A DNA stretch of 64,000 nt, taken from the NCBI GenBank assembly GCA_013540605.1, contig JABVCK010000003.1:1-64000 (forward strand), in the 5' to 3' direction. The position numbers and the translations under genes are program-made. This DNA comes from Bacillota bacterium. Its GTDB lineage: Bacteria > Bacillota > Clostridia > Ch29. The notes beneath the pieces were generated by a model. The model made no database searches. It was not told the origin of the DNA and worked only from the letters and a program-made list of their open reading frames with translations. The stretch's first letter is position 1; each line of letters starts with the position of its first letter. Positions 1 to 64,000 of the stretch are shown in pieces.

Positions 1-1
1 G

Positions 2-103
2 ACTAAAGTCCGTTATTCAGGCAAGTACGGGCATATCCTTACGGAGGTTACCAAACCGCAGAGTCATATTTTGGAAAGCTTGGGGATTAATCTGGAAACA
101 TAG
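2..103 (+). pseudogene. C-terminal tail of a transposase (fragment)
   Basis: An open frame enters from the left edge and stops at 101-103, ending in ILESLGINLET. The pattern (short linker, then a 'IL..LGI' end) resembles the extreme C-terminus of IS1634/IS4-type transposases, and another such remnant follows at 297-716. Only about 33 residues are visible, so the family call is an inference; it could also be the end of an unrelated gene cut by the window edge. Confidence 0.3.
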
Positions 104-296
104 TTATAATTTTACCGGGAATTTAGGATTGTAAAGGTCATAAATGTCTTATTTAAAAATATACACGTATTTGTGCTAACAATAGATATTATTATCTATG
201 TATCTGTTTAATTGTCCTACAATTGAATTGTTCTACATTTAAACATGAATTCCTTCCAAATAAAAAAATTTTTTTGTTCATCCACGAATTTTGTGA

Positions 297-716
297 ACTA
301 AAGACAAAGCCAGTATGTTCGTTCTTATTACCGACATTCTAAACGACAAAGTAATGGACAACAAAGCTATTCTCAAGGAATACAAAGAACAGATATCGGT
401 AGAAACCGGCTTGAGAGTACTGAAAGACCCTTATTTTATCGACCAATTTTCATAAAGACCCCGCACAGGATAGAAACCATGGCCTATGGTAATACTCATG
501 GAACTGATGATACTCACACTACTAAAGAGGACTGTCAGAGAAAACCTCAAAAATGAACAGGAACGGATCATTGTATCCGGTAATAGAAAGGCCTTTACTC
601 CTACCGGATTAGCCATCATAGAAACTCTTGAACAAATACAGGTTATATTGATTTATAGCAAAGAAAGGGAAAAATGGGAAAGACACTATAGACTAGATAA
701 CAACTTGAAATGGTAA
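297..716 (+). pseudogene. Degenerate IS1634-type transposase, C-terminal part
   Basis: The reading starting at 297 gives FVLITDILNDKV, then KEYKEQISVE and LRVLKDPYFIDQF. This is the pattern of the C-terminal catalytic region of IS1634 (IS4 superfamily) DDE transposases, including the E of the DDE triad in 'YK.Q..VE..FR.LKDP'. The frame then breaks: FIKTPHRIETMAY lies in a second frame near 448-485, and MELMILTLLKRTVREN followed by FTPTGLAIIETLEQIQVI lies in a third (486-716). Two frameshifts and no N-terminus make this a dead copy. The last dozen residues diverge, so the true end is probably lost. Terminal inverted repeats were not identified. Confidence 0.6.
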
Positions 717-902
717 GACATAGATATTTAGGATGTATAGAGGCAAGTCTGCCATGAAATATGGGGTAATGCATAAAACATAACTGATTTTTTCAATATC
801 ATTGCTTCTGCAGGCTGGAAATACTATATTCTGGTAAGAGCATCAGTTTAAGAAGTTACATAATATTGGTTGCGAAATATGGGATATAACCCCTGCCAAT
901 CA

Positions 903-1790
903 TTAGATATTTAATCGATTAGAAAACAGATTTGCCCGGCTAACCTCCTGCGCTAGTATTTTTTCAAATGCCTCGGTAGGCAATGGTTTGCTGAATAGAT
1001 ATCCCTGTATCTCGTCACACTGTTGTTGTTTTAAGAAGACAAGCTGTTCTTGTGCCTCCACACCTTCGGCAACCACCTTGAGTTTCATGCTGTGCGCCAT
1101 GGTAATAATGGCGGTGACAATCGCTGCATTATTCGGATTGGTAGTGAGATCACGTACAAAGGACTGGCCAATTTTCAGGGTATCGAGCGGGAAATCTTTT
1201 AGATAGCTAAGTGAGGAATAACCTGTTCCGAAATCGTCTATCGATATATGTATCCCCATCTCTTCCAATTTACGCAGCATCACGATGGTAAAGTCCGCAT
1301 TTTGCATGGCAATACTCTCGGTGATTTCCAATACCAGATAATGGGGCTCAAGCCCTGTTTCTTTTAGCACCCGGGCGACCGTTTCGACCAAATTTTGTTG
1401 CTGGAACTGACGCACTGAAAGGTTTACCGCCACGCGAACAGGCGGATAACCTGCTTTTTGCCAGGCTTTGTTCTGTGCACAGACAGTACGCGGTACCCAT
1501 TCGCCAATCGGTATGATAAGTCCGCTTTCTTCCGCCAGCGGGATAAACTCCACCGGAGAGAGCTGCCCCAGGTCAGGGTGCTGCCAGCGTACCAGGGCTT
1601 CCACGCCGGTGATCTCTCCGGTGCTGATATTCACCTGAGGCTGGCAGCAAACCACGAATTCCTCACGCTCCAGCACATGGCGCAGATTATTTTCCATGGC
1701 CATCCGCTCAGAGGCTTTGACGTTCATAGTCGGATCGTAGAGCTGATAGTTGTTCCGGCCCTGTTCCTTGGCACGGTACATAGCGGTATC
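903..1790 (-). pseudogene. Truncated GGDEF-EAL protein (c-di-GMP phosphodiesterase domain)
   Basis: The protein begins with DTAMYRAKEQGRNNYQ, which is the very end of a GGDEF domain, followed by a complete EAL domain. Visible motifs are GVEALVRWQHP, NLSVRQFQ, EITES, DDFGTGYSSL, VVAEGVE and EIQGYLFSKPLP. EAL domains hydrolyse c-di-GMP to pGpG. The usual LKID catalytic segment reads LKIG, keeping the lysine but not the aspartate. An in-frame stop (1794-1796) sits immediately before the DTAM residues, and there is no start for a sensor or GGDEF region. The break lies only a few bases from an inverted repeat and an IS3-type orfA, so an insertion or deletion cut the gene. Its wording resembles gamma-proteobacterial GGDEF-EAL proteins more than clostridial ones, which suggests import; that is inference. 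Function is probably lost for lack of an expression signal. Confidence 0.75.
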
Positions 1791-1798
1791 TATTTATC

Positions 1799-1850
1799 CC
1801 CCTAAGCAATTTGAAAAAATTCCGTGTTGAACATATAATAACCTTAGGGG
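1799..1850. repeat. Inverted repeat CCCCTAAG...CTTAGGGG
   Basis: CCCCTAAG at 1799-1806 is matched by CTTAGGGG at 1843-1850, eight perfect base pairs around a 36-base loop. It lies exactly between the truncated EAL gene and the orfA start at 1859. It may mark an insertion-element end or be a small hairpin upstream of orfA; the sequence alone does not decide. Confidence 0.4.
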
Positions 1851-1858
1851 TGCGGTCA

Positions 1859-2227
1859 ATGAGACAGTACAGCGAGGAATTCAAAGAGCAAATTTTGGCT
1901 GAATTCCAGGAAGTCGGCAACGTAGCCCTGGTAGCCAGGCGCCACCAAATCTCTGAGAACACTATCTATACCTGGATTAGGAATAAGCGTAAAAACGGTT
2001 CTGTTAAACCTTTGCCTAAAAGCGAAAGCCAACGCATAGAAGAACTCGAAAAAAGGCTTAAATCAGTTAGCACCGAAAATGACCTACTAAATAAGACTTT
2101 ATCTCAGCTGGATCATGACAAAGTACGGTTAAAAGAAATCAACTACTATTATGAAAAGTTTGATTTTAAATATCTACCCCAGAATACCACATTGTTAATG
2201 CTGATAATTTCGGGGCTTTTAGATTAA
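1859..2227 (+). CDS. Orphan IS3-type transposase OrfA (HTH protein)
   Basis: Starting at ATG 1859, the product opens MRQYSEEFKEQILAEFQE and continues with VALVARRHQISENTIYTWIRN, the N-terminal helix-turn-helix of IS3/IS911-family OrfA proteins. A heptad-like coiled segment follows (ESQRIEELEKRLKSVSTEN), as used for OrfA/OrfAB multimerisation. No OrfB (rve integrase) follows; the next feature is the thiamine promoter. The last 25-30 residues look unrelated to OrfA, so the 3' end is probably fused to foreign sequence. OrfA binds the IS ends but cannot transpose without OrfB. It is best read as a remnant. Confidence 0.65.
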   Translation: MRQYSEEFKEQILAEFQEVGNVALVARRHQISENTIYTWIRNKRKNGSVKPLPKSESQRIEELEKRLKSVSTENDLLNKTLSQLDHDKVRLKEINYYYEKFDFKYLPQNTTLLMLIISGLLD

Positions 2228-2279
2228 AATCTATAAAGAAAAATTGGTTCATAGGGAGTTTGTTAACCTTAATTTTTAG

Positions 2280-2309
2280 TTGATTTTGTCTTTAAAATTA
2301 TGTTACTAT
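2280..2309 (+). promoter_or_regulatory. Probable sigma-A promoter of the thiamine operon
   Basis: TTGATT (2280-2285) and TACTAT (2304-2309) are 18 bases apart, about 30 bases ahead of the TPP riboswitch. Position and match are reasonable for a vegetative promoter, but this rests on pattern only. Confidence 0.45.
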
Positions 2310-2340
2310 AAACTCAACAACATAGTAAAATTGAATATAT

Positions 2341-2440
2341 GGCACTAGGGGAGCTGGAAAGGCCGGCTGAGATTAAGAACCGATGAATTCTTTAACCCTG
2401 TAACCTGATCTGGATAATACCAGCGTAGGGAAGTGAGGTG
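2341..2440 (+). promoter_or_regulatory. TPP riboswitch (THI element)
   Basis: Diagnostic blocks are present in order: CACTAGGGGAGC, then GGCTGAGA, then ACCCTGTAACCTGATCTGG and ATAATACCAGCGTAGGGAAGTG. These form the P1/P2/P4 core of the thiamine pyrophosphate riboswitch. It sits upstream of thiW, and a strong terminator follows at 2476. TPP binding is therefore expected to shut transcription of the thiW-D-M-E-C operon by attenuation. Confidence 0.95.
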
Positions 2441-2475
2441 GACATCATGCAAACAACAATTACTTGACGTGATTG

Positions 2476-2513
2476 AGCGCAAATTCCTGAGTTGGGGATT
2501 TGCGCTTTATAAT
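2476..2513 (+). terminator. Riboswitch-controlled intrinsic terminator
   Basis: AGCGCAAATTCC (2476-2487) pairs with GGGATTTGCGCT (2495-2506), 12 base pairs with one G-U, and a T-rich tail follows. It lies between the TPP riboswitch and thiW, where an attenuator is expected. Confidence 0.85.
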
Positions 2514-2571
2514 TTTTTGTTCCATTTTTTATTCAATTATTCAAATAAATTTAAGAAAGGACTGAAAGTTA

Positions 2572-3075
2572 ATGAAAACGTACAGACTTGCTTTTTCGGC
2601 CCTGCTTATTGCTGTTGGTACCGTGTCCAGTCATCTCATCTACATACCGGTGGGCGTGGCTAAGTGTTATCCGGTACAGCATACGATCAATGTCTTATCG
2701 GCGGTGTTGTTGGGTCCCTGGTATGCTGTTCTGAATGCCTTTGCTATTTCCCTGCTGAGAAATATGCTGGGGACCGGGTCCCTGCTGGCCTTTCCCGGTA
2801 GTATGATCGGAGCCCTTTTAGCCGGTATTATCTACAAAAGGACAGAAAATCAATTGCATGCGGTCTTAGGTGAAATTTTTGGCACGGGAATTTTAGGAGG
2901 ACTTGTGGCTTATCCGGTAACAAAATTTGTTATTGGGAAAGATGTGGCAGCGTTATTTTTTGTTGTACCTTTCCTGGTGAGTACCTTGGGGGGGAGTATT
3001 CTCGCTTATTTCATCCTTAAACAGTTAGCGGCTCATGCCGTTTTTAAAAATTTAAAATTGGGGGTAAAGAAATGA
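2572..3075 (+). CDS. thiW: ThiW, thiazole-precursor transporter S component (ECF type)
   Basis: This 167-residue, highly hydrophobic protein has about five membrane segments. It opens [16 protein letters not shown] and carries [20 protein letters not shown], which fits the ThiW family. ThiW is a substrate-binding component proposed to bring hydroxyethylthiazole into the cell with the shared ECF energising module; no ECF ATPase genes are in this window. An AAAGGA ribosome site precedes ATG 2572. The gene is first in the riboswitch-controlled operon and overlaps thiD by four bases (ATGA). Its pairing with thiM supports a thiazole-salvage role. Confidence 0.9.
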
Positions 3076-3878
3076 GGAAGGTGCTAACAATTGCCGGTTC
3101 GGATAGTTGCGGTGGAGCTGGGATACAAGCAGATTTAAAAACCTTTGCCGCCCATGGGGTATACGGTATGAGCGTGATAACAGCCGTAACAGCGCAAAAC
3201 ACCCAGGGTGTTTTTGGGGTACATGACATCTCGCCTGAAGTTATCGCTCAACAAATCAGGGCAATTTTTGGGGATATCGAAGTGGACGCTGTAAAAATTG
3301 GCATGGTGTCTCAATGCGAGACCATTATAACTATTGCGGAGATGCTGGGAAAATACCGGGTTAAAAATATCGTGGTTGACCCGGTTATGGTCTCAAAAAG
3401 CGGCTATGACTTATTGCAGCCGACAGCCAAAGAGGTACTTATACAAACTCTGTTTCCACTTGCCTTAGTCGTTACCCCAAATTTGCCCGAAGCTGAGGTC
3501 ATAACCGGCATGCCTGTAAAAACCCTGGAGCATATGGAGAAAGCGGCCCGATTGATTTATGAAATGGGACCGCAAAACGTGCTTGTCAAAGGCGGGCATC
3601 TCCGGGAAGAAGCAGTTGATATCCTGTTCAACGGCAAAGAAATCATCTGTTTCACCCATCCGAGAATTGATACCAGGAATACCCACGGGACGGGATGCAC
3701 TTTATCTTCGGCTATTGCAGCAAATTTGGCCAGGGGATATCCTATGGAAGATTCCGTTTCTTTAGCCAAGAAATACATTACAACAGCGATAGAACATTCC
3801 CTGGCCATAGGGAAAGGTGCAGGGCCGGTAAATCATTTTTATACCCTGTATAAAAAGACAGGTCTTTTGAATTCTTAG
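3072..3878 (+). CDS. thiD: Hydroxymethylpyrimidine/phosphomethylpyrimidine kinase ThiD
   Basis: At 268 residues it has the normal ThiD length. It phosphorylates HMP to HMP-P and HMP-PP in the cytoplasm. Visible motifs are the ribokinase-fold N-terminal loop [37 protein letters not shown], the VLVKGGH strand, and the C-terminal anion-hole loop [13 protein letters not shown] holding the catalytic cysteine region. Its start overlaps the thiW stop, so the two are translationally coupled. It supplies HMP-PP to ThiE, using HMP-P made by ThiC in the same operon. Confidence 0.95.
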
Positions 3879-3909
3879 AATACAAATCAGGACGGAGGTG
3901 GATGGAAAA

Positions 3910-4722
3910 ATGGAGCAGTATAAAAAATCACTGGCGGGGCTCCTGTCGGCTGTAAAGGAGCAAAAGCCGCTGGTACACCATATTACAAATTTTGTTACGG
4001 CAAACGACTGTGCTAATGTTGTTCTGGCCCTGGGGGGATCTCCGGTGATGGCTGATGATAAGAATGAAGTGGAAGAAATGGTAACCCAGGCTTCTTCTTT
4101 GGTACTGAACATTGGAACATTGCGTAATGAAAGCCTGACCTCCATGATTCTGGCCGGGAGAAAGGCCAATGAATTAGGTATACCCGTCATTTTCGACCCT
4201 GTAGGGGTAGGTGCAACCCAATTCAGAACAAAATCTGCCCGGGAAATCCTGGAGGAGATTAAAGTGTCCGTCCTTCGGGGCAATATGTCAGAGGTAAAAG
4301 TATTATCAGGTATATATGCCAAAACAAGGGGGGTAGACTCCACGGCCGACTTCCGGGGAGGACAGGAAGCTGCTTTGAGCCTGGCACAAAAATATAACTG
4401 CACGGTAGCCATTACTGGGGAAAAGGATATAATTTCGGATGGAAGCAAAACAATTCTAGTAGAAAATGGACACGAAATGTTAACCAGGGTAACAGGAACA
4501 GGCTGCATGGCCACATCTCTGGTCGGGACCTATTGCGGTGTGACCGGAGACTATTTCCTCTGCGCACTTGCGGGCATCGTGACCATGGGGCTGTCAGGGG
4601 AAAAAGCGTCACAGGAGATGAGAGGTATCACAGAAGCAGGAACATTCAAGGTGAAGTTATTCGATTCCATCGCTAATTTCACTCCAGACGATCTAATGGA
4701 AGGGGCCAGATTATATGTTTGA
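3910..4722 (+). CDS. thiM: Hydroxyethylthiazole kinase ThiM
   Basis: The 270-residue protein shows the THZ kinase signatures [41 protein letters not shown] and the C-terminal [12 protein letters not shown] loop. It phosphorylates 4-methyl-5-hydroxyethylthiazole, the salvage route to the thiazole half of thiamine. ATG 3910 is preferred over the in-frame GTG 3898, because GGAGGT at 3894-3899 overlaps the GTG and is correctly spaced for the ATG. It overlaps thiE by eight bases. No thiG, thiS, thiF or thiH is nearby, so thiazole may be salvaged rather than made, at least from this locus. Confidence 0.93.
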
Positions 4723-5329
4723 TAAGGCTGTGCCAGATTTTTCTCTTTATTTGGTAACGGATAGGGATATCTTAGGCGGGCGGGATTTGGCGGGAAGTAT
4801 TGAAGAGGCTATTGCCGGCGGTGTAACTGTTGTGCAGCTGAGGGAGAAAACCCTTTCGTCCCTGGAATTTTATCACCTGGCCCGGGAGGTTAAAGCCGTA
4901 ACAGACAGGTACAGGGTGCCGCTTATCATTAATGACCGATTGGACATCGCTTTGGCAGTGGACGCGGCGGGGCTGCACGTGGGACAAAATGATTTGCCGG
5001 CGGCTGTGGCCAGAAGATTGCTGGGGCCTGAAAAAATACTGGGCGTCTCAGCCGCCAGTTTGGAAGAAGCTTTACTGGCTGAAAGGGATGGGGCCGATTA
5101 TCTTGGAGTGGGTGCGATCTTTCCCACTGCTACCAAAAGCGATGTGCGAAGCGTTGCCCTGGAGGATTTGCAGAAGATTAAGGGGCAGGTCAAAATTCCC
5201 GTGGTGGCCATCGGCGGAATAAATCAGAATAATATTAAAACTGTAATGGAAACGGGCATTGATGGAGTTGCCGTTGTGTCAGCTATTTTAGGGAAAGATG
5301 ATATTACAAGGGCCGCAAAAAATCTTTAA
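4715..5329 (+). CDS. thiE: Thiamine phosphate synthase ThiE
   Basis: At 204 residues it is a full-length TIM-barrel ThiE that joins HMP-PP and thiazole phosphate to thiamine phosphate. The sequence shows YLVTDRD at the N-terminus, [29 protein letters not shown], the pyrophosphate-binding loop [12 protein letters not shown], and AIGGINQNN near the C-terminus. The start lies inside the end of thiM, so the two are coupled. A 65-base gap separates it from thiC. Confidence 0.95.
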
Positions 5330-5394
5330 AATCTGATAGTTCGTTAGTCTGGGGATAGTAATTTATGAATTTAAAAAAGAAAGGTGTGAAGGAA

Positions 5395-6693
5395 ATGACC
5401 CAATTGGAAGCCGCGCAAAAAGGGATTATTACAAAGGAAATGGTCAAGGCCGCCCGGTTTGATAGAGTGGAACCTGAAGAACTGAGGGAAAAAATCGCCG
5501 CCGGAGAGGCTGTTCTGCCCTGTAATATCAATCATAAAAACATTTTCCCTCTGGCTGTGGGCAAAGGCCTGTCCACTAAAGTAAACGCCAATATCGGCAC
5601 TTCTGATGCTTACCCGGAAATAGAAAAGGAACTGGAGAAACTGTCTGTGGCCGTTAAAGCAGGCGCCCACTCGGTGATGGATTTAAGCACAGGGGGAGAT
5701 ATTGACCTGGTTAGAAAGAAGATTATTGAATCCAGTACTGTGATGGTCGGTACGGTTCCTTTTTATCAAGTCCTGGTGGAGACCCAAAAAAGGGGCCGGG
5801 GTATGGTGGAAATGACGGAGGATGAGATCTTTGCAGGAATAGAGAAACATTGCAGGGATGGCGCCGATTTTATCACAGTGCACTGCGGCGTAACCCTGGA
5901 AGTTATCCAGGAATTAAAAGCCAGGGGAAGAGTAATGGATATTGTCTCCCGGGGCGGGTCTTTTATTATGGCCTGGATGCTGCATCATCAAAAACAGAAT
6001 CCCTTGTTTAAGCAATTTGACCTGCTGCTGGAGATAGCACGAAAATACGACGTAACCTTAAGCCTGGGGGATGGGTTGAGGCCCGGCTGCCTGGCGGATG
6101 CTACCGATTCCCCGCAAATTAAGGAATTAATCATCCTGGGAGGGTTGGTAAAACGGGCCAGGGAAGCCGGGGTGCAGGCGATGGTCGAAGGGCCCGGCCA
6201 TATTCCCTTAGACCAGATAGATGCAAACATGAAACTGGAAAAGACACTGTGCCATAATGCCCCATTTTATGTTTTAGGGCCGCTGGTGACAGATGTTGCT
6301 CCGGGCTATGATCATATAACCTCTGCCATCGGCGGGGCTATAGCAGCTTCTTCCGGCGCTGATTTCCTGTGTTATGTAACGCCGGCTGAACATCTGGGGC
6401 TGCCAACGGTGGAGGATGTAAAAGAGGGCGTGATTGCGGCCAGGATAGCTGCTCATGCTGCTGATTTAGTCAAGGGTATCAAAGGAGCCAGGGAATGGGA
6501 TCTGGAAATGGCTAAAGCACGGAAAAAACTTGATTGGAAAAAACAGATTGAATTAGCCATGGACCCGGAAAAGGCTTTAAAGATGCGGAAAGACAAAAAC
6601 GAAGATAGCCAGCAATGCTGTACCATGTGCGGTGGATTTTGCGCCTATAAATTGGTAAGCGAGTACCTGGGAACTGAATTCACACAATGCTGA
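5395..6693 (+). CDS. thiC: Phosphomethylpyrimidine synthase ThiC
   Basis: ThiC is a radical-SAM enzyme that rearranges aminoimidazole ribotide into HMP-P. From ATG 5395 (AGGTG upstream) the product has 432 residues, the usual short bacterial/archaeal form, and opens MTQLEAAQKGIITKEM. An in-frame ATG at 5365 is possible but adds residues not typical of the family. Motifs include VLPCNINHKN, TVHCGVTLE, GDGLRPGC and VEGPGHIPLDQ. The C-terminal cluster motif reads CCTMCGGFC: relative to the classic CX2CX4C it is one residue shorter (CX2CX3C), a form I believe is shared by some clostridial enzymes. It is the last gene of the operon. Confidence 0.95.
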   Translation: MTQLEAAQKGIITKEMVKAARFDRVEPEELREKIAAGEAVLPCNINHKNIFPLAVGKGLSTKVNANIGTSDAYPEIEKELEKLSVAVKAGAHSVMDLSTGGDIDLVRKKIIESSTVMVGTVPFYQVLVETQKRGRGMVEMTEDEIFAGIEKHCRDGADFITVHCGVTLEVIQELKARGRVMDIVSRGGSFIMAWMLHHQKQNPLFKQFDLLLEIARKYDVTLSLGDGLRPGCLADATDSPQIKELIILGGLVKRAREAGVQAMVEGPGHIPLDQIDANMKLEKTLCHNAPFYVLGPLVTDVAPGYDHITSAIGGAIAASSGADFLCYVTPAEHLGLPTVEDVKEGVIAARIAAHAADLVKGIKGAREWDLEMAKARKKLDWKKQIELAMDPEKALKMRKDKNEDSQQCCTMCGGFCAYKLVSEYLGTEFTQC

Positions 6694-6783
6694 ATAAAAA
6701 TCAGTGGATGTCTGTTTTGCTGCAAAACATAGTGATGGTGCTGTTCCTGACAAAGTGTTAGTATGATTATTTATACACTCTTG

Positions 6784-6846
6784 CGGAGTTGTTGACACCG
6801 GGTGTCAACAACTCCGTCCCCTTGACACCGGACACCGTCCCTTGAC
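6784..6846. repeat. Perfect palindrome with adjoining TTGACAC repeats
   Basis: CGGAGTTGTTGACACC (6784-6799) and GGTGTCAACAACTCCG (6801-6816) are exact reverse complements around a single G. The next 30 bases repeat CCCTTGACAC twice. The element lies between the convergent thiC and dctM genes. There is no T-run on either side, so it is a poor standard terminator. It looks like a dispersed palindromic (REP-type) element. The rest of 6694-6982 shows no gene. Confidence 0.75.
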
Positions 6847-6982
6847 ACGAGGATACCTTTACTTTTTAATGCAATAATAGTCAATATTTGTTCCAGAACT
6901 GATATCCTTTTGCACAACTTCGAAGTTTGTCTTCCTGAGTATTTCATCCATTATCCAATCAAAGGTTGAGAACTATAATAAC

Positions 6983-8242
6983 TCATATTATCACCGGCAG
7001 GAAAAGGGGTACATACAATATGAGCAGCAGCACTACGATTAACCCGATCATAAAGGGGATAATTGCCTTTGTTATTCGTTCAATCGGAAGGCCGGTGATG
7101 GTACTCGCCACATACAGGTTTATAGCCACCGGAGGCGTTATCATGCCAATAGCCAAGCCGACCACTATTACTATTCCGAAATGGATCAGGTTTACCCCCA
7201 GCCGCTCTATCAGCGGCAGGAAAACCGGCGTCAGTATTATTAGCGCGGATGCGGTCTCCATGAATACACCGGCAATCAGAACAATAAACGCTATCAATAG
7301 GAGTATGACGTACTGATTGCTCGACAGCGCCAAAATGCCGCCGGCAATCAGTGTGGGAATGTTCCAGTTTGCCAATATCCAGCTGAAAATATTGGACGTG
7401 GCAATTATGAACATTATTACAGCCATAGTCATAGCTGACCTGCATATTATTTCAAATACGTCCCTGAGCTTCATATCCCTGTATATAAACAGCGATAAGA
7501 TCAACGAATAGTTCACCGCGATTACCGCTGCCTCCGAAGGGGTAAAATACCCTGAAAAGATACCGCCCAGGATTATAACCGGTGTTAAGATGCCCCATAT
7601 TGCATCTTTAAAGGTTCTCCACACATTCTTTAACGAAAACTCCGCCCCTTTGGGATAGTTCCTCTTATACGCCTGCCTTATACCTATACCTATTAGAACC
7701 AGCCCCATAACCACACCGGGAATAAATCCGTTGAGAAACAACCGTGCCACCGATTGGTCGGCTATTACTGCATACAGGATCATGGGAACCGACGGAGGGA
7801 TTACCACGCCGATTGTGCCGCTGGCAGCGATAAGGGCTGCCGACGAAGCCTCGTCATATCCCTTTTTCTTCAACTCGGGTACCAATGTGGTACCGACCGC
7901 TGCCGTTGTTGCAGCTCCTGATCCTGATATCGCAGCAAAAAACATGGCTGCCAGCACAGCAACTATCGATAGGCCTCCCTTCAGGAAGCCAAAAACAGCA
8001 TCGGCAAACTCGACAAGCTTCTCAGATATCTTGCCCTTTGCCATCAGGTCTCCTGCCAGAATGAAGAACGGGACCGCTATCAGGGGAAAGCTGTCTGTCC
8101 CGGCAAACATTCTCTGGGCGATTATCACCAGTGGTATCCCTTCCCTGAAGAGCACAATAAGGGAGGATATGCCGATGACTATGGCAACCGGTATTCCGAT
8201 CAGAAGGAGTATAAAGAATGAGCCAAACAATAATGCCGTCAT
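6983..8242 (-). CDS. dctM: TRAP transporter large permease DctM
   Basis: This 419-residue protein has about a dozen membrane segments and the length of a TRAP large subunit. Family patterns include FPLIAVPFFILAGDLMAKG, FFAAISGSGAATTAAVG, ASGTIGVVIPPSVPMILY and GMITPPVAINLYVAS. DctM drives sodium-coupled uptake of an organic acid captured by DctP. Its ATG overlaps the stop of the dctQ remnant (ATGA). It is the last gene of ilvD-dctP-dctQ-dctM. Because dctQ is damaged, the transporter may be inactive or may use another small subunit. Confidence 0.93.
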   Translation of the reverse strand: MTALLFGSFFILLLIGIPVAIVIGISSLIVLFREGIPLVIIAQRMFAGTDSFPLIAVPFFILAGDLMAKGKISEKLVEFADAVFGFLKGGLSIVAVLAAMFFAAISGSGAATTAAVGTTLVPELKKKGYDEASSAALIAASGTIGVVIPPSVPMILYAVIADQSVARLFLNGFIPGVVMGLVLIGIGIRQAYKRNYPKGAEFSLKNVWRTFKDAIWGILTPVIILGGIFSGYFTPSEAAVIAVNYSLILSLFIYRDMKLRDVFEIICRSAMTMAVIMFIIATSNIFSWILANWNIPTLIAGGILALSSNQYVILLLIAFIVLIAGVFMETASALIILTPVFLPLIERLGVNLIHFGIVIVVGLAIGMITPPVAINLYVASTITGLPIERITKAIIPFMIGLIVVLLLILYVPLFLPVII

Positions 8243-8506
8243 CCCTGATCAACCTCCCCTTTGGCAAATAGCTGCTCCAATATCCCGGCAAACGCGTAAA
8301 TGCCCATTATTATAAAACTAAAAAGTACTCCATACAAGCAAATATCGGGATAGTTCTTCCGTCCATGTCAGGGCGCTGAAGAATACCCTGAAAACTATTT
8401 GCATTGTTATGCTTAATATCATCCCTGCTATAGCAATAAATACAATCTTGCTGATGGCCTGGTCGATTGCATCGCTTATTCTCCTGAATAAAAGCATCAA
8501 CGCCAT
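8239..8506 (-). pseudogene. TRAP small permease DctQ with internal deletion and frameshift
   Basis: The frame from ATG 8506 gives LLFRRISDAIDQ, one membrane segment (IVFIAIAGMILSITMQIVF) and the DctQ signature LTWTEELSRYLLVW, then stops at 8318. In the next frame (8239-8314) a DctQ-like C-terminus appears: FIIMGIYAFAGILEQLF followed by AKGEVDQG, ending in the ATGA overlap with dctM. DctQ proteins are usually about 160 residues with four membrane segments; the two visible parts make roughly 90. A middle segment of about 60 residues (two or more membrane segments) is therefore missing, together with a frame change. An AAAGGA site lies just upstream of 8506. Confidence 0.8.
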
Positions 8507-8542
8507 TTGACTCATTCCTTTGTAAATTTTATTTGCAGTACC

Positions 8543-8569
8543 AGCCCTGGCATCGTACAATGCCAGGGC
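8543..8569 (-). other. Intercistronic hairpin between dctP and dctQ
   Basis: GCCCTGGCAT and ATGCCAGGGC form a 10-bp perfect stem with a 7-base loop just after the dctP stop. There is no U-run. Such stems behind binding-protein genes commonly protect the upstream message and raise binding-protein yield over permease yield; that role here is inferred. Confidence 0.6.
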
Positions 8570-8579
8570 GCGGTCATAT

Positions 8580-9593
8580 CTACTTCAACTGTTCCTGAAT
8601 CCTGGTAAGATAATTGCCAAATTTGTCTCCGTATTTATCGTATACAGACTTAACGGCTTCTTTGAAGGGCGTTGTGTCAATCTCCCTTATTACTTCCATG
8701 CCCTGGTTCTCAATCTCATCAAGCTGCTGAGCTTCATTATCGGCATTCACCTGACGCTCATATTCTGCGGCCTCCTGGGCGCACTCTTTGAATACTGTCT
8801 GGATGCCTTCCGGCAGCTGGTTAAATTTATCCAGGCTCATAACAAATATTGCAGGGGCATATGTATGTCTGGTCATGGAAAGATATTTCTGTGTTTCTGA
8901 AAGCTTGTACGAATAGATTACGTTAACGGGATTTTCCTGGCCGTCTATTGTCTTTTGCTGCAGCGCTGTCAGCGCTTCGGTCCACGCCATGGGAACAGTG
9001 TTTGCCCCCAATGCCTGGAAAGTATCAATGTACACCGGATTTTCCATTACTCTAATCTTTAATCCCTTTACATCATCCGGAGTATTTACCGCCCGCTTTG
9101 AGTTTGTCAGGTTTCTAAACCCTCTCTCAGCATAGGCCAATCCCTTGAGCTGAACGGTCTCCAGCTTGTTGAGGAGTTCCTGCCCGATATCGCCGTCCAG
9201 TACAGAATACGCTTCGGCCGGATTGCTGAACAGGAAGGGCAGCTCAAATACGGCTATTTCCGGCAAGAAGTTTGCCACAGGACCGTTGGTAATCACCCCC
9301 ATGTCCACCGTTCCCATCTGCATGCCTTCGAGCAGTGTCCTTTCATCGCCAAGGGTCGCGTTCGGGTAAATGTCTATCTGCACTTTTCCGCCTGTCTTTT
9401 GTTCAACCAGTTCTTTGAACTTCAAAGCGGCCACATGAAAACCGTCCTTCTCGTTGACAACATGGGCCAGACGCAGCTTAATGGGCTCATCGCTAACCGC
9501 TGCAGGTTCTTCCTCTGCGGCCTTCTGCGCACATCCTCCCACCAACGACACTGCCAGAATCAAACATAAGAGATACATCAAAGATTTTTTCAT
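8580..9593 (-). CDS. dctP: TRAP transporter solute-binding lipoprotein DctP
   Basis: The product is 337 residues, starting at ATG 9593 behind a GGAGGG site. It has a lipoprotein signal (MKKSLMYLLCLILAVSLVGGC, cysteine at the lipobox). The DctP fold follows: IKLRLAHVVNEKDGFHVAALKF, YPNATLGDERTLLEGMQMG, GLKIRVMENPVYIDTFQALG and the hallmark GANTVPMAWTEALTALQQ with DGQENP. It captures a carboxylate outside the membrane for DctM. It is downstream of ilvD (23-base gap), so the ligand may be a branched or hydroxylated organic acid related to dehydratase chemistry; this is inference. Confidence 0.92.
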   Translation of the reverse strand: MKKSLMYLLCLILAVSLVGGCAQKAAEEEPAAVSDEPIKLRLAHVVNEKDGFHVAALKFKELVEQKTGGKVQIDIYPNATLGDERTLLEGMQMGTVDMGVITNGPVANFLPEIAVFELPFLFSNPAEAYSVLDGDIGQELLNKLETVQLKGLAYAERGFRNLTNSKRAVNTPDDVKGLKIRVMENPVYIDTFQALGANTVPMAWTEALTALQQKTIDGQENPVNVIYSYKLSETQKYLSMTRHTYAPAIFVMSLDKFNQLPEGIQTVFKECAQEAAEYERQVNADNEAQQLDEIENQGMEVIREIDTTPFKEAVKSVYDKYGDKFGNYLTRIQEQLK

Positions 9594-9616
9594 ATCACCG
9601 TTTCCTCCCTCTTTTT

Positions 9617-11287
9617 TTATTTTTCCAACACTGCTCCCGTGCTGGCCGAAGTTACAAGTCTGCTGTATCTGGACAGATATGTGCCTTTTTGAGCTTTTAC
9701 CGGCGGTTTCTCCCATGCCGCCAGTCTCCTTTTTATCTCCTCATCCGAAAGCTCCGCTCTAAGTATACGGTTTGGGATATCTATCTCAATAATGTCTCCT
9801 TCCTCTATTATGGCAATAGGCCCTCCTTCAGAGGCCTCGGGAGATACATGTCCTATACACGGACCCCTGGTACCCCCTGAAAAGCGCCCGTCTGTTATCA
9901 AAGCTACTGATTTTTCCAATCCCATGCCTGCTATAGCCGCAGTAGGGCTCAGCATCTCTCTCATGCCCGGGCACCCTTTGGGACCCTCGTACCTGATCAC
10001 TGCAACATCCCCGGGCTTTATTCCTTTATTCATGATAGCGTCAAAGGCCTCTTCCTCCGAGTTGAACACCCTGGCAGGACCTTTATGCCGCATCATTTCA
10101 GGTTCAACGGCTGATTGTTTGATTACAGCTCCGTCCGGCGCCAGGTTCCCTCTCAGTATGGCTATTCCGCCTTCTTTATTATAGGGGTCGGCAATCGGCC
10201 GTATAATTTCCGGATCAAGCACCTCTGCCGTTGATATGTTCTCACCCAGCGTCTTGCATGTAGCGGTCAGCTCATCGGGGTAGATAAGGCCTGCCCTCAG
10301 CAGTTGGTTTAATACTGCGGATATGCCCCCTGCCCAGTGTAAATCTTCCATAGCATGTACACCCGCCGGGCTTATCTTGGTAATATTGGGAGTTTTTTTG
10401 CTGATGGCGTCAAAATCATCCAGGCCAAGGTCAACTTCCGCCTCCGAAGCGACCGCCATCAAGTGCAGTGTGGTATTGGTGGAGCCGCCTATGGCCATGT
10501 CCAACGTAATAGCATTTTTGAAAGCTCCCAATGTCATAATGTCTCTCGGACGGATATCCTTTTTCACCAGTTCCATTATCTGCATACCGGCCCTTTTCGC
10601 CAGCTGTTTTCTAGCTCCAAAGGGAGCGGGAATGGTTCCGTTGCCCGGCAAAGCTATGCCCAGGGCTTCTGCCAGGCAGTTCATGCTGTTAGCCGTAAAT
10701 AAACCTGCACAGCTTCCACATGTCGGACAGGACTGCAGCTCCAACTCCTTCAGTTCTTGGTCGGTAATCTTTCCGTTTGCATGGGCTCCTACCCCCTCGA
10801 AGGCACCGTGTATCAAGTCAACGGCTTTCCCCCTGTGTCTTCCTTTGAGCATCGGGCCGCCGCTGATATAGATAGATGGGATATTTAGTCTGGCCGCAGC
10901 CATAAGCATGCCGGGAACGATCTTGTCACAGTTGCCTACAAGAACAAGTCCGTCAAATTTGTGGGCAACGGCCATTGCCTCAATGGAATCCGCAATCAAC
11001 TCCCTGCTCGCCAGCGGATATTTCATGCCGCTGTGGTTCATCGATATACCGTCGCAGATACCGATGACGGGAAACTCGATGGGTGTTCCACCGGACGCGC
11101 TGACACCCAGTTTGACCGATTGGGCTATTTCATCCAAGTGAAAATGCCCGGGGATTATTTCATTATGCGCGTTTACTACTCCTATCAACGGCTTTTCAAG
11201 GTCCTCCGGAGTATACCCCATGGCATAAAACAGCGCACGGTGAGGGGTGCGGGCTACTCCTCCGGTAACTTCTGTACTGTTCAACAT
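9617..11287 (-). CDS. ilvD: Dihydroxy-acid dehydratase (IlvD family)
   Basis: At 556 residues it is full length. IlvD removes water from 2,3-dihydroxy acids in valine and isoleucine synthesis, using an Fe-S cluster and Mg. Cluster-cysteine contexts [10 protein letters not shown] and [18 protein letters not shown] are present, as are [20 protein letters not shown] and [13 protein letters not shown]. No other branched-chain genes are nearby. Instead it leads a TRAP operon next to a two-component system, so a catabolic role on a sugar acid or other dihydroxy acid is an alternative. The sequence is closer to true IlvD wording than to the longer sugar-acid dehydratases. Confidence 0.88.
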
Positions 11288-11340
11288 ACCTCACTCCTAT
11301 CTACTAATTAAGCCAGGCTTAACAATAAGGTAACAAAAGC

Positions 11341-11386
11341 AGAAATCCGGTACAATCAATAATATTATTGAAAATACCGAATTTCT
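11341..11386 (-). promoter_or_regulatory. Nested dyad in the ilvD leader (operator or hairpin)
   Basis: AGAAATCCGGTA (11341-11352) and TACCGAATTTCT (11375-11386) are inverted repeats with one mismatch. Inside them CAATAATATTATTG (11357-11370) is a perfect 14-bp palindrome. The element falls between the predicted -10 and the ilvD start, so it could be a regulator site or an mRNA stem. Confidence 0.5.
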
Positions 11387-11390
11387 TGTC

Positions 11391-11419
11391 ATAGTATAAT
11401 ACGAATATTTTGTTGTAAA
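11391..11419 (-). promoter_or_regulatory. Probable promoter of ilvD-dctPQM
   Basis: On the minus strand TTTACA (11419-11414) and TACTAT (11396-11391) are 17 bases apart. The -35 touches the stop of the upstream regulator gene. The leader would be about 100 bases and contains the nested dyad. This is pattern-based only. Confidence 0.45.
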
Positions 11420-12487
11420 TTATGAATTATTTGTCCCCATATTCTCCCTTATTCTTTTCCGGAATTCACTTGGCAGACAGCCTGCGTATTTGTTAAACAC
11501 CATACTAAAATAGCTGAAGTCGTCATACCCTACCTTTTCGGAAACCGCCCTCAGGCTTAAATCAAAATTTCCAATGTACTCTTTGGCCTTTTCAATCCTT
11601 TTCGCGTTAAGATATTGTGAAAAGTTCATCCCGGTCTGCTGCTTGAATATTCTGGACAGATAGTGCGGGCTCAAATTTACATGTTCCGCCACATCTTTTA
11701 AGTATATCTTGCTGGCATAATTGTTCTGTATAAAATCCTTCGCCCTGACAACCGCCCTTTCAACGGGTGATAAATAATGGTCCGATACCGTTTCAGACAC
11801 TTCGACTATAAAATCTTTTATAAGCTTTTTAAGAAAATGGGATGTGTCCGCCCTTAGTATTTGTTTTTGCTTGTTCTCTTTCAGCTCACTTAAGAAATCC
11901 TTATCAATCCCTAATGATACAACAATCCGAATGATTATACCCATTAATTCGACCAAGTAGCCTTTGAGTTCAATGATGTCGAATTCCCTATCTTCCGGTA
12001 GTATCTTTCCTAATATCTCCACAGCCTTTCGCCTTCTATTGTATTTAATGCTTTCAAGCAGTTCTGCTTCCAGGTCCGAGTTCCGAATTATAGCACCCTC
12101 ATCAGCTATTACGGGCATATTTCTCCCGGTCAGAGCGTTATTTACAGCTTGAATCAAATCCTTAGGGGATATCGGTTTCAATAGATAGTCATCCGCTCCC
12201 AAACGCAAGGCCTCATGGGCATAAGTAAATTCATCATAGGCGGTTAAAATGATAATCTTTATATCAGGAATACTGCTTTTTATTGTTCTCCCTGCTTCCA
12301 GCCCTTCCATCCCCGGCATCCGTATATCAAGCAGCACTATATCCGGTCTGAATGCAGCCGCTTTTTCTATGGCTTCCTTCCCATTATGCGCCTCTTCGAC
12401 TACAGCATCAATATTCTCTTCTTTAAAAACATACCGTATATATTCTCTTATAGTATCTTCGTCATCTACCACCAGCAGTTTTATCAA
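11420..12487 (-). CDS. YesN-type response regulator (REC + AraC HTH)
   Basis: About 355 residues. An N-terminal receiver domain shows KLLVVDDEDT, the phospho-acceptor in DIVLLDIRMPG, LTAYDEF and the lysine in YLLKPI. A middle linker (about residues 130-250) has no clear family. The C-terminus has two AraC-type HTHs (YLKDVAEHVNLSPHYLSRIFKQ and LSLRAVSEKVGYDDFSYF). TTG 12487 is preferred because GAGGTG sits six bases ahead and the protein then opens MIKLLVVDDE; ATG 12493 abuts the same site. It overlaps the kinase gene upstream and probably acts on the ilvD operon that follows. Confidence 0.85.
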   Translation of the reverse strand: MIKLLVVDDEDTIREYIRYVFKEENIDAVVEEAHNGKEAIEKAAAFRPDIVLLDIRMPGMEGLEAGRTIKSSIPDIKIIILTAYDEFTYAHEALRLGADDYLLKPISPKDLIQAVNNALTGRNMPVIADEGAIIRNSDLEAELLESIKYNRRRKAVEILGKILPEDREFDIIELKGYLVELMGIIIRIVVSLGIDKDFLSELKENKQKQILRADTSHFLKKLIKDFIVEVSETVSDHYLSPVERAVVRAKDFIQNNYASKIYLKDVAEHVNLSPHYLSRIFKQQTGMNFSQYLNAKRIEKAKEYIGNFDLSLRAVSEKVGYDDFSYFSMVFNKYAGCLPSEFRKRIRENMGTNNS

Positions 12488-14102
12488 TGTCATCACCTCG
12501 CCCATTGGTAAATGGAAGGGTAATTGTAACCGTTGTACCTTCGCCAGAACTGCTGGAAATATCCAGCGTATATGCGTCACCAAAATAATAATCCAGCCGC
12601 TCCTTAAGGTTGCTCAACCCAAGGCCAATACCCCTGGTAGAAACCCTGTTATTGCCTTTTAGAATATCCTTTAATCTTTCCGGTCGTATACCGACACCAT
12701 TATCGGTAACCTGCAGTATAATACGATTATCCTGCAAGCTACCTGCGATGCTCAAAACTCCCTGCTTTTCCAATGGGTGCAGTCCATGGATGATTGCATT
12801 CTCAACCGGTATCTGCAACGTCATAAACGGGATCTTTGTTTCTATTATTCGCTCATCCACTTCAACCTCGGTATTCACCAGATTACGAAACCTTTTTTGC
12901 TGAATAAATATATAGTCCTGTATGTATTCCAGCTCTTCTTTCAAAAAAACCAGTTCCTGTGACTTTCTAAGACTTTTCCTCAACAGGCTTGAAAGGGCAA
13001 AGGTTGTTTCTGCTGCTTCTTTAGCGCCCTTCATATACGCAAGTTCTCCTATTACACTCAGGGTATTAAATAAAAAATGGGGACTCATCTGTGCTTGTAT
13101 GGCTTTCATTTTTGCTTCCGAGAGGGCTTTCTCCAACTGGTTCCGGGTTTGAATCTCTTTCAGGACCTGCAGTGTTTTTGCGTGCAACTCGTTATGGGCA
13201 AGATTGTCAATGCCGGTCTGGACAATATAAGTATTTATTGTCTTCAGTGATTCGATTATTGCATATAGACGTCCTTTGGTTATTTTTCTTATATCCAGAT
13301 AGGAATTCTTCAATCCGTCAATTCCACAAATTTTTTCTTCATTTCTTATGGCTGCAAGCGCTTCTTCAGTAGGCTCGTTTAAAAAAACAGGGCCGCATAG
13401 AATTGTGCCTATATATTGCTGTCCGAAGTATATCGGTGCGGCGATACATACAGCATCATAGCAGCAGGAGGTTACCGTAGCTTCTTTTATGCTATCCGTA
13501 ACATACCTATTCTTAAACTTGCAGCTATAACCGTGTTCACATCTCTTTCGACAGAACTTCAGCATATTGCTTATCTGTGTTATGTTGTTTCCATCTCTAT
13601 CCTGGATAACTATTGCCAGACTTGCAGCATTGGAATATTTGTCCTGGATTTCCTGCAGGGCGGGAATATCAATTATATCGTTTAAATTCTCAACGGTATA
13701 ATTCTCGGTATACTCTTTGGTAAATTCGGTGGAAGGCAGTATATTATTGCCGTTAGAGCTTGTCGGATTGTATACGATAATCATTTCCAGAACATCGTCA
13801 CCGGTATTCCTGAGCTCATGCTTTGCATAGGGAGAAATATGATATACCATTCCGGGTACCAGCGGATAGAAATGGCCATCAACCCATTGCTCACCTGTTC
13901 CGGAGATTATATAAAGTATTTGTTCGTCCCCTGTATGCAGGTGTTGGTCCTGCCTCTTGTGGGGTAAAAAAGTAACATGGCCCACCAACAGCCTTCCCTT
14001 TTCCAGGTCTTCAGGCTCTTCCAGCCATTTTACCGTCCCCCATTCAAAATACTGTTTTACAGGGCGTAAAGCATTGAAACTTCCCATGTTCCCAACATCC
14101 AT
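12462..14102 (-). CDS. Soluble histidine kinase: cupin + PocR + LytS-type kinase
   Basis: The 546-residue protein has no membrane segment. Residues about 40-115 form a cupin with the metal-ligand pattern QHLHTGDEQ and the later VPGMVYHISPYAKHEL. Residues about 140-305 match the PocR ligand-sensing domain, rich in cysteines (FCRKRCEHGYSCKF, TSCCYDAVCIAAPI). A coiled linker leads to the His_kinase domain with QAQMSPHFLFNTL holding the phospho-histidine, then the ATPase boxes VENAIIHGLHP, DNGVGI and GIGLGLSNLKERL. It would therefore sense a cytoplasmic metabolite. It starts at ATG 14102 behind AAGGAGGAG and is coupled to the YesN regulator. Confidence 0.85.
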   Translation of the reverse strand: MDVGNMGSFNALRPVKQYFEWGTVKWLEEPEDLEKGRLLVGHVTFLPHKRQDQHLHTGDEQILYIISGTGEQWVDGHFYPLVPGMVYHISPYAKHELRNTGDDVLEMIIVYNPTSSNGNNILPSTEFTKEYTENYTVENLNDIIDIPALQEIQDKYSNAASLAIVIQDRDGNNITQISNMLKFCRKRCEHGYSCKFKNRYVTDSIKEATVTSCCYDAVCIAAPIYFGQQYIGTILCGPVFLNEPTEEALAAIRNEEKICGIDGLKNSYLDIRKITKGRLYAIIESLKTINTYIVQTGIDNLAHNELHAKTLQVLKEIQTRNQLEKALSEAKMKAIQAQMSPHFLFNTLSVIGELAYMKGAKEAAETTFALSSLLRKSLRKSQELVFLKEELEYIQDYIFIQQKRFRNLVNTEVEVDERIIETKIPFMTLQIPVENAIIHGLHPLEKQGVLSIAGSLQDNRIILQVTDNGVGIRPERLKDILKGNNRVSTRGIGLGLSNLKERLDYYFGDAYTLDISSSSGEGTTVTITLPFTNGRGDDIDKTAGGR

Positions 14103-14161
14103 TCAATCTCCTCCTTAGAATCGCTAAGGCAAGCAAGTACAGCGGTTTAAAGAATATCCTT

Positions 14162-15076
14162 TTAAACTGGCTGATGTTTAGTTGGCTTGGTTGTGGAATC
14201 GCTTTCTTTTATCCTGTTTACCATGATTACTGAAGCTATAACCAGGACCACGCCTGATAATTGCAAATAGCTCAGAACTTCACCGAGCAGCAGCATCCCA
14301 AACATAATCGTTACCACAGGATCAACCGTACTGATGATAGACGCCTTAGCTGATCCTATTTCTTTAATGCCTAGAAATAACGCTATTGTCGGAAATGCTG
14401 TGAAGAATACGGCGGTAGACAGGGTTATCCCCCAGCCTCTCAGAGATACGTCGGCCCACAGCTGTCTGGTCAGTATACCGGTAACTATGAAAGAAACGGC
14501 CCTGAAGGTAATATTATATGTAACCGCAACAACAGAATCCATTTCTTTTATGTATTTGCTCTCAAGTATCATAAAATTAAAACAATTAACCACCGCCGCC
14601 AGAAAGGCAAGAAGGATACCAAACCAGCTCATGTGTGTAACAGGAGCCCAAACCGCTATAACGATACCGGTAAACGCTATTATCAGGGCCATAATCTGTT
14701 TCCCCACAATTTTCTGCTTCAGTATCACGATAGCAAAAACATTGGTTAGAACAGGATGAAAGGAATATAAAATGGTGGCAAGGGAAACGGGAATAAAAAT
14801 TATTGCATAATAAAACAGCATCCCGACCGCATAGCACATTATTCCACCCTGCAGGAACAAAACCGCCAGCTGGGCTTTGCTTATCCTGAAAGCGTCCCTC
14901 CCTTTTGTAGCCAGTCCGTATATCCATAAAATGATAGCGGCTAAACCAAAACGGATTGCCTGCATAAACTGCGGGTTAGCCCCTTCAGCGTATGCAATTT
15001 TGGTGGCAACCGCCATTATTCCGTAACAGACAGAGGCGGCCAATACTAGCAGACTTCCCTTTGTCAGGCTTCTCAT
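14162..15076 (-). CDS. EamA/DMT-family permease
   Basis: This 304-residue protein has ten predicted membrane segments and two EamA repeats. Signs are VLAASVCYGIMAVATKIAY near the start, FHPVLTNVFAIVILKQ at the end of the first repeat, and IISTVDPVVTIMFGMLLLGE in the second. DMT permeases export or exchange amino acids and other metabolites; no substrate can be read here. ATG 15076 is chosen over 15091 because GGGGAGGAC lies at the right distance, while the earlier ATG overlaps that site. The kinase gene follows after 59 bases, so they may be co-transcribed. Confidence 0.85.
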   Translation of the reverse strand: MRSLTKGSLLVLAASVCYGIMAVATKIAYAEGANPQFMQAIRFGLAAIILWIYGLATKGRDAFRISKAQLAVLFLQGGIMCYAVGMLFYYAIIFIPVSLATILYSFHPVLTNVFAIVILKQKIVGKQIMALIIAFTGIVIAVWAPVTHMSWFGILLAFLAAVVNCFNFMILESKYIKEMDSVVAVTYNITFRAVSFIVTGILTRQLWADVSLRGWGITLSTAVFFTAFPTIALFLGIKEIGSAKASIISTVDPVVTIMFGMLLLGEVLSYLQLSGVVLVIASVIMVNRIKESDSTTKPTKHQPV

Positions 15077-15198
15077 TCTGGTCCTCCCCATTGAAGAATC
15101 ACGATTAATACTGTAAGCTGCCTACAAGTATAATTTATATCTCCGCCGGTTTATTTTCAACATCAAGTTATGTATATTAACAGGATTGAAAATTGCAA

Positions 15199-15297
15199 AT
15201 GGAACAGGAACGCGAAGAAAGACTGCAAAAAATCGCCGATGAGAAGGGTATTACCGTTGAAGAATTAAAGCAGCAGATGGTTCAGAGAAAACCCTAA
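15199..15297 (+). CDS. Possible 32-residue small protein
   Basis: ATG 15199 opens MEQEREERLQKIADEKGITV and the product ends ELKQQMVQRKP, charged and helical. The 'ERL..IA.EKGITVEELK' wording resembles segments of DUF2680-type exported proteins, but no signal peptide is present. A hairpin follows at 15335. The ribosome site (AGGATT, 13 bases away) is poor. It could be a real small protein or a leftover of a longer gene. Confidence 0.35.
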   Translation: MEQEREERLQKIADEKGITVEELKQQMVQRKP

Positions 15298-15334
15298 CAA
15301 TAGATTTATGGATTGAAGGGGTAGGGGTTGAATG

Positions 15335-15365
15335 GGAGGCAGATATTTAAATATTATCTGCCTCC
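15335..15365. other. 11-bp hairpin downstream of the small reading frame
   Basis: GGAGGCAGATA (15335-15345) pairs perfectly with TATCTGCCTCC (15355-15365). It lies between the small plus-strand frame and the convergent amidohydrolase. There is no convincing T-run on either side. It may still end transcription from one or both directions. Confidence 0.45.
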
Positions 15366-15457
15366 TTACCATTACCGCTTCTTAGAAACCTCTAATTGTC
15401 CTTGGCATCCACATTGCTGTGCTTTTCTTTATTACAATGCTTAATGCCCGGATTCTG

Positions 15458-16999
15458 TCAAGGAATCAGCCTGCTATATTGTATTCTACCGTTGACTATT
15501 GTCATCAAGACTTCGATATCTTTTATAAGCCTTTTATCTGTCTTAAGTGGGTTTTTATTTAGCATTACGATGTCGGCCTTCTTCCCTGCTTCCAAAGATC
15601 CCCTTTTATCTTCTTGGAATACTGCCTTGGCTCCATTTATTGTGAATAGCTTTATGGCTTCTTTTATACTGATTCTTTCCCTTTTATTTGAATGATTAAC
15701 CGCAGCGTGCATCCCTAATAGCGGGTTTATTGGGGTAACGGGGCTGTCGGAACCCCCTGCAACTAAAATGCCTTTTTCAATCATTGTATTCAACGGTAAG
15801 GCTCTGCTTGCTCTTTCCTTACCCAGCCTTTTCTCATACATTGAGTCTTTATCATAAAGATTGAAAACCGGCTGGGTAGAAATCACGAGCCCTAACTGAG
15901 CTGCTCTGTTTATCTGACCATCTGTAGGAATGCTGAAATGCTCTATCCTGTGTCTGTGGTCCCTGCGCTCTTTCCCGCTTATACACTTTTCATAAGCTTT
16001 TAGCATCTGTTCTATCGCCCTGTCGCCAATACAGTGTGTGGATATTTGCATTCCCTCGCCATGAGCCCGAGCAACAAACATGTCCACCTGTTCATCGGTA
16101 TAGTACAGACATCCCCTTAAGTCAGGGGGATCTACATAGGGCTCTTCAAAAGCAGCTGTAAAAGAACCTATGGACCCGTCAATTATTACGCATCCTCCTA
16201 TCCGGTTAAAACCCTCTTCTTTAACCTTATCAACATCCATAGTCTGATGAAATATTTCTATATTGACTGGTAGTTTGTCTTTTTCTTCTTTAATCACAGC
16301 TATATCTTTATCGCTGAATAGGCTTCCTCCTTCAAGGGCATGGATTGTAGTTACTCCGCGGTTCAAGGCCTGTTTTGCCGCGAGATGCAGCGCCGTTCTT
16401 CGTTCATCATCAGTAATGAAATCCGCAAGCTTTACCCTGGCTAACCCGTTAGCCTTGGCTCTGAATGTGCCTTGCGCTTCCCCGTTCTCATCTTTATCAT
16501 AGCCTTCGCTTCTCTCGTCAATGCTCAGGAGTTCCAAAGCCTTTGAGTTAACTGCACATGAATGCGCGTCCACCCTGCTAATGAACACCGGATTGCTTAT
16601 GGATAGACGGTCGAGGTCTTTCCTGGTAGGCAACCTTCCATCGGAAATCTTCCCTTCATCAAAACCTGCAGCGATTACCCACCTGTCGATTTCCATATCC
16701 TTTGCAAATTGCTCTAACCCTTTGAAGAATTCATCCATAGTAGAAAAATCCGAAGCATTCATATTCATTTCATCCAGTCCTGTTTGGGTGAAATGCACAT
16801 GTGAGTCGATAAAACCCGGCAGCAAGGCCATGCCTTTCAAATCTATAGCTATTGTTGAATCTGTAATCATTTTTTTGATTTCTTCATCTTCCCCAAGCTT
16901 CACTATTGTGTCGTCTTTAACTGCAACTGCAGAATAGATGGTGAAGTTCTCATCTACGCTTATCACTTCACCGTTGAACAATACCAGTTCAGCAAGCAT
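15458..16999 (-). CDS. YtcJ-type metal-dependent amidohydrolase
   Basis: The 513-residue protein has a small beta domain at both ends and a TIM barrel between (Amidohydro_3). Metal and active-site motifs are LLPGFIDSHVHF, THCIGDRAI, HRIEHFS and GGSDSPVTPINP; it ends RGSLEAGKKADIVMLN, typical of the superfamily. Such enzymes hydrolyse amide or N-acyl bonds in the cytoplasm; the substrate is unknown. It follows the YfcC transporter after 35 bases, so import of a substrate followed by its hydrolysis is likely. Both genes should be controlled from the sigma-54 promoter at 18571. Confidence 0.85.
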   Translation of the reverse strand: MLAELVLFNGEVISVDENFTIYSAVAVKDDTIVKLGEDEEIKKMITDSTIAIDLKGMALLPGFIDSHVHFTQTGLDEMNMNASDFSTMDEFFKGLEQFAKDMEIDRWVIAAGFDEGKISDGRLPTRKDLDRLSISNPVFISRVDAHSCAVNSKALELLSIDERSEGYDKDENGEAQGTFRAKANGLARVKLADFITDDERRTALHLAAKQALNRGVTTIHALEGGSLFSDKDIAVIKEEKDKLPVNIEIFHQTMDVDKVKEEGFNRIGGCVIIDGSIGSFTAAFEEPYVDPPDLRGCLYYTDEQVDMFVARAHGEGMQISTHCIGDRAIEQMLKAYEKCISGKERRDHRHRIEHFSIPTDGQINRAAQLGLVISTQPVFNLYDKDSMYEKRLGKERASRALPLNTMIEKGILVAGGSDSPVTPINPLLGMHAAVNHSNKRERISIKEAIKLFTINGAKAVFQEDKRGSLEAGKKADIVMLNKNPLKTDKRLIKDIEVLMTIVNGRIQYSRLIP

Positions 17000-17034
17000 T
17001 TATTCGGCCTCCTATTATTGAGTGTATGCGATGT

Positions 17035-18468
17035 CTAGAACGGTCCAAGTTTTATAAAGTGGGCTATGGTAACGAAAACCCCTGCGGATACTATCCATGC
17101 CAGCATAAGTTTCCATACCCACTTCGCCCATCTATCCCACGGAATGCCTCCTGCCATGGCCAAACCTGCCAGCAGAACACCGGAAGTAGGGAATAATGCA
17201 TTGGTGAAGGAATCGCCATACTGGAAGGCTAGCACTGCCACCTGTCTGGTGGTTCCAACAATATCCGCCAGGGGAGCCATTATCGGCATTGTAGTCACTG
17301 CCTGGCCGCTTCCCGAAGGAATAAAGAAATTCATGACAAGCTGGATACAATACATGCCCATAGCAGCCATGATGGTGGGTAACCCCTCTACCAAACCGGC
17401 CAGCGAGTGGATTACCGAATCGATTATATGACCTTTTTCCATAACAACGAGAATACTCCTTGCTAACCCTGTCGTAACCGCTCCGAATATTATTGCCTTT
17501 GCCCCATTAGCGAAATGTTCAGCCATTTCACTGGGAGTAAAACCTCCTACAAAACCCGCGGCAATACCGACAAGAATAAACATTGCTGATATCTGCCTCA
17601 AAAACCACCCCAGGTTAATCGTTCCGTAGATAGTTATAGCAAAACCTGCAATAACGACCGCTATTACTCCCTTATGTCTTGCGGTGAACTTTGGCATTTC
17701 TGATAGATCTATTTCCTCCATCGTTGCCAGCTTGACGTCGTGAACCGGGCTGATCTCCGGATCCTTCTTGAGTTTCTTGGCATACAGCAGAAGAAATACT
17801 ATTGTAATTATTGTAAAGGTTACGTAGGCTACGAATCTAAAGCCGAGACCAGAGAAAAGAGGAAGTTTTGCTATCGCTTGAGCAACCCCTACAGTATATA
17901 TATTGGTAACGCCTCCGGCGAAACCCGCTCCTGTTCCCAGTACAACCATTCCCATTCCCAAGAGGGCATCATAACCCATAGCTTTAGAAAGGGCAACCCC
18001 TAAAGGTATAAATACCAGAACACCTTCGGCCCATCCTAAAAAAGCGCCGATAGTTGAAAAGAGGATTGTTACACCGGCTATTACTATTGATTCCTTACCT
18101 GCTAACTTCTTAACCAGGTATGCTATCCCTGTATTGAATGCTCCTGTTGCATTAACTATTTCAAAGGATGCACAGACAAGGATTATTAGAAAGATAATAT
18201 CAACCCCATTGGCCATACCTTCAGGTATTGCGAGGGCAAGAGAAAATAACCCGACTGGAGTTTTTTCAATCTCTTGAAAAGTAGTAGGATCAATTACCAT
18301 CCTTCCTGTTGCTTCATCTTTAACCCGTACATACTCCCCGGCAGGCATTACATACGATGCAATGGCTGCAATAATCATAATCATGATGAGTAAAACATAG
18401 ACATGCGGTACTCTTAGCCTGAACTTTTTTTTAGGCCCGGTATCGGTTTTAACACTAGAACTAGACAT
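17035..18468 (-). CDS. YfcC-family (DcuC-like) membrane transporter
   Basis: At 477 residues with about a dozen membrane segments, this matches the YfcC branch of the DcuC/ion-transporter superfamily. Supporting patterns are PAGEYVRVKDEATGR after the first segment, FSTIGAFLGWAEGVLVFIP, TGAGFAGGVTNIYTVGVAQ and NFFIPSGSGQAVTTMPIMAP. Family members are often linked to peptides, amino acids or dicarboxylates. ATG 18468 is used because AAAGGGGGT lies nine bases ahead. A sigma-54 promoter with dyad sites lies upstream and a sigma-54 activator gene is next door, so expression is probably inducible. Confidence 0.85.
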   Translation of the reverse strand: MSSSSVKTDTGPKKKFRLRVPHVYVLLIMIMIIAAIASYVMPAGEYVRVKDEATGRMVIDPTTFQEIEKTPVGLFSLALAIPEGMANGVDIIFLIILVCASFEIVNATGAFNTGIAYLVKKLAGKESIVIAGVTILFSTIGAFLGWAEGVLVFIPLGVALSKAMGYDALLGMGMVVLGTGAGFAGGVTNIYTVGVAQAIAKLPLFSGLGFRFVAYVTFTIITIVFLLLYAKKLKKDPEISPVHDVKLATMEEIDLSEMPKFTARHKGVIAVVIAGFAITIYGTINLGWFLRQISAMFILVGIAAGFVGGFTPSEMAEHFANGAKAIIFGAVTTGLARSILVVMEKGHIIDSVIHSLAGLVEGLPTIMAAMGMYCIQLVMNFFIPSGSGQAVTTMPIMAPLADIVGTTRQVAVLAFQYGDSFTNALFPTSGVLLAGLAMAGGIPWDRWAKWVWKLMLAWIVSAGVFVTIAHFIKLGPF

Positions 18469-18493
18469 TACAATAAGACCCCCTTTATGGTAT

Positions 18494-18545
18494 GGGGACA
18501 CACCTCCTCATAGCAGCGAAATTCTAGAGTAAGAGGAATGTCCCC
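18494..18545. repeat. Diverged GGGGACA...TGTCCCC repeat (copy d)
   Basis: Its ends GGGGACACACC and GGAATGTCCCC match those of the three well-conserved copies at 25658, 26811 and 52617, but the centre differs. It lies in the 5' leader of the YfcC gene. Confidence 0.6.
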
Positions 18546-18570
18546 GATTTTATATTTTCATGCTATATAA

Positions 18571-18587
18571 AGCAAAAAGAATGCCAA
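18571..18587 (-). promoter_or_regulatory. Sigma-54 (-24/-12) promoter
   Basis: On the minus strand TTGGCATTCTTTTTGCT fits the consensus TGGCAY-N5-TTGCW, with GG and GC correctly spaced. It lies about 100 bases before the YfcC start, upstream dyads are present, and a sigma-54 activator gene lies beside it. Confidence 0.8.
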
Positions 18588-18645
18588 CGTCAAAAACCAC
18601 CTGTCCCTTGAAAATTCAAGCAGGCGGCGGGTTGTGAAATCATTG

Positions 18646-18750
18646 ATTTATCACTTTGATAAATATTGACTGCAAGTCGAAATTAAAATCTTTCAAAAAT
18701 ACTATTTGATAATCTATTATCATTTTAATAATAAATTATCAAAATGATAA
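18646..18750 (-). promoter_or_regulatory. Three dyad sites, likely enhancer for the sigma-54 activator
   Basis: ATTTATCACTTTGATAAAT (18646-18664) has perfect 8-bp arms. TGATAATCTATTATCA (18707-18722) has perfect 7-bp arms. TTATCAAAATGATAA (18736-18750) has 6-bp arms. The shared half-site TTATCA/TGATAA and the position 60-180 bases upstream of the -24/-12 element fit binding by the activator encoded at 18754-20502. Confidence 0.7.
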
Positions 18751-18753
18751 ATG

Positions 18754-20502
18754 CTACTTGTTTATCCATCTGTATAGGGTAGCTATCCCTATACCCAGAG
18801 CTTTGGCTGCCTCTTTTTTACCCTCTACAGTATGCCCGTAATAGTCCAACGCTTTATTGATCTCTCTTATCGTTAGCTCATCTATAGATGAAATTAGAGC
18901 GGATTCTGAATAAACATTCTTGAACTTTCTGGGCAGATCCTCCGCTGTAATCACACCATCCGTATCAACGTTTATACCGTACTCTATGGCATTTTCCAAT
19001 TCTCTTACATTGCCCGGCCACTGATACTCTTCAAGCAAAGCAATTCCATCGTCTGAAATGCTTTTTATGGTTTTGTTCAAAGTTCTCGAATACTTCTCAA
19101 TAAAAAACCGGGTAAGCACTTTCACATCGTCTTTGCCTCTCTCTCTTAAAGACGGTATTTTTAAAGGGATAACATTGAGACGGTAGTAAAGGTCATCCCG
19201 GAATTCCTTGTCGCCTACCATTTTTTCTAAGTCCTTGTTCGTTGCAGCTATTATCCTGACGTCTATTTTTATTTCTTCCACTCCACCCAAACGGGTTACC
19301 GCTTTCTCTTCTATTACCCTGAGAAGCTTTACCTGCAAATGCAAGGGCATGTCTCCTATTTCATCCAGAAACAATGTTCCGCCGCTGGCCAACTCGAATT
19401 TCCCAGGTTTCCCTTGGGATTTCGCGCCGGAAAACGCCCCTCCCTCATAGCCGAACAGCTCACTTTCAATCAGGTTTTCAGGAATCGCACCGCAGTTTAT
19501 CGTAATAAACGGATTGTTCTTTCTAGTGCTTGCATTATGTATTGCCCTGGCAAAAAGCTCTTTACCGGTACCGCTTTCGCCTTGAATTAATATCGTAGAA
19601 TTGCTGTTGGAAACCGACAGCGCTTTTTTCTTAACCTGGTGCAACTCTGCGCTTTCACCGACAATCTCATCAAATGTTATGTCTTCTTTATTTACCATTA
19701 AGCTATTTAACATATAGCTAACACTTTTTATGTCCTTCAAAAACAATAGAAAGCCATTAAGATTCTCATCAATTCTAATATGTCTTCCTGAGTGCACTAC
19801 CCTGAAATTCTTCTCAGACACGCTTACGCTGGCCTCAATGGTGTCGAACTCCTTGCCCTGATAAACCATATTCCTGATAAATTCATTTCTATATACTTCT
19901 TTGAAGGGTTTGCCTACAACGTCATCTGAGTGTATATTGAACATTTCACAGAAATAATCGTTTACAACTCTAATTCTATTAGAGTTATCGATTAGCACGA
20001 TGCCCTGATTTGAATTGTTTATGATTGAATTAAACATCCTGGTCGTAAAATCCAGCTCTTTAGTCAAAGTGTAGCTCTTAATCTTGCTTTGAATCAGATC
20101 AACCATCTTTCTGCTGAAATCTATATAGTTTTTTTTATACTCAATCAAATATCTTTTTTGTTCGGGATTTAACGCCGCAATACTTAACCCTCCGATAACT
20201 TCACCGTCAACAAACAACGGGGTATTGATACCTGCAAATTCTGAACACGCTTCCCTTTCCTTACAATCAGAACAAATCTCATGTTCCATGGGGTTTTCAA
20301 TGACAATTATATCCTTTCTATTAAATAAAGCATTATATATATAAGGTATAGCTCTTTCCCCAATCAGATGATGATATTTTTTTGTACCTGCCAATACTAT
20401 TAAATTAACATCTACTATTATCAGTTCTGCATTGATGAGAGCTGAAACAGTATCTATAAGTTCCTGCAAAAAGCCCTGGATCTCTTTTAACTGAAAAATC
20501 AT
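18754..20502 (-). CDS. Sigma-54-dependent transcriptional activator (sensor + PAS + AAA + HTH)
   Basis: Residues about 1-170 form a sensory region with a cysteine cluster (EICSDCKEREACSEFAG) and a GAF-like strand pattern. A PAS domain spans about 180-280 (GIVLIDNSNRIRVVND). The AAA domain shows Walker A GESGTGKE, GGTLFLDEIGDM and the arginine finger region FRDDLYYRLNVIPL. The sigma-54 contact loop reads GAFSGA instead of GAFTGA. A Fis-type HTH ends the protein (AAKALGIGIATLYRWINK). ATG 20502 lies six bases after AAAGGGGG. It probably binds the dyads at 18646-18750 and drives the YfcC/amidohydrolase genes. Confidence 0.9.
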   Translation of the reverse strand: MIFQLKEIQGFLQELIDTVSALINAELIIVDVNLIVLAGTKKYHHLIGERAIPYIYNALFNRKDIIVIENPMEHEICSDCKEREACSEFAGINTPLFVDGEVIGGLSIAALNPEQKRYLIEYKKNYIDFSRKMVDLIQSKIKSYTLTKELDFTTRMFNSIINNSNQGIVLIDNSNRIRVVNDYFCEMFNIHSDDVVGKPFKEVYRNEFIRNMVYQGKEFDTIEASVSVSEKNFRVVHSGRHIRIDENLNGFLLFLKDIKSVSYMLNSLMVNKEDITFDEIVGESAELHQVKKKALSVSNSNSTILIQGESGTGKELFARAIHNASTRKNNPFITINCGAIPENLIESELFGYEGGAFSGAKSQGKPGKFELASGGTLFLDEIGDMPLHLQVKLLRVIEEKAVTRLGGVEEIKIDVRIIAATNKDLEKMVGDKEFRDDLYYRLNVIPLKIPSLRERGKDDVKVLTRFFIEKYSRTLNKTIKSISDDGIALLEEYQWPGNVRELENAIEYGINVDTDGVITAEDLPRKFKNVYSESALISSIDELTIREINKALDYYGHTVEGKKEAAKALGIGIATLYRWINK

Positions 20503-20587
20503 TGCAAAACCCCCTTTATGCGTGGCGCACACCCCTCAGCAATCCCTCGGATAGGTATTAATTGCCGGCAAAATATGCGGAAGGCTA

Positions 20588-20617
20588 TTTATACAATAAT
20601 TATAACTTATTTGTCAA
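20588..20617 (-). promoter_or_regulatory. Probable sigma-A promoter of the activator gene
   Basis: Minus-strand TTGACA (20617-20612) and TATAAA (20593-20588) are 18 bases apart, about 90 bases before the start at 20502. The -35 is perfect. Confidence 0.6.
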
Positions 20618-20753
20618 GCGGTGTCTCGCAGATAGAATGTAGAGTTTAGGCCCTTATGCCTATACCCCTGCGAACCTCCCCCACTAAATCAAAGATGGAG
20701 TTTGGAGTTGCTGTATCTGAAAGAGATTTTATTAGTTCAAGAATTGTCCCCGA

Positions 20754-21189
20754 TTAGTAGATTAACGGTAATACTATTGACAGGTGAGCGATTAAGAACC
20801 CGGCCAGTACGTCGGTAGGATAATGAAACCCCAGATACATACGTGATATCCCGACCATGGAAGCTAGTAAGTAGAAAGCAAGCCCAAATTCCGGCATATT
20901 GTTTGCTAGTACAAAAGCCATTGTAAACGCTGCACAGGTATGCCCGGACGGAAAAGAATACTGGCAGGAGGGTGGTTTCAGTGCAATTGCATTCTCAAGC
21001 GTTTTGTATGGTCGTGGCCTGTTAACAACCCTTTTGATCATATGGACGACCGAATGCGTTAGTGAGCGCCAAGGCCACTTTGAGTCCAAGGGTTTTGACT
21101 TCCCTATTGTTTGACGCCAGCAGCATCAACGGAAACATTATTGAAAAGAATGTCGAACCCATAAGTTGGTTAAGTGTCTTCCCATACAT
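20754..21189 (-). pseudogene. PAP2-family phosphatase, frameshifted
   Basis: The 3' part (20754-21089) holds all three PAP2 signatures: KRVVNRPRP, SFPSGHT and SRMYLGFHYPTD. PAP2 enzymes dephosphorylate membrane lipids such as undecaprenyl or phosphatidic acid phosphates. The N-terminal part lies in another frame from ATG 21189 (MYGKTLNQLMGSTFFSIMFPL, a membrane segment, then GLKVALALTNAFG). The two join near 21040-21060 at the SVVHMIKR segment, so a single frameshift separates them. Upstream frames close quickly, and the gene lacks the usual first membrane segment. It is probably dead or dying. Confidence 0.75.
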
Positions 21190-21209
21190 TTTTCGTGTGT
21201 TAGTATCTA

Positions 21210-21971
21210 ATATAGGAACCTATGGGATTTAAAAATCAACCAGTATTTAATTATCAGGGATGCTGAAGGGAATGTAATAAAAAAGCGCAGGTGGAACGGC
21301 AAGATCTTAGACACGGTCAGGTGGAAACCGATAAGCAATAAATACCAAAAGAGCATTAAACCCCTTGATTACAAGCAGGAGTGCTTCTTCGATATGCTCC
21401 AGTCCAATGAGATTTTGCTGAAGGTAAGCAATTCCCCTGCGGGAGTTGGCAAAAGCTTTCTGTTTCTCAACTACGCCCTCCAGCAAGTAGAACACGGGAA
21501 GTTCGGAAAACTCATCTTCATCAAGCCGGACGTAAGCATAGACGGTAAAAAATACCCGGCTATTCCTGGAGGGATAAACGAAAATCCGCGCCTCTGCTGG
21601 GTGTTTTAAAGGACAGCACCGGTGAAAACCACGTCGAGGATATAATGATTAGGAACGAGAACCTTGAAATCCTGCCCCTGGAGTTTGTAAGGGGACGTTC
21701 GCTGAGCAACTGCATTGTATTCATAAATGAAGCGCAAAACATCACGCCACCTCAGATGAAAATGATACTCGAGAGAATCAGCCATAACAGTATCTGCCTG
21801 GTGGATGGCTCAATCCAGCAGATAGATAATCCGCAATGTAAGGAGTACTGCGGATTGGAACCGGTCATAAACCACTATAGTGAAATGGAGTTTTATGGTC
21901 AGGCAGACATGGACAGCCAGTGCAACCGCAGAAGCATGATATCAAAGATAGCAAGTGAAATTAACCTTTAA
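21210..21971 (+). pseudogene. PhoH-like ATPase remnant
   Basis: The first part contains IKPLDYKQECFFDML, then a P-loop-like SPAGVGKSFLFLNYA and KLIFIKPDVSIDGKKY, and stops at 21607. The second part, in another frame, contains LPLEFVRGRSLSNCIVFINEAQNITPPQMKMIL and SIQQIDNPQCKEY, ending at 21971. This order matches PhoH/YlaK-type ATPases, but Walker A is altered (SPAGVGKS), Walker B reads INEAQN where DEAQN is normal, and the frame is broken near 21600. It may come from a phage-type PhoH. It is probably non-functional. Confidence 0.65.
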
Positions 21972-22091
21972 CAATATTTTAATTTGTTTTTTACAATCCT
22001 CTAACCTGAAATTAATACAAACGGTTTATACTAAAGTTGACCAGGCCAGCAAAGTAATCTTTTCATTTTTTAGCCTCCTTGTATAATAGTT

Positions 22092-22135
22092 CCTAGTCTG
22101 TAGGCCCCGGCAGGAGCCCGGGCCTACAGACTAGG
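22092..22135. other. 16-bp perfect hairpin downstream of ribH
   Basis: CCTAGTCTGTAGGCCC (22092-22107) pairs exactly with GGGCCTACAGACTAGG (22120-22135). It stands about 40 bases beyond the ribH stop and could end the riboflavin operon, though a U-run is missing on the minus strand. Otherwise 21972-22174 is empty. Confidence 0.55.
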
Positions 22136-22174
22136 GACACATCAAGCCTAACTGTAGATGGGTCGGCTATTCCC

Positions 22175-22642
22175 TTAGGCTTTAAACCCTTTAAGCACAT
22201 TTACCATTTCTATTGCCGTGACGGCCGCTTCGTACCCCTTGTTGCCTGCCTTTGTACCGGCTCTTTCTATAGCCTGTTCTATGGTATCCGTCGTCAGAAC
22301 TCCAAAAATTACCGGCAGTCCGGTGGTCAATGATACGCTGGCAATTCCTTTGGCTACCTCGCTTGAAACATATTCGAAATGGGGAGTGGCCCCTCTTATG
22401 ACAGCTCCTAAACAAATAACGGCATCATACTTCCCGGATGCAGCCATTCTTTGAGCAGTTAACGGGATTTCAAACGCTCCGGGAACCCATGCGACTTCAA
22501 TTGCCTCCTCGTCGGCATCATGCCTCTTAAGCGCATCAATTGCTCCTGACAACAGCTTATTGCTTATAAATTCATTAAACCTGCCAACAACGATACCAAA
22601 CTTTAAACCCTTTGCAATCAGCTTGCCCTCATATATTTTCAT
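22175..22642 (-). CDS. ribH: 6,7-dimethyl-8-ribityllumazine synthase RibH
   Basis: The 155-residue protein has lumazine synthase motifs: [68 protein letters not shown] and [14 protein letters not shown]. It condenses the pyrimidinedione with dihydroxybutanone phosphate and assembles into pentamers or 60-mers. ATG 22642 is chosen (MKIYEGKL) with GGAGGAG seven bases ahead. It overlaps ribBA by 14 bases and is the last gene of ribD-E-BA-H. Confidence 0.96.
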
Positions 22643-23855
22643 CTCGCTTCTCCTCCTCAAATTTTAACATGTGGCCCATTTTTTCTTTTTTTGTCTTCAG
22701 ATATAGTTCATTCCTTTTGTTATAGCATATCTGTATCGGGATCCTCTCGACTATCTCTATGCCGTATCCTGAAATTCCCGACAGCTTTTTCGGATTGTTG
22801 GTCATCAGCTTTATCTTTTTAATCCCCAGATCCCGCAGTATCTGGGCCCCGATGCCGTAATCCCTCATGTCCTCCGGAAAACCGAGCGCCCTGTTCGCTT
22901 CCACGGTATCCATCCCCTGGTCTTGCAGTTCATAAGCCCTGATTTTGTTGATAAGCCCTATTCCCCGCCCCTCTTGCCGCATGTACAGCAGTACTCCCCT
23001 TTTCTCCTGTTCGATCCTTTTCATAGCTGCAGCATACTGTTCGCCGCAGTCGCACCTTTTTGAACCGAAAGCATCCCCGGTAAGACATTCCGAATGGACT
23101 CTGACCAGCACCGGTTTACCATCGGATACATCTCCCTTAACGAGGGCGACGTGATGCTCTCCGTTCAGCTTATTGACATAACCGATTATTCTAAAATCTC
23201 CGTACTTTGTAGGCAAAGAAGCTTCCGCACGTTTTTCAACAAAGGATTCGTTTTTTATTCTATAGGCGATAAGATCGGCTATCGTTATCATCCTGAAGTT
23301 ATGCTTTTTAATGTATTCCATTAGTTCGGGCACCCTGGCCATAGTCCCGTCATCGTTCATTATTTCACAGATTACGCCTGCCGGATAAAGTCCCGCCAGT
23401 CTTGCCAGGTCCACAACAGCTTCGGTATGTCCGGCCCTTTTTAATACCCCTCCTTCCTTGGCTGCCAGAGGGAAGACATGCCCAGGCCTTGAAAAATCCT
23501 CCGGAGCAGCTTTGGGATCGATAAGCCTCAGAACCGTTTGAGCCCTTTCCTGTGCAGAGATTCCCGTTTTTGTCCCGGTCCAGTCTACCGAGACTGTAAA
23601 AGCAGTCTCCTTGGGGTCGGTATTGTTGGATACCATCGGACGGATGTCCAACTCATCCAGCCTCTCCCTGAGCATGGGCACACAGACAAGGCCCCTTGCA
23701 TGTTTCACCATGAAATTAACAGCTTCCGGTGTCACTTTCTCAGCTGCCATTACAAGGTCCCCTTCGTTTTCCCTGTCCTCATCGTCTACTACAACAACCA
23801 TTCTGCCTTGTTTAATATCCTCCACAGCTTCCTCTATTGTGCTGAATTCTGCCAT
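22629..23855 (-). CDS. ribBA: RibBA: DHBP synthase / GTP cyclohydrolase II
   Basis: The bifunctional enzyme has 408 residues. The N-terminal half (to about 200) is 3,4-dihydroxy-2-butanone 4-phosphate synthase: [48 protein letters not shown]. The C-terminal half is GTP cyclohydrolase II with zinc ligands in [10 protein letters not shown], plus [14 protein letters not shown] and [11 protein letters not shown]. Together they make both precursors that RibD and RibH use. ATG 23855 ([10 protein letters not shown]) follows AGGGAGAGGTG. It overlaps ribH. Confidence 0.96.
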
Positions 23856-23871
23856 TAAATTCACCTCTCCC

Positions 23872-24522
23872 TTATGCAAAACCATTTTCCTTTAGAAAAT
23901 TCAAATCAACGCTTCTTTTTGGAACACTCTCTTTATTGAATGCAACCAGCCTTTCAACATACTTGCCCACCAGGTCGCACTCCAGGTTAACTTCTTCTCC
24001 AACACCCTTGGTCAGTAACGTCGTTTTATCCCTTGTCAGTGGAATTATGGAGACCTTAAACCCTTTCTCTTCTATTTGCGCAACGGTCAGGCTTGTACCA
24101 TCAACCGCAATTGACCCCTTCTCCACTACATACCTTAAGATGCCTGAAGGGGCTTCTATGGTAATCCACGTAGCATTATCCTCTTCTTTAAGATCCTTAA
24201 TGAGGCCTGTACCGTCGATGTGCCCGGTAACTATATGTCCACCGAGCCTGTCATTGAGCTTTAAGGCCCTTTCAAGATTTACCCTGCTTCCCACCTTCAT
24301 GTTTCCCAGATTACTTCTTCTCATGGTTTCAGGCATAACATCCACCGTAAAGCCGGTATTGCTGCAGCTAATTACGGTAAGGCATACACCGTTCGTGCTT
24401 ATACTATCCCCCAGTTTTACATCGTCCAGTATTCTGCTCGCACTAATAGTTATTTGAGCGGATTTGAAACCTTTTGTTATTTTCTGAATGGTACCTATCT
24501 CCTCAATCAAACCGGTAAACAT
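23872..24522 (-). CDS. ribE: Riboflavin synthase alpha chain RibE
   Basis: At 216 residues it has the two duplicated lumazine-binding barrels. The first starts [12 protein letters not shown] and includes STNGVCLTV; the second includes [12 protein letters not shown] and [13 protein letters not shown]. It dismutates two lumazines into riboflavin and the pyrimidinedione. It sits two bases after ribD and 16 bases before ribBA, in the FMN-riboswitch operon. Confidence 0.96.
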
Positions 24523-24524
24523 GG

Positions 24525-25628
24525 CTATTTTTCTTCCTTTCTTAAATATCCCTCTATCACAAAGTCTTCATTGAACCTTAAAATCTCCGTTTTAACCAGT
24601 GCTATTGCCCCCTTTATAAACGGTATTCCCTTTCCACCTACCGGGGTTTTTGCATTATTGCCTCCAACTATTTTGGGTGATATGAATAAAACCACCTTGT
24701 CGACGATACCCTGTTCTAAGGCGCTGTAGTTTAATTCAGAGCCTCCTTCCAGCAAAATGCTGTCAATCCCCCTCTCCCCGAGCTGCCTGCATAGATAACC
24801 CAGGTCAACCTTCCCATCCGATGGGGGTGTTATTATTACCTCTGCTCCCTTTGACTTGATGGCATCAAGCCTGTCACGGTCAGCTTTACTGGTTGCAGCA
24901 ATAATTGTTTTTGCCTCTGATTTGAGATTCAAAACCTTTGCTGCCAGCGGAATCCGGGCCTTCGTATCTACAATAACCCTTACCGGATCCACCGCCTGTA
25001 CACCTTCCAGCCTGGTAGTCAGCATTGGATTATCCGCCAGGACCGTTCCTATTCCAACCATAACGGCGGAAACTTTGTGTCTTAACTCATGGACGTACCT
25101 TCTGGATCCTTCACCCGTTATCCATTTGGAATCCCCTGTAACAGTGGCTGTCTTTCCGTCCAAAGTCATTGCCGTTTTCAGTATACAAAACGGAAGCCCG
25201 GTCGTTATATACTTAATAAATATTTCGTTAAGTTTCTTAATATCATCCTCCAGAATACCGGTAATAACTTCTATCCCGCTTTTTTCAAGGATATCGATGC
25301 CTTTTCCCGCCACCAGGGGGTTAGGGTCCTTCATACCCACTACAACCTTGGCTATCCCGCTTTCCACAATCGCCTTGGCGCATGGGGGTGTCTTGCCGTA
25401 ATGGGAGCATGGCTCTAAAGTTACATATATCGTCGCGCCCTTAACATCTTCTTTGGCATTATTAATAGCATTTATTTCCGCATGCGGTCCTCCAAAATAT
25501 TGATGATACCCTTCTCCAATAATCTTTCCATCTTTTACAATAACAGCGCCCACCAGTGGATTTGGCTTTGTAAATCCTATTCCCCTTTTAGACAGTTCTA
25601 AGGCCCTCTCCATATATTTTCGGTCCAA
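24525..25628 (-). CDS. ribD: Riboflavin deaminase/reductase RibD
   Basis: From TTG 25628 the product has 367 residues and opens MDRKYMERALELSKRG, the expected RibD start, with GGAGGGG seven bases ahead. The deaminase domain shows PHAEINAINNA and LEPCSHYGKTPPCAKAI (zinc ligands). The reductase domain shows KTAMTLDGKTATVTGDSKWITGE and SILLEGGSELNYSALE. It converts the GCH II product to 5-amino-6-ribitylamino-uracil phosphate. A longer upstream frame would run through the palindromic repeat at 25658-25704 and is not believed. It leads the operon behind the FMN riboswitch. Confidence 0.95.
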   Translation of the reverse strand: MDRKYMERALELSKRGIGFTKPNPLVGAVIVKDGKIIGEGYHQYFGGPHAEINAINNAKEDVKGATIYVTLEPCSHYGKTPPCAKAIVESGIAKVVVGMKDPNPLVAGKGIDILEKSGIEVITGILEDDIKKLNEIFIKYITTGLPFCILKTAMTLDGKTATVTGDSKWITGEGSRRYVHELRHKVSAVMVGIGTVLADNPMLTTRLEGVQAVDPVRVIVDTKARIPLAAKVLNLKSEAKTIIAATSKADRDRLDAIKSKGAEVIITPPSDGKVDLGYLCRQLGERGIDSILLEGGSELNYSALEQGIVDKVVLFISPKIVGGNNAKTPVGGKGIPFIKGAIALVKTEILRFNEDFVIEGYLRKEEK

Positions 25629-25657
25629 TTGTTCCCCTCCACCCCCTTTTAATGTCA

Positions 25658-25704
25658 GGGGACACACCGCTACTTGCGGGCATTCCTTGCCGCGGAATGT
25701 CCCC
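25658..25704. repeat. GGGGACA...TGTCCCC palindromic repeat (copy a)
   Basis: 47 bases starting GGGGACACACCGCTACTTGC and ending CGCGGAATGTCCCC. It is nearly identical to the copy at 52617 and to the reverse complement of the copy at 26811. It lies directly upstream of the ribD ribosome site. Confidence 0.85.
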
Positions 25705-25740
25705 AATGTATTAAATATAGTATTAGCAAAAATATGCAAA

Positions 25741-25778
25741 TAATTAAAAAACCCTGAAGTCTGCACAAACTTCAGGGG
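25741..25778 (-). terminator. Riboswitch-controlled terminator before ribD
   Basis: On the minus strand a stem of CCCTGAAGT with ACTTCAGGG (25777-25752) is followed by TTTTTTAATTA. It lies between the FMN riboswitch and ribD, so FMN binding probably stops transcription here. Confidence 0.85.
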
Positions 25779-25831
25779 CTTAGCCAAAACCTGCAATGAT
25801 ACTATTATAAAGTATCCAAACCATCAAACAT

Positions 25832-25942
25832 CACCTTCTCCCATCCAGACTTTAACTGTCGGTCCCGGAATCTCACCGTATCAACCATATAATGGCTCGC
25901 GGACTATACCGCCGGTCAGGAATTACACCTAGCCCTGAAGGC
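25832..25942 (-). promoter_or_regulatory. FMN riboswitch (RFN element)
   Basis: Minus-strand blocks are GCCTTCAGGGCTAGGTG, AATTCCTGACCGGCGGTATA, GTCCGCGAGCC, TGATTCCGGGACCGAC and GTCTGGATGGGAGAAGG, the conserved RFN core in order. It controls ribD-E-BA-H by attenuation at the terminator that follows. Confidence 0.95.
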
Positions 25943-26088
25943 AAACATATATTCAGTTAGGAATAATTATAGCACATACTGAAATAACAGTCAAAAATCA
26001 GTAGTAAAGTGCACTCCTAGAGAGTTAACCAACAATTTATTAATGAACTCGTCCTAAAAAGTTAAATACTCTGAATATCTGCCGCCGC

Positions 26089-26117
26089 TTTACCGGTGAA
26101 GCATAATAATGTATACT
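26089..26117 (+). promoter_or_regulatory. Probable promoter of lipB-lipA
   Basis: TTTACC (26089-26094) and TATACT (26112-26117) are 17 bases apart, about 35 bases ahead of lipB. The -10 is near consensus. Confidence 0.55.
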
Positions 26118-26151
26118 ATTAAATAATAATTCGGTACGTGGAGGGACAAAA

Positions 26152-26880
26152 ATGAGATTGCTGGTTTCAAAACTTGGTAAAATCGACTACAGAGAGGCGC
26201 TGGAGCTTCAATACAATATTCTGAAGCTTAGGCAGCAGGGTCAAATAGATGATACTCTTCTTCTACTGGAACACTTCCCCGTATTGACTCTTGGGGTGAG
26301 CGGAAAACAGTCGAATATCCTTATCCCCGAGCAGTTGCTGGAAGAACAGGGGATCAATGTATACAGAATCAACCGCGGTGGAGATATCACCTACCACGGA
26401 CCGGGCCAAATAGTGGGATATCCCTTACTTGATCTGAACCATCATGGCAGAGACTTGCTTAGTTTTATCCGGAAAATAGAAGAGGTCTTTATTCAACTGC
26501 TTATGAAAGAATACCGTATATCTGCCGGAAGGATACCGAAGCATACGGGCGTTTGGGTAGGCAATGAGAAAATCACAGCCATTGGTTTCGCGGTTAAACG
26601 TTGGGTTACTATGCACGGGTTTGCCTTTAACGTAAATACCAACCTTGACCATTTCAAGTGGATTAACCCTTGCGGTATAACGGATAAAGGTGTAACCTCA
26701 ATGCAGAAGCTGTTGGGGTATGGGGTGGACCTTGATGTAGTTATGGACCAGGTAATCGAATACTTCTGCAAGGTATTTGATATGGAACATGAAATAGTGG
26801 ATATTAAATCGGGGACATTCCGCGGCAAGGAATACCCGCGCAGCAGCGGTGTGTCCCCATACCTTAAAGGGAGGAATTAA
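26152..26880 (+). CDS. lipB: Octanoyltransferase LipB
   Basis: LipB moves octanoyl groups from acyl carrier protein to lipoyl domains. The 242-residue product shows [32 protein letters not shown] with the catalytic lysine, [12 protein letters not shown] and the cysteine in [14 protein letters not shown]. The start follows GGAGGG. The last 20 or so residues ([20 protein letters not shown]) are read straight out of the palindromic repeat at 26811-26858, so the natural C-terminus probably ended near residue 220 before the repeat was inserted. lipA follows with no gap. Confidence 0.93.
26811..26858. repeat. GGGGACA...TGTCCCC palindromic repeat inside lipB (copy b)
   Basis: 48 bases, inverted relative to copies a and c. 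It opens GGGGACATTCCGCGGCAAGG and ends AGCAGCGGTGTGTCCCC. It forms the coding end of lipB and lies just ahead of the lipA ribosome site (AAAGGGAGG). Confidence 0.88.
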
Positions 26881-26881
26881 T

Positions 26882-27742
26882 ATGCCCGATAAAAGACCTG
26901 ATTGGCTTAAGGTAAAATTCCGCAGCGACCCCAACTTTGAAGAAGTTGAGAAGATGCTGGACAGGCTTTCTCTAAATACAGTATGTGCGGAAGCCAACTG
27001 CCCGAACAGGATGGAGTGCTACAGCAGAAGGACAGCCACATTTATGATACTGGGCAGGATATGCACCAGAAACTGTACCTTCTGCGATGTAACCAAGGGA
27101 CAGGTTCAGCCGGTAGACCCCGAAGAACCCCTCAATGTCGCCCGGGCTGTTGGGGAATTAAACCTGAATCACGTCGTCATAACATCCGTAACAAGGGATG
27201 ACCTTCCTGACGGCGGAGCGGGCCATTTCGCCCAGGTGATTGAAAAGATCAAAGAGATAAACGAAAGCATAGTGGTGGAAGTGCTCATACCGGACTTCAT
27301 GGGAAGTATTTCTGCACTGTCCGAAGTGGTTGCGGCAAAACCTAAAATAGTTAACCATAATGTGGAGACGGTTCCCAGACTGTACCCCGGGGTAAGGCCC
27401 ATGGCCTCATACCGCCGTTCCCTTGACCTGCTGCAGAATGTAAAGAATCTGGACAGCCGGATGTTTACAAAGTCGGGTATTATGTTGGGTCTAGGTGAAA
27501 AGAAGGAAGAAGTAGTGGAAGTACTCAGGGATTTAAGGAAGGTGAAATGTGATTTTATCACAATAGGACAATATTTATCACCTTCCAAAAACCATCATCC
27601 CGTAGTTGAGTATATCCACCCGGATACTTTTGAAGAATATAAAGAAATAGCAGTGAATATGGGTTTTCGTTATGCAGCTTCCGCCCCATTGGTCAGAAGC
27701 TCATACCATGCGGATGAAGTTTCGAAACTGCTCGACAGCTAA
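26882..27742 (+). CDS. lipA: Lipoyl synthase LipA
   Basis: LipA is a radical-SAM enzyme that inserts two sulfurs into the octanoyl chain placed by LipB. The 286-residue protein has the auxiliary-cluster motif [12 protein letters not shown], the radical-SAM motif [35 protein letters not shown] and GLGEKKEE; the late family serine is in [11 protein letters not shown] 26882 follows AAAGGGAGGAATT. It is co-transcribed with lipB. No lipoylated-complex genes are in the window. Confidence 0.96.
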
Positions 27743-27794
27743 CCTATATAGGAATTTGATATACTTATCCCCGTTCCGAATACTGCTCATAATA

Positions 27795-28250
27795 CTACTT
27801 GTGAAATATCTTTACAACCAATGCAAGCATTCCGGATGTAATCAAAGGTCCTACCGGAACGCCTCCGAAAAAGGCAGCCGCAGCCACTGCACCCAGAATA
27901 ACAGCAGGCATTATTTCGCTGTGACCTTGAACCGTGAGGTATTGTAGCCCTAGTCCGCTCAGGTATGTTGTGAAAAATGAGAGGCCCAGGGCTAATATAC
28001 CGACCCATGAAGCAAAGAGGTTTGTTATACTGGCAGATGTAATCTGCCCTTTGGCGATGGGAATCAGGATAGCGGCGATAAGCAGGATCAAGCCCCAGGT
28101 AACTCCATTTTTCTCAATGACAGGGAAAACATGATGTTCAACATGGAGCAGTTTTACAATCAGGAGCACCGATGCTGCAACCGCCACGGAATCCGCCTGG
28201 CCTAATACGGCAGCAGCCAGTATTACCAGTATAATAATTGTCGATTCCAA
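27795..28250 (-). CDS. DUF441 (UPF0756) membrane protein
   Basis: This 151-residue protein has four or five membrane segments and the DUF441 layout: IIILVILAAAVLGQADSVAVA, GVTWGLILLIAAILIPIA, and a glycine/alanine-rich C-terminal half with GAVAAAAFFGGVPVGPLI. The function of the family is unknown. It begins with TTG 28250, ten bases after AGGAGG. It stands alone, convergent with lipA. The following 28251-28368 shows nothing. Confidence 0.85.
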   Translation of the reverse strand: MESTIIILVILAAAVLGQADSVAVAASVLLIVKLLHVEHHVFPVIEKNGVTWGLILLIAAILIPIAKGQITSASITNLFASWVGILALGLSFFTTYLSGLGLQYLTVQGHSEIMPAVILGAVAAAAFFGGVPVGPLITSGMLALVVKIFHK

Positions 28251-28368
28251 ATCAAATCAACCTCCTGAATCAATATAGGCTAAATTGAATTTCTATTCAG
28301 CGAATTGCTCCTCTATATTTATTATGATTATTAGGTTATTTGTATGTTTATGTATGAATGTAAGCAGC

Positions 28369-30712
28369 CTATTTTGACAATCCGAAAACGCGCCTGCAAA
28401 CCGACTGTATTGTGAAAAGAGGTCCACTAATGGCATCCGTAGCAGCTTTGACCAGGAGGGGCAGGCTGCTGAATTGGTCCGGACTGTCGTTTATGAGATA
28501 GGTCCAGGTTGACGATGGTACCCTGAGCCCTTCTTTGTCCGTATCAATACCCTCTTCCTTGATTTCCACGGTATTGAACTTCCCAACTATTTCGGCATCA
28601 ATCCTCTCCAGCATATTGTCAAAGGCCTCTATAGCAATCCTGTGGAACTCATCCAGTGGACTTTTCTTTCCTATTACAACCAGGTGTATGCTTTCCCGGA
28701 CATAGGCCATATAGTCCAGGTATTCGGCCCAGCATTTGTTTATATAGTATAGGGTAATCTGCTTTTCCACTTTTCTCAGGATCTCCTCGCCCACCTGGCT
28801 GTGAATGGAAGAATACCGTTCGGCGGATCCTGTTGATAGAAGCTCCATCGGTACGTTATCCAGCAGTATGTCCCGGCGCTTGTTGTGAATGATCCGCCGC
28901 TGCTGTTCGATTATAAAGGAATACTTCCACAGCTGCCTCCGTATATCGGAATTATACCCTTCCACAATCCGCTGTCCCCTTTCAATCTCGCGCCTGACAA
29001 TGGGGTCCTCAAACCGGATCTTCCCGTTTTTGCGGAAAATTCCGGGCGGGGATCAGCTTTGCAATATCGTATCTTACTATCATGTCATCCTCCAGGCTTA
29101 TAAAAAACCTGCTTTCCCCGGGATCGCCCTGCCTCCCCGCCCTGCCCCGCAGCTGATTATCTATTCTGCTGCTTTCATGACGGTTAGTCCCGATGACATA
29201 AAGCCCTCCCAATGCAACCACCCTATCCCGTTCCTGTTCTCTTTCGCCGCCGAGCTTTATATCGACTCCCCGGCCGGCCATGTTGGTGGAAACCGTCACA
29301 GCTCCCGGTTCACCAGCTCTGGCAATGATTATCGCTTCCATTTCATCGTTTTTTGCGTTCAACACCCGGGGTTCTATACCCACTTTTCTAAGGTCGGACG
29401 CCAGACGTTCGGACTCCTCCACGCTGCCGGTACCAATAAGTACAGGCTGTCCGGTCCCATGTGCTCTTTTAACCTCCGAAACAAGCGCCTTCTGCTTGGC
29501 CTGGCTGTGGGTAAAAACCAGATCAGGATGGTCTCTGCGGATGCACGGCCTGTTGGTTGGTATCACTACCACATCCATACAATAAAACTCATTAAACTCT
29601 CCTGCCGCCGCAACGGCTGTTCCGGTCATCCCGGAGATTCTTGGATATAGGCTTAAGAAGTGCTGCATCGCTATGGACCCCATGACCATGCCTCCGGTTT
29701 GGAGTGCTAAGCCCTCCTTGGCTTCAACCGCCGTTTGGAGGTTGTCCGGCCAGTGCCGCTTATCAGCGATACGGCCGGTGAATTCGTCAATAATCTCAAC
29801 CTTCCCGTTTTTTACAATATAGTCTTTATCCTTTTCCAGCAGCACCTCGGCATACAGTGCGCAGTTCAGCCTTGTAAGCAGCTCCAGGTTCTCCGGGTCA
29901 TAAAGATTGCCGCATCCAAGGATTTTTTCAACCCGTGATAGCCCGGCATCGGTTAAATATATATTGCTCCTGTACTGGTCCGTTTCATAATCGTCGCCCG
30001 GCTGCAAATTCTTTACTATATCGTACAAACGAAACGCATCTTCCACGTTTTCAGGCACATTCCCGGCAATCACAAGGGGAATCCGCGCCTCGTCGATAAG
30101 AATAGAGTCGGCTTCATCCACGATCGCATAATGGAATGGCCTCTGAACAAGCATATTTCTTTCTACACACAGGAAATCACGCAAATAATCAAAGCCCGCT
30201 TCCTTTGCGGTTACATATGTTATATCAGAGCAATAGGCGTTTTGTCTTTGGGATATGCTCATCCCTTCTTTTACATATCCTACCGTTAGTCCCAGGTACT
30301 CGTATACCGGTCCCATCCATGCGGCATCCCTATGGGCAAGGTAATCATTGAAAGTGAGTACATGAACCCCTTCGCCTGTCAGCGCATTTAGGTATGCAGG
30401 CATGATGGCGGCCAGCGTTTTACCTTCTCCGGTCTGCATCTCCACCACCTTGCACCTGTGCAGGGCGATCCCCGCGATAACCTGCACATCGTAAGGACGC
30501 ATTCCAAGCATACGCCGCGATGCTTCCCGGACAATGGCATAGGATTCCACAAGAAGTTCGTCAAGGGAAACTCCGTTCCTCGCCCGGTTTTTCATTTCCG
30601 CCGACATTTCTTTCAGGCGGCGGTCACTGTATGATTCAAGTTGATACTTATTTATCTGTTCCAGGACCTTCCCGTAAGGAGTAAGGTGTGATGAAAAATA
30701 AGAATTAGAACG
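28369..30712 (-). pseudogene. SecA2-like translocase ATPase, frameshifted and lacking a start
   Basis: The first frame (30607-29009) has SecA motifs: [20 protein letters not shown] (Walker A), [57 protein letters not shown] and [18 protein letters not shown]. It then runs out of frame at about 29041, where one extra base in CGGAATTTTCC moves the message. The right frame resumes at once with [20 protein letters not shown] and runs to 28369 (helical wing region, PSSTWTYLINDSPD). At the 5' side the homologous frame stays open to 30713 ([20 protein letters not shown]) but has no ATG, GTG or TTG. The joined protein would be about 780 residues with no C-terminal zinc site, like accessory SecA2 rather than housekeeping SecA. 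Confidence 0.8.
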
Positions 30713-30845
30713 CTAAAGAAAAAGATTATGTCCAATGCTCCTTAAAACCCAGTCACGGAGACGACTCTTTTGACAATCTTCATATGCCAAATTTATTGTC
30801 AGGAGAACCGCCCCCGTTAACAGAAGAGGTTGTACCGTTCGGTAA

Positions 30846-32591
30846 TTATGCTGCGTTAAGCAGCTCCAATACGCCTGTTTCCATGGAAATGTCTTTTATT
30901 CTTCCATCGGTTTTTGCCTCATCAAATCCCTTTTCCTGTATATATTGAATTAGCACTTCATCCAATGCGTTGTATTCCGCAATAATCTCTTTTCCTGCGA
31001 ACATGGAATACCCGTCTCCGCCGGCTGCCAGGAAGTCATTTGTTACAAGCGTGTATGTTTTGGATTCATCCAGCGGTTCACCTCCGACTGTGATTTCCAC
31101 TACCCTATTACCTGCTTCTTTTGTTGCATCGAATGTAACAGTCATTCCTGCAATATGAGGGAATGCACCCTTTGCTTCCGGATAGCTGTCAATCCCGTTT
31201 TCAATCGCCGCCTTAATATCGGCACCTGTAACTTTAATTACGGTTAACGTGTTTCCAAACGGCAATACCGTGAGAATTTCACCCTTTGTTACGTCCCCGG
31301 CGTCTATGGAGGCCCTGATTCCCCCACCGTTCATGAGGGCAACATCTGCCCCGCTGATATCCAGCATGGACGCCGTTATTAAGTTGCCTAAGTTTGTTTC
31401 CCCTGTTCTTACATTTGCTCTTTCCCCATCAAGTACGAAAGGACTGATAGCCACAACCTCCGCTTCGATTATTTCATTTGCAGCCCTCGCTTCGCTGATG
31501 ACTGCTTTAACTGCATCGTCCTCTTCAAGGCTCTCGGCCTGCTGTTTTGTAAACAAGGAAGCCGTTTTGCCGACAACAACCCCGTCTTTGACCGCTAGTT
31601 TCACAATCCCCAGGTTTTTGGTTTTTTCGCCGGCCTGTACAATCAAGGTGCCGTTTACGACTTTCCCCTGTGCCAGTTCCGTATGGCTGTGTCCGTCTAT
31701 CAGAACGTCGATTCCTGTTACGTTTTCAGCCACTCTATCGCTTGTATCTTCCCCCTCCAGACCTAAATGGCAAAGGGCTATTATTACATCCACCTTTCCC
31801 TTCAGTTCTTCGACCATTGCTTTTGCCGTTTCGACAGGGCTTTCGAATATCAATCCCTCGGAGTTCTTCGGGTGGGATTTATACGTTGTTTCCGGTGTTG
31901 CAATGCCAAAAATACCAACCCTTAGCCCATCCATCTCTTTGATTATGTATGGCGTTAAAAAGTTGCTTCCATCCTGTTTCTTAATATTTGCAGCCAGAAC
32001 AGGGAATTCAGCCATCCCTGCCAGCTCAGCCAGTCTGTCTTTACCGTAATCAAATTCATGATTCCCAGCGGTCATTGCATCATACTTCATAGAATTCATG
32101 ACTCTGATAGCATTTTCGCCTTTAGACAGAGTCACCAGGTTGTTCCCCTGTACCGCGTCTCCCGCATCCAGGAACAGCACATTCTTCTCGTTTGCACGGA
32201 TTTCATTCACTTTGGCAGCAAGTTTTGCCGCACCCATACCGTCGCTTGCACCTTCGACAAAGAAGCCGTGCATGTCATTTGTATGAAGTATCGTGAGGGT
32301 TTCATATACTTCTTCCGCTGCTTCTTCTACTGCTTCTTCTGATTCTGCTGCTTGTTCTTCTTCAGTACCGGGGATTCTGATTTCCTGTCCCGGATAAATG
32401 AGATTGGGATTGGACAGGTTGTTATATTCACTTAGCTGTTTCCAATCCAGACCGTATTTTTCTGCAATTTTCCATAGCACATCCCCTTGTTGAACTTTGT
32501 AAACGCTTTCTGCCACAGCAATATTAGAGAAAACCATGGCTAAAACAAGAACCAAAACTAAAACAGAGCCAAACCTTTTTAAGCCTTTCAT
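30846..32591 (-). CDS. Exported LysM + 5'-nucleotidase/UDP-sugar-hydrolase-type enzyme
   Basis: The 581-residue product has a signal peptide (to about residue 28, ...SNIAVAES) and one LysM domain (YKVQQGDVLWKIAEKYGLD ... YPGQEIRIPG). A glutamate-rich linker leads to the metallophosphatase domain with HTNDMHG, DAGDAVQGN, AGNHEFDYG and DGHSHTELA. The C-terminal nucleotidase domain has NLGNLITASML, MNGGGIRASI, VLPFGNTLTV and TNDFLAAGGDGYSMF. It should hydrolyse nucleotides outside the cell while LysM holds it to peptidoglycan, feeding nucleoside and phosphate uptake. It is a single-gene unit. Confidence 0.9.
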   Translation of the reverse strand: MKGLKRFGSVLVLVLVLAMVFSNIAVAESVYKVQQGDVLWKIAEKYGLDWKQLSEYNNLSNPNLIYPGQEIRIPGTEEEQAAESEEAVEEAAEEVYETLTILHTNDMHGFFVEGASDGMGAAKLAAKVNEIRANEKNVLFLDAGDAVQGNNLVTLSKGENAIRVMNSMKYDAMTAGNHEFDYGKDRLAELAGMAEFPVLAANIKKQDGSNFLTPYIIKEMDGLRVGIFGIATPETTYKSHPKNSEGLIFESPVETAKAMVEELKGKVDVIIALCHLGLEGEDTSDRVAENVTGIDVLIDGHSHTELAQGKVVNGTLIVQAGEKTKNLGIVKLAVKDGVVVGKTASLFTKQQAESLEEDDAVKAVISEARAANEIIEAEVVAISPFVLDGERANVRTGETNLGNLITASMLDISGADVALMNGGGIRASIDAGDVTKGEILTVLPFGNTLTVIKVTGADIKAAIENGIDSYPEAKGAFPHIAGMTVTFDATKEAGNRVVEITVGGEPLDESKTYTLVTNDFLAAGGDGYSMFAGKEIIAEYNALDEVLIQYIQEKGFDEAKTDGRIKDISMETGVLELLNAA

Positions 32592-32729
32592 AGAGATACC
32601 CCCTTACCAGATAATAGTTTTCATGCGGACTGTTGGTGCCTACACACAATATTGTATTATGTATTTCTGGAAAGGACAAGGATTAAAAGGAAAAAAATTC
32701 AAACGTTAACTCCCACTTGACTTTAGTAA

Positions 32730-33242
32730 TCACAGATGCCTTAGAATGTCGGTCAATGTGTTGGTTTTCAGGTATACGCTAGCATTTCCAATTAATTCAT
32801 CCGTATAATTTATTGCAATGGATTTCCCACTTTTCTGAAATACTTCAATGTCAGAAGCGCTGTCACCTATAGCTATAGTCCTTTGGAGGTCAATTTCATT
32901 CTTAGCGCAGAATGAAACCAGACTTCTAAGCTTCCCCCCTTCGCCCAGGTGCTCCAGTATCCTGCCGGTAAAATTTCCGTTAGATACATCATAATTGCTG
33001 CCATAGGCTTCATCGAAACCGAATTTTTCCTTCATAATACCGGCAACCTGAACAGGTCCTGCGGTTATCAAAATTGTCTTCATTCCGTCACCTTTAAGAC
33101 GTTTAATCACATCGTCTATACCGGATATCAGCTCAATCTCCAGGGCCTCATCCTCTTTCCCGTTTAAACAGCACAAATATCTCACAGAGTTCGTGTTTCT
33201 TATTAACGTTCCATCCATGTCAAAACAAGCTAGCTGGAACAT
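32730..33242 (-). CDS. HAD-family phosphatase with shortened cap (PSP-like)
   Basis: This protein of about 170 residues has the HAD motifs FDMDGT (nucleophile aspartate), ILITAGPVQVAG (motif II threonine), GKLRSLV (lysine) and GDSASDIEVFQKSG. Phosphoserine-phosphatase relatives carry a helical cap of about 50-70 residues between motifs I and II. Here EDEALEIE runs directly into LISGIDDVIKRL, so a block of cap seems to be missing in frame. The product may be an altered-specificity enzyme or a decaying one. ATG 33242 is preferred over GTG 33248 for ribosome-site spacing (AGGTG). Confidence 0.75.
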   Translation of the reverse strand: MFQLACFDMDGTLIRNTNSVRYLCCLNGKEDEALEIELISGIDDVIKRLKGDGMKTILITAGPVQVAGIMKEKFGFDEAYGSNYDVSNGNFTGRILEHLGEGGKLRSLVSFCAKNEIDLQRTIAIGDSASDIEVFQKSGKSIAINYTDELIGNASVYLKTNTLTDILRHL

Positions 33243-33405
33243 TTCCACTACACCTGCCTATCTGCGGCACCCTATTGGCTCTTCCACCATTTTGCTAGTA
33301 TTTCATGCACTTTATGGTTACAGATAATTACAAATTCTACAAACTATAATGTTTCCCTTCAAACATAACCATGAAATAGTTATGTTTTTCCAGAAGTGAC
33401 AGGGT

Positions 33406-33426
33406 AAAAAAGGTGGCTTCGCCACC
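33406..33426 (-). terminator. Intrinsic terminator after the zinc-ribbon gene
   Basis: On the minus strand GGTGGC-GAA-GCCACC is followed by six Ts. It lies about 120 bases beyond the stop at 33543. The rest of 33243-33542 contains the hairpin at 33442 and a weaker AAACATAAC/GTTATGTTT stem at 33361-33388, but no gene. Confidence 0.75.
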
Positions 33427-33441
33427 TCCAACTCCCCCCAG

Positions 33442-33468
33442 CCCCCTCAGGCATGAGGGGGAGTTTTT
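33442..33468 (+). other. G/C hairpin followed by T-run
   Basis: CCCCCTCA (33442-33449) pairs with TGAGGGGG (33454-33461), with AGTTTTTAG after it. It could be a plus-strand terminator or part of the 3' end of the IS91-type element, whose ends often hold hairpins. Confidence 0.5.
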
Positions 33469-33542
33469 AGTTTGACCTCCAGCACTCCAAGACTTCCCTC
33501 AGATTTCCTCTTGAGGAGTTTTGCCCTGTACCTAAGCAACTA

Positions 33543-33845
33543 TTAAAATAACCAGTCTCCTTTTTCATCATCTTCTTTTTTGTCAGCTATTTTATATTCA
33601 ACACCATGAACTCCTGTGTACTCTATAGGCTCCATTAAGCCTCCACATTCTTCGCAATCAAATCTCGGTGGAACAGTGAGGTCCCCTTCATCATCAAGTG
33701 CATCAAACATTTCTACTACCCCCCTTGGAATATCTTCCTCTATCCCACATTCCAAACATTTATACCTAATGGTATCGCCTAATATGCGCCTTTTCCGTGC
33801 TTCTACTGCTGCCTTGCCGCTTCTGTTTTTCTTTTTCTTTGACAT
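33543..33845 (-). CDS. Small zinc-ribbon protein next to the IS91-type transposase
   Basis: The 100-residue protein has a basic N-terminus (MSKKKKNRSGKAAVEARKRR), two CxxC pairs (YKCLECGIEED and FDCEECGGLMEP) likely to hold one zinc, and an acidic end (KKEDDEKGDWLF). No family is recognised. It begins 19 bases after the transposase stop, in the same direction, so it looks like the second gene of the element: an accessory DNA- or protein-binding factor, or a passenger. Role unknown. Confidence 0.7.
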   Translation of the reverse strand: MSKKKKNRSGKAAVEARKRRILGDTIRYKCLECGIEEDIPRGVVEMFDALDDEGDLTVPPRFDCEECGGLMEPIEYTGVHGVEYKIADKKEDDEKGDWLF

Positions 33846-33864
33846 TTGCCCTAATCTCCTCTTT

Positions 33865-35097
33865 CTATACGTATAATGGTTCTATTCTACCTCCTGTTAT
33901 CTCCCTTATTACCTTATCCATTTCTTCTACTTCCTTAATTTTTTTATCTACTTCTGCCTCAACCCGTTTACGATATATTTCCATTACGCTACCATACTCC
34001 TTGTAATATACATCTACAGCCGTCATTTTGCCTCCACATTTTTCACATTCCAATGGGTCATATCCAAAGGATTTCATTATCCGGATTCTCCACTTGCTCA
34101 TCTTTCTCCTAAGTTCTTTTATCTTATCATTCACCATCTTTATTAATTTCGGCCTGTCTTTAGTATGCTGTGCATATATTCCATAATACCTTATCATCTT
34201 AAATTGTTCTTCCGGTATATGCACAATTAGTCTCTTGATAAATTCTATTGCATCTATTTCTTCCTCTACTCTTTTCCCATCTTCATGCCTTACATAGTAA
34301 AACTTCACCTTTTGTCCATCATATGATATTATCCTCGTCTCCGCTATCGGCGGCCTTCCTGTATACCTTCCCACATACTGTATTGCAGCTTTTTCACTCT
34401 TTACTTCCCCTTTACCGTATACATAAAAACCCTCGCTCTTCTCTTTATAAAGTCGATTCTTTAGCTTCTTAAACTCCCTCTTAGCAACTCTCTTTTCTAT
34501 TTCATCTAGCAAAAGCTTTTGCCATCTCTTCCTCAACATATTATATGGAATGAATTTTATTGTTTTCCATATTGTATTTTCACCTGCAGCACCCTCTGTT
34601 ACTAATACATGCACATGAGGGTTCCACTTTAAATCTCTTCCAAATGTATGTATTACTGTCACTATTCCGGGCGTGTAGTTCTCTTTCTTGTTCTGTTCTC
34701 TCCACCAGCTTTTTATTACCTCCGCTGCACACTGCGGTAATAACGCCAGTAGTTCTCTATCCTTCTTAAAATATTCTCTAAGTTCTTCAGCTATGGTAAA
34801 CACCATATGTCGGTGTTTTGCCTGTATCAACTTCTCTGCCATATTCTCTGCCCTGTTGTCTATATATACTTTCCCACATGATCCACAAAACCTACTCCTG
34901 CACCTGAACGGTACTTTCTTCTTCTCCCCACACTTCTCACACTCATATTCTGCGTACCCGTTAGCAAATGAGCCACACTCAAGCATCTTCTTAACTTCTT
35001 TTATTACAACAGGTCTTACCCTATGACCAAATCTATTTAAAAATTCATCCCAATGGTCAGAAAATATCGCTTTATTATCCCTCTTGCCATTCCACAT
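33865..35097 (-). CDS. IS91-family transposase (HUH/Y2 type)
   Basis: At 410 residues it is near full length. The N-terminal zinc-binding domain has CEKCGEKKKVPFRCRSRFCGSC. The HUH metal motif appears as WNPHVHVLVTEG, and the nucleophile tyrosines are probably in QYVGRYTGRPP. A further CxxC pair is in LECEKCGGK near residue 350. IS91 transposases nick single-stranded DNA and mobilise neighbouring genes by one-ended events. The gene looks intact, unlike the other transposases here, so recent arrival is likely. It starts at ATG 35097. Confidence 0.88.
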   Translation of the reverse strand: MWNGKRDNKAIFSDHWDEFLNRFGHRVRPVVIKEVKKMLECGSFANGYAEYECEKCGEKKKVPFRCRSRFCGSCGKVYIDNRAENMAEKLIQAKHRHMVFTIAEELREYFKKDRELLALLPQCAAEVIKSWWREQNKKENYTPGIVTVIHTFGRDLKWNPHVHVLVTEGAAGENTIWKTIKFIPYNMLRKRWQKLLLDEIEKRVAKREFKKLKNRLYKEKSEGFYVYGKGEVKSEKAAIQYVGRYTGRPPIAETRIISYDGQKVKFYYVRHEDGKRVEEEIDAIEFIKRLIVHIPEEQFKMIRYYGIYAQHTKDRPKLIKMVNDKIKELRRKMSKWRIRIMKSFGYDPLECEKCGGKMTAVDVYYKEYGSVMEIYRKRVEAEVDKKIKEVEEMDKVIREITGGRIEPLYV

Positions 35098-35193
35098 ACT
35101 TCCTGTTAATCTTTTACATTATTCTGATAGCCCTTGCTATTACTACATTAAACCATAGTTATTTTACCAAAAAAATTTATACTTTCCTAGACA

Positions 35194-35229
35194 ATAAAAA
35201 AAGTTGAGGCATTCAATCACCTCAACTTT
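35194..35229 (-). terminator. Terminator of the pdxST operon
   Basis: Minus strand: AAAGTTGAGG pairs with CCTCAACTTT (10 bp) and is followed by a T-run. It stands 25 bases after the pdxT stop. Confidence 0.88.
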
Positions 35230-35253
35230 CTCACTGCTACCATCATTATCAAA

Positions 35254-35820
35254 CTAAAAGCTGCAGAAGTACCGGTGAAAATCCAGGCTGTCCGTCAGTT
35301 CAGGATGAAATGAAGTGGCTATCATGTTCTTCTGCCTGGTTGCGACAATTTTACCGTCAACCTCCAGCATGACGTCTACCCCCTCACCTATACGGGTAAT
35401 ATAGGGTGCTCTGATGAAAACAAGGGGTATATTGCTGTGAGAAACTTCACTGATTCTCCCTTCTGTCACAAAGCTGTCCAGTTGGCTTCCATAGGCATTT
35501 CTTTTCACCGTTATATCCATAACATTCAGGTGGACCGTCGGACTGTTTTCTATCCTCTTTGCCAGGATAATCATCCCGGCACAGGTTCCCCAAACGGGCA
35601 TTCCGTCTCTTATCATACCGGCCAGCGGGACGATCATGTCAAAATCCCTCAGGAGTTTGCCTATAGCCGTACTCTCCCCGCCGGGAATAATAAGCCTTTC
35701 TACACCAACAAGGTCTTTTTGGCTTTTCACGGACACCGGGGTAACTCCGTCAATCCTCTCAAGCTTTTCCATATGCTCCTGCACCGAACCCTGAAGAGCA
35801 AGAACCCCTACCCTCTTCAT
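35254..35820 (-). CDS. pdxT: Pyridoxal 5'-phosphate synthase glutaminase PdxT
   Basis: This 188-residue class-I-type glutaminase feeds ammonia to PdxS. Motifs: GVLALQGSVQEH, LIIPGGESTAIGKLL, the nucleophile cysteine in VWGTCAGMIILA, and the His/Glu pair in FHPELTD. The start at ATG 35820 follows immediately on the pdxS stop; the two subunits form a 12+12 complex in the cytoplasm. Confidence 0.96.
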   Translation of the reverse strand: MKRVGVLALQGSVQEHMEKLERIDGVTPVSVKSQKDLVGVERLIIPGGESTAIGKLLRDFDMIVPLAGMIRDGMPVWGTCAGMIILAKRIENSPTVHLNVMDITVKRNAYGSQLDSFVTEGRISEVSHSNIPLVFIRAPYITRIGEGVDVMLEVDGKIVATRQKNMIATSFHPELTDSLDFHRYFCSF

Positions 35821-35821
35821 T

Positions 35822-36700
35822 CTACCAGCCCCTATCGGCGAACCTTTCTTCCTTATCCAAACGATCGATTTCAAGACCGTGCATAGGTTCCCCCAAATTC
35901 TCCGAGACATCGGCGAGGATTTCCGGGTCATTGAAATAAGTTGTTGCCTTTACAATTGCCTGTGCCCTTTTTTCCGGATTCGAGGATTTAAATATTCCCG
36001 ACCCTACGAAGATGCCGTCACAACCAAGCTGCATCATAAGAGCTGCGTCGGCGGGGGTTGCTATTCCACCGGCCGCGAAATTGACAACGGGTAACCTCCC
36101 GTTCTCCGCAGCGAATTCAACCAGGTGGTAGGGAGCCCCCATTTCCTTGGCAGCCGTCATTAATTCCTCCCTGGGCATAACCTGAAGCCTTCTTATTTCG
36201 GACATGATCGTCCTCATATGCCGGACAGCTTCAACAACGTTTCCCGTCCCCGCTTCGCCCTTTGTCCTTATCATGGAAGCCCCTTCCCCTATCCTCCTCA
36301 GGGCTTCGCCCAGGTTCCTAGCGCCGCACACAAAGGGTATCCTGAAGGAAGTCTTATCGATATGGAACATCTCATCCGCAGGGGTCAGCACTTCGCTTTC
36401 ATCTATGTAGTCAATTCCGATCGCCTCCAGTATCTGGGCCTCAACAAAGTGGCCTATTCTGACCTTCGCCATGACCGGTATTGAAACGGCCGACTTGATT
36501 TCTTTGATAAGACCGGGATCTGACATCCTGGCTACTCCCCCCTGCCGCCTTATATCCGCCGGAACCCTTTCGAGCGCCATTACCGCAACGGCGCCGGATT
36601 TTTCTGCGATGACGGCCTGGTCCACAGAAACCACATCCATTATTACTCCGCCCTTAAGCATTTGTGCAAGGTTCTTGTTAAGCTCGTACCTTTGATTCAT
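35822..36700 (-). CDS. pdxS: Pyridoxal 5'-phosphate synthase PdxS
   Basis: The 292-residue TIM-barrel lyase makes PLP from ribose 5-phosphate, glyceraldehyde 3-phosphate and ammonia. Key segments: [20 protein letters not shown], the lysine in [28 protein letters not shown], the second lysine in [16 protein letters not shown], and [15 protein letters not shown]. It is divergent from pdxR across a large operator, so it is probably controlled by PLP through PdxR. Confidence 0.97.
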
Positions 36701-36746
36701 AAAAAAGCCCCCTTTACAAATATTTTTTTACTGATATAATAGGTTT

Positions 36747-36789
36747 AGATATTGTATCGTTACAATTTGTTTATAACGATACAATATCT
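36747..36789. promoter_or_regulatory. PdxR operator with perfect 16-bp arms
   Basis: AGATATTGTATCGTTA (36747-36762) and TAACGATACAATATCT (36774-36789) are exact inverted repeats around an 11-base spacer. The site lies between divergent pdxS and pdxR. On the minus strand TTGTAA and TATTAT, 18 bases apart, overlap it as a likely pdxS promoter. PdxR binding would thus sit on both promoters. Confidence 0.85.
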
Positions 36790-36846
36790 ATTGTTATTAA
36801 ACCATACGGGGTATTGTCCTGTCAATATCCGCAGGAGGAATGGGTT

Positions 36847-38328
36847 ATGGAGAAAATTGTTACGATACATTTGGATAGGGGGCTGGATACACCCCTATAC
36901 ACTCAGCTCTTCTGGCAGCTTAGATCGCTTATAAAGGAAGGAGTATTTCAGCCCGATGAGAAGCTGCCCCCTATTAGGATGCTGGCATCCGAACTAGGGG
37001 TAAACAGCATAACGGTAGTTAACGCTTATAAACAGCTTGAAAAGGAAGGGCTGGCCTATTCGAAGGTTGGGAGCGGCACTTATATTTCTCCGGTGAACAG
37101 GGATGAACGCTCAACCTTTGCCTATGAGGAAGCGGATGACCTTAGGATGATGGAAAGGGGACAAATATCTGTGAAGGGCGATACGATAAACTTTGCAAGC
37201 GCTACCCCAACGCCCGATTTGTTCCCGGTAGAAAATTTCAAAACGCTTGTAAACAGAGTCCTGGACAGGGATAAGGGGGATGTCTTCGGTTATCAGCAAA
37301 TCCAGGGGTTTCAGCCCCTTAGGCAGTCAATTTGCATGTATCTTGAAAAATACTCCATTACTTCCTCTGTGGACAGCATACAAGTAATATCGGGAGCCCA
37401 GCAAGGTATAGACATAGTGTCGAAGGCCCTTATCGAATTTGGAGATTGTATTTTTATCGAAAGCCCCACTTACAGGGGTGCGATAGAGGCGTTTAAATCC
37501 AGAGGGGCGAGGATAGTAGAGATTCCCATTGAAGAGGATGGTATTAACCTTGGGGAGCTGGAACAGAAGATTTCTTTGTATAATCCTAAGTTAGTCTACG
37601 TTATGCCTAACTTCCAAAACCCTACGGGTTATTCTTACTCGGATGAGAAAAAGCAGAGAATACTGCAGATAGCCAGGGCCCACAACACCTATATAGTTGA
37701 AGACGATTTTCTCAGCGAGCTGTCATATACCGGCAGCACCTCTCTCCCTTTGAAGGCGCTTGACCATAGTGAGAACGTGATATATATAAAGAGCTTTTCC
37801 AAGATATTCATGCCGGGTCTCAGACTGGGTTTTATGGTGGTACCCGGACGTTTGTGGAACAGGGTGTTATCCGCCAAACACACCTCGGATATCTCCACAT
37901 CCGGTCTTATCCAGAGAACCTTTGACCTATACCTGAGGGAAGATGTGTGGGTTGAGCATATTGAATATATGAAAGAGAAGTACAGAAAAAGATATGAGCT
38001 GTTTATGGGTGCATTGAGAGACAGCTTTCCGGGTGAAGTAAACTATAAGGACCCCGGCGGGGGACTTCACGTGTGGTTTCAACTGCCCCAGGGCTATTCG
38101 GACGAGGAAGTGTACGCAAGATGCCTGAAAAAAGGGGTGCTTATCACCCCCGGCTCCCTGTTTTACTCGGGCAGCAGCGGTAGAAGCCACTTCAGAATGA
38201 GCTTCGCTTCCGTGCATTCAGACAGGATAGTAAAAGGAGTAAAAATGGTGGGAAGTGTGCTTGAAGAATACCTGAAAGAGGGAGCCGCAGCCGGCAGTCA
38301 AACTGAGGGCTACAGCCCCTTCATGTAG
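36847..38328 (+). CDS. pdxR: PdxR, MocR-family regulator (GntR HTH + aminotransferase domain)
   Basis: The 493-residue protein starts at ATG 36847 behind GGAGG. Residues 1-80 form a GntR-type winged helix (LYTQLFWQLRSLIKEG, LASELGVNSITVVNAYKQLE). The rest is a fold-type-I aminotransferase domain with GAQQGIDIVSKALI, MPNFQNPTGYSY, DDFLSELSY and the PLP lysine in KSFSKIFMPGLRLGF. MocR proteins of this kind sense PLP and switch pdxST. Position and operator support that role. Confidence 0.92.
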   Translation: MEKIVTIHLDRGLDTPLYTQLFWQLRSLIKEGVFQPDEKLPPIRMLASELGVNSITVVNAYKQLEKEGLAYSKVGSGTYISPVNRDERSTFAYEEADDLRMMERGQISVKGDTINFASATPTPDLFPVENFKTLVNRVLDRDKGDVFGYQQIQGFQPLRQSICMYLEKYSITSSVDSIQVISGAQQGIDIVSKALIEFGDCIFIESPTYRGAIEAFKSRGARIVEIPIEEDGINLGELEQKISLYNPKLVYVMPNFQNPTGYSYSDEKKQRILQIARAHNTYIVEDDFLSELSYTGSTSLPLKALDHSENVIYIKSFSKIFMPGLRLGFMVVPGRLWNRVLSAKHTSDISTSGLIQRTFDLYLREDVWVEHIEYMKEKYRKRYELFMGALRDSFPGEVNYKDPGGGLHVWFQLPQGYSDEEVYARCLKKGVLITPGSLFYSGSSGRSHFRMSFASVHSDRIVKGVKMVGSVLEEYLKEGAAAGSQTEGYSPFM

Positions 38329-38380
38329 GTAAAGAAGAAAACAGATTATCGATCAAATTATCATTGAGGGAGGAGTAAAT

Positions 38381-39694
38381 ATGTGTGATACCATGGTGGC
38401 TCTGGGCAACTCAACAAAGGACGGTTCGGTTCTGTTCGCCAAGAACAGCGACCGCCAGCCCAATGAGCCCCATATCGTCATCAGGGTTCCAAGGAAAGCC
38501 CATGAAAAGGGTTCACGGGTTAAGTGCACATATATAGAAATCGACCAGGCTCCCGTGACCTATGAGGTGCTCCTTTTAAAGCCCTCCTGGATATGGGGTT
38601 GTGAGATGGGCTGCAATGAGTTTGGCCTTAACATAGGAAATGAAGCGGTGTTTACCAGAGAAAAATACGGCAAAGACAGCCTTACAGGGATGGACATGGT
38701 CCGGATTGCCCTTGAAAGATGCAAAACCAGCGATGAAGCCCTTCATATGATTATCGACCTCCTTGGGCAATACGGCCAGGGAGGAAACTGCGGATTCGAG
38801 AAAAAATTTACTTACCACAATTCCTTTCTCATCGCCGACAAAACCTCCGCATGGGTATTGGAAACAGCGGGACAGTACTGGGCGGCGGAAAGGGTCGAGG
38901 ATGTCAGGAGCATCTCCAATTGCCTCACCATAGGCAGCCGATTTGACCTCGGCCACCCCGAGCTTGTCAAACATGCCGTTGACAGAGGATGGTGCAGGGG
39001 AGAAAAGGACTTTCATTTTGCCAGGTGCTACAGCGATCGTCTTATCACCCGCTTCAGCGGGTCAAAACAAAGGCTTGCAGCAAGCACTGCCGGGCTGCAG
39101 CGTGAAAAGGGAAATATTACTGTAAATACTATGAAAAATATATTGAGAAGCCATGATAGCAGGCTTGAAGACAGGCTTTTTACAGGAAGTTCGCTGAAAA
39201 GCATTTGCATGCACGGCGGTTTTCTCTATGGAGACCACACAACCGGCAGTTATATAGCTTCTCTGAACCAAAAAAACTGTACATATTGGGTAACCGGAAG
39301 CTCTACACCCTGTATCTCAATCTTCAAACCGTTATGGCTGATTGAAAACGAAGACTTCACCTTTAGTGAAGATGAAGAGGCACAGGCAGTCGGATACTGG
39401 AAAGAAAGGGAGAGGTTCTTCCGAATGGTCCTGGAGAACAGGATTGCTGATCTTGATGCTTATCTTGAAGAACGGGATAAATTGGAAAGGGAGTTCCAGG
39501 AAAGAGTTGATACCTTGGATCTGAAGGGCAGTAAACACAGTGACCTTTTAGGAATAATGAGATATGCAATGGACCGGGAGAAAGAGTTAATAAACCGGAC
39601 CGTTGAGAGCAATAAAAACAATCCGGCTTCAGTGAAAGGAAACCCCTATTTCAAACATTACTGGAAAAAGCAGAATAGCAGGCTGGGAGAATAG
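38381..39694 (+). CDS. Secernin-type C69 peptidase (Ntn hydrolase)
   Basis: The 437-residue product opens MCDTMVALGNSTKDGSVLFA, with Cys2 becoming the N-terminal nucleophile after methionine removal, followed by KNSDRQPNEP. This is the secernin/U34 dipeptidase pattern. No signal peptide is present, so it is cytoplasmic. Other family-like segments are WGCEMGCNEFGLNIGNEAVF and SRFDLGHPELV. It probably cleaves dipeptides or related amides. GGGAGG precedes the start. It follows pdxR after 52 bases, but a functional link is not evident. Confidence 0.85.
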   Translation: MCDTMVALGNSTKDGSVLFAKNSDRQPNEPHIVIRVPRKAHEKGSRVKCTYIEIDQAPVTYEVLLLKPSWIWGCEMGCNEFGLNIGNEAVFTREKYGKDSLTGMDMVRIALERCKTSDEALHMIIDLLGQYGQGGNCGFEKKFTYHNSFLIADKTSAWVLETAGQYWAAERVEDVRSISNCLTIGSRFDLGHPELVKHAVDRGWCRGEKDFHFARCYSDRLITRFSGSKQRLAASTAGLQREKGNITVNTMKNILRSHDSRLEDRLFTGSSLKSICMHGGFLYGDHTTGSYIASLNQKNCTYWVTGSSTPCISIFKPLWLIENEDFTFSEDEEAQAVGYWKERERFFRMVLENRIADLDAYLEERDKLEREFQERVDTLDLKGSKHSDLLGIMRYAMDREKELINRTVESNKNNPASVKGNPYFKHYWKKQNSRLGE

Positions 39695-39711
39695 TGTCAC
39701 GGGTATGGCGT

Positions 39712-39740
39712 GCGGCAGATTGAGAACCGTACCCTGCCGC
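39712..39740. other. Small hairpin between convergent genes
   Basis: GCGGCAG and CTGCCGC form a 7-bp stem. The next bases, CCGTCCCCTGTCGCACC, loosely echo CCGTCCCCTTGACACC in the element at 6784-6846, so both may be relics of the same dispersed sequence. Confidence 0.35.
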
Positions 39741-39756
39741 CGTCCCCTGTCGCACC

Positions 39757-40194
39757 CTACCTGATTTTGTGTTTCAGCAATAAAAGCTGTTTCACATTAT
39801 CCAGGACAGCGTGACCATCCACCGGTATCATCAGCCACAGCGTACCGTTAAAGGGCTTCGCCGACCTCATGATCTCCAGAACAGCAGGCTGGTACTCGTC
39901 CGACATGGCTTCAATCAAGGGCGCCAGGTCAAGCGTAACGACAACGAGCGCAATGAAGCTCTCCTTCTCAGGATACAGCGTGCATAAGGACTTGCCCGAC
40001 TTATGGTATTTGACATTCCACCCCGGTTTCGCGGAGCATTTGCTGTATGTTATCCTGGGAAGAGCCTTGTACTCCTGCTGAATATAGGCATTCAAGTCCT
40101 GCCACAGTGTCCGTATGGGTTCATTCATGTAACCGGATATCTCATCATATGTGGGAGTATAGCTCCCGTCTAAAACCAGATCCCTTTCGGCCAT
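39757..40194 (-). CDS. DUF3788 family protein
   Basis: This 145-residue soluble protein matches the DUF3788 layout: WQDLNAYIQQEYKALP, then YSKCSAKPGWNVKYHKSGKS, TLYPEKESFIALVVV and a C-terminal GTLWLMIPVDG. Members are small proteins often found beside GyrI-like and WYL genes; function unknown. ATG 40194 (MAERDLVLDGS) follows GGGGATGG. It is 20 bases after the GyrI-like gene and likely in its operon. Confidence 0.75.
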   Translation of the reverse strand: MAERDLVLDGSYTPTYDEISGYMNEPIRTLWQDLNAYIQQEYKALPRITYSKCSAKPGWNVKYHKSGKSLCTLYPEKESFIALVVVTLDLAPLIEAMSDEYQPAVLEIMRSAKPFNGTLWLMIPVDGHAVLDNVKQLLLLKHKIR

Positions 40195-40214
40195 TAAACC
40201 ATCCCCTTTTGATC

Positions 40215-40673
40215 TCACTTAAGCGGAAATACTATCTTCGTCAGAAGCTCACTTTCCGGCACTTCCATGGGAGAGTTATAATAGAACTCATAGGCTACTC
40301 CGGTCGGCGTATGGCCATTTTCATTCATCCATTGCATCATTGCTTTATAAACCGGCTCCATCTGGCTGTACGGACCCTTATACAAGCAGGATACCTGTTT
40401 CCCTGCAGGGATTTCACCTGACTTAATATCACCTTTCCCGGCAATCGGCTTTGCAACGGGAAACCCCATCTCTACATCGAGGTCCTCCATATCCATGTTG
40501 TAATATGCGGCAAAAGCTGCATCCAGTGGTTTTTCGCCAATCTCATTCAGATACTCGATAATAGCTCCATATGCCTTGCCCAGCTCCTGCGGCAAATTGC
40601 CCACCGCCGTCCTTGTACGCATAGAAAGTACAGGTTGAGCCTGCTGCTCGGCTAATTCAAACTTGTAATCCAT
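40215..40673 (-). CDS. GyrI-like small-molecule-binding protein
   Basis: At 152 residues it is a stand-alone SOUL/GyrI-like domain as found at the C-terminus of AraC and MerR multidrug regulators. Typical parts are VLSMRTRTAVGNLPQELGKAY, MEMGF-like DVEMGFPVAKPI, and GKQVSCLYKGPYSQMEPVYKAM followed by EFYYNSPMEVPES. It probably binds hydrophobic or cationic small molecules. It lies downstream of a WYL regulator in the same direction. Start at ATG 40673 with AAAGGGGG ahead. Confidence 0.82.
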   Translation of the reverse strand: MDYKFELAEQQAQPVLSMRTRTAVGNLPQELGKAYGAIIEYLNEIGEKPLDAAFAAYYNMDMEDLDVEMGFPVAKPIAGKGDIKSGEIPAGKQVSCLYKGPYSQMEPVYKAMMQWMNENGHTPTGVAYEFYYNSPMEVPESELLTKIVFPLK

Positions 40674-40734
40674 AGTATTTTGCCCCCTTTGGCTTTTTTC
40701 TTGATTATACCATTACAAATACGACAGCTGTGTG

Positions 40735-41679
40735 TCATGTTTCTTGAGAATATTTTTTGTGAATCCCTGCCCCGATTTCTGCGAGAATCGTTCTAATATG
40801 CGGAGGGCTTATGACCTCGACTCCCATCCCAAAGCTTAAAAGGAATCCATAAAGCCAGTTATTCTCGGGAAGCATAGCCCTAACCATAACCCTTCCGTCC
40901 TCCAGCCTCACCAAATCTTCCCCGAACCACTCCTCAGCAATACCCTCCATCTCTTTTTCAAAGGCCAGCTCAAGCTCAACCACGTTCTCGGGTTTTTGCC
41001 ACTCATTGTCCCAAGGCAGCTCTTCCAGTGATACATCTCTGGGGTCGTAGCATACCTCCAGAACCGTCAGTTCCTTTATCCTGGATAGTTTGAAAAGGCG
41101 AAAATCCTGCCGCATCAAGCACCATGCATATAGATACCATTTTTGTCCCTTCAAGATTAATGAATACGGCTCCACCTTCCGGTTCGTCCTCAACCCGTTT
41201 GAATCTGTATATTCGAATTCAACCACTTTTAAGGTCTCTATTGCCTTGTTTATGACTGCTATCTTGTCTTTAAGATGCTCATTTCCCCCCCATGGGGAGA
41301 AGTCTATCACAAGCCGGTCTGTTTTTGATTTAAGCGTATCAAGCTGTGGTTTTGACATGATGTTTTTAAGTTTTTCCAACAAAACTTCATGCCTGCTGCC
41401 CGGTATGCTGCCCGCAACACCTTTCAGCATAGCAATGATTGCAGCCATCTCATCGGAGGTAAGAACGCTTCTGTCCAAACGGTACCCTTCTGCAATCCCA
41501 ATGCCGCCGTTTACCCCTTGATATGTCACAATGGGTATTCCTGCCAGGTTAATTGCATCAACATCCCGGAGAATGGTCCTGACCGAAACGCCGAACATCT
41601 CGGCCAGCTCCTTTGCCTGCACGCGTTCCTTCCTGAGCAGCACAACCAATATGGAAATCAGCCTGTCCAGTTTCAACAT
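40735..41679 (-). CDS. YafY-type HTH + WYL domain regulator
   Basis: The 314-residue protein has a DeoR-like winged helix at residues 1-60 (VQAKELAEMFGVSVRTILRDVDAI), a WYL ligand-binding domain in the middle (VEPYSLILKGQKWYLYAWCLMRQDFRLFKLSRI) and a WCX-type C-terminal extension. It probably controls the GyrI-like and DUF3788 genes 60 bases downstream. ATG 41679 is chosen over upstream ATGs because GGTGGTG is close. Confidence 0.87.
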   Translation of the reverse strand: MLKLDRLISILVVLLRKERVQAKELAEMFGVSVRTILRDVDAINLAGIPIVTYQGVNGGIGIAEGYRLDRSVLTSDEMAAIIAMLKGVAGSIPGSRHEVLLEKLKNIMSKPQLDTLKSKTDRLVIDFSPWGGNEHLKDKIAVINKAIETLKVVEFEYTDSNGLRTNRKVEPYSLILKGQKWYLYAWCLMRQDFRLFKLSRIKELTVLEVCYDPRDVSLEELPWDNEWQKPENVVELELAFEKEMEGIAEEWFGEDLVRLEDGRVMVRAMLPENNWLYGFLLSFGMGVEVISPPHIRTILAEIGAGIHKKYSQET

Positions 41680-41806
41680 AATCACCACCATGCCACGGGC
41701 TCGGTTCTTTTAATCTTTTCTCCATAGCCGCCGATTTCCCTCTTAACCGCACATAAAAACCATGTGCCTTTCCGGCTTTTTATAACCAATTTGAGTCTAT
41801 GAATCA

Positions 41807-41841
41807 CCAATGACCTGAAACTGCTGTTTTCAGGTCATTGG
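41807..41841. other. 14-bp hairpin after the NtrC-type regulator
   Basis: CCAATGACCTGAAA (41807-41820) pairs exactly with TTTCAGGTCATTGG (41828-41841). It stands five bases beyond the regulator stop and probably ends the efflux/two-component operon, although a U-run is lacking. Confidence 0.55.
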
Positions 41842-41845
41842 GGTA

Positions 41846-43195
41846 TCAGTCAATGCCATACTTCTGCATCCTGTAGATAAGAGCCGAGCGGGTGATATTG
41901 AGAAGCTTCGCTGCTCTCGTTTGGTTTCCTTTGCTTTTTTCCAGGGCAGTCCTTATAAGCTCCTGCTCAATCTGTTCAAGGTCTACCCCCTCATCGGGGA
42001 AATTCACTATACTGCTTTTGTGCTCCTGTGCCTTTGCAGTATTTGAAAAGGGCAGGTGCTCGGGCAATATTTCATCTCCATCACATACTATCGTTGCCCT
42101 CTCAATGCAGTTTTCCAGCTCCCTTATGTTTCCCGGCCAATTATGACTCATCAATACTTCCATCGTTTTTGGCGGTACTTCGATTCGGCTGCTCTTGCGT
42201 TTATATTTGGCAGCAAACTGCTCAACCAGCCGGGGAATGTCCTCTTTCCTCTCCCTTAGCGGTGGTATATCTATATGAATTACATTAAGCCGGTAAAACA
42301 GGTCTTCTCTGAAACTCCCGTTCTCAATGGCCATCTGCAGGTTTTTGTTAGTCGCAGCGATGATTCGCACGTCAACCTTGATTGTGATTGTCCCGCCTAT
42401 TCGCTCAAAGGATTTTTCCTGTATAACCCTTAACAGTTTTGCCTGCATCGATGGATCAAGCTCGCCTATTTCGTCCAAAAAAAGGGTTCCCCCATCTGCC
42501 TGTTCAAACTTACCGGGCTTCCTTGCCACAGCCCCGGTAAACGCTCCCTTCTCATGCCCGAAAAACTCGCTTTCAACAAGATTTGCCGGTATTGCAGCGC
42601 AGTTTACCGAAATAAAAGGTTTCCTTCTTCTACTGCTCTTATGGTGGATCATCCGGGCAATTATTTCCTTTCCTGTTCCGCTTTCCCCTGTAATCAATAC
42701 ACCGGCTTCGGTATCTGCCACCCTGTCTACCATGTCATATATCTCGCGCATTTTTAAATTTTTCGTGTATAGCTCTATATCGGAGAAACTGCTTTCAAGC
42801 TGGTCCCTTAGATACTTTACCTCATGCACAAGGTTGCTCATGTTCAACGCCCTTGACACCTGAATCTTCAATTCGTCGATATCAAAGGGCTTTGTGATAT
42901 AATCATGGGCTCCCATCTTCATGGCTTCTATTGCTGTTTCTATTGTCCCGTGAGCAGTTATCATAATCACCGGCAGGTCCCTCTGCCGTTCCTTTACTCT
43001 GCGCAATACTTCAAGTCCGTCAATTCCAGGCATTTTAAGATCCAGGATTACCAGATCGGGCCTGTGTTTTTCCAGATTTTCGAGAAAATCCGTCCCGTTC
43101 TCAAATTCAACAACTTCAAGGTCCTCTGCTTTGAGGGCACGGGAAATGACCCATCTGATATGCCGTTCATCGTCCACAACTAAAACCCTATGCAT
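41846..43195 (-). CDS. NtrC-type response regulator (REC + sigma-54 AAA + Fis HTH)
   Basis: About 449 residues. The receiver shows VLVVDDERHI, DLVILDLKMPG and DYITKPFD. The AAA domain has GESGTGKE, an intact GAFTGA loop, GGTLFLDEIGEL and FREDLFYRLNVIHI. A Fis-type HTH closes the protein (NQTRAAKLLNITRSALIYRMQ). ATG 43195 is preferred over 43201 because GGAGGGGG is then nine bases ahead. It overlaps the kinase gene. The operon itself begins with a consensus sigma-54 promoter, so this protein is its likely activator. Confidence 0.93.
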   Translation of the reverse strand: MHRVLVVDDERHIRWVISRALKAEDLEVVEFENGTDFLENLEKHRPDLVILDLKMPGIDGLEVLRRVKERQRDLPVIMITAHGTIETAIEAMKMGAHDYITKPFDIDELKIQVSRALNMSNLVHEVKYLRDQLESSFSDIELYTKNLKMREIYDMVDRVADTEAGVLITGESGTGKEIIARMIHHKSSRRRKPFISVNCAAIPANLVESEFFGHEKGAFTGAVARKPGKFEQADGGTLFLDEIGELDPSMQAKLLRVIQEKSFERIGGTITIKVDVRIIAATNKNLQMAIENGSFREDLFYRLNVIHIDIPPLRERKEDIPRLVEQFAAKYKRKSSRIEVPPKTMEVLMSHNWPGNIRELENCIERATIVCDGDEILPEHLPFSNTAKAQEHKSSIVNFPDEGVDLEQIEQELIRTALEKSKGNQTRAAKLLNITRSALIYRMQKYGID

Positions 43196-44651
43196 TAGCA
43201 TCCCCCTCCGACTGCATAGCAGGTATTGTTACGGTAAAGGTCGCGCCTTTCCCCCTAACGCTTCTGGCTTCCAATGTCCCCTGGTGCATTTTAACAATCT
43301 GATGGGCTATGGCGAGACCCAGACCGGTACCCCCATCCCTTGTCGTGAAAAATGGATTGAATATCTTTTCCAGGTTTTCCTGAGGTATCCCCACCCCTGT
43401 ATCGCTGAACTCTATTACCGTTTTTCCTTCCGTACTATAGGTCTTAATTTTCAGTTCCCCGCCATCCGGCATAGCCTGCACCCCATTAAGAATCAGGTTA
43501 AGTATAACCTGCTTAATCTTTTCGCCATCCGCCAGAATTTTCGGCAACTCCTTTTCTTTCTCTATGCTGAGTACAACATTGCTGTCCTTAAGATAGGCTC
43601 TCGTAAACGTCATCACACTATCCAACAGCTGGTTCAAATCCACCGGCACCAGCTGAGGAACAGCCGGTTTTGCGAAATCCAGCAGTTCCTGAATAATCTT
43701 ATTCTGCCTGTCGGCTTGTTCCTTAACTATACCGGTATACTCACTTATCCCCTCATGGGCATTAAGTTCTTTCTCCATGAGCTGTACAGTGGCTCTAATG
43801 ATGCTCAATGGATTCCGCAGTTCATGGGCGATCCCCGATACCAACTGTCCAAGTGCCGCAAGCCTTTCTGAACGCTGGAGCTGGTCTTCAAGCCTCTTTT
43901 TTTCCTTCAACTCCTTTGCCATATGGTTAACGGCTTGCGCCACCTTCCCCAATTCCCCGGGTATCGGGGGTATCCTGTAATCCAGGTCCTCCTGCAGCTT
44001 AAGAATACCATCATTAATACTATTGACTTGCCTGAGAAGGTTTTTAACAATAAATGTAATGCCCAGCGTCCCTGCCGCAAGGCTTACAACTATAATCGCA
44101 AGGGAAAAATATCTAACAAATAGAACCCTTGATATATCGGAGATTAAAATATCCTCAACGGATAGAATGCCGACCGGTTCACCATTATATGTTACCGGCA
44201 TAGCTCTCGTTATCACGTTTCTGGTTCTACCGGAATATGCCATGTGGGGCCGTGGCAGGGGTGGGCCTCCCTCTGTAACCTTCACGCTTATCGTATTCTT
44301 TCCGTCAGGTTCTGTCCTTGCATGCAAATTTATTCTTCGGGATATTATATAATAGCTTATCTTCAGTTTTGGGCTTTCACTTAACAAGGGCTGAACTATT
44401 TCCCTATACTTGCCCTCCAAATACCCCTGCTCAGCCAGATTTCCCGGTATGTTCAGACCCTCTGATGTAAAACGGTCCGACAATGAAGCCAGCATGCCGT
44501 CCAGCTCATCTCTCTTCTGCGAAAAAGCAAGGTCATCAATCTGCTGAGAAAAGAGGATATTCATTAGAATAGCAGCAGTCGGACCAATCAATACCAGTAC
44601 CAGTATTGTAGTTATTTGTTGTTTTATAGTTCTATTTTTAAAAAGCCCCAT
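43188..44651 (-). CDS. Membrane sensor histidine kinase (NtrB/ZraS-like)
   Basis: The 487-residue protein has membrane segments near residues 13-33 and 180-205 with an extracytoplasmic sensor loop of about 145 residues between them. A HAMP domain follows, then HisKA with GIAHELRNPLSIIRA (phospho-histidine), and ATPase boxes NLILNGVQAMPDGG, DTGVGIP, FTTRDGGTGLGL. It follows the efflux permease by 45 bases and is coupled to the NtrC-type regulator. The substrate of the pump or envelope stress may be the signal; that is inference. Confidence 0.92.
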   Translation of the reverse strand: MGLFKNRTIKQQITTILVLVLIGPTAAILMNILFSQQIDDLAFSQKRDELDGMLASLSDRFTSEGLNIPGNLAEQGYLEGKYREIVQPLLSESPKLKISYYIISRRINLHARTEPDGKNTISVKVTEGGPPLPRPHMAYSGRTRNVITRAMPVTYNGEPVGILSVEDILISDISRVLFVRYFSLAIIVVSLAAGTLGITFIVKNLLRQVNSINDGILKLQEDLDYRIPPIPGELGKVAQAVNHMAKELKEKKRLEDQLQRSERLAALGQLVSGIAHELRNPLSIIRATVQLMEKELNAHEGISEYTGIVKEQADRQNKIIQELLDFAKPAVPQLVPVDLNQLLDSVMTFTRAYLKDSNVVLSIEKEKELPKILADGEKIKQVILNLILNGVQAMPDGGELKIKTYSTEGKTVIEFSDTGVGIPQENLEKIFNPFFTTRDGGTGLGLAIAHQIVKMHQGTLEARSVRGKGATFTVTIPAMQSEGDANA

Positions 44652-44696
44652 GCTATCACCCTGAACCCATTTAAATACTCTGACATGCCCATTATA

Positions 44697-45875
44697 CTAC
44701 TCGTACCTCAAGGCGTCTATCGGGTTCAACAGCGCAGCCTTGTTTGCGGGGTAAATTCCAAACGCTATTCCCACAAGTATGGAGAACAGGCTCGCAATAA
44801 GCAGCATATTTACAGAAACAACCGTGCTGAACCCAACCAGCTTTGATACCAGTACAGACCCGGATATTCCAACTGCTACACCAATAGCCCCTCCCAGACA
44901 GCTGATCACCAGTGCCTCTATCAAGAACTGTATCAGGATATCGCTGTGTTTTGCGCCTAGAGCTTTGCGTATCCCTATCTCCCTAGTCCTTTCGGTAACC
45001 GATACGAGCATAATGTTCATTATGCCTATCCCGCCAACTAATAGGGATATCCCTGCAATCCCCCCCAGCATAGCAGTCAGCGTGCCCGTTACTTCGCTCA
45101 TTGTCGAGAGCATCTGGGTCTGGTTGAAAACTCTGTAGTTTCCTTCGTCCTTGAATTTTCTGGTTAGAAAATTGTTTATATACAGCTCCGCAGTTTCAAC
45201 CTGTTCCGCGGAAACCGCCTGCACATATATAGTCCTGATGCCTGTGTCGCCCGAGAGCCTTAATCCCACTGTTATGGGAATAATAACCTTATTGTCGCCG
45301 GACCCCCCCATAGAACTGCCCTTTTCTTTCAAAGTACCCACAATAGTAAATTTCTGCCCGCTTATTGTTATAGATTCTCCAAGCGGATTTTGAAAAGGGA
45401 ATAGCTCATCGATAATCTCCTTACCTATGACTGCCACCCTTTGCCGGTTGGTCAGGTCGCTTTCAATTAAAAACCTTCCGCCCGACAGTTCATAGTTCAG
45501 GACGTCCAGATAATCCATGGTTGTGCTTTCCAGAGAAGCGCTGTCCATTTTCTTGTTGCCGTATTTAACGGTTGTTGAAGACGTCTGGGATGGAGCTACC
45601 TTATCAACCCCGGGAAAGCTTGAAAACTCCTTGACCTCATCGTAGGTAACGGATGTTAGTGCACCCCGGCCCATAATATTTACTGTCAGCAGATTGGTAC
45701 CCAGGCTTTCAATTCTTTCAGTTACGCTTTTAGCAGACCCTTCCCCCACCGATACAAGTATTATCACTGCGCTGACTCCGATGATAACTCCCAGCATTGT
45801 GAGAAAAGAGCGCATTTTGTTGCTTAATATGCTGGATATTGCCATTTTTAGAGTCTGTAAGAGATTTAGATTCAA
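44697..45875 (-). CDS. MacB/FtsX-type ABC transporter permease
   Basis: 392 residues with one N-terminal membrane segment, a large extracytoplasmic MacB_PCD domain (about 45-270), and three C-terminal segments of the FtsX domain. Typical wording: FLTMLGVIIGVSAVIILVSVGEGS, GIGIMNIMLVSVTERTREIG and IRKALGAKHSDILIQFLIEA. It transmits ATP-driven motion outward (mechanotransmission) rather than forming a channel. Its TTG start overlaps the ATPase stop, so the two are coupled. Substrate unknown; peptides, antibiotics or lipids are possible. Confidence 0.92.
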   Translation of the reverse strand: MNLNLLQTLKMAISSILSNKMRSFLTMLGVIIGVSAVIILVSVGEGSAKSVTERIESLGTNLLTVNIMGRGALTSVTYDEVKEFSSFPGVDKVAPSQTSSTTVKYGNKKMDSASLESTTMDYLDVLNYELSGGRFLIESDLTNRQRVAVIGKEIIDELFPFQNPLGESITISGQKFTIVGTLKEKGSSMGGSGDNKVIIPITVGLRLSGDTGIRTIYVQAVSAEQVETAELYINNFLTRKFKDEGNYRVFNQTQMLSTMSEVTGTLTAMLGGIAGISLLVGGIGIMNIMLVSVTERTREIGIRKALGAKHSDILIQFLIEALVISCLGGAIGVAVGISGSVLVSKLVGFSTVVSVNMLLIASLFSILVGIAFGIYPANKAALLNPIDALRYE

Positions 45876-46561
45876 GTCGTCATCTCCTTTCTTGCTTCGG
45901 TCATTACCCCGTCCCTGATGAAAATTTGCCGTTCTGCCTTTTGCGCTATTTCCAAGTCATGAGTAATCACGATCAAAGTGGCTCCGTCACGGTTAAGCCT
46001 TTGGAGCAGCTCCATGACTTCTTTACCGGACGCTGAATCCAAGTTGCCTGTAGGTTCATCCGCCAGTATTATCGCCGGCTCGCCGACAATAGCCCTGGCA
46101 ATGGCAACTCTCTGCTGCTGCCCCCCTGACAGCTCTGCCGGGCGGTGATGCAGCCTGTCCCCCAGGCCGACCATCTCAAGGGCACTGACGGCCTTCTCTC
46201 TCTGCTCCCTGGACTGCGCTCCCCTGTAAACCATCGGCAGTTCTACGTTTTCAAGGGCTGTAAGCCTGGGCAGAAGGTTGAAGCTTTGAAAGACGAACCC
46301 AATTTTTCTGTTCCTGAGTTCTGCAAGCTTACGGCCATGCATGCTTCCCACATCGATCCCATCAAGCCTGTATTTTCCCTGTGTCGGGGTGTCCAAGCAG
46401 CCTAATATGTTCATAAGTGTGGATTTTCCTGAGCCTGATGGACCCACGATTGAGACAAATTCGTTGGCCTCTATGTTAAGGTTTATATGTTTTAATACTT
46501 CCAGTTCAATTTCGCCCATCACATAGCTTTTACACAGGTTTTCTATCTCTATCAATGCCAT
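45872..46561 (-). CDS. MacB/LolD-type ABC ATPase
   Basis: The 229-residue ATPase has Walker A (GPSGSGKSTLMNIL), the Q-loop region FVFQSFNLLPRLTALENVELP, the signature LSGGQQQRVAIARAI, Walker B (ILADEPTGNLDS) and a switch histidine (VITHDLE). 'TGNLDS' is typical of the MacB/LolD/FtsE group. It pairs with the permease at 44697 and the adaptor upstream. Confidence 0.95.
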   Translation of the reverse strand: MALIEIENLCKSYVMGEIELEVLKHINLNIEANEFVSIVGPSGSGKSTLMNILGCLDTPTQGKYRLDGIDVGSMHGRKLAELRNRKIGFVFQSFNLLPRLTALENVELPMVYRGAQSREQREKAVSALEMVGLGDRLHHRPAELSGGQQQRVAIARAIVGEPAIILADEPTGNLDSASGKEVMELLQRLNRDGATLIVITHDLEIAQKAERQIFIRDGVMTEARKEMTT

Positions 46562-46563
46562 GG

Positions 46564-48231
46564 TTAATTGCCTCCCGATCTCTGGGTTCCGCCCTGGGGC
46601 CTTTGGCCTGCACGCATGTCAATCCCCGGCATGCCGAAACCTCCGCCCATCGGAAACCCGTTGGTCTGAGTATTTCCTGCACTAAGTCCTGTAACTACAA
46701 CCCTCTCTCCTTCCGAGAGACCTTCCGTGATTTCCACGTACCTTTCGTTCATAAGACCAATTTTTACTCTTCTTGGTTCCGGGTCTCCGCTCTGGGACTG
46801 AGCAGGTACCATGACAATGGCGTTTCCATTCCGCTGAGTAATAGCCTCAACAGGAACCATTAATACATTTTCCTTACTTTCTATGAGTATTTCCACATCT
46901 GCTGTCATTCCTGTTTTAATATCTCCTCCTTCAGGTATAGTTACAATAACATCATAGTTTGAAACACCGTTTTGAATATTAGGAACCTCGGATACCTTGG
47001 AAACGGTTCCCTCAAATACCCTGTTTGCCAGCGCTTCAATGGTGACAACAGCCCTCTGTCCCAGCTTGACTTTTGAGATATCCAACTCATCCACCGATAT
47101 GCTTACTTTTTTCTGATTGCTCAAGACATAACCCAGGGCAGTACTGTTTGAACTACTTCCACTTGAGGAATCGTCATCCTTTATCTTGATTTCGTCGCCC
47201 ACAACTACGTTCTGCCCTGCAATTATACCATCCACCTCAGCATATACCTTCAATGAGGATATCTTGTCCAGCACCTCGTTGTAGTCCAGTTGGGCTTGCT
47301 TAACCGAAATATCCTTTGATGCCTTTTCCAGGTGCAAGCTATCGCTTGACAGGGTTGCTATAATCTCGCCTTTAACAACCATATCCTTTTCCTTCTTAAT
47401 GACCTTTTCAACCAGCGCTTCAGCAGGTACCGTTATCTCCTTGGTTTCCCCGAATTCTACCGTTCCGGATCTCACTGCCCTTACTTCCCCGTCCGCCGTT
47501 TTTATGGTCACATAGCCTTCCTCGCCCTCTGTAAACCCACCGGGGTTGCTAAAAACCACATGGGCATAGTAGAAGATGGATCCGTCGCCGTTGGGTGTGC
47601 CCGTCTGGTCCACAGATGCTACCTTACCGGTATATGTAGCGAAGCTTGCAGGGAATACTATATCGGCTTCCTGCCCTGGCATAACCTTCTCCTTCTGCAG
47701 TGAGTTAAGCGGCGCCTTCACTTTTATTGTGGACTTGTCAACTATAGTTACTATCACCTTATCCTTGCTGACCGTTTCTCCTTCAACCAGCTGCATCTGT
47801 TCTATAACCCCGCTAATAGGGGCTTTGACTTGAAGGTTTTGAACCTTGTCGGTGGTTGTGCCGTAATCGAGCAGGGTGCTATCCAGATTAACCCTTGCTT
47901 TTTCAAGCTCGGTAACCAGGTCACTATTGCTCAACACATATATTAAATCTCCTGCAGCAACTCTGTCGCCCTCGTTAAAATATATTTCTTCAACTTTGCC
48001 CGTTACCTTTATAGAAAGGCTTTGTTCTTTAACGGGCTGTATATTTCCCGTCCCTGTTATGGATACTCTGATGTCACCCCGCGTCACTGCGACTAAGGGC
48101 AGGCTGGAGTTATTCGCAGCATTATTTCGTTTGCTGGAATAGTACCAATAAATACTCGATACTGCTATTATTAAACAGAGAGCCGGTATAATGATTTTTT
48201 TGTTTTTAAGAAGCCTAATCATTTTTTTCAC
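46564..48231 (-). CDS. HlyD/MacA-type membrane-fusion adaptor, enlarged
   Basis: At 555 residues it is longer than usual MacA/YknX adaptors. An N-terminal membrane anchor (residues 10-30) precedes a first barrel-sandwich (GNIQPVKEQSLSIKVTGK, IYVLSNSDLVTELEKARV) and a second lipoyl-like block (KGEIIATLSSDSLHLEKA, VDGIIAGQNVVVGDEI). A serine-rich spacer follows (about 370-380), then beta-barrel parts and a Gly-rich tail. Part of the fold is therefore duplicated. It starts at GTG 48231 behind GGAGGA and is the first gene after the sigma-54 promoter. In Gram-positives such adaptors work with MacB-like pairs in export. Confidence 0.9.
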   Translation of the reverse strand: MKKMIRLLKNKKIIIPALCLIIAVSSIYWYYSSKRNNAANNSSLPLVAVTRGDIRVSITGTGNIQPVKEQSLSIKVTGKVEEIYFNEGDRVAAGDLIYVLSNSDLVTELEKARVNLDSTLLDYGTTTDKVQNLQVKAPISGVIEQMQLVEGETVSKDKVIVTIVDKSTIKVKAPLNSLQKEKVMPGQEADIVFPASFATYTGKVASVDQTGTPNGDGSIFYYAHVVFSNPGGFTEGEEGYVTIKTADGEVRAVRSGTVEFGETKEITVPAEALVEKVIKKEKDMVVKGEIIATLSSDSLHLEKASKDISVKQAQLDYNEVLDKISSLKVYAEVDGIIAGQNVVVGDEIKIKDDDSSSGSSSNSTALGYVLSNQKKVSISVDELDISKVKLGQRAVVTIEALANRVFEGTVSKVSEVPNIQNGVSNYDVIVTIPEGGDIKTGMTADVEILIESKENVLMVPVEAITQRNGNAIVMVPAQSQSGDPEPRRVKIGLMNERYVEITEGLSEGERVVVTGLSAGNTQTNGFPMGGGFGMPGIDMRAGQRPQGGTQRSGGN

Positions 48232-48277
48232 AGGGTATCCTCCTCAAACGCATTTTATTATCTGGCTATTTCTAAAT

Positions 48278-48293
48278 TGCAAGAAGCGTGCCA
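48278..48293 (-). promoter_or_regulatory. Consensus sigma-54 promoter of the efflux operon
   Basis: On the minus strand TGGCACGCTTCTTGCA matches the -24/-12 consensus TGGCAC-N5-TTGCA at every fixed base. It lies about 35 bases before the adaptor start once the start site is allowed for. The operon ends with a sigma-54 activator gene. Confidence 0.9.
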
Positions 48294-48343
48294 TTTTAAA
48301 AAGGTAGCATTTCCTTGGGCTCTCATCATTACCAAAAGCTATT

Positions 48344-48392
48344 TGCATGAAATCAGACAATCCTCCCCCTGCTTGATGTATGTTTTCAGACA
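48344..48392 (-). promoter_or_regulatory. Two direct upstream activator sites
   Basis: On the minus strand TGTCTGAAAACATACA (48392-48377) and TGTCTGATTTCATGCA (48359-48344) are repeated 33 bases apart, three helical turns. Each is an imperfect dyad TGTNTG-N4-CANNCA. They stand 50-100 bases upstream of the -24 element, as expected for NtrC-type binding. The rest of 48232-48558 shows no gene. Confidence 0.7.
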
Positions 48393-48558
48393 CTTCATTC
48401 TCTTTTACTGTCCTATGCCGTATTCTTATTCTTCACTTACTATCGTCAATCTTTTGGCTTTATTCAATTATATTTGACGGTTCCATTTACCTTTATAATA
48501 TATTATCATATAATAAGGACAAGGGTTTTTTCGAAAATGCAATTATAATTGGGGAGTG

Positions 48559-49881
48559 ATGCCTTTGTTGAAGAGCATATTCACCTTGGCACTTATACTT
48601 CTTGTTGGTTTTTTCAGTGCAGGCTTACCTATCGAGATAAACAGCCTTATCTATATACCTGTTGAACAATCCATCAGCTATTCTTTTCAACCAGCCTATA
48701 CCGAGGTTACCAACCCACACTTGGTCAGGTTTTCTATGACAACTACCAGTACTGCCATTAGTATAAAAAATAGTCCGGGCAATAATATTAAAATCGAAGC
48801 GTATAAAGATGGGAACCGTATAGACGGGTTTAATTTCGTGGAAGCAGTGGATGGAGCCACTGATGAAGAAATGACTCTATCAAGGGATAAACCCCTGGTC
48901 TTTCAGGTAGATATTTCCCAAAAGACAACACGGCTTCCTGATGGCAGTTACGTATTCAAGTTTTCCGGCAACAATGAGAAGTTAAAAAATATTGAGCCCC
49001 TTGAACTCAATGTGTCGTACAAGTCCAGCCCCCAGTACTACAAGAGCCTGAATTACCAGCCAAAGAACAGTATGGGACTTGTACTGTATTTCCCCAGTGG
49101 TGATTACAACTACCTGGTACCGATAACCAGATTTGTACCTTATTCCACAGCTGTTCTCAGCACTACAGGGGAAAACCTGGTAAAGGGTGCGGATCCGGTA
49201 ACAGGCTTGTTGAAAACCGACATTATACCCGATATCAACAAGGTGTACTACAGTGGAAGCACGGTATATGTAGATATAAACTCAAAGTCTGACAGGTTGA
49301 AGGACAACCCTCGTCTTTTCCACGCCCTTGATGCCGTAGTATATTCCATGACAGAGATTCCTGAAATGAAGAGGGTACAATTCATGCTTGATGGCAAACG
49401 GGTTGAAGAGATAACCCCGGGGATTAGCACCAGTGCTCCATGGAGCCCGGAAACCTCGCCCGCTGCATATCTTTTATTAAACACCTTTGACAGATATCTG
49501 TTGTTTCCGTACAGGCCTAATACTGCGGAAGCGAAAACCATTAGGGACTACGCCTATACACTTTTTGATACCATGAAAACGGGTATAGAAGGCGACCTGT
49601 TTGTAGAACCTGTTTTACCCGAGGATGTAGAGCTACTGAACGTTTACTATATCAACAATACAATAAAACTTGATTTTAACCGGGCATTCCTTGAAGTCTA
49701 TAGGAACGACAGGCAAAAGCAGTATATCATGATGGACTCAATATTATATTCTTTTACGACCATTCCCGGTGTCAAATATGTAAAGCTGATGATAGAAGGT
49801 AATGATGATTATACCTTTGCGGATAACAAGTTGATCAACTCTTTTAGCCGGCCTCTATTTATAAACCCGGAAAATAATTAG
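48559..49881 (+). CDS. Exported protein with two GerMN domains
   Basis: The product of about 440 residues has an N-terminal signal or anchor (SIFTLALILLVGFFSAGLP). An N-terminal beta-rich region lies at about 40-155. A first GerMN domain spans about 175-300 (GLVLYFPSGDYNYLVPITRFVP, VYVDINSKSDRL, ALDAVVYSMTEIPEMKRVQFMLDG). A second spans about 305-435, degenerate at its start but with LLNVYYINNTIKLDFNRAF and SILYSFTTIPGVKYVKLMIEG. GerM-type proteins serve sporulation and germination or envelope roles. The GGGGAG site is only two bases from ATG 48559; TTG 48565 would be better spaced, so the start is uncertain. Confidence 0.82.
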   Translation: MPLLKSIFTLALILLVGFFSAGLPIEINSLIYIPVEQSISYSFQPAYTEVTNPHLVRFSMTTTSTAISIKNSPGNNIKIEAYKDGNRIDGFNFVEAVDGATDEEMTLSRDKPLVFQVDISQKTTRLPDGSYVFKFSGNNEKLKNIEPLELNVSYKSSPQYYKSLNYQPKNSMGLVLYFPSGDYNYLVPITRFVPYSTAVLSTTGENLVKGADPVTGLLKTDIIPDINKVYYSGSTVYVDINSKSDRLKDNPRLFHALDAVVYSMTEIPEMKRVQFMLDGKRVEEITPGISTSAPWSPETSPAAYLLLNTFDRYLLFPYRPNTAEAKTIRDYAYTLFDTMKTGIEGDLFVEPVLPEDVELLNVYYINNTIKLDFNRAFLEVYRNDRQKQYIMMDSILYSFTTIPGVKYVKLMIEGNDDYTFADNKLINSFSRPLFINPENN

Positions 49882-49993
49882 TAGACAGCGCAGCCTGTCT
49901 ACTTTTGATTTACGCTCAATAAGAATCCGTTTACCCAAATAATGTCAGATGGCACACCTTTAGCTATTTGCCAATGGATTTTCTTTTATACCT

Positions 49994-50395
49994 CTACTGC
50001 CACCTGTTCCAGTAAAAGTTTACCTGTCCCCGTTCGATCATATTTCTGAACTTGACCTTTAGCCATTCCCGTACAACTACCCTGGTAAGGGGTATCACCA
50101 GCACAAATCCACACAAATCGGTTATCAAACCGGGTGTCAGAAGCATTGCTCCTCCCACCAGTATGCATAGACCCTCAATAATCTGATTGCCTGGTATGTT
50201 TCCCGTTTCAAGCTCAGTTTGAATACGTCTCAGAACATCCATGCCCTGGGTCTTCGCCAGATAGGCTCCCAATATACCCGTTAGCAGTACAATCAGTATC
50301 GTGTAGCCAATCCCGACATACTGTCCCAGTTTTATCAGGATCGCCAGTTCTATCAAAGGTATGAGAGTAAATAGCAAAATAAACCGGATTAACAT
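49994..50395 (-). CDS. fxsA: FxsA family membrane protein
   Basis: At 133 residues with three or four membrane segments, it fits FxsA: PLIELAILIKLGQYVGIGYTI, GILGAYLAKTQGMDVLRRIQ, then AMLLTPGLITDLCGFVLVIP. In E. coli FxsA over-production blocks F-exclusion of phage T7; its normal function is unknown. It is 14 bases after the thioesterase gene and is the end of the pfkA-pyk-ybgC-fxsA run. Confidence 0.9.
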   Translation of the reverse strand: MLIRFILLFTLIPLIELAILIKLGQYVGIGYTILIVLLTGILGAYLAKTQGMDVLRRIQTELETGNIPGNQIIEGLCILVGGAMLLTPGLITDLCGFVLVIPLTRVVVREWLKVKFRNMIERGQVNFYWNRWQ

Positions 50396-50409
50396 GAAGC
50401 CCCTCCATT

Positions 50410-50826
50410 CTACAGGGAGTTCTCTAAAATTGTATAATATTCAGCACAACGTTTTCTCAGATTAACAGGTTTTAAGGTTCGCGCATCGGTAAAAGCGTGA
50501 ACTGTATAGCCGGATGCCAACAGCACCTCATCCTCTTCCCTCACCACCTGGTATTCGTAAACTATCCTGGCGCCGGATAGTTCCTTTACCTTAGTCCTTA
50601 TTAGCAGCAGATCATCATATTTTGCAGGCGCCTTATAATTGCAATGGCTTTCAATGACCGGAAGCATCACGCCTTTATCTTCAAGGGATTTATAGCTTAA
50701 ACCCAATGACCTTATAAACTCGGTTCTTCCTACTTCGAACCAGGTGTAATAGTTCCCATAATATACAACGCCCATTTGGTCTGTATCTTTATACCTGGCC
50801 CTGACCCTGGCATCCCATACATGCAT
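50410..50826 (-). CDS. YbgC/FadM-type acyl-CoA thioesterase
   Basis: The 138-residue single hot-dog domain has the 4HBT active-site pattern YKDTDQMGVVYYGNYYTWFEVGR, with the catalytic Asp, followed by RSLGLSY and NYKAPAKYDDLLLI. It hydrolyses acyl-CoA thioesters in the cytoplasm. GGGGGTG precedes ATG 50826, and the gene begins 13 bases after pyk. Confidence 0.9.
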   Translation of the reverse strand: MHVWDARVRARYKDTDQMGVVYYGNYYTWFEVGRTEFIRSLGLSYKSLEDKGVMLPVIESHCNYKAPAKYDDLLLIRTKVKELSGARIVYEYQVVREEDEVLLASGYTVHAFTDARTLKPVNLRKRCAEYYTILENSL

Positions 50827-50839
50827 TTTATCACCCCCG

Positions 50840-52594
50840 TTACATAACCGTTGCTATTCCGCTGTAGATCAAGCCTGTAGCTCCATCTACGGTTACAATT
50901 TCTCCATCCCGCAGCAGGCCAAACCCATCTCCAACTCCCACAACCGTTGGCTTACCCAGATGCAGCCCTACTATGGCAGCATGGGACGTAAGACCTCCCT
51001 CTTCCGCAATTATGGCAGATGCCATCTCCATTAAAGGAACCATTTCCTTGTCTCCCGATTTTATAACCAACACATTTCCCGGCTGCATTTTATCCAGTTC
51101 TTTTACCGGATCGTTGATGACAACTACCTTTCCGTAGGCGGATTTTTTGCCGACTCCCATACCTCTGGTTATAACCTTTGCCACGGTATGTACCCGGATT
51201 AGATTGGTGGTACCCGTAACCGCCGTAGGAACCCCGGCCGTTATTACAACCAAATCGCCTTCCTTGATATATCCTCTTTCAAGGGCAGCCTTAACGCTGG
51301 CCTCAAGGGTGTCGTCGGTATTATCCTCCTGCTTTGAAAGCACCGGATATACTCCCCAGGTCAGGTTTAACTGCCTCATTACCCTCTCATCAGGTGTAGC
51401 GCCGACTATCGAAGATTTAGGCCTGTACTTGGATACCATCCGCGCGGTATGCCCGGACTGGGTGGCCGTAATTATTGCCGCTGCACCCAGGTCGTGCGCT
51501 GTAGCACATGTAGCATGGCTGACCGCATTTGTTACGCTGTTGCTTCCTTCCATCGCCGTTTTGTTTATCCACTTGCCGAAATTGTATGCCTCTTCAACCT
51601 TCTCCGCAATCCTCGCCATTGTCTCGACCGCTTCTACAGGATGCTTGCCTGCCGCTGTTTCACCCGACAGCATAATTGCATCGGTTCCATCCAGGATTGC
51701 ATTAGCCACGTCTGCAACCTCAGCCCTTGTAGGCCTGGGGTTTCTCATCATAGAATCAAGCATCTGGGTAGCAGTGATTACCGGCTTTCCCACCCTGTTG
51801 CATTTCCTGATCATTTCCTTCTGAAGCAACGGTACCTCTTCAGCCGGAATTTCTACACCCAGATCTCCCCTCGCAACCATAATTCCATCGGCTACCTCGA
51901 TGATGCTATCCAGGTTTTCTACCCCTTCACGGTTCTCAATCTTGGCAATTATTTTTATGTATGCACCGTTATTCTCTTCCAGAATTCTTCTTATCTCCAG
52001 GATATCCTCCGCCTTCCGTGAGAAAGATGCTGCAATAAAGTCTATGCCATGCCGAATGCCAAAAAGGATATCCTCTGTATCCTTGGGTGTAACGGCCGGC
52101 AACCTTGTGGAAATCCCGGGCAGGTTAACGCCTTTGTTATTAGATATTTCGCCGCCGTTAATGACCGTGCAGATTACATCTTCTCCATCCACCTGCTCGA
52201 CTTTTAGTTGAATCAAGCCGTCATCAAGCAGCACCGTATCCCCCTTGGCCACATCTCCTGCAAAGTACTCATATGTAACACCGGCTTCTTCTTCATTTCC
52301 CTCGATATCCCTTGTGGTCAGTACAAATCTTTTGCCCTCTTCCAGAAAGACCCTTCCGTTTCTAAAGGTTTTCAACCTGATTTCCGGGCCTTTTGTATCC
52401 AGAAGAATGGCCAGGGGTTTCTTAATTTCATCCCTGACCTTTTTGACATCGTTTATCCTTTTCAGGTGCTCCTCATGACTCCCGTGGGAAAAATTAAGCC
52501 TGGCAATATCCATACCATTTTGAGCTATTCTCCTTAATAGGCCGATATCATCCGTTGCCGGACCAAGAGTACAGACGATTTTGGTCCTCCTCAT
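50840..52594 (-). CDS. pyk: Pyruvate kinase with C-terminal PEP-utiliser domain
   Basis: The 584-residue protein makes pyruvate and ATP from PEP and ADP. Core motifs: TKIVCTLGPA, ARLNFSHGSHEEH, the lysine in IIAKIENREGVEN, MVARGDLGVEIP and ATQMLDSM, GETAAGKHP. Residues about 475-584 are the extra C-terminal domain seen in Bacillus and Geobacillus enzymes, with GGLTSHAAIVGLHLGKPTVVG (histidine-carrying domain of PEP-utilising enzymes). ATG 52594 follows AGGAGGGAG; a palindromic repeat stands just upstream. Confidence 0.97.
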   Translation of the reverse strand: MRRTKIVCTLGPATDDIGLLRRIAQNGMDIARLNFSHGSHEEHLKRINDVKKVRDEIKKPLAILLDTKGPEIRLKTFRNGRVFLEEGKRFVLTTRDIEGNEEEAGVTYEYFAGDVAKGDTVLLDDGLIQLKVEQVDGEDVICTVINGGEISNNKGVNLPGISTRLPAVTPKDTEDILFGIRHGIDFIAASFSRKAEDILEIRRILEENNGAYIKIIAKIENREGVENLDSIIEVADGIMVARGDLGVEIPAEEVPLLQKEMIRKCNRVGKPVITATQMLDSMMRNPRPTRAEVADVANAILDGTDAIMLSGETAAGKHPVEAVETMARIAEKVEEAYNFGKWINKTAMEGSNSVTNAVSHATCATAHDLGAAAIITATQSGHTARMVSKYRPKSSIVGATPDERVMRQLNLTWGVYPVLSKQEDNTDDTLEASVKAALERGYIKEGDLVVITAGVPTAVTGTTNLIRVHTVAKVITRGMGVGKKSAYGKVVVINDPVKELDKMQPGNVLVIKSGDKEMVPLMEMASAIIAEEGGLTSHAAIVGLHLGKPTVVGVGDGFGLLRDGEIVTVDGATGLIYSGIATVM

Positions 52595-52616
52595 ATTCTC
52601 CCTCCTTCTAATGTAA

Positions 52617-52663
52617 GGGGACACACCGCTGTTTGCGGGTATTCCTTGCCGCGGAATGTCCCC
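52617..52663. repeat. GGGGACA...TGTCCCC palindromic repeat (copy c)
   Basis: 47 bases, identical to copy a apart from three positions. It lies between pfkA and pyk, just upstream of the pyk ribosome site, in the same relative position as copy a has to ribD. Confidence 0.88.
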
Positions 52664-52702
52664 TAAATTTACGTAGTTGGTAGTTCGTAGTTTTCAGTAA
52701 TT

Positions 52703-53722
<1,020 letters not shown>

Positions 53723-53917
53723 TTATAAGCCCGTTTGATAAAGAATACTATGAGCTTCTTCAATTTCGCTCTCCGGAACCAAAACCTCATAATAGCCGTC
53801 CTTGCATGAACATCTGTTAACAGGCCTTATCTTTACCAAGATGCTCTCTTTCTCGAGATAATCCTTAACATTTTCAGCCGTCTCTTTGCTCGGAGCCATA
53901 TATACAATCGTCCACAT
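53723..53917 (-). CDS. Small DUF2007-like protein
   Basis: The 64-residue product opens MWTIVYMAPSKETAENVKDYL and includes ILVKIRPV, a cysteine pair (RCSCKDG) and YYEVLVPESEIEEAHSI. Short proteins like this are often found between dnaE and pfkA in Clostridia and are sometimes mislabelled glutamate decarboxylase. Fold and spacing suggest a ferredoxin-like DUF2007 unit; function unknown. ATG 53917 is used because GGGGG lies six bases ahead. Confidence 0.65.
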   Translation of the reverse strand: MWTIVYMAPSKETAENVKDYLEKESILVKIRPVNRCSCKDGYYEVLVPESEIEEAHSILYQTGL

Positions 53918-54016
53918 GGTCATCCCCCTATATTTGAAATCCCGTTCCAGAATCGAACTTATAGACATATTATATCATATATGGATATTTTAATTCGACT
54001 TAAGGAGGTATGATTT

Positions 54017-54457
54017 TTGTTAAAAAATGCCGTTATTCAGCTCCTGTCTGAAGCAGGTGTGGAAATCGAAAAATTATCCGAACTGGTTATGAAAATCAAA
54101 GGAAACGATACCGACCTTTCCCTGGTCCTCATCAGACAAGAGGTGGAAGAGGTATTGTCAAACACTGAAGCTGCAGAGATTATACTTACTATTGTAATAC
54201 TTAATATATACGCTAACAGCAACCTGCTTCCAGAACCCTTACAAACTCTTATTAAGGGAAACAAAGGCCATCTGAATAATGTACTCCCCCTTTTCATCTG
54301 CAATTTGTATGGCTCCGCAGGTATAATTTATTACGGGCATATCGTCAAGGCATACAGCAGTCTTTTGGATGAGCAGTTCACCAGTTTCAATCCGGGGATT
54401 AAGAACATGGTAGCAGGAATAGCCGCGGCAGCATGTGCGAGAATCGATGCCGTATAA
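54017..54457 (+). CDS. YutG/PgpA-like protein with lost catalytic motifs
   Basis: The protein of about 146 residues starts at TTG 54017, seven bases after AAGGAGGT. The order LLSEAGVEIEKLSELV, then LPEPLQTLIKG, FICNLYGSAGIIYYGHIVKAY and AGIAAAACARIDAV parallels the YutG branch of phosphatidylglycerophosphatase A. The acidic residues that family uses (a DE before LYG-like text, and TFLDD before the alanine-rich helix) are replaced here (GHLNNV; NPGIKNM). This is my recollection of the family, not an alignment. It is the only plus-strand gene in this stretch and is convergent with dnaE. Confidence 0.5.
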   Translation: MLKNAVIQLLSEAGVEIEKLSELVMKIKGNDTDLSLVLIRQEVEEVLSNTEAAEIILTIVILNIYANSNLLPEPLQTLIKGNKGHLNNVLPLFICNLYGSAGIIYYGHIVKAYSSLLDEQFTSFNPGIKNMVAGIAAAACARIDAV

Positions 54458-54462
54458 TACGA

Positions 54463-57400
54463 CTAACAGACTTTTACGCAATCCGCTCCTAGTATATTGT
54501 TAAGCTGTGTCAATAACGTTTCATCAGCCTTAACCCAGAGGTCACGGCTTGCCATCATGGTCTTTTTGCCCTTGTCTTCAAAGCAGATAAAAACAGGTAT
54601 GTCTCCTCTGCTGCTCTCCAGGAGAATGTTTTTAATATCCCCCAGTATATCCGGAGACAGATGCTTGGGAATCTTTATATAAAGTTTTCCCCCCTCATCC
54701 TTTGAAGTTTTTCCCCTGTCCGATTTGTTAAGGGGCTTTATTTTTTCACATATTATCTTTGGTTCTTCGTCTTCCTTTAGGCTTAATCTGCCTTCAACCA
54801 CTACGATACTGTCTTCCTTCAAATAATCTGCGTATTGTTCATAAACAGTGGGAAAAACAATAACTTCAACCGTTCCCTGAAGGTCTTCCAGGGTGATAAA
54901 TGCCATCAGGTTGTTGTTTTTGGTGGTTTTATTTTTTTTCTCCGTTATCATGCCGGCGATTCTGACAATGCTGCCGTCCCTATGACTGAGTTCCTCAGCT
55001 AACCCATGTTCTTCAGGATCAGAAAGTATTTGCAGTTGATCGGTCGTCACGGTTGAACTGTTATTAAGCTCTTCCCGGTACTCCTCCAGGGGATGACCGC
55101 TGATATAAAGGCCCAGTATTTCCTTTTCAAATCCAAGCATCACCTTGCGGCTGAACTCAGGTACATCCGGCAAGTAATCCTCCCTGGCAAGGCTCTCATC
55201 ACGGGAAGTTGAATCGAACAAGGAAATCTGTCCCTTTATGTTGTTCTTTTTTGTCTGCTGGACACTGTCCATAATTTTTTCAAATACCTGCATGTACTGG
55301 GACCGGTGTCCTTCGAAGGAATCAAAGGCACCTGCTTTTATCATGCTCTCGACGGCCCTTTTGTTAATATAGGTCATATCAACCCTATTGCAAAAATCAG
55401 AAAAACTTTCGAATTTGCCTCTGCCCTTCCTCGCATCAATAATTGATTTGACCGCATTGGCACCTACATTTTTCACTGCTGCAAGGCCAAATCTTATCTT
55501 TCCCCCAACTACCGTAAAGTCTGCATAGCTCTCATTAACATCCGGGGGCAGCACATCAATACCCATCTTCCTGCAGCACTGGATATATTGGGATATTTTT
55601 TTGCTGCTGCCCATAATGCTTGTAAGAAGGGCCGCCATGAATTCCACGGGATAATAATATTTAAGCCAGGCCGTCTGATAAGCCAAAACCGCATAGGCGG
55701 CTGCATGGGATTTATTGAACGCATACTTTGCAAAATCTATCATGTCATCAAATATCTCATTGGCTACCTTTTCACTAACTCCTCTTTTCCGCGCCCCCTC
55801 GACTATTACCTTATCGCCTTCTGTTATTCCGTAGATAAAATTCTTCCGCTCCTTCTCCATCACATCCATTTTCTTTTTGCCCATTGCCCTTCGTACAAGG
55901 TCTGACCGGCCAAAGGAATACCCTGCCAGTTCTCTGACTATTTGCATAACCTGTTCCTGATATACGATGCATCCGTAAGTCACATTCAGGATGCTCTCCA
56001 GCATAGGATGCTTATAGACGATATCCTGGGGGCGGTACTTGTTGTTTATATACAGCGGGATTTGATCCATGGGTCCCGGCCTGAACAGTGAAATCCCCGC
56101 AATAATATCCTCAAAACTGCTTGGTTTCAGCTCCTTCATGAAGTTCTTCATTCCGGTACTTTCCAGCTGAAACACCCCGTCGGTCTCTCCGCTGCTGATG
56201 AGTTCAAAGACCCTTTCATCGTCAAAGGCAATAGCATCGATATCAGGCCTTTGCCCCCTCGTAGCTTCTATTATATCCAGGGCATCTCTAATTACGGTAA
56301 GGGTGCGCAGACCAAGAAAATCCATTTTCAGAAGGCCCAGTTCTTCCAGGTTGCCCATAGCATACTGGGTTGTTATTCCACTCTCCTGCCTGTACAAAGG
56401 CACGTATTCCTCGATTGGCTCCTTTGAAATTACCACCCCGGCCGCATGGGTTGATGCATGCCGCGGCATTCCCTCCACCAATCTTGCCATATCGATCAGG
56501 TGTTTTACTTCTTCATCCTGACTGTAGGCCTCTCTTAGGGTTGGGCTGATTTCAAGAGCCCTGTCTATGGTAATACCCAACTCCATAGGAACCTGCTTGG
56601 CAATGTAGTCAACATCTCCGTAAGGCATGTTTATTGCTCTTCCCACATCCCTGATTGCTCCCCGGGCTGCCATGGTACCGAAGGTTATTATCTGCGCCAC
56701 CCTGTCTTCTCCGTATTTGCGTACAACATATTCGATAACCTCTTCCCGTCTTTCAAAGCAGAAGTCTATGTCTATGTCAGGCATCGTAATCCTGTGGGGA
56801 TTGAGGAACCTCTCAAATATCAGGTTATACTTAATCGGGTCAATATTAGTTATCCTCAGGCAGTATGAAACAAGGCTTCCCGCGGCTGAACCCCTGCCCG
56901 GCCCCACCATTATGTTCCGTTCCCTGGCAAATTTAATGAAATCCCACACTATCAGGAAATAATGGGAATATCCCATGGTCTTAATAACATCCAGCTCATA
57001 CTCCAGTCTCTCCTCCAAGTCAGGCGTAATATCAGAATACCTGTCCTTCAGGCCTTTACAAGCCAGTTCCCTCAGATAGCTGTCCGCTGTATACCCCGCC
57101 GGAAGCGGGAAATGGGGTAGATGGATGGTGCCAAAATCCATATCAAGGTTGCACTGTCGGGCAATTATTTCCGTATTGTCAATAGCATCGGCCATTTCAG
57201 GAAGCATTTCCCTCATCTCGGCAGAGGATTTCAGGTAGTATTCTCTGTTGGGAAATCTAAGCCTGTCCTCCTGGTCAACGGTCTTACCCGTCTGAATGCA
57301 CAGTAAAATATCATGGAATTCCCAGTCTTCCTTTCTTGTGTAGTGTACATCATTTGTAGCAACCAACGGAATACCCGTTTCACTGCCAAGCTTTAGAAGC

Positions 57401-57963
57401 AATGGATTTATCCTTTTCTGCTCTTCCATGCCCTGGTTCTGGATTTCAAGATAATAGTTGCCTTCACCGAAAACCCCTTTGTATTCAAGGGCAACCTGTT
57501 TAGCCCTGGAATAATTCCCTGTCAAAAGGTTTTGCTGCACTTCTCCCGCAATGCACCCGCTTAAACAGATAAGACCTTCCGAATACTGCCTCAACACAGA
57601 TAGATCTACCCTGGGCTTGTAATAGAATCCTTCCAGGTAGCCCCTCGACACAATCTTCATAAGGTTCTTGTATCCCTGTGTATTCTTAACCAGCAGAACG
57701 AGATGATACTGGTCCGCATCCAGTTTAGGGTCCCTATCCATCATCGTTCTTGTTGCAACATATATCTCACAACCGATTATAGGCTTAATGTTTCGTTTTA
57801 GTGCCTCTTTATAAAAATTGACAGCGCCGAACATTGACCCGTGATCTGTTATCGCAAGGGCGCTCATACCAAGTTCGCCGGCCCTGTCCAGCAGGTCACT
57901 GATCCTTCCTGCACCGTCAAGCAAACTGTATTCTGTATGCACATGGAGGTGTACAAAACCCAA
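54463..57963 (-). CDS. dnaE: DNA polymerase III alpha subunit DnaE
   Basis: At 1166 residues it is a full DnaE-type replicase. The PHP domain opens FVHLHVHTEYSLLDGAGR with ITDHGSMFG. The palm has the catalytic PDIDIDFC and GRGSAAGSLVSYCL. It continues with LLKMDFLGLRTLTVI, the HhH region, and an OB-fold near 1000-1080 (VRIAGMITEKKNKTT, LEDLQGTVEVIVFP). PolC would be expected elsewhere in a Firmicute genome. It begins with TTG 57963 behind GGTGGTGAG, 20 bases after the YtoI gene. Confidence 0.97.
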   Translation of the reverse strand: MGFVHLHVHTEYSLLDGAGRISDLLDRAGELGMSALAITDHGSMFGAVNFYKEALKRNIKPIIGCEIYVATRTMMDRDPKLDADQYHLVLLVKNTQGYKNLMKIVSRGYLEGFYYKPRVDLSVLRQYSEGLICLSGCIAGEVQQNLLTGNYSRAKQVALEYKGVFGEGNYYLEIQNQGMEEQKRINPLLLKLGSETGIPLVATNDVHYTRKEDWEFHDILLCIQTGKTVDQEDRLRFPNREYYLKSSAEMREMLPEMADAIDNTEIIARQCNLDMDFGTIHLPHFPLPAGYTADSYLRELACKGLKDRYSDITPDLEERLEYELDVIKTMGYSHYFLIVWDFIKFARERNIMVGPGRGSAAGSLVSYCLRITNIDPIKYNLIFERFLNPHRITMPDIDIDFCFERREEVIEYVVRKYGEDRVAQIITFGTMAARGAIRDVGRAINMPYGDVDYIAKQVPMELGITIDRALEISPTLREAYSQDEEVKHLIDMARLVEGMPRHASTHAAGVVISKEPIEEYVPLYRQESGITTQYAMGNLEELGLLKMDFLGLRTLTVIRDALDIIEATRGQRPDIDAIAFDDERVFELISSGETDGVFQLESTGMKNFMKELKPSSFEDIIAGISLFRPGPMDQIPLYINNKYRPQDIVYKHPMLESILNVTYGCIVYQEQVMQIVRELAGYSFGRSDLVRRAMGKKKMDVMEKERKNFIYGITEGDKVIVEGARKRGVSEKVANEIFDDMIDFAKYAFNKSHAAAYAVLAYQTAWLKYYYPVEFMAALLTSIMGSSKKISQYIQCCRKMGIDVLPPDVNESYADFTVVGGKIRFGLAAVKNVGANAVKSIIDARKGRGKFESFSDFCNRVDMTYINKRAVESMIKAGAFDSFEGHRSQYMQVFEKIMDSVQQTKKNNIKGQISLFDSTSRDESLAREDYLPDVPEFSRKVMLGFEKEILGLYISGHPLEEYREELNNSSTVTTDQLQILSDPEEHGLAEELSHRDGSIVRIAGMITEKKNKTTKNNNLMAFITLEDLQGTVEVIVFPTVYEQYADYLKEDSIVVVEGRLSLKEDEEPKIICEKIKPLNKSDRGKTSKDEGGKLYIKIPKHLSPDILGDIKNILLESSRGDIPVFICFEDKGKKTMMASRDLWVKADETLLTQLNNILGADCVKVC

Positions 57964-57983
57964 TTAACTCACCACCCCGTTAA

Positions 57984-59282
57984 TTATTTCTTTATGTAGC
58001 TGGCAGACAGCATTGCCCTCATAACAGCGCATCCGTTGCTGATAATGGCAACATCCAGATTGCAGGCATTTCGCCCCAATTCAGTAATATTGACGGTTAC
58101 GCACAGCATGTCTCCCAGCTGCACCGGCCTAATGGAATAAACTGTAAAGCTGTCTATCACGCTTTCGAGGTTCTTCTTCTTTTTAACGGCCATCGATACA
58201 GCTAGAGATATAAGCATTACTAGGGTCCCCCAACTCCCGGTACCGATATTGTCAAGCATGAACGGCTCTACCCTTCCATGCATAGTAATGCCGTCTTTAT
58301 TGTCCGCCACCTCAAAATTCTCAAGCAATGTCTCCTCAAGGGTTTTGCCTATCTGTGGCTGATGGCGCCTATACTGCAGTGCTTTAATCACATCCTGCCT
58401 GCTTACGACACCGGTAAGCTCTTTCCCCTCGACCACAGGTATTAGTTCTATACCTTCCCAGATCATTATGTGGGCTGTATACGCAACCGAAGTCTTGGGA
58501 TTAACTGTAATGGGATCGGGAGTCATTACCTTTTCTATATACACGTCATCATCTTTACCGGTAATGTCCTTGGGTGTAACAATGCCGGCCACCCTGCCGT
58601 CACCGTCTATAACAGGAAACCGGGTATGGGCAGTCTCTCTGACCAATCGTTTCCAGTCAAGGACACGGTCGCTGGTTTTCAAACAATAGGGGCTTTCCGT
58701 AATAATATCCCCCACAAGTATGATGTCTTTCTTTGCCATCCTGTTGTATATTGCTTTATTTATCAGCGTAGCAACAGTGAAAGTGTCATAGCTGCAGTTC
58801 ATAATAGGCAGTTCCCTCCGGTCCGCCTCCTCCTTGACTTTTTCGCTGCAGTCAAAACCTCCTGTTATTAAAACGGCGCAGTTTTTCTCCAGCGCAAGAC
58901 TGAGCAGTTCTTCCCTGTTGCCGACAATTAGAAGGTTATTATCCTCCAGATATTTCGTCACAACATCGGGCGTCATAGCTCCTATGATAAAGTTGTTGAG
59001 GTGTTTGTGAAGCCCTTCCCTGCCTGCCAGAATATTTCCGTCTACTATGTTAAGCACCTCGGAAAACGTTAGCTTTTCTATATCTTTGTCACCATTGCTC
59101 TGAATACGGACGGTGCCCACCCTAGAAATGGTATTGACCAACTGGGATGTTTCCGCTTCCTTTATTGCCCTATACGCCGTCCCTTCACTTACGTTCATAG
59201 CCTCGGCAATTCTCCTTACAGAGATACGGGTACCGGTTTTAAGGGATTTTATATACTCGATTATCTGCTGGTGTTTGGTCAT
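57984..59282 (-). CDS. ytoI: YtoI-type protein: HTH + DRTGG + two CBS + hot-dog
   Basis: The 432-residue protein has a winged helix at about 1-60 (VRRIAEAMNVSEGTAYRAIKEA), a DRTGG domain at about 70-185, a CBS pair at about 190-310 (FPVIDGDGRVAGIVTPKDI and LIPVVEGKELTGVVSRQDV), and a hot-dog thioesterase-like domain to the end (GTLVMLISLAVSMAV, VQLGDMLCVTVNI). Such combinations suggest an adenine-nucleotide- and acyl-CoA-responsive regulator; none is well characterised. It lies just upstream of dnaE, a common arrangement in Firmicutes. Confidence 0.9.
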   Translation of the reverse strand: MTKHQQIIEYIKSLKTGTRISVRRIAEAMNVSEGTAYRAIKEAETSQLVNTISRVGTVRIQSNGDKDIEKLTFSEVLNIVDGNILAGREGLHKHLNNFIIGAMTPDVVTKYLEDNNLLIVGNREELLSLALEKNCAVLITGGFDCSEKVKEEADRRELPIMNCSYDTFTVATLINKAIYNRMAKKDIILVGDIITESPYCLKTSDRVLDWKRLVRETAHTRFPVIDGDGRVAGIVTPKDITGKDDDVYIEKVMTPDPITVNPKTSVAYTAHIMIWEGIELIPVVEGKELTGVVSRQDVIKALQYRRHQPQIGKTLEETLLENFEVADNKDGITMHGRVEPFMLDNIGTGSWGTLVMLISLAVSMAVKKKKNLESVIDSFTVYSIRPVQLGDMLCVTVNITELGRNACNLDVAIISNGCAVMRAMLSASYIKK

Positions 59283-59398
59283 CCAATCAACTCCCTGTGT
59301 ATCTATTTCCAGCCAGTACTTATTTTAATTATAATACTCGTTAGCATACATCTCAACTCTCAAACAATCCTGGAAGATATACAACTTTACTAAAAGCT

Positions 59399-59421
59399 AA
59401 GGAGCGCTATTGGCGCTCCTT
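59399..59421 (-). terminator. Probable terminator of the HD-GYP unit
   Basis: A 9-bp stem (AAGGAGCGC with GCGCTCCTT) lies 23 bases beyond the HD-GYP stop. On the minus strand it is followed by AGCTTTTAG, a weak U-run. Confidence 0.6.
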
Positions 59422-59443
59422 GACTGAAATCCCGGCTATATAC

Positions 59444-60511
59444 TTAAATGTCCCTGCACTCCCGTAGAACCGTTATATTATTTATCTTCAGCAGGTCGAT
59501 AACGTCGCACTTCTGTACCCTGTTCCGTTTTTCATCTTCAATGATTCTAACCCTTGGCCTTGTTGGAAAATCTCTGTTATTATCCAAAACGATGGCCTTT
59601 TGACCTGTACTCAACTCAACGATTGTTCCTATGGGATATACAGGGACACTCCTGATAAAGGCTTTTACAATATCACAGTCAAAAAGCTTCCCACTCATTG
59701 AGGTAAGATACTCAACAGCCTCCTGCCGTTCTACCCTTCGCCTGTATATCCTGTCAGAGGTAAGGGCATCAAACACATCCGCCACCGCCACCACTTTAAC
59801 AAACTCATGGGTCTCCTCTCCCTTCAACCCCAGGGGGTATCCGCTACCGTCACATCTTTCATGATGTGCCAGCACGACAAATCTGCTTGTATATCCTATT
59901 TCGGGAAAGGATTTTAAAATTTCATGGCCGTATTCAGCATGCTTTTTCATTTCCTCCATTTCCACAGGATGCAAAAACCCAGGTTTTTTGATAATCTCAT
60001 TGGACACCTTTGTCTTGCCTATATCGTGCAGCAGTGCACCCATACCCATCTCTTTTATCCTTGTTTGATTGTACCCAAGGTTAATCCCTGTGATTATTGA
60101 AAGGACACATACGTTTACCGAGTGGGAAAATGTGTAATCATCCACCGACCTCACATCGTCCAGGTTTACCATAATGTTTTTATTGTATATCAATTCGTCA
60201 ATTATCGTGTTTACCGTATCCCCAATGGGGCACAGATCAATCGCTCCGCTGCTCGATATATCCTCCATTAGCTTCTTAACCTGTACGCGGGCGTGAAATC
60301 TCGTTTCTTCACTTATGACATCGTCAACATGCAAATCACTGGATATTTCGTCATCAATATAAACCTGGTATATGCCGAGGTTTTTCAGTTTATCTATATA
60401 GCTTTCCTTTAGCGGCATACCCTTGGACAGAAGCATTCTCCCATCAATTAAGTTTATAGATTTTGATAATCTCATACCGGTTATTATCTTATCTACACTA
60501 ATTCTCCTCAT
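59444..60511 (-). CDS. HD-GYP domain c-di-GMP phosphodiesterase
   Basis: From ATG 60511 (GGAGGC ahead) the product is 355 residues. The N-terminal part (MRRISVDKIITGMRLSKSI) is the DUF3391-like start common in HD-GYP proteins. The HD-GYP domain at about 115-290 shows HSVNVCVLSIITG, LLHDIGKTKV, HAEYGHEILK, HHERCDGSGYP and VADVFDALTSDR. It hydrolyses c-di-GMP to GMP. A short beta domain ends the protein (VELSTGQKAIVLDNNRDF). No partner cyclase is in the window. Confidence 0.92.
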   Translation of the reverse strand: MRRISVDKIITGMRLSKSINLIDGRMLLSKGMPLKESYIDKLKNLGIYQVYIDDEISSDLHVDDVISEETRFHARVQVKKLMEDISSSGAIDLCPIGDTVNTIIDELIYNKNIMVNLDDVRSVDDYTFSHSVNVCVLSIITGINLGYNQTRIKEMGMGALLHDIGKTKVSNEIIKKPGFLHPVEMEEMKKHAEYGHEILKSFPEIGYTSRFVVLAHHERCDGSGYPLGLKGEETHEFVKVVAVADVFDALTSDRIYRRRVERQEAVEYLTSMSGKLFDCDIVKAFIRSVPVYPIGTIVELSTGQKAIVLDNNRDFPTRPRVRIIEDEKRNRVQKCDVIDLLKINNITVLRECRDI

Positions 60512-60584
60512 AACAGCCTCCGACGACATATATGGGAAAATTCGACATAATTCTCCAATATCCTTCTAATTTTTTCAAAAATTA

Positions 60585-61544
60585 TTATTTTCCCCTAGAG
60601 GCCTTTATCTGTTCAGCGATCTCTTCTATTTTTCTGAACCTATGATTAATCCCAGATTTCCCCAGGGCAGGGCTCAGCATTTGTCCCAGCTCCTTAAGGC
60701 TGGCATCTCTGTAGTTAAGGCGAAGCTCCGCTATCTCTCTCAGGTTGGAAGGCAGCTTGTCCAGTCCCACAGTATTCTTTATATATTCAATAGTTTCTAT
60801 CTGTCTTATTGATGCATTTACGGTTTTTGTAAGGTTTGCCGTTTCGCAGTTTACAATCCTGTTTACATCGTTTCGCATTTGCTTGAATATCCTTGTGTTC
60901 TCGAACTTCAGCAGGGCATTGTGGGCCCCTACTATGTTTAACAAATCAACTATCTGTTCTCCTTCTTTTATATATACAACGTAGTTACTTTTTCTCTCCA
61001 CTATTTTTGAAGAAAGGGAAAATCCGTTTATCAGTCTTTTCAAGTCCTCGGCGTGGTCACTGCTGTGGGTAACAAACTCAAGGTGATAAGCTCTTTCCGG
61101 ATCGCTCACCGACCCGCCTCCCAGAAAAGCCCCCCTTAAGTATGACCTTCTGCAGCATCTTTCTTCAAGGACAAAGCCAGGCACCTTGTAGTTAATCCTA
61201 TACATCCCTTCAGTATCCTTCAGGGCTACACCTGTATCCATCAAGACCCTATCCGCACCCATTGCTGCAGTAACTTCCATTATATAGCTGTGGTTCTTTT
61301 TCAGATGCCGATTCTTTCTTACCATTATTTCTATGTTCAATCCGTACAATTTTTTCAGTAAAATAAATATCTTCCTTGCAATGGCCGCGTTTTCCGTAAC
61401 CATCCTCAAGCTTATATTTTCTGAGCCGCGCAGCCTTATAATTCCTCCCATTCTAACTATGGCAGAAAGCTCTGCCATCTGACAGCAATAATTGTCGGGA
61501 ATGATCCTTGAAAGCTCATTTTTCGCAATAGAGGAAAAGGACAT
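60585..61544 (-). CDS. whiA: DNA-binding protein WhiA
   Basis: This 319-residue protein has the WhiA build. A degenerate LAGLIDADG homing-endonuclease fold lies at about 90-210 (RSYLRGAFLGGGSVSDPERAYHLEF). A C-terminal HTH at about 230-310 carries SNLREIAELRLNYRDASLKELGQML and SGINHRFRKIEEIAE. WhiA binds DNA and affects division and chromosome segregation in Firmicutes and sporulation in actinomycetes. The usual neighbours rapZ and yvcK are absent here. GGAGGAGAGGG precedes the start. Confidence 0.96.
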   Translation of the reverse strand: MSFSSIAKNELSRIIPDNYCCQMAELSAIVRMGGIIRLRGSENISLRMVTENAAIARKIFILLKKLYGLNIEIMVRKNRHLKKNHSYIMEVTAAMGADRVLMDTGVALKDTEGMYRINYKVPGFVLEERCCRRSYLRGAFLGGGSVSDPERAYHLEFVTHSSDHAEDLKRLINGFSLSSKIVERKSNYVVYIKEGEQIVDLLNIVGAHNALLKFENTRIFKQMRNDVNRIVNCETANLTKTVNASIRQIETIEYIKNTVGLDKLPSNLREIAELRLNYRDASLKELGQMLSPALGKSGINHRFRKIEEIAEQIKASRGK

Positions 61545-61559
61545 TCCCTCTCCTCCTTT

Positions 61560-61997
61560 CTACCTGTTCAGAATTTTCGAAATAACCGGCTGCTTTTTAT
61601 TCGCAAACAGCCGCCTGTCAAGCGTCTTCAGCACATAGTAAAAGATCAATAGCGCACCAAAACCAAAAACAAGACCTGCTATGTCAGTACTGACGCTTGG
61701 ATATATTTTTTGCATTATTGCTCTGCCGAAAGTCATACCAAGTATCATCATCACGATCGGAAGCAGGTACACTACCAGGGCTGAGCCTACAACGCTGCTG
61801 GCCCTACTCTCAATTCGCACTATGTCACCGACCTTTGCGCCCACACCATTATGCAGGCTTACGATTATGCCCGTTCCTGCACATCCTCCGCTGCAGCTGC
61901 TGCACTGACCGCCGCACGCTGTACCCCTGGTGATTTCAATCTCCGCTGAGCTACCCTTTATCCTTCTTACTATTCCTGTTTGTGCAACCTTGTCCAA
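61560..61997 (-). CDS. RseC/MucC-family membrane protein
   Basis: The 145-residue product has an N-terminal beta domain with the cysteine cluster CGGQCSSCSGGC and two membrane segments (VVGSALVVYLLPIVMMILG and AGLVFGFGALLIFYYVL). This is the RseC/MucC layout. Family members act in SoxR reduction or sigma-E control in Gram-negatives and are common in Clostridia without a defined role. It begins with TTG 61997 after GGAGG. It is 15 bases upstream of whiA. Confidence 0.88.
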   Translation of the reverse strand: MDKVAQTGIVRRIKGSSAEIEITRGTACGGQCSSCSGGCAGTGIIVSLHNGVGAKVGDIVRIESRASSVVGSALVVYLLPIVMMILGMTFGRAIMQKIYPSVSTDIAGLVFGFGALLIFYYVLKTLDRRLFANKKQPVISKILNR

Positions 61998-62054
61998 TGA
62001 CTTTTCCTCCAGTTCCCAAATCCCTGTTTAACAACCGTCGTCTGTGTTTTGCCT

Positions 62055-62756
62055 TTATGCACTTTCTTCATTCAGTTTCCTGGCCGCCAGCACCGGATTG
62101 TTATTAATCGCCTGTCCGTTGGCAACAAGCTGGAAACTGCATCCAAGATATCTGGCCGCTTTCTCGCACATCATCATCCTTGTCATATATATTTTCATGA
62201 ACTCCATAATGGATGAGGATGTGTCCATCTCTATTGAATAAATTATTATCCTATCCTGTATATCCACCTCTACCTTGGAACGTTTTATTGCATAATTGAC
62301 CCTATCGTGAATGTCATCCGGGTTGTATTTACCGCGGCCAACCCGTGTCCTGTGCGCATCGCTTTTATCAGCAATTATTAGGGCAGCGGCAACCTCATTC
62401 ACCACGTTCCCCGTCTCTTCCTCATGATTGCCAATAGCAGAAGTTATCATGCATATTTCATCCAGTTCCATACCCATCTCCATCAGCAGCGGGAACGCAA
62501 GGTTAGCCCCTGTCATTCCATGATGCTTGCGGTTTATGCTGTTGCCTATATCGTGAATGTATCCTGCTATTGCAGCAAGTTCCTGGGTTCTTTCCGGGTA
62601 CTCAAGCCTGCTTAATATATCCTTTGCTGTCTGGCTTACAAAACCGCAGTGTCGCATGCCATGTTCTGTATATCCTATTGCCTCCATACACTTCGCTGCC
62701 CATTTTATCAGCGTACTGAATTTTTCATTCTCTTTTATGTCTTTTAATGTGACCAT
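62055..62756 (-). CDS. HD-domain metal-dependent phosphohydrolase
   Basis: At 233 residues it shows the HD pattern: MRHCGFVSQTAKDIL (first His), IAGYIHDIGNSINRKHHG (HD pair) and IIADKSDAHRTRVG (final Asp). The substrate is unknown; related clostridial proteins are described only as HD hydrolases. It stands 57 bases upstream of rseC, so rseC-whiA may share its transcript. GGGGG precedes ATG 62756. Confidence 0.88.
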   Translation of the reverse strand: MVTLKDIKENEKFSTLIKWAAKCMEAIGYTEHGMRHCGFVSQTAKDILSRLEYPERTQELAAIAGYIHDIGNSINRKHHGMTGANLAFPLLMEMGMELDEICMITSAIGNHEEETGNVVNEVAAALIIADKSDAHRTRVGRGKYNPDDIHDRVNYAIKRSKVEVDIQDRIIIYSIEMDTSSSIMEFMKIYMTRMMMCEKAARYLGCSFQLVANGQAINNNPVLAARKLNEESA

Positions 62757-63006
62757 TCAAAAACCCCCAGATTAATTATTTGGTTTTTATATATAATATC
62801 ATATTCACCCTATTCAATAAAAGTTAGAACAATAAGATGCGCTATGTTATCGCTGCTGCCGGTGCAATCCGATTGTAAAAAATTCCTTTAAACCGTATAT
62901 TTTTATTAGTATGGAATAAATACATGCCTTATTCAGGGATAAAAAATATGCTGTCCAATAAAAACTAAGAAGAGAAAACTCTTGAATTGCTATGAGGAGG
63001 TATCCT

Positions 63007-63573
63007 ATGATTGATGATAGATTTATAATCCAATTACAGGGAAAAAATTTCGTCACCTATGAAGGACTGTTGGACCGGGCGCACCAGCTTGGACTTGAAT
63101 CCATCCAGGTGGATGTGGTACAGACACCGTCCCAGGATAATAACATGACGGCGATATGCCGTGCCACTGCAAAGGCCGGGGAAAAGCTATTCTCCGATTT
63201 TGGCGATGCAAGTCCAACATCCGTAGGCCAAAACCTTGTGCCGCATATACTCCGGATGGCTTCAACCAGGGCCAAGGCAAGGGCATTGCGCGATATGACC
63301 AATATTGGGATTACTGCCATTGAAGAACTAGATTTCAATGAGAAGGAGGATATGGCCGTTACTCCCGATGCTGCCGGAAGAAACACTGAAAAAAAGACGA
63401 CTTCTTCCAGTACTATATCTCCGGATAACTCGCCCCCCACCCGAAGGCAGCTTGATACTATCAAAGACCTGTCGCAAAGCTTGAATATTCCTGTTGATAC
63501 GGATAAACTCAACAAGAAAACGGCCGGCGATCTGATCGCACACCTTTTGGATGAGAAATATAAAAGACACTGA
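63007..63573 (+). CDS. Conserved protein of unknown function (possible DNA-repair relative)
   Basis: The 188-residue product starts at ATG 63007 after GAGGAGGT. The N-terminal half is strongly patterned: FIIQLQGKNFVTYEGLLDRAHQ, VDVVQTPSQDNNMTAICRAT, FGDASPTSVGQNLVPHILRM and ASTRAKARALRDMTNIGITA. A Ser/Thr-rich linker follows, then a small C-terminal helical unit (TRRQLDTIKDLSQSLNIP ... KTAGDLIAHLL). The 'RMA.TRAKARALRD..NIG' block recalls single-strand-annealing and phage proteins of the Rad52/DdrA kind, but that is only a suggestion. I recognise it as conserved in Firmicutes without known function. Confidence 0.75.
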   Translation: MIDDRFIIQLQGKNFVTYEGLLDRAHQLGLESIQVDVVQTPSQDNNMTAICRATAKAGEKLFSDFGDASPTSVGQNLVPHILRMASTRAKARALRDMTNIGITAIEELDFNEKEDMAVTPDAAGRNTEKKTTSSSTISPDNSPPTRRQLDTIKDLSQSLNIPVDTDKLNKKTAGDLIAHLLDEKYKRH

Positions 63574-63615
63574 CCCAGAAAGACCGGAGCGATTACTCTC
63601 CGGTCTTTCTGGGTC
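63572..63615 (+). other. 18-bp perfect hairpin overlapping the stop of the 63007 gene
   Basis: GACCCAGAAAGACCGGAG (63572-63589) pairs exactly with CTCCGGTCTTTCTGGGTC (63598-63615) around an 8-base loop. It begins inside the stop codon. No T-run follows, so it may be a terminator of unusual type or the scar of an inserted palindrome that also cut the epimerase remnant. Confidence 0.65.
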
Positions 63616-63866
63616 CATGATTGTCCAGGCAAATTAAGAGCCCTCTCTATTTGATCTCTATCTCGGTTAGACACAGACTTATCCAGAATAAACATGATGT
63701 TTTCCAGGTTTGATATTTCTGCTTCGATTAACGTCTTCTCTATATTCTCCTTCACAGCACCAATTATTGCACCGTTTGTATCCCCTGTGATTACTGCGGT
63801 AGGAGGTGCTTCTCCATATCCTATGCTCCCATCGTCCGCCTTTACAAGGATAATGGTGTCTTCTGC
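63610..63866 (-). pseudogene. Dipeptide epimerase (enolase superfamily) N-terminal fragment
   Basis: On the minus strand an open stretch reads EDTIILVKADDGSIGYGEAP, then PTAVITGDTNGAIIGAVKEN, NLENIMFILDKSV and ERALNLPGQSW. This is the capping-domain pattern of L-Ala-D/L-Glu (dipeptide) epimerases of the mandelate-racemase group ('G.GEAPPTAVITGDT'). An in-frame stop lies just upstream (63867-63869), and the frame runs into the hairpin and then antisense of the 63007 gene, so no barrel domain is left. It is a clear remnant. The last 130 bases (63867-64000) show no gene, though LNLPGE is faintly repeated near 63950. Confidence 0.65.
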
Positions 63867-64000
63867 TTATAAAAGAAATTTTGAAAAATTGAAAATATGC
63901 TCTATATTTTCTATACGTTGCATCTTTATCCTATTATTCTCCAGGCAAATTGAGAACTTCAAACCGTCCCTATTTGCTAACGGGTTTCATCTTTGCGGTA

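Follow-up and report, generated by a model that had tools for sequence, protein, structure and literature searches.

What does a soluble histidine kinase detect when its input region consists of a cupin and a PocR domain, and its gene stands beside those for a dihydroxy-acid dehydratase and a TRAP transporter? This question is raised by a locus of a Bacillota bacterium (Clostridia; Ch29) on contig JABVCK010000003.1 of assembly GCA_013540605.1. The first 64,000 nucleotides of this contig were analyzed and are called the window here. The genes ilvD, dctP, a damaged dctQ and dctM lie downstream of the kinase and regulator genes on the same strand (Table 1).

Table 1. Coordinates of the features of the locus in the window
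Feature	Position	Strand	Remarks
Soluble sensor kinase, 546 aa	12462–14102	−	Cupin_2, PocR, His_kinase and HATPase_c
YesN-type response regulator, 357 aa	11420–12493	−	REC (D56) and two AraC-type helix-turn-helices
66-nt dyad (hairpin) between regulator and ilvD	11328–11393	−	Retained in 5 of 8 loci, with compensatory changes
ilvD, dihydroxy-acid dehydratase	9617–11287	−	TIGR00110, above cut-off
dctP, TRAP solute-binding protein	8580–9593	−	Intact
dctQ, damaged	8243–8560	−	80-aa remnant (8318–8560) and out-of-frame tail
dctM, TRAP large permease	6983–8242	−	Intact

Domain organization of the kinase and the regulator

Four Pfam domains were found in the kinase: Cupin_2 (residues 42–111, E = 5.5e-14), PocR (residues 142–297, E = 1.2e-26), His_kinase (residues 330–407, E = 5.6e-24), with H342 within a PHFLFN motif, and HATPase_c (residues 433–532, E = 6.2e-14). 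All Pfam domain calls for the kinase and the regulator exceed the gathering scores; therefore, the cupin, PocR and LytS-type kinase domains of the original prediction are confirmed, and the coordinates given for the locus were right. The kinase had also been predicted to be free of the membrane. This agrees with its hydropathy profile, in which the top 19-residue value is only 1.32 and no transmembrane segment appears, and the Pfam scan gave no membrane-spanning input domain. The nearest solved match is the kinase domain of GanS (6swk/6swj). A model of the full-length kinase has a pTM of 0.38 and is usable by domain only; a fold search returned kinase cores and one cupin.

The regulator is composed of Response_reg (residues 7–118, E = 2e-32) and HTH_18 (residues 269–347, E = 1.1e-21) domains. 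With a receiver domain, a C-terminal AraC-type helix-turn-helix and a gene adjoining that of the kinase, it has the YesN layout, as had been proposed. Its start is the ATG at 12493, within the 3′ end of the kinase gene, and the mechanical call of a TTG at 12583 was wrong.

The cupin metal motif, HxH(x3)E with H..N, is present in the kinase as H54, H56, E60 and H95. Across the 17 cupin kinases compared, H54, H56, H95 and N99 do not vary. The glutamate of the HxH(x3-4)E motif is also kept, with a one-residue shift in part of the distant group described below. The cupin is predicted from these residues to hold a metal. H342, N346 and N435 are invariant across all 31 kinases compared; the phospho-acceptor histidine and the N box are thus present.

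Cysteines 184, 194, 213 and 236 are invariant among the cupin kinases. Combined with the intact cupin metal site, they could indicate a redox or oxygen sensor that shields the oxygen-labile iron-sulfur dehydratase by means of the PocR cysteines or a cupin iron, as dihydroxy-acid dehydratases are iron-sulfur enzymes. However, every one of the 31 PocR kinases, the cupin-less ones included, has cysteines 184, 194 and 213, and many of the cupin-less kinases adjoin diol dehydratases. Moreover, the neighboring genes serve uptake and carbon metabolism, and no oxidative stress genes were found among them. Because the three cysteines are PocR-wide, redox sensing was dropped as the leading idea, and we consider it very improbable. 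The original prediction had named an intracellular acid or a redox/oxygen state as the signal by which uptake and dehydration would be controlled; of these, the acid and the control of its uptake and dehydration are retained by inference, and the redox state is not.

The C-H and G-Q motif of the PocR domain is found in 14 of 14 cupin-less kinases and is replaced in 17 of 17 cupin kinases; the window kinase has C214 and P238 where the cupin-less PocR kinases carry histidine and glutamine. This alteration of the pocket motif suggests that the cupin kinases may bind a different ligand.

Relation to known systems

Soluble PocR-LytS kinases paired with AraC-type regulators were already known. Such a pair is cited for the 1,3-propanediol operon of C. 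butyricum in PMC4207490, and soluble PocR kinases with AraC-type regulators are noted by the same source in PDU1D loci. In A. woodii, the regulator of a related kinase/regulator pair (Awo_c25930/Awo_c25920) binds ahead of both pduA and the kinase gene; 1,2-propanediol and 2,3-butanediol induce the pduA promoter (PMC7593272). The window system shares with these propanediol/glycerol-operon pairs (C. butyricum, A. woodii with a putative PocR, and our loci L071–L080) a membrane-free kinase with PocR and His_kinase/HATPase_c domains, a REC-AraC partner and an adjoining dehydratase of vicinal diols. It differs from them in the cupin placed in front, the changed C-H/G-Q motif of PocR, and the presence of the iron-sulfur IlvD and TRAP genes instead of a B12 diol dehydratase.

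The kinase core and the regulator layout are also shared with the LytS/YesM-type kinases (PF06580) and their YesN regulators. However, the input region here is a cupin and a PocR domain without a membrane span; the protein is a PF06580 kinase but neither LytS nor YesM. Salmonella PocR, a 1,2-propanediol-responsive AraC regulator (NF047788), has the sensory PocR domain in common with it, whereas in the window this domain resides in a kinase and not in a DNA-binding protein, and scores 35.7 against an equivalog cut-off of 500. The claim that no member with this layout had been characterized must therefore be narrowed: only the addition of the cupin and the hydroxy-acid neighborhood are new to us. 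A literature search, whose coverage was partial and which is weak evidence of absence, returned no link between PocR and dihydroxy-acid dehydratase and no description of cupin kinases.

IlvD and the TRAP genes in the window

IlvD scores 793.6 bits against the TIGR00110 equivalog cut-off of 618.15 bits. Its nearest PDB entries are true dihydroxy-acid dehydratases and not sugar-acid dehydratases.

The original prediction placed ilvD and a TRAP transporter just downstream of the regulator. While dctP and dctM are intact, dctQ looks broken, which the prediction had missed, and the transporter is incomplete in the assembly; a full set of intact DctP, DctQ and DctM was not found in the window. The 80-residue remnant gives only a partial DctQ match (profile positions 1–35 of 132), its C-terminal tail lies in another frame, and approximately 230 bp are apparently missing internally compared with the 164-residue DctQ of the related locus L021. 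Intact dctQ genes are present in the related loci L021–L025, and six further full-length DctQ genes occur elsewhere in the genome of the window. Either a true deletion or a fault in the assembly could account for the loss. If the deletion is real, this transporter has probably lost its uptake function here, and what is left is the kinase, the regulator and ilvD.

The nearest solved structures of DctP, by both sequence and fold, are 4nq8, 4p9k/4pak, 4pdh and 4pdd, at only moderate similarity. We take these to be pantoate and erythronate complexes. A structural model of DctP (mean pLDDT 61) added nothing beyond the sequence matches. R160, R181 and N221, together with E84 and W204, are conserved in six of six relatives. 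The first three correspond to the residues named for carboxylate binding in PMC11668362, and DctP thus shares these residues, as well as its top matches, with the pantoate/erythronate group of TRAP solute-binding proteins. The remaining closed TRAP homologs in the set of that study hold pantoate or erythronate, with the warning that such ligands were co-purified (PMC11668362).

Conservation of the neighborhood in close relatives

A scan of a genome collection gave seven full-length relatives of the kinase from several families, with 44–68% identity. A neighbor survey had been set beforehand as the test of the predicted association, and the ilvD/TRAP neighborhood of the cupin kinase proved to be strongly conserved. 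The order kinase-regulator-ilvD is kept in the window and in seven of the seven close relatives, and dctPQM then follows in five of the seven. In Natronincola (L027) and Clostridiaceae M8S5 (L026), genes for a LIV-type (branched-chain-amino-acid-type) ABC transporter and a sodium-dependent transporter, respectively, take the place of TRAP, and in Anaerovirgula (L024) the TRAP genes are followed by LIV-type ABC genes. Because the outer flanks vary between genomes, the conserved unit is kinase-regulator-ilvD-transporter, referred to here as the module.

The flanks themselves contain genes of interest. Upstream in the window, an amidohydrolase, a YfcC/DcuC-type transporter and a PrdR-like sigma-54 regulator stand in a row (15458–20532, minus strand), possibly another operon for acid or amino-acid use. 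A 108-residue open reading frame (21645–21971, plus strand), read by eye, resembles part of a PhoH-type ATPase and is possibly a gene remnant. In L025 (24–5288), phosphate butyryltransferase (Ptb), butyrate kinase, VorB and two likely further subunits are encoded directly upstream of the kinase; by their assigned functions, these genes are a ketoisovalerate-to-isobutyrate route coupled to the module.

One supported clade (100/100) unites seven module ilvD genes, and the eighth, of an Anaerovorax MAG (G391), groups with a paralog. The genome of this MAG contains five genes of the ilvD/Edd family, several of them near other catabolic genes (L067 and L068).

The module ilvD is the sole ilvD in three of the eight genomes (G001, G393 and G395), a point missed by the original prediction; therefore, it must also serve biosynthesis there. 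This argues against a purely catabolic reading and introduces a serious rival, namely that the two-component system monitors the branched-chain pathway (through an intermediate, a keto acid or an end product) and adjusts a housekeeping ilvD and the uptake of branched-chain amino acids or keto acids. Consistent with such a role, ilvC was found in all eight genomes, G000 and G396 have no other ilvD that scores above the cut-off, ilvD is absent from the ilvN-ilvC-(leu)-ilvB operons of G000, G001, G393 and G396, and LIV-type ABC genes occur at the two loci mentioned above. However, in L025 the module is linked to catabolism of ketoisovalerate, and G394 carries a separate ilvD-ilvC. In addition, some of the distant cupin kinases are accompanied by panB, panE or folD, and panC was undetected in two genomes of that group in which panB is present (G634 and G562, each only 90–92% complete), which is unlike biosynthesis. 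On balance, we regard the anabolic role as rather unlikely.

Distant cupin kinases and the cupin-less branch

When 399 genomes of the phylum were searched with a profile, nine more cupin-PocR-LytS kinases were found, with approximately 31% identity, and the same four Pfam domains were present in all three that were scanned. ilvD, panB and/or TRAP genes lie near all nine: panB was found at seven loci, ilvD at six, TRAP dctP/dctM at five, and panE and folD at three each. At L123, the contig stops right after the regulator, and L126 has no adjacent regulator. Genes for 4-hydroxy-2-oxovalerate aldolase and acetaldehyde dehydrogenase are present at four of the nine, and distant loci have them next to ilvD.

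These aldolase loci would suit another possibility, in which erythronate or another aldonic acid is sensed and ilvD encodes a sugar-acid dehydratase. The relatives of DctP presumably include erythronate binders, which we also count in its favor. Pantoate/D-erythronate is moreover listed as a ligand class of TRAP proteins (PMC5812351). However, the assignment of the window IlvD by TIGR00110 and by its best matches, the close loci without the aldolase, and the three genomes with no ilvD besides that of the module make an aldonic-acid system improbable.

The 14 cupin-less PocR-LytS loci present a different neighborhood. None of them has ilvD, panB or TRAP genes, and the large subunit of a B12-dependent propanediol/glycerol dehydratase is found at seven of the 14, compared with none of the 17 cupin kinases. 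A tree built from the PocR-kinase portion common to both sets has one branch between the cupin kinases (17) and the cupin-less kinases (14), supported at 100/99 and in 100% of bootstraps, which is consistent with a single gain or loss of the cupin. In both branches, the PocR-LytS pairs adjoin a dehydratase of vicinal diols, a natural match for a diol sensor.

Elsewhere in the genome of the window (L161; contig C8, 2226–10615), genes for formate-THF ligase (Fhs), FolD, PanB, PanE and TRAP dctPQM are clustered, together with an IclR-type regulator read by eye. Resembling clusters (FolD, PanB, PanE and TRAP) are found in two relatives (L163 and L165), with Fhs probably in L165. The three clusters read like a pathway for the breakdown of pantoate to ketoisovalerate and formate, and favor the catabolic reading of the module.

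The dyad between the regulator and ilvD

The sequence between the regulator and ilvD contains a dyad that, at five loci, folds far better than its shuffled versions (z −3.2 to −9.3). Compensatory changes occur at eight of 24 pairs in an alignment of five sequences only, a number reached by none of 500 shuffles. Among the candidates listed at E ≤ 0.1 in a covariance search of the genomes, the dyad appears once per genome, at the regulator-ilvD junction, apart from the match on the opposite strand of the same site and two weak matches. It is missing or unrecognizable in L023, L025, L026 and most of the distant loci tested. The dyad is probably the regulatory region of ilvD and may act either as a DNA operator or as an RNA element. 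Two other identities were considered and rejected: no Rfam match was found in 6000–16000 for a known riboswitch in the ilvD leader, and a scan gave no intrinsic terminator at 11328–11393, where a long A+T-rich stem lacks a clear T tail. The hexamers of a promoter with an operator, read by eye, were unconvincing.

No strong second dyad is present among the genome matches listed (E ≤ 0.1), so no wider regulon is visible. This might be taken to mean that the two-component genes merely adjoin ilvD and regulate something else. We give this view very little credence, since the gene order is identical in the window and in all seven close relatives despite the changing outer flanks, and six of the nine distant cupin kinases are also near ilvD.

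Proposed ligand and mechanism

We assign a probability of about one half to the reading that the two-component system reports a small hydroxy acid inside the cell and induces ilvD and uptake. The kinase probably detects such an acid because it is consistently beside genes for its uptake and dehydration. A short hydroxy acid is suggested by IlvD, which dehydrates 2,3-dihydroxy acids, by the proximity of DctP to structures of the pantoate/erythronate group, and by analogy with the soluble PocR kinases that serve diol operons with AraC-type regulators. The ligand class is likely, and the choice of one acid within it is a guess. Dihydroxyisovalerate sensing would fit a catabolic as well as an anabolic role, because IlvD acts on this acid in both. 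Several observations stand against the hydroxy-acid reading: L026 and L027 have no TRAP genes, dctQ appears damaged in the window, three of the eight close loci have no recognizable dyad, and the aldolase and aldehyde dehydrogenase genes of several distant loci point to other substrates.

We propose that the signal is a short 2,3-dihydroxy or branched hydroxy acid, which would bind at the metal centre of the cupin, in the PocR pocket or at both. The most likely ligand would be 2,3-dihydroxyisovalerate, the substrate of the neighboring IlvD; pantoate or erythronate-like acids may replace it in the distant relatives. Binding would alter the dimeric LytS-type kinase core and lead to autophosphorylation at H342, from which the phosphate would pass to D56 of the regulator. 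The phosphorylated regulator would then act at the dyad and raise the expression of ilvD and dctPQM. The acid would be imported and dehydrated to 2-ketoisovalerate, which may enter branched-chain amino acids and CoA or be oxidized to isobutyrate. We infer the identity of the ligand, the direction of regulation and the binding of the regulator at the dyad.

The addition of the cupin may have turned a PocR diol sensor into a hydroxy-acid sensor, with neutral diols detected by the cupin-less branch and diol-acids by the cupin branch. We propose this tentatively and hold it to be possible rather than probable. If it is true, the diol-acids would be dihydroxyisovalerate, erythronate or pantoate, beside an iron-sulfur dehydratase or PanB/PanE.

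The split between the neighborhoods, with hydroxy-acid genes at 17 of 17 cupin kinases and 0 of 14 cupin-less ones, leads to a short list of ligands. It also suggests that anaerobes use dihydroxyisovalerate and pantoate as substrates, which appears to be unreported. If the proposed sensing is true, the module would be the first signaling system for such acids in anaerobic Firmicutes, tied to the catabolism of dihydroxyisovalerate and pantoate, and in the genomes without a second ilvD it would place a housekeeping gene under a dedicated two-component system.
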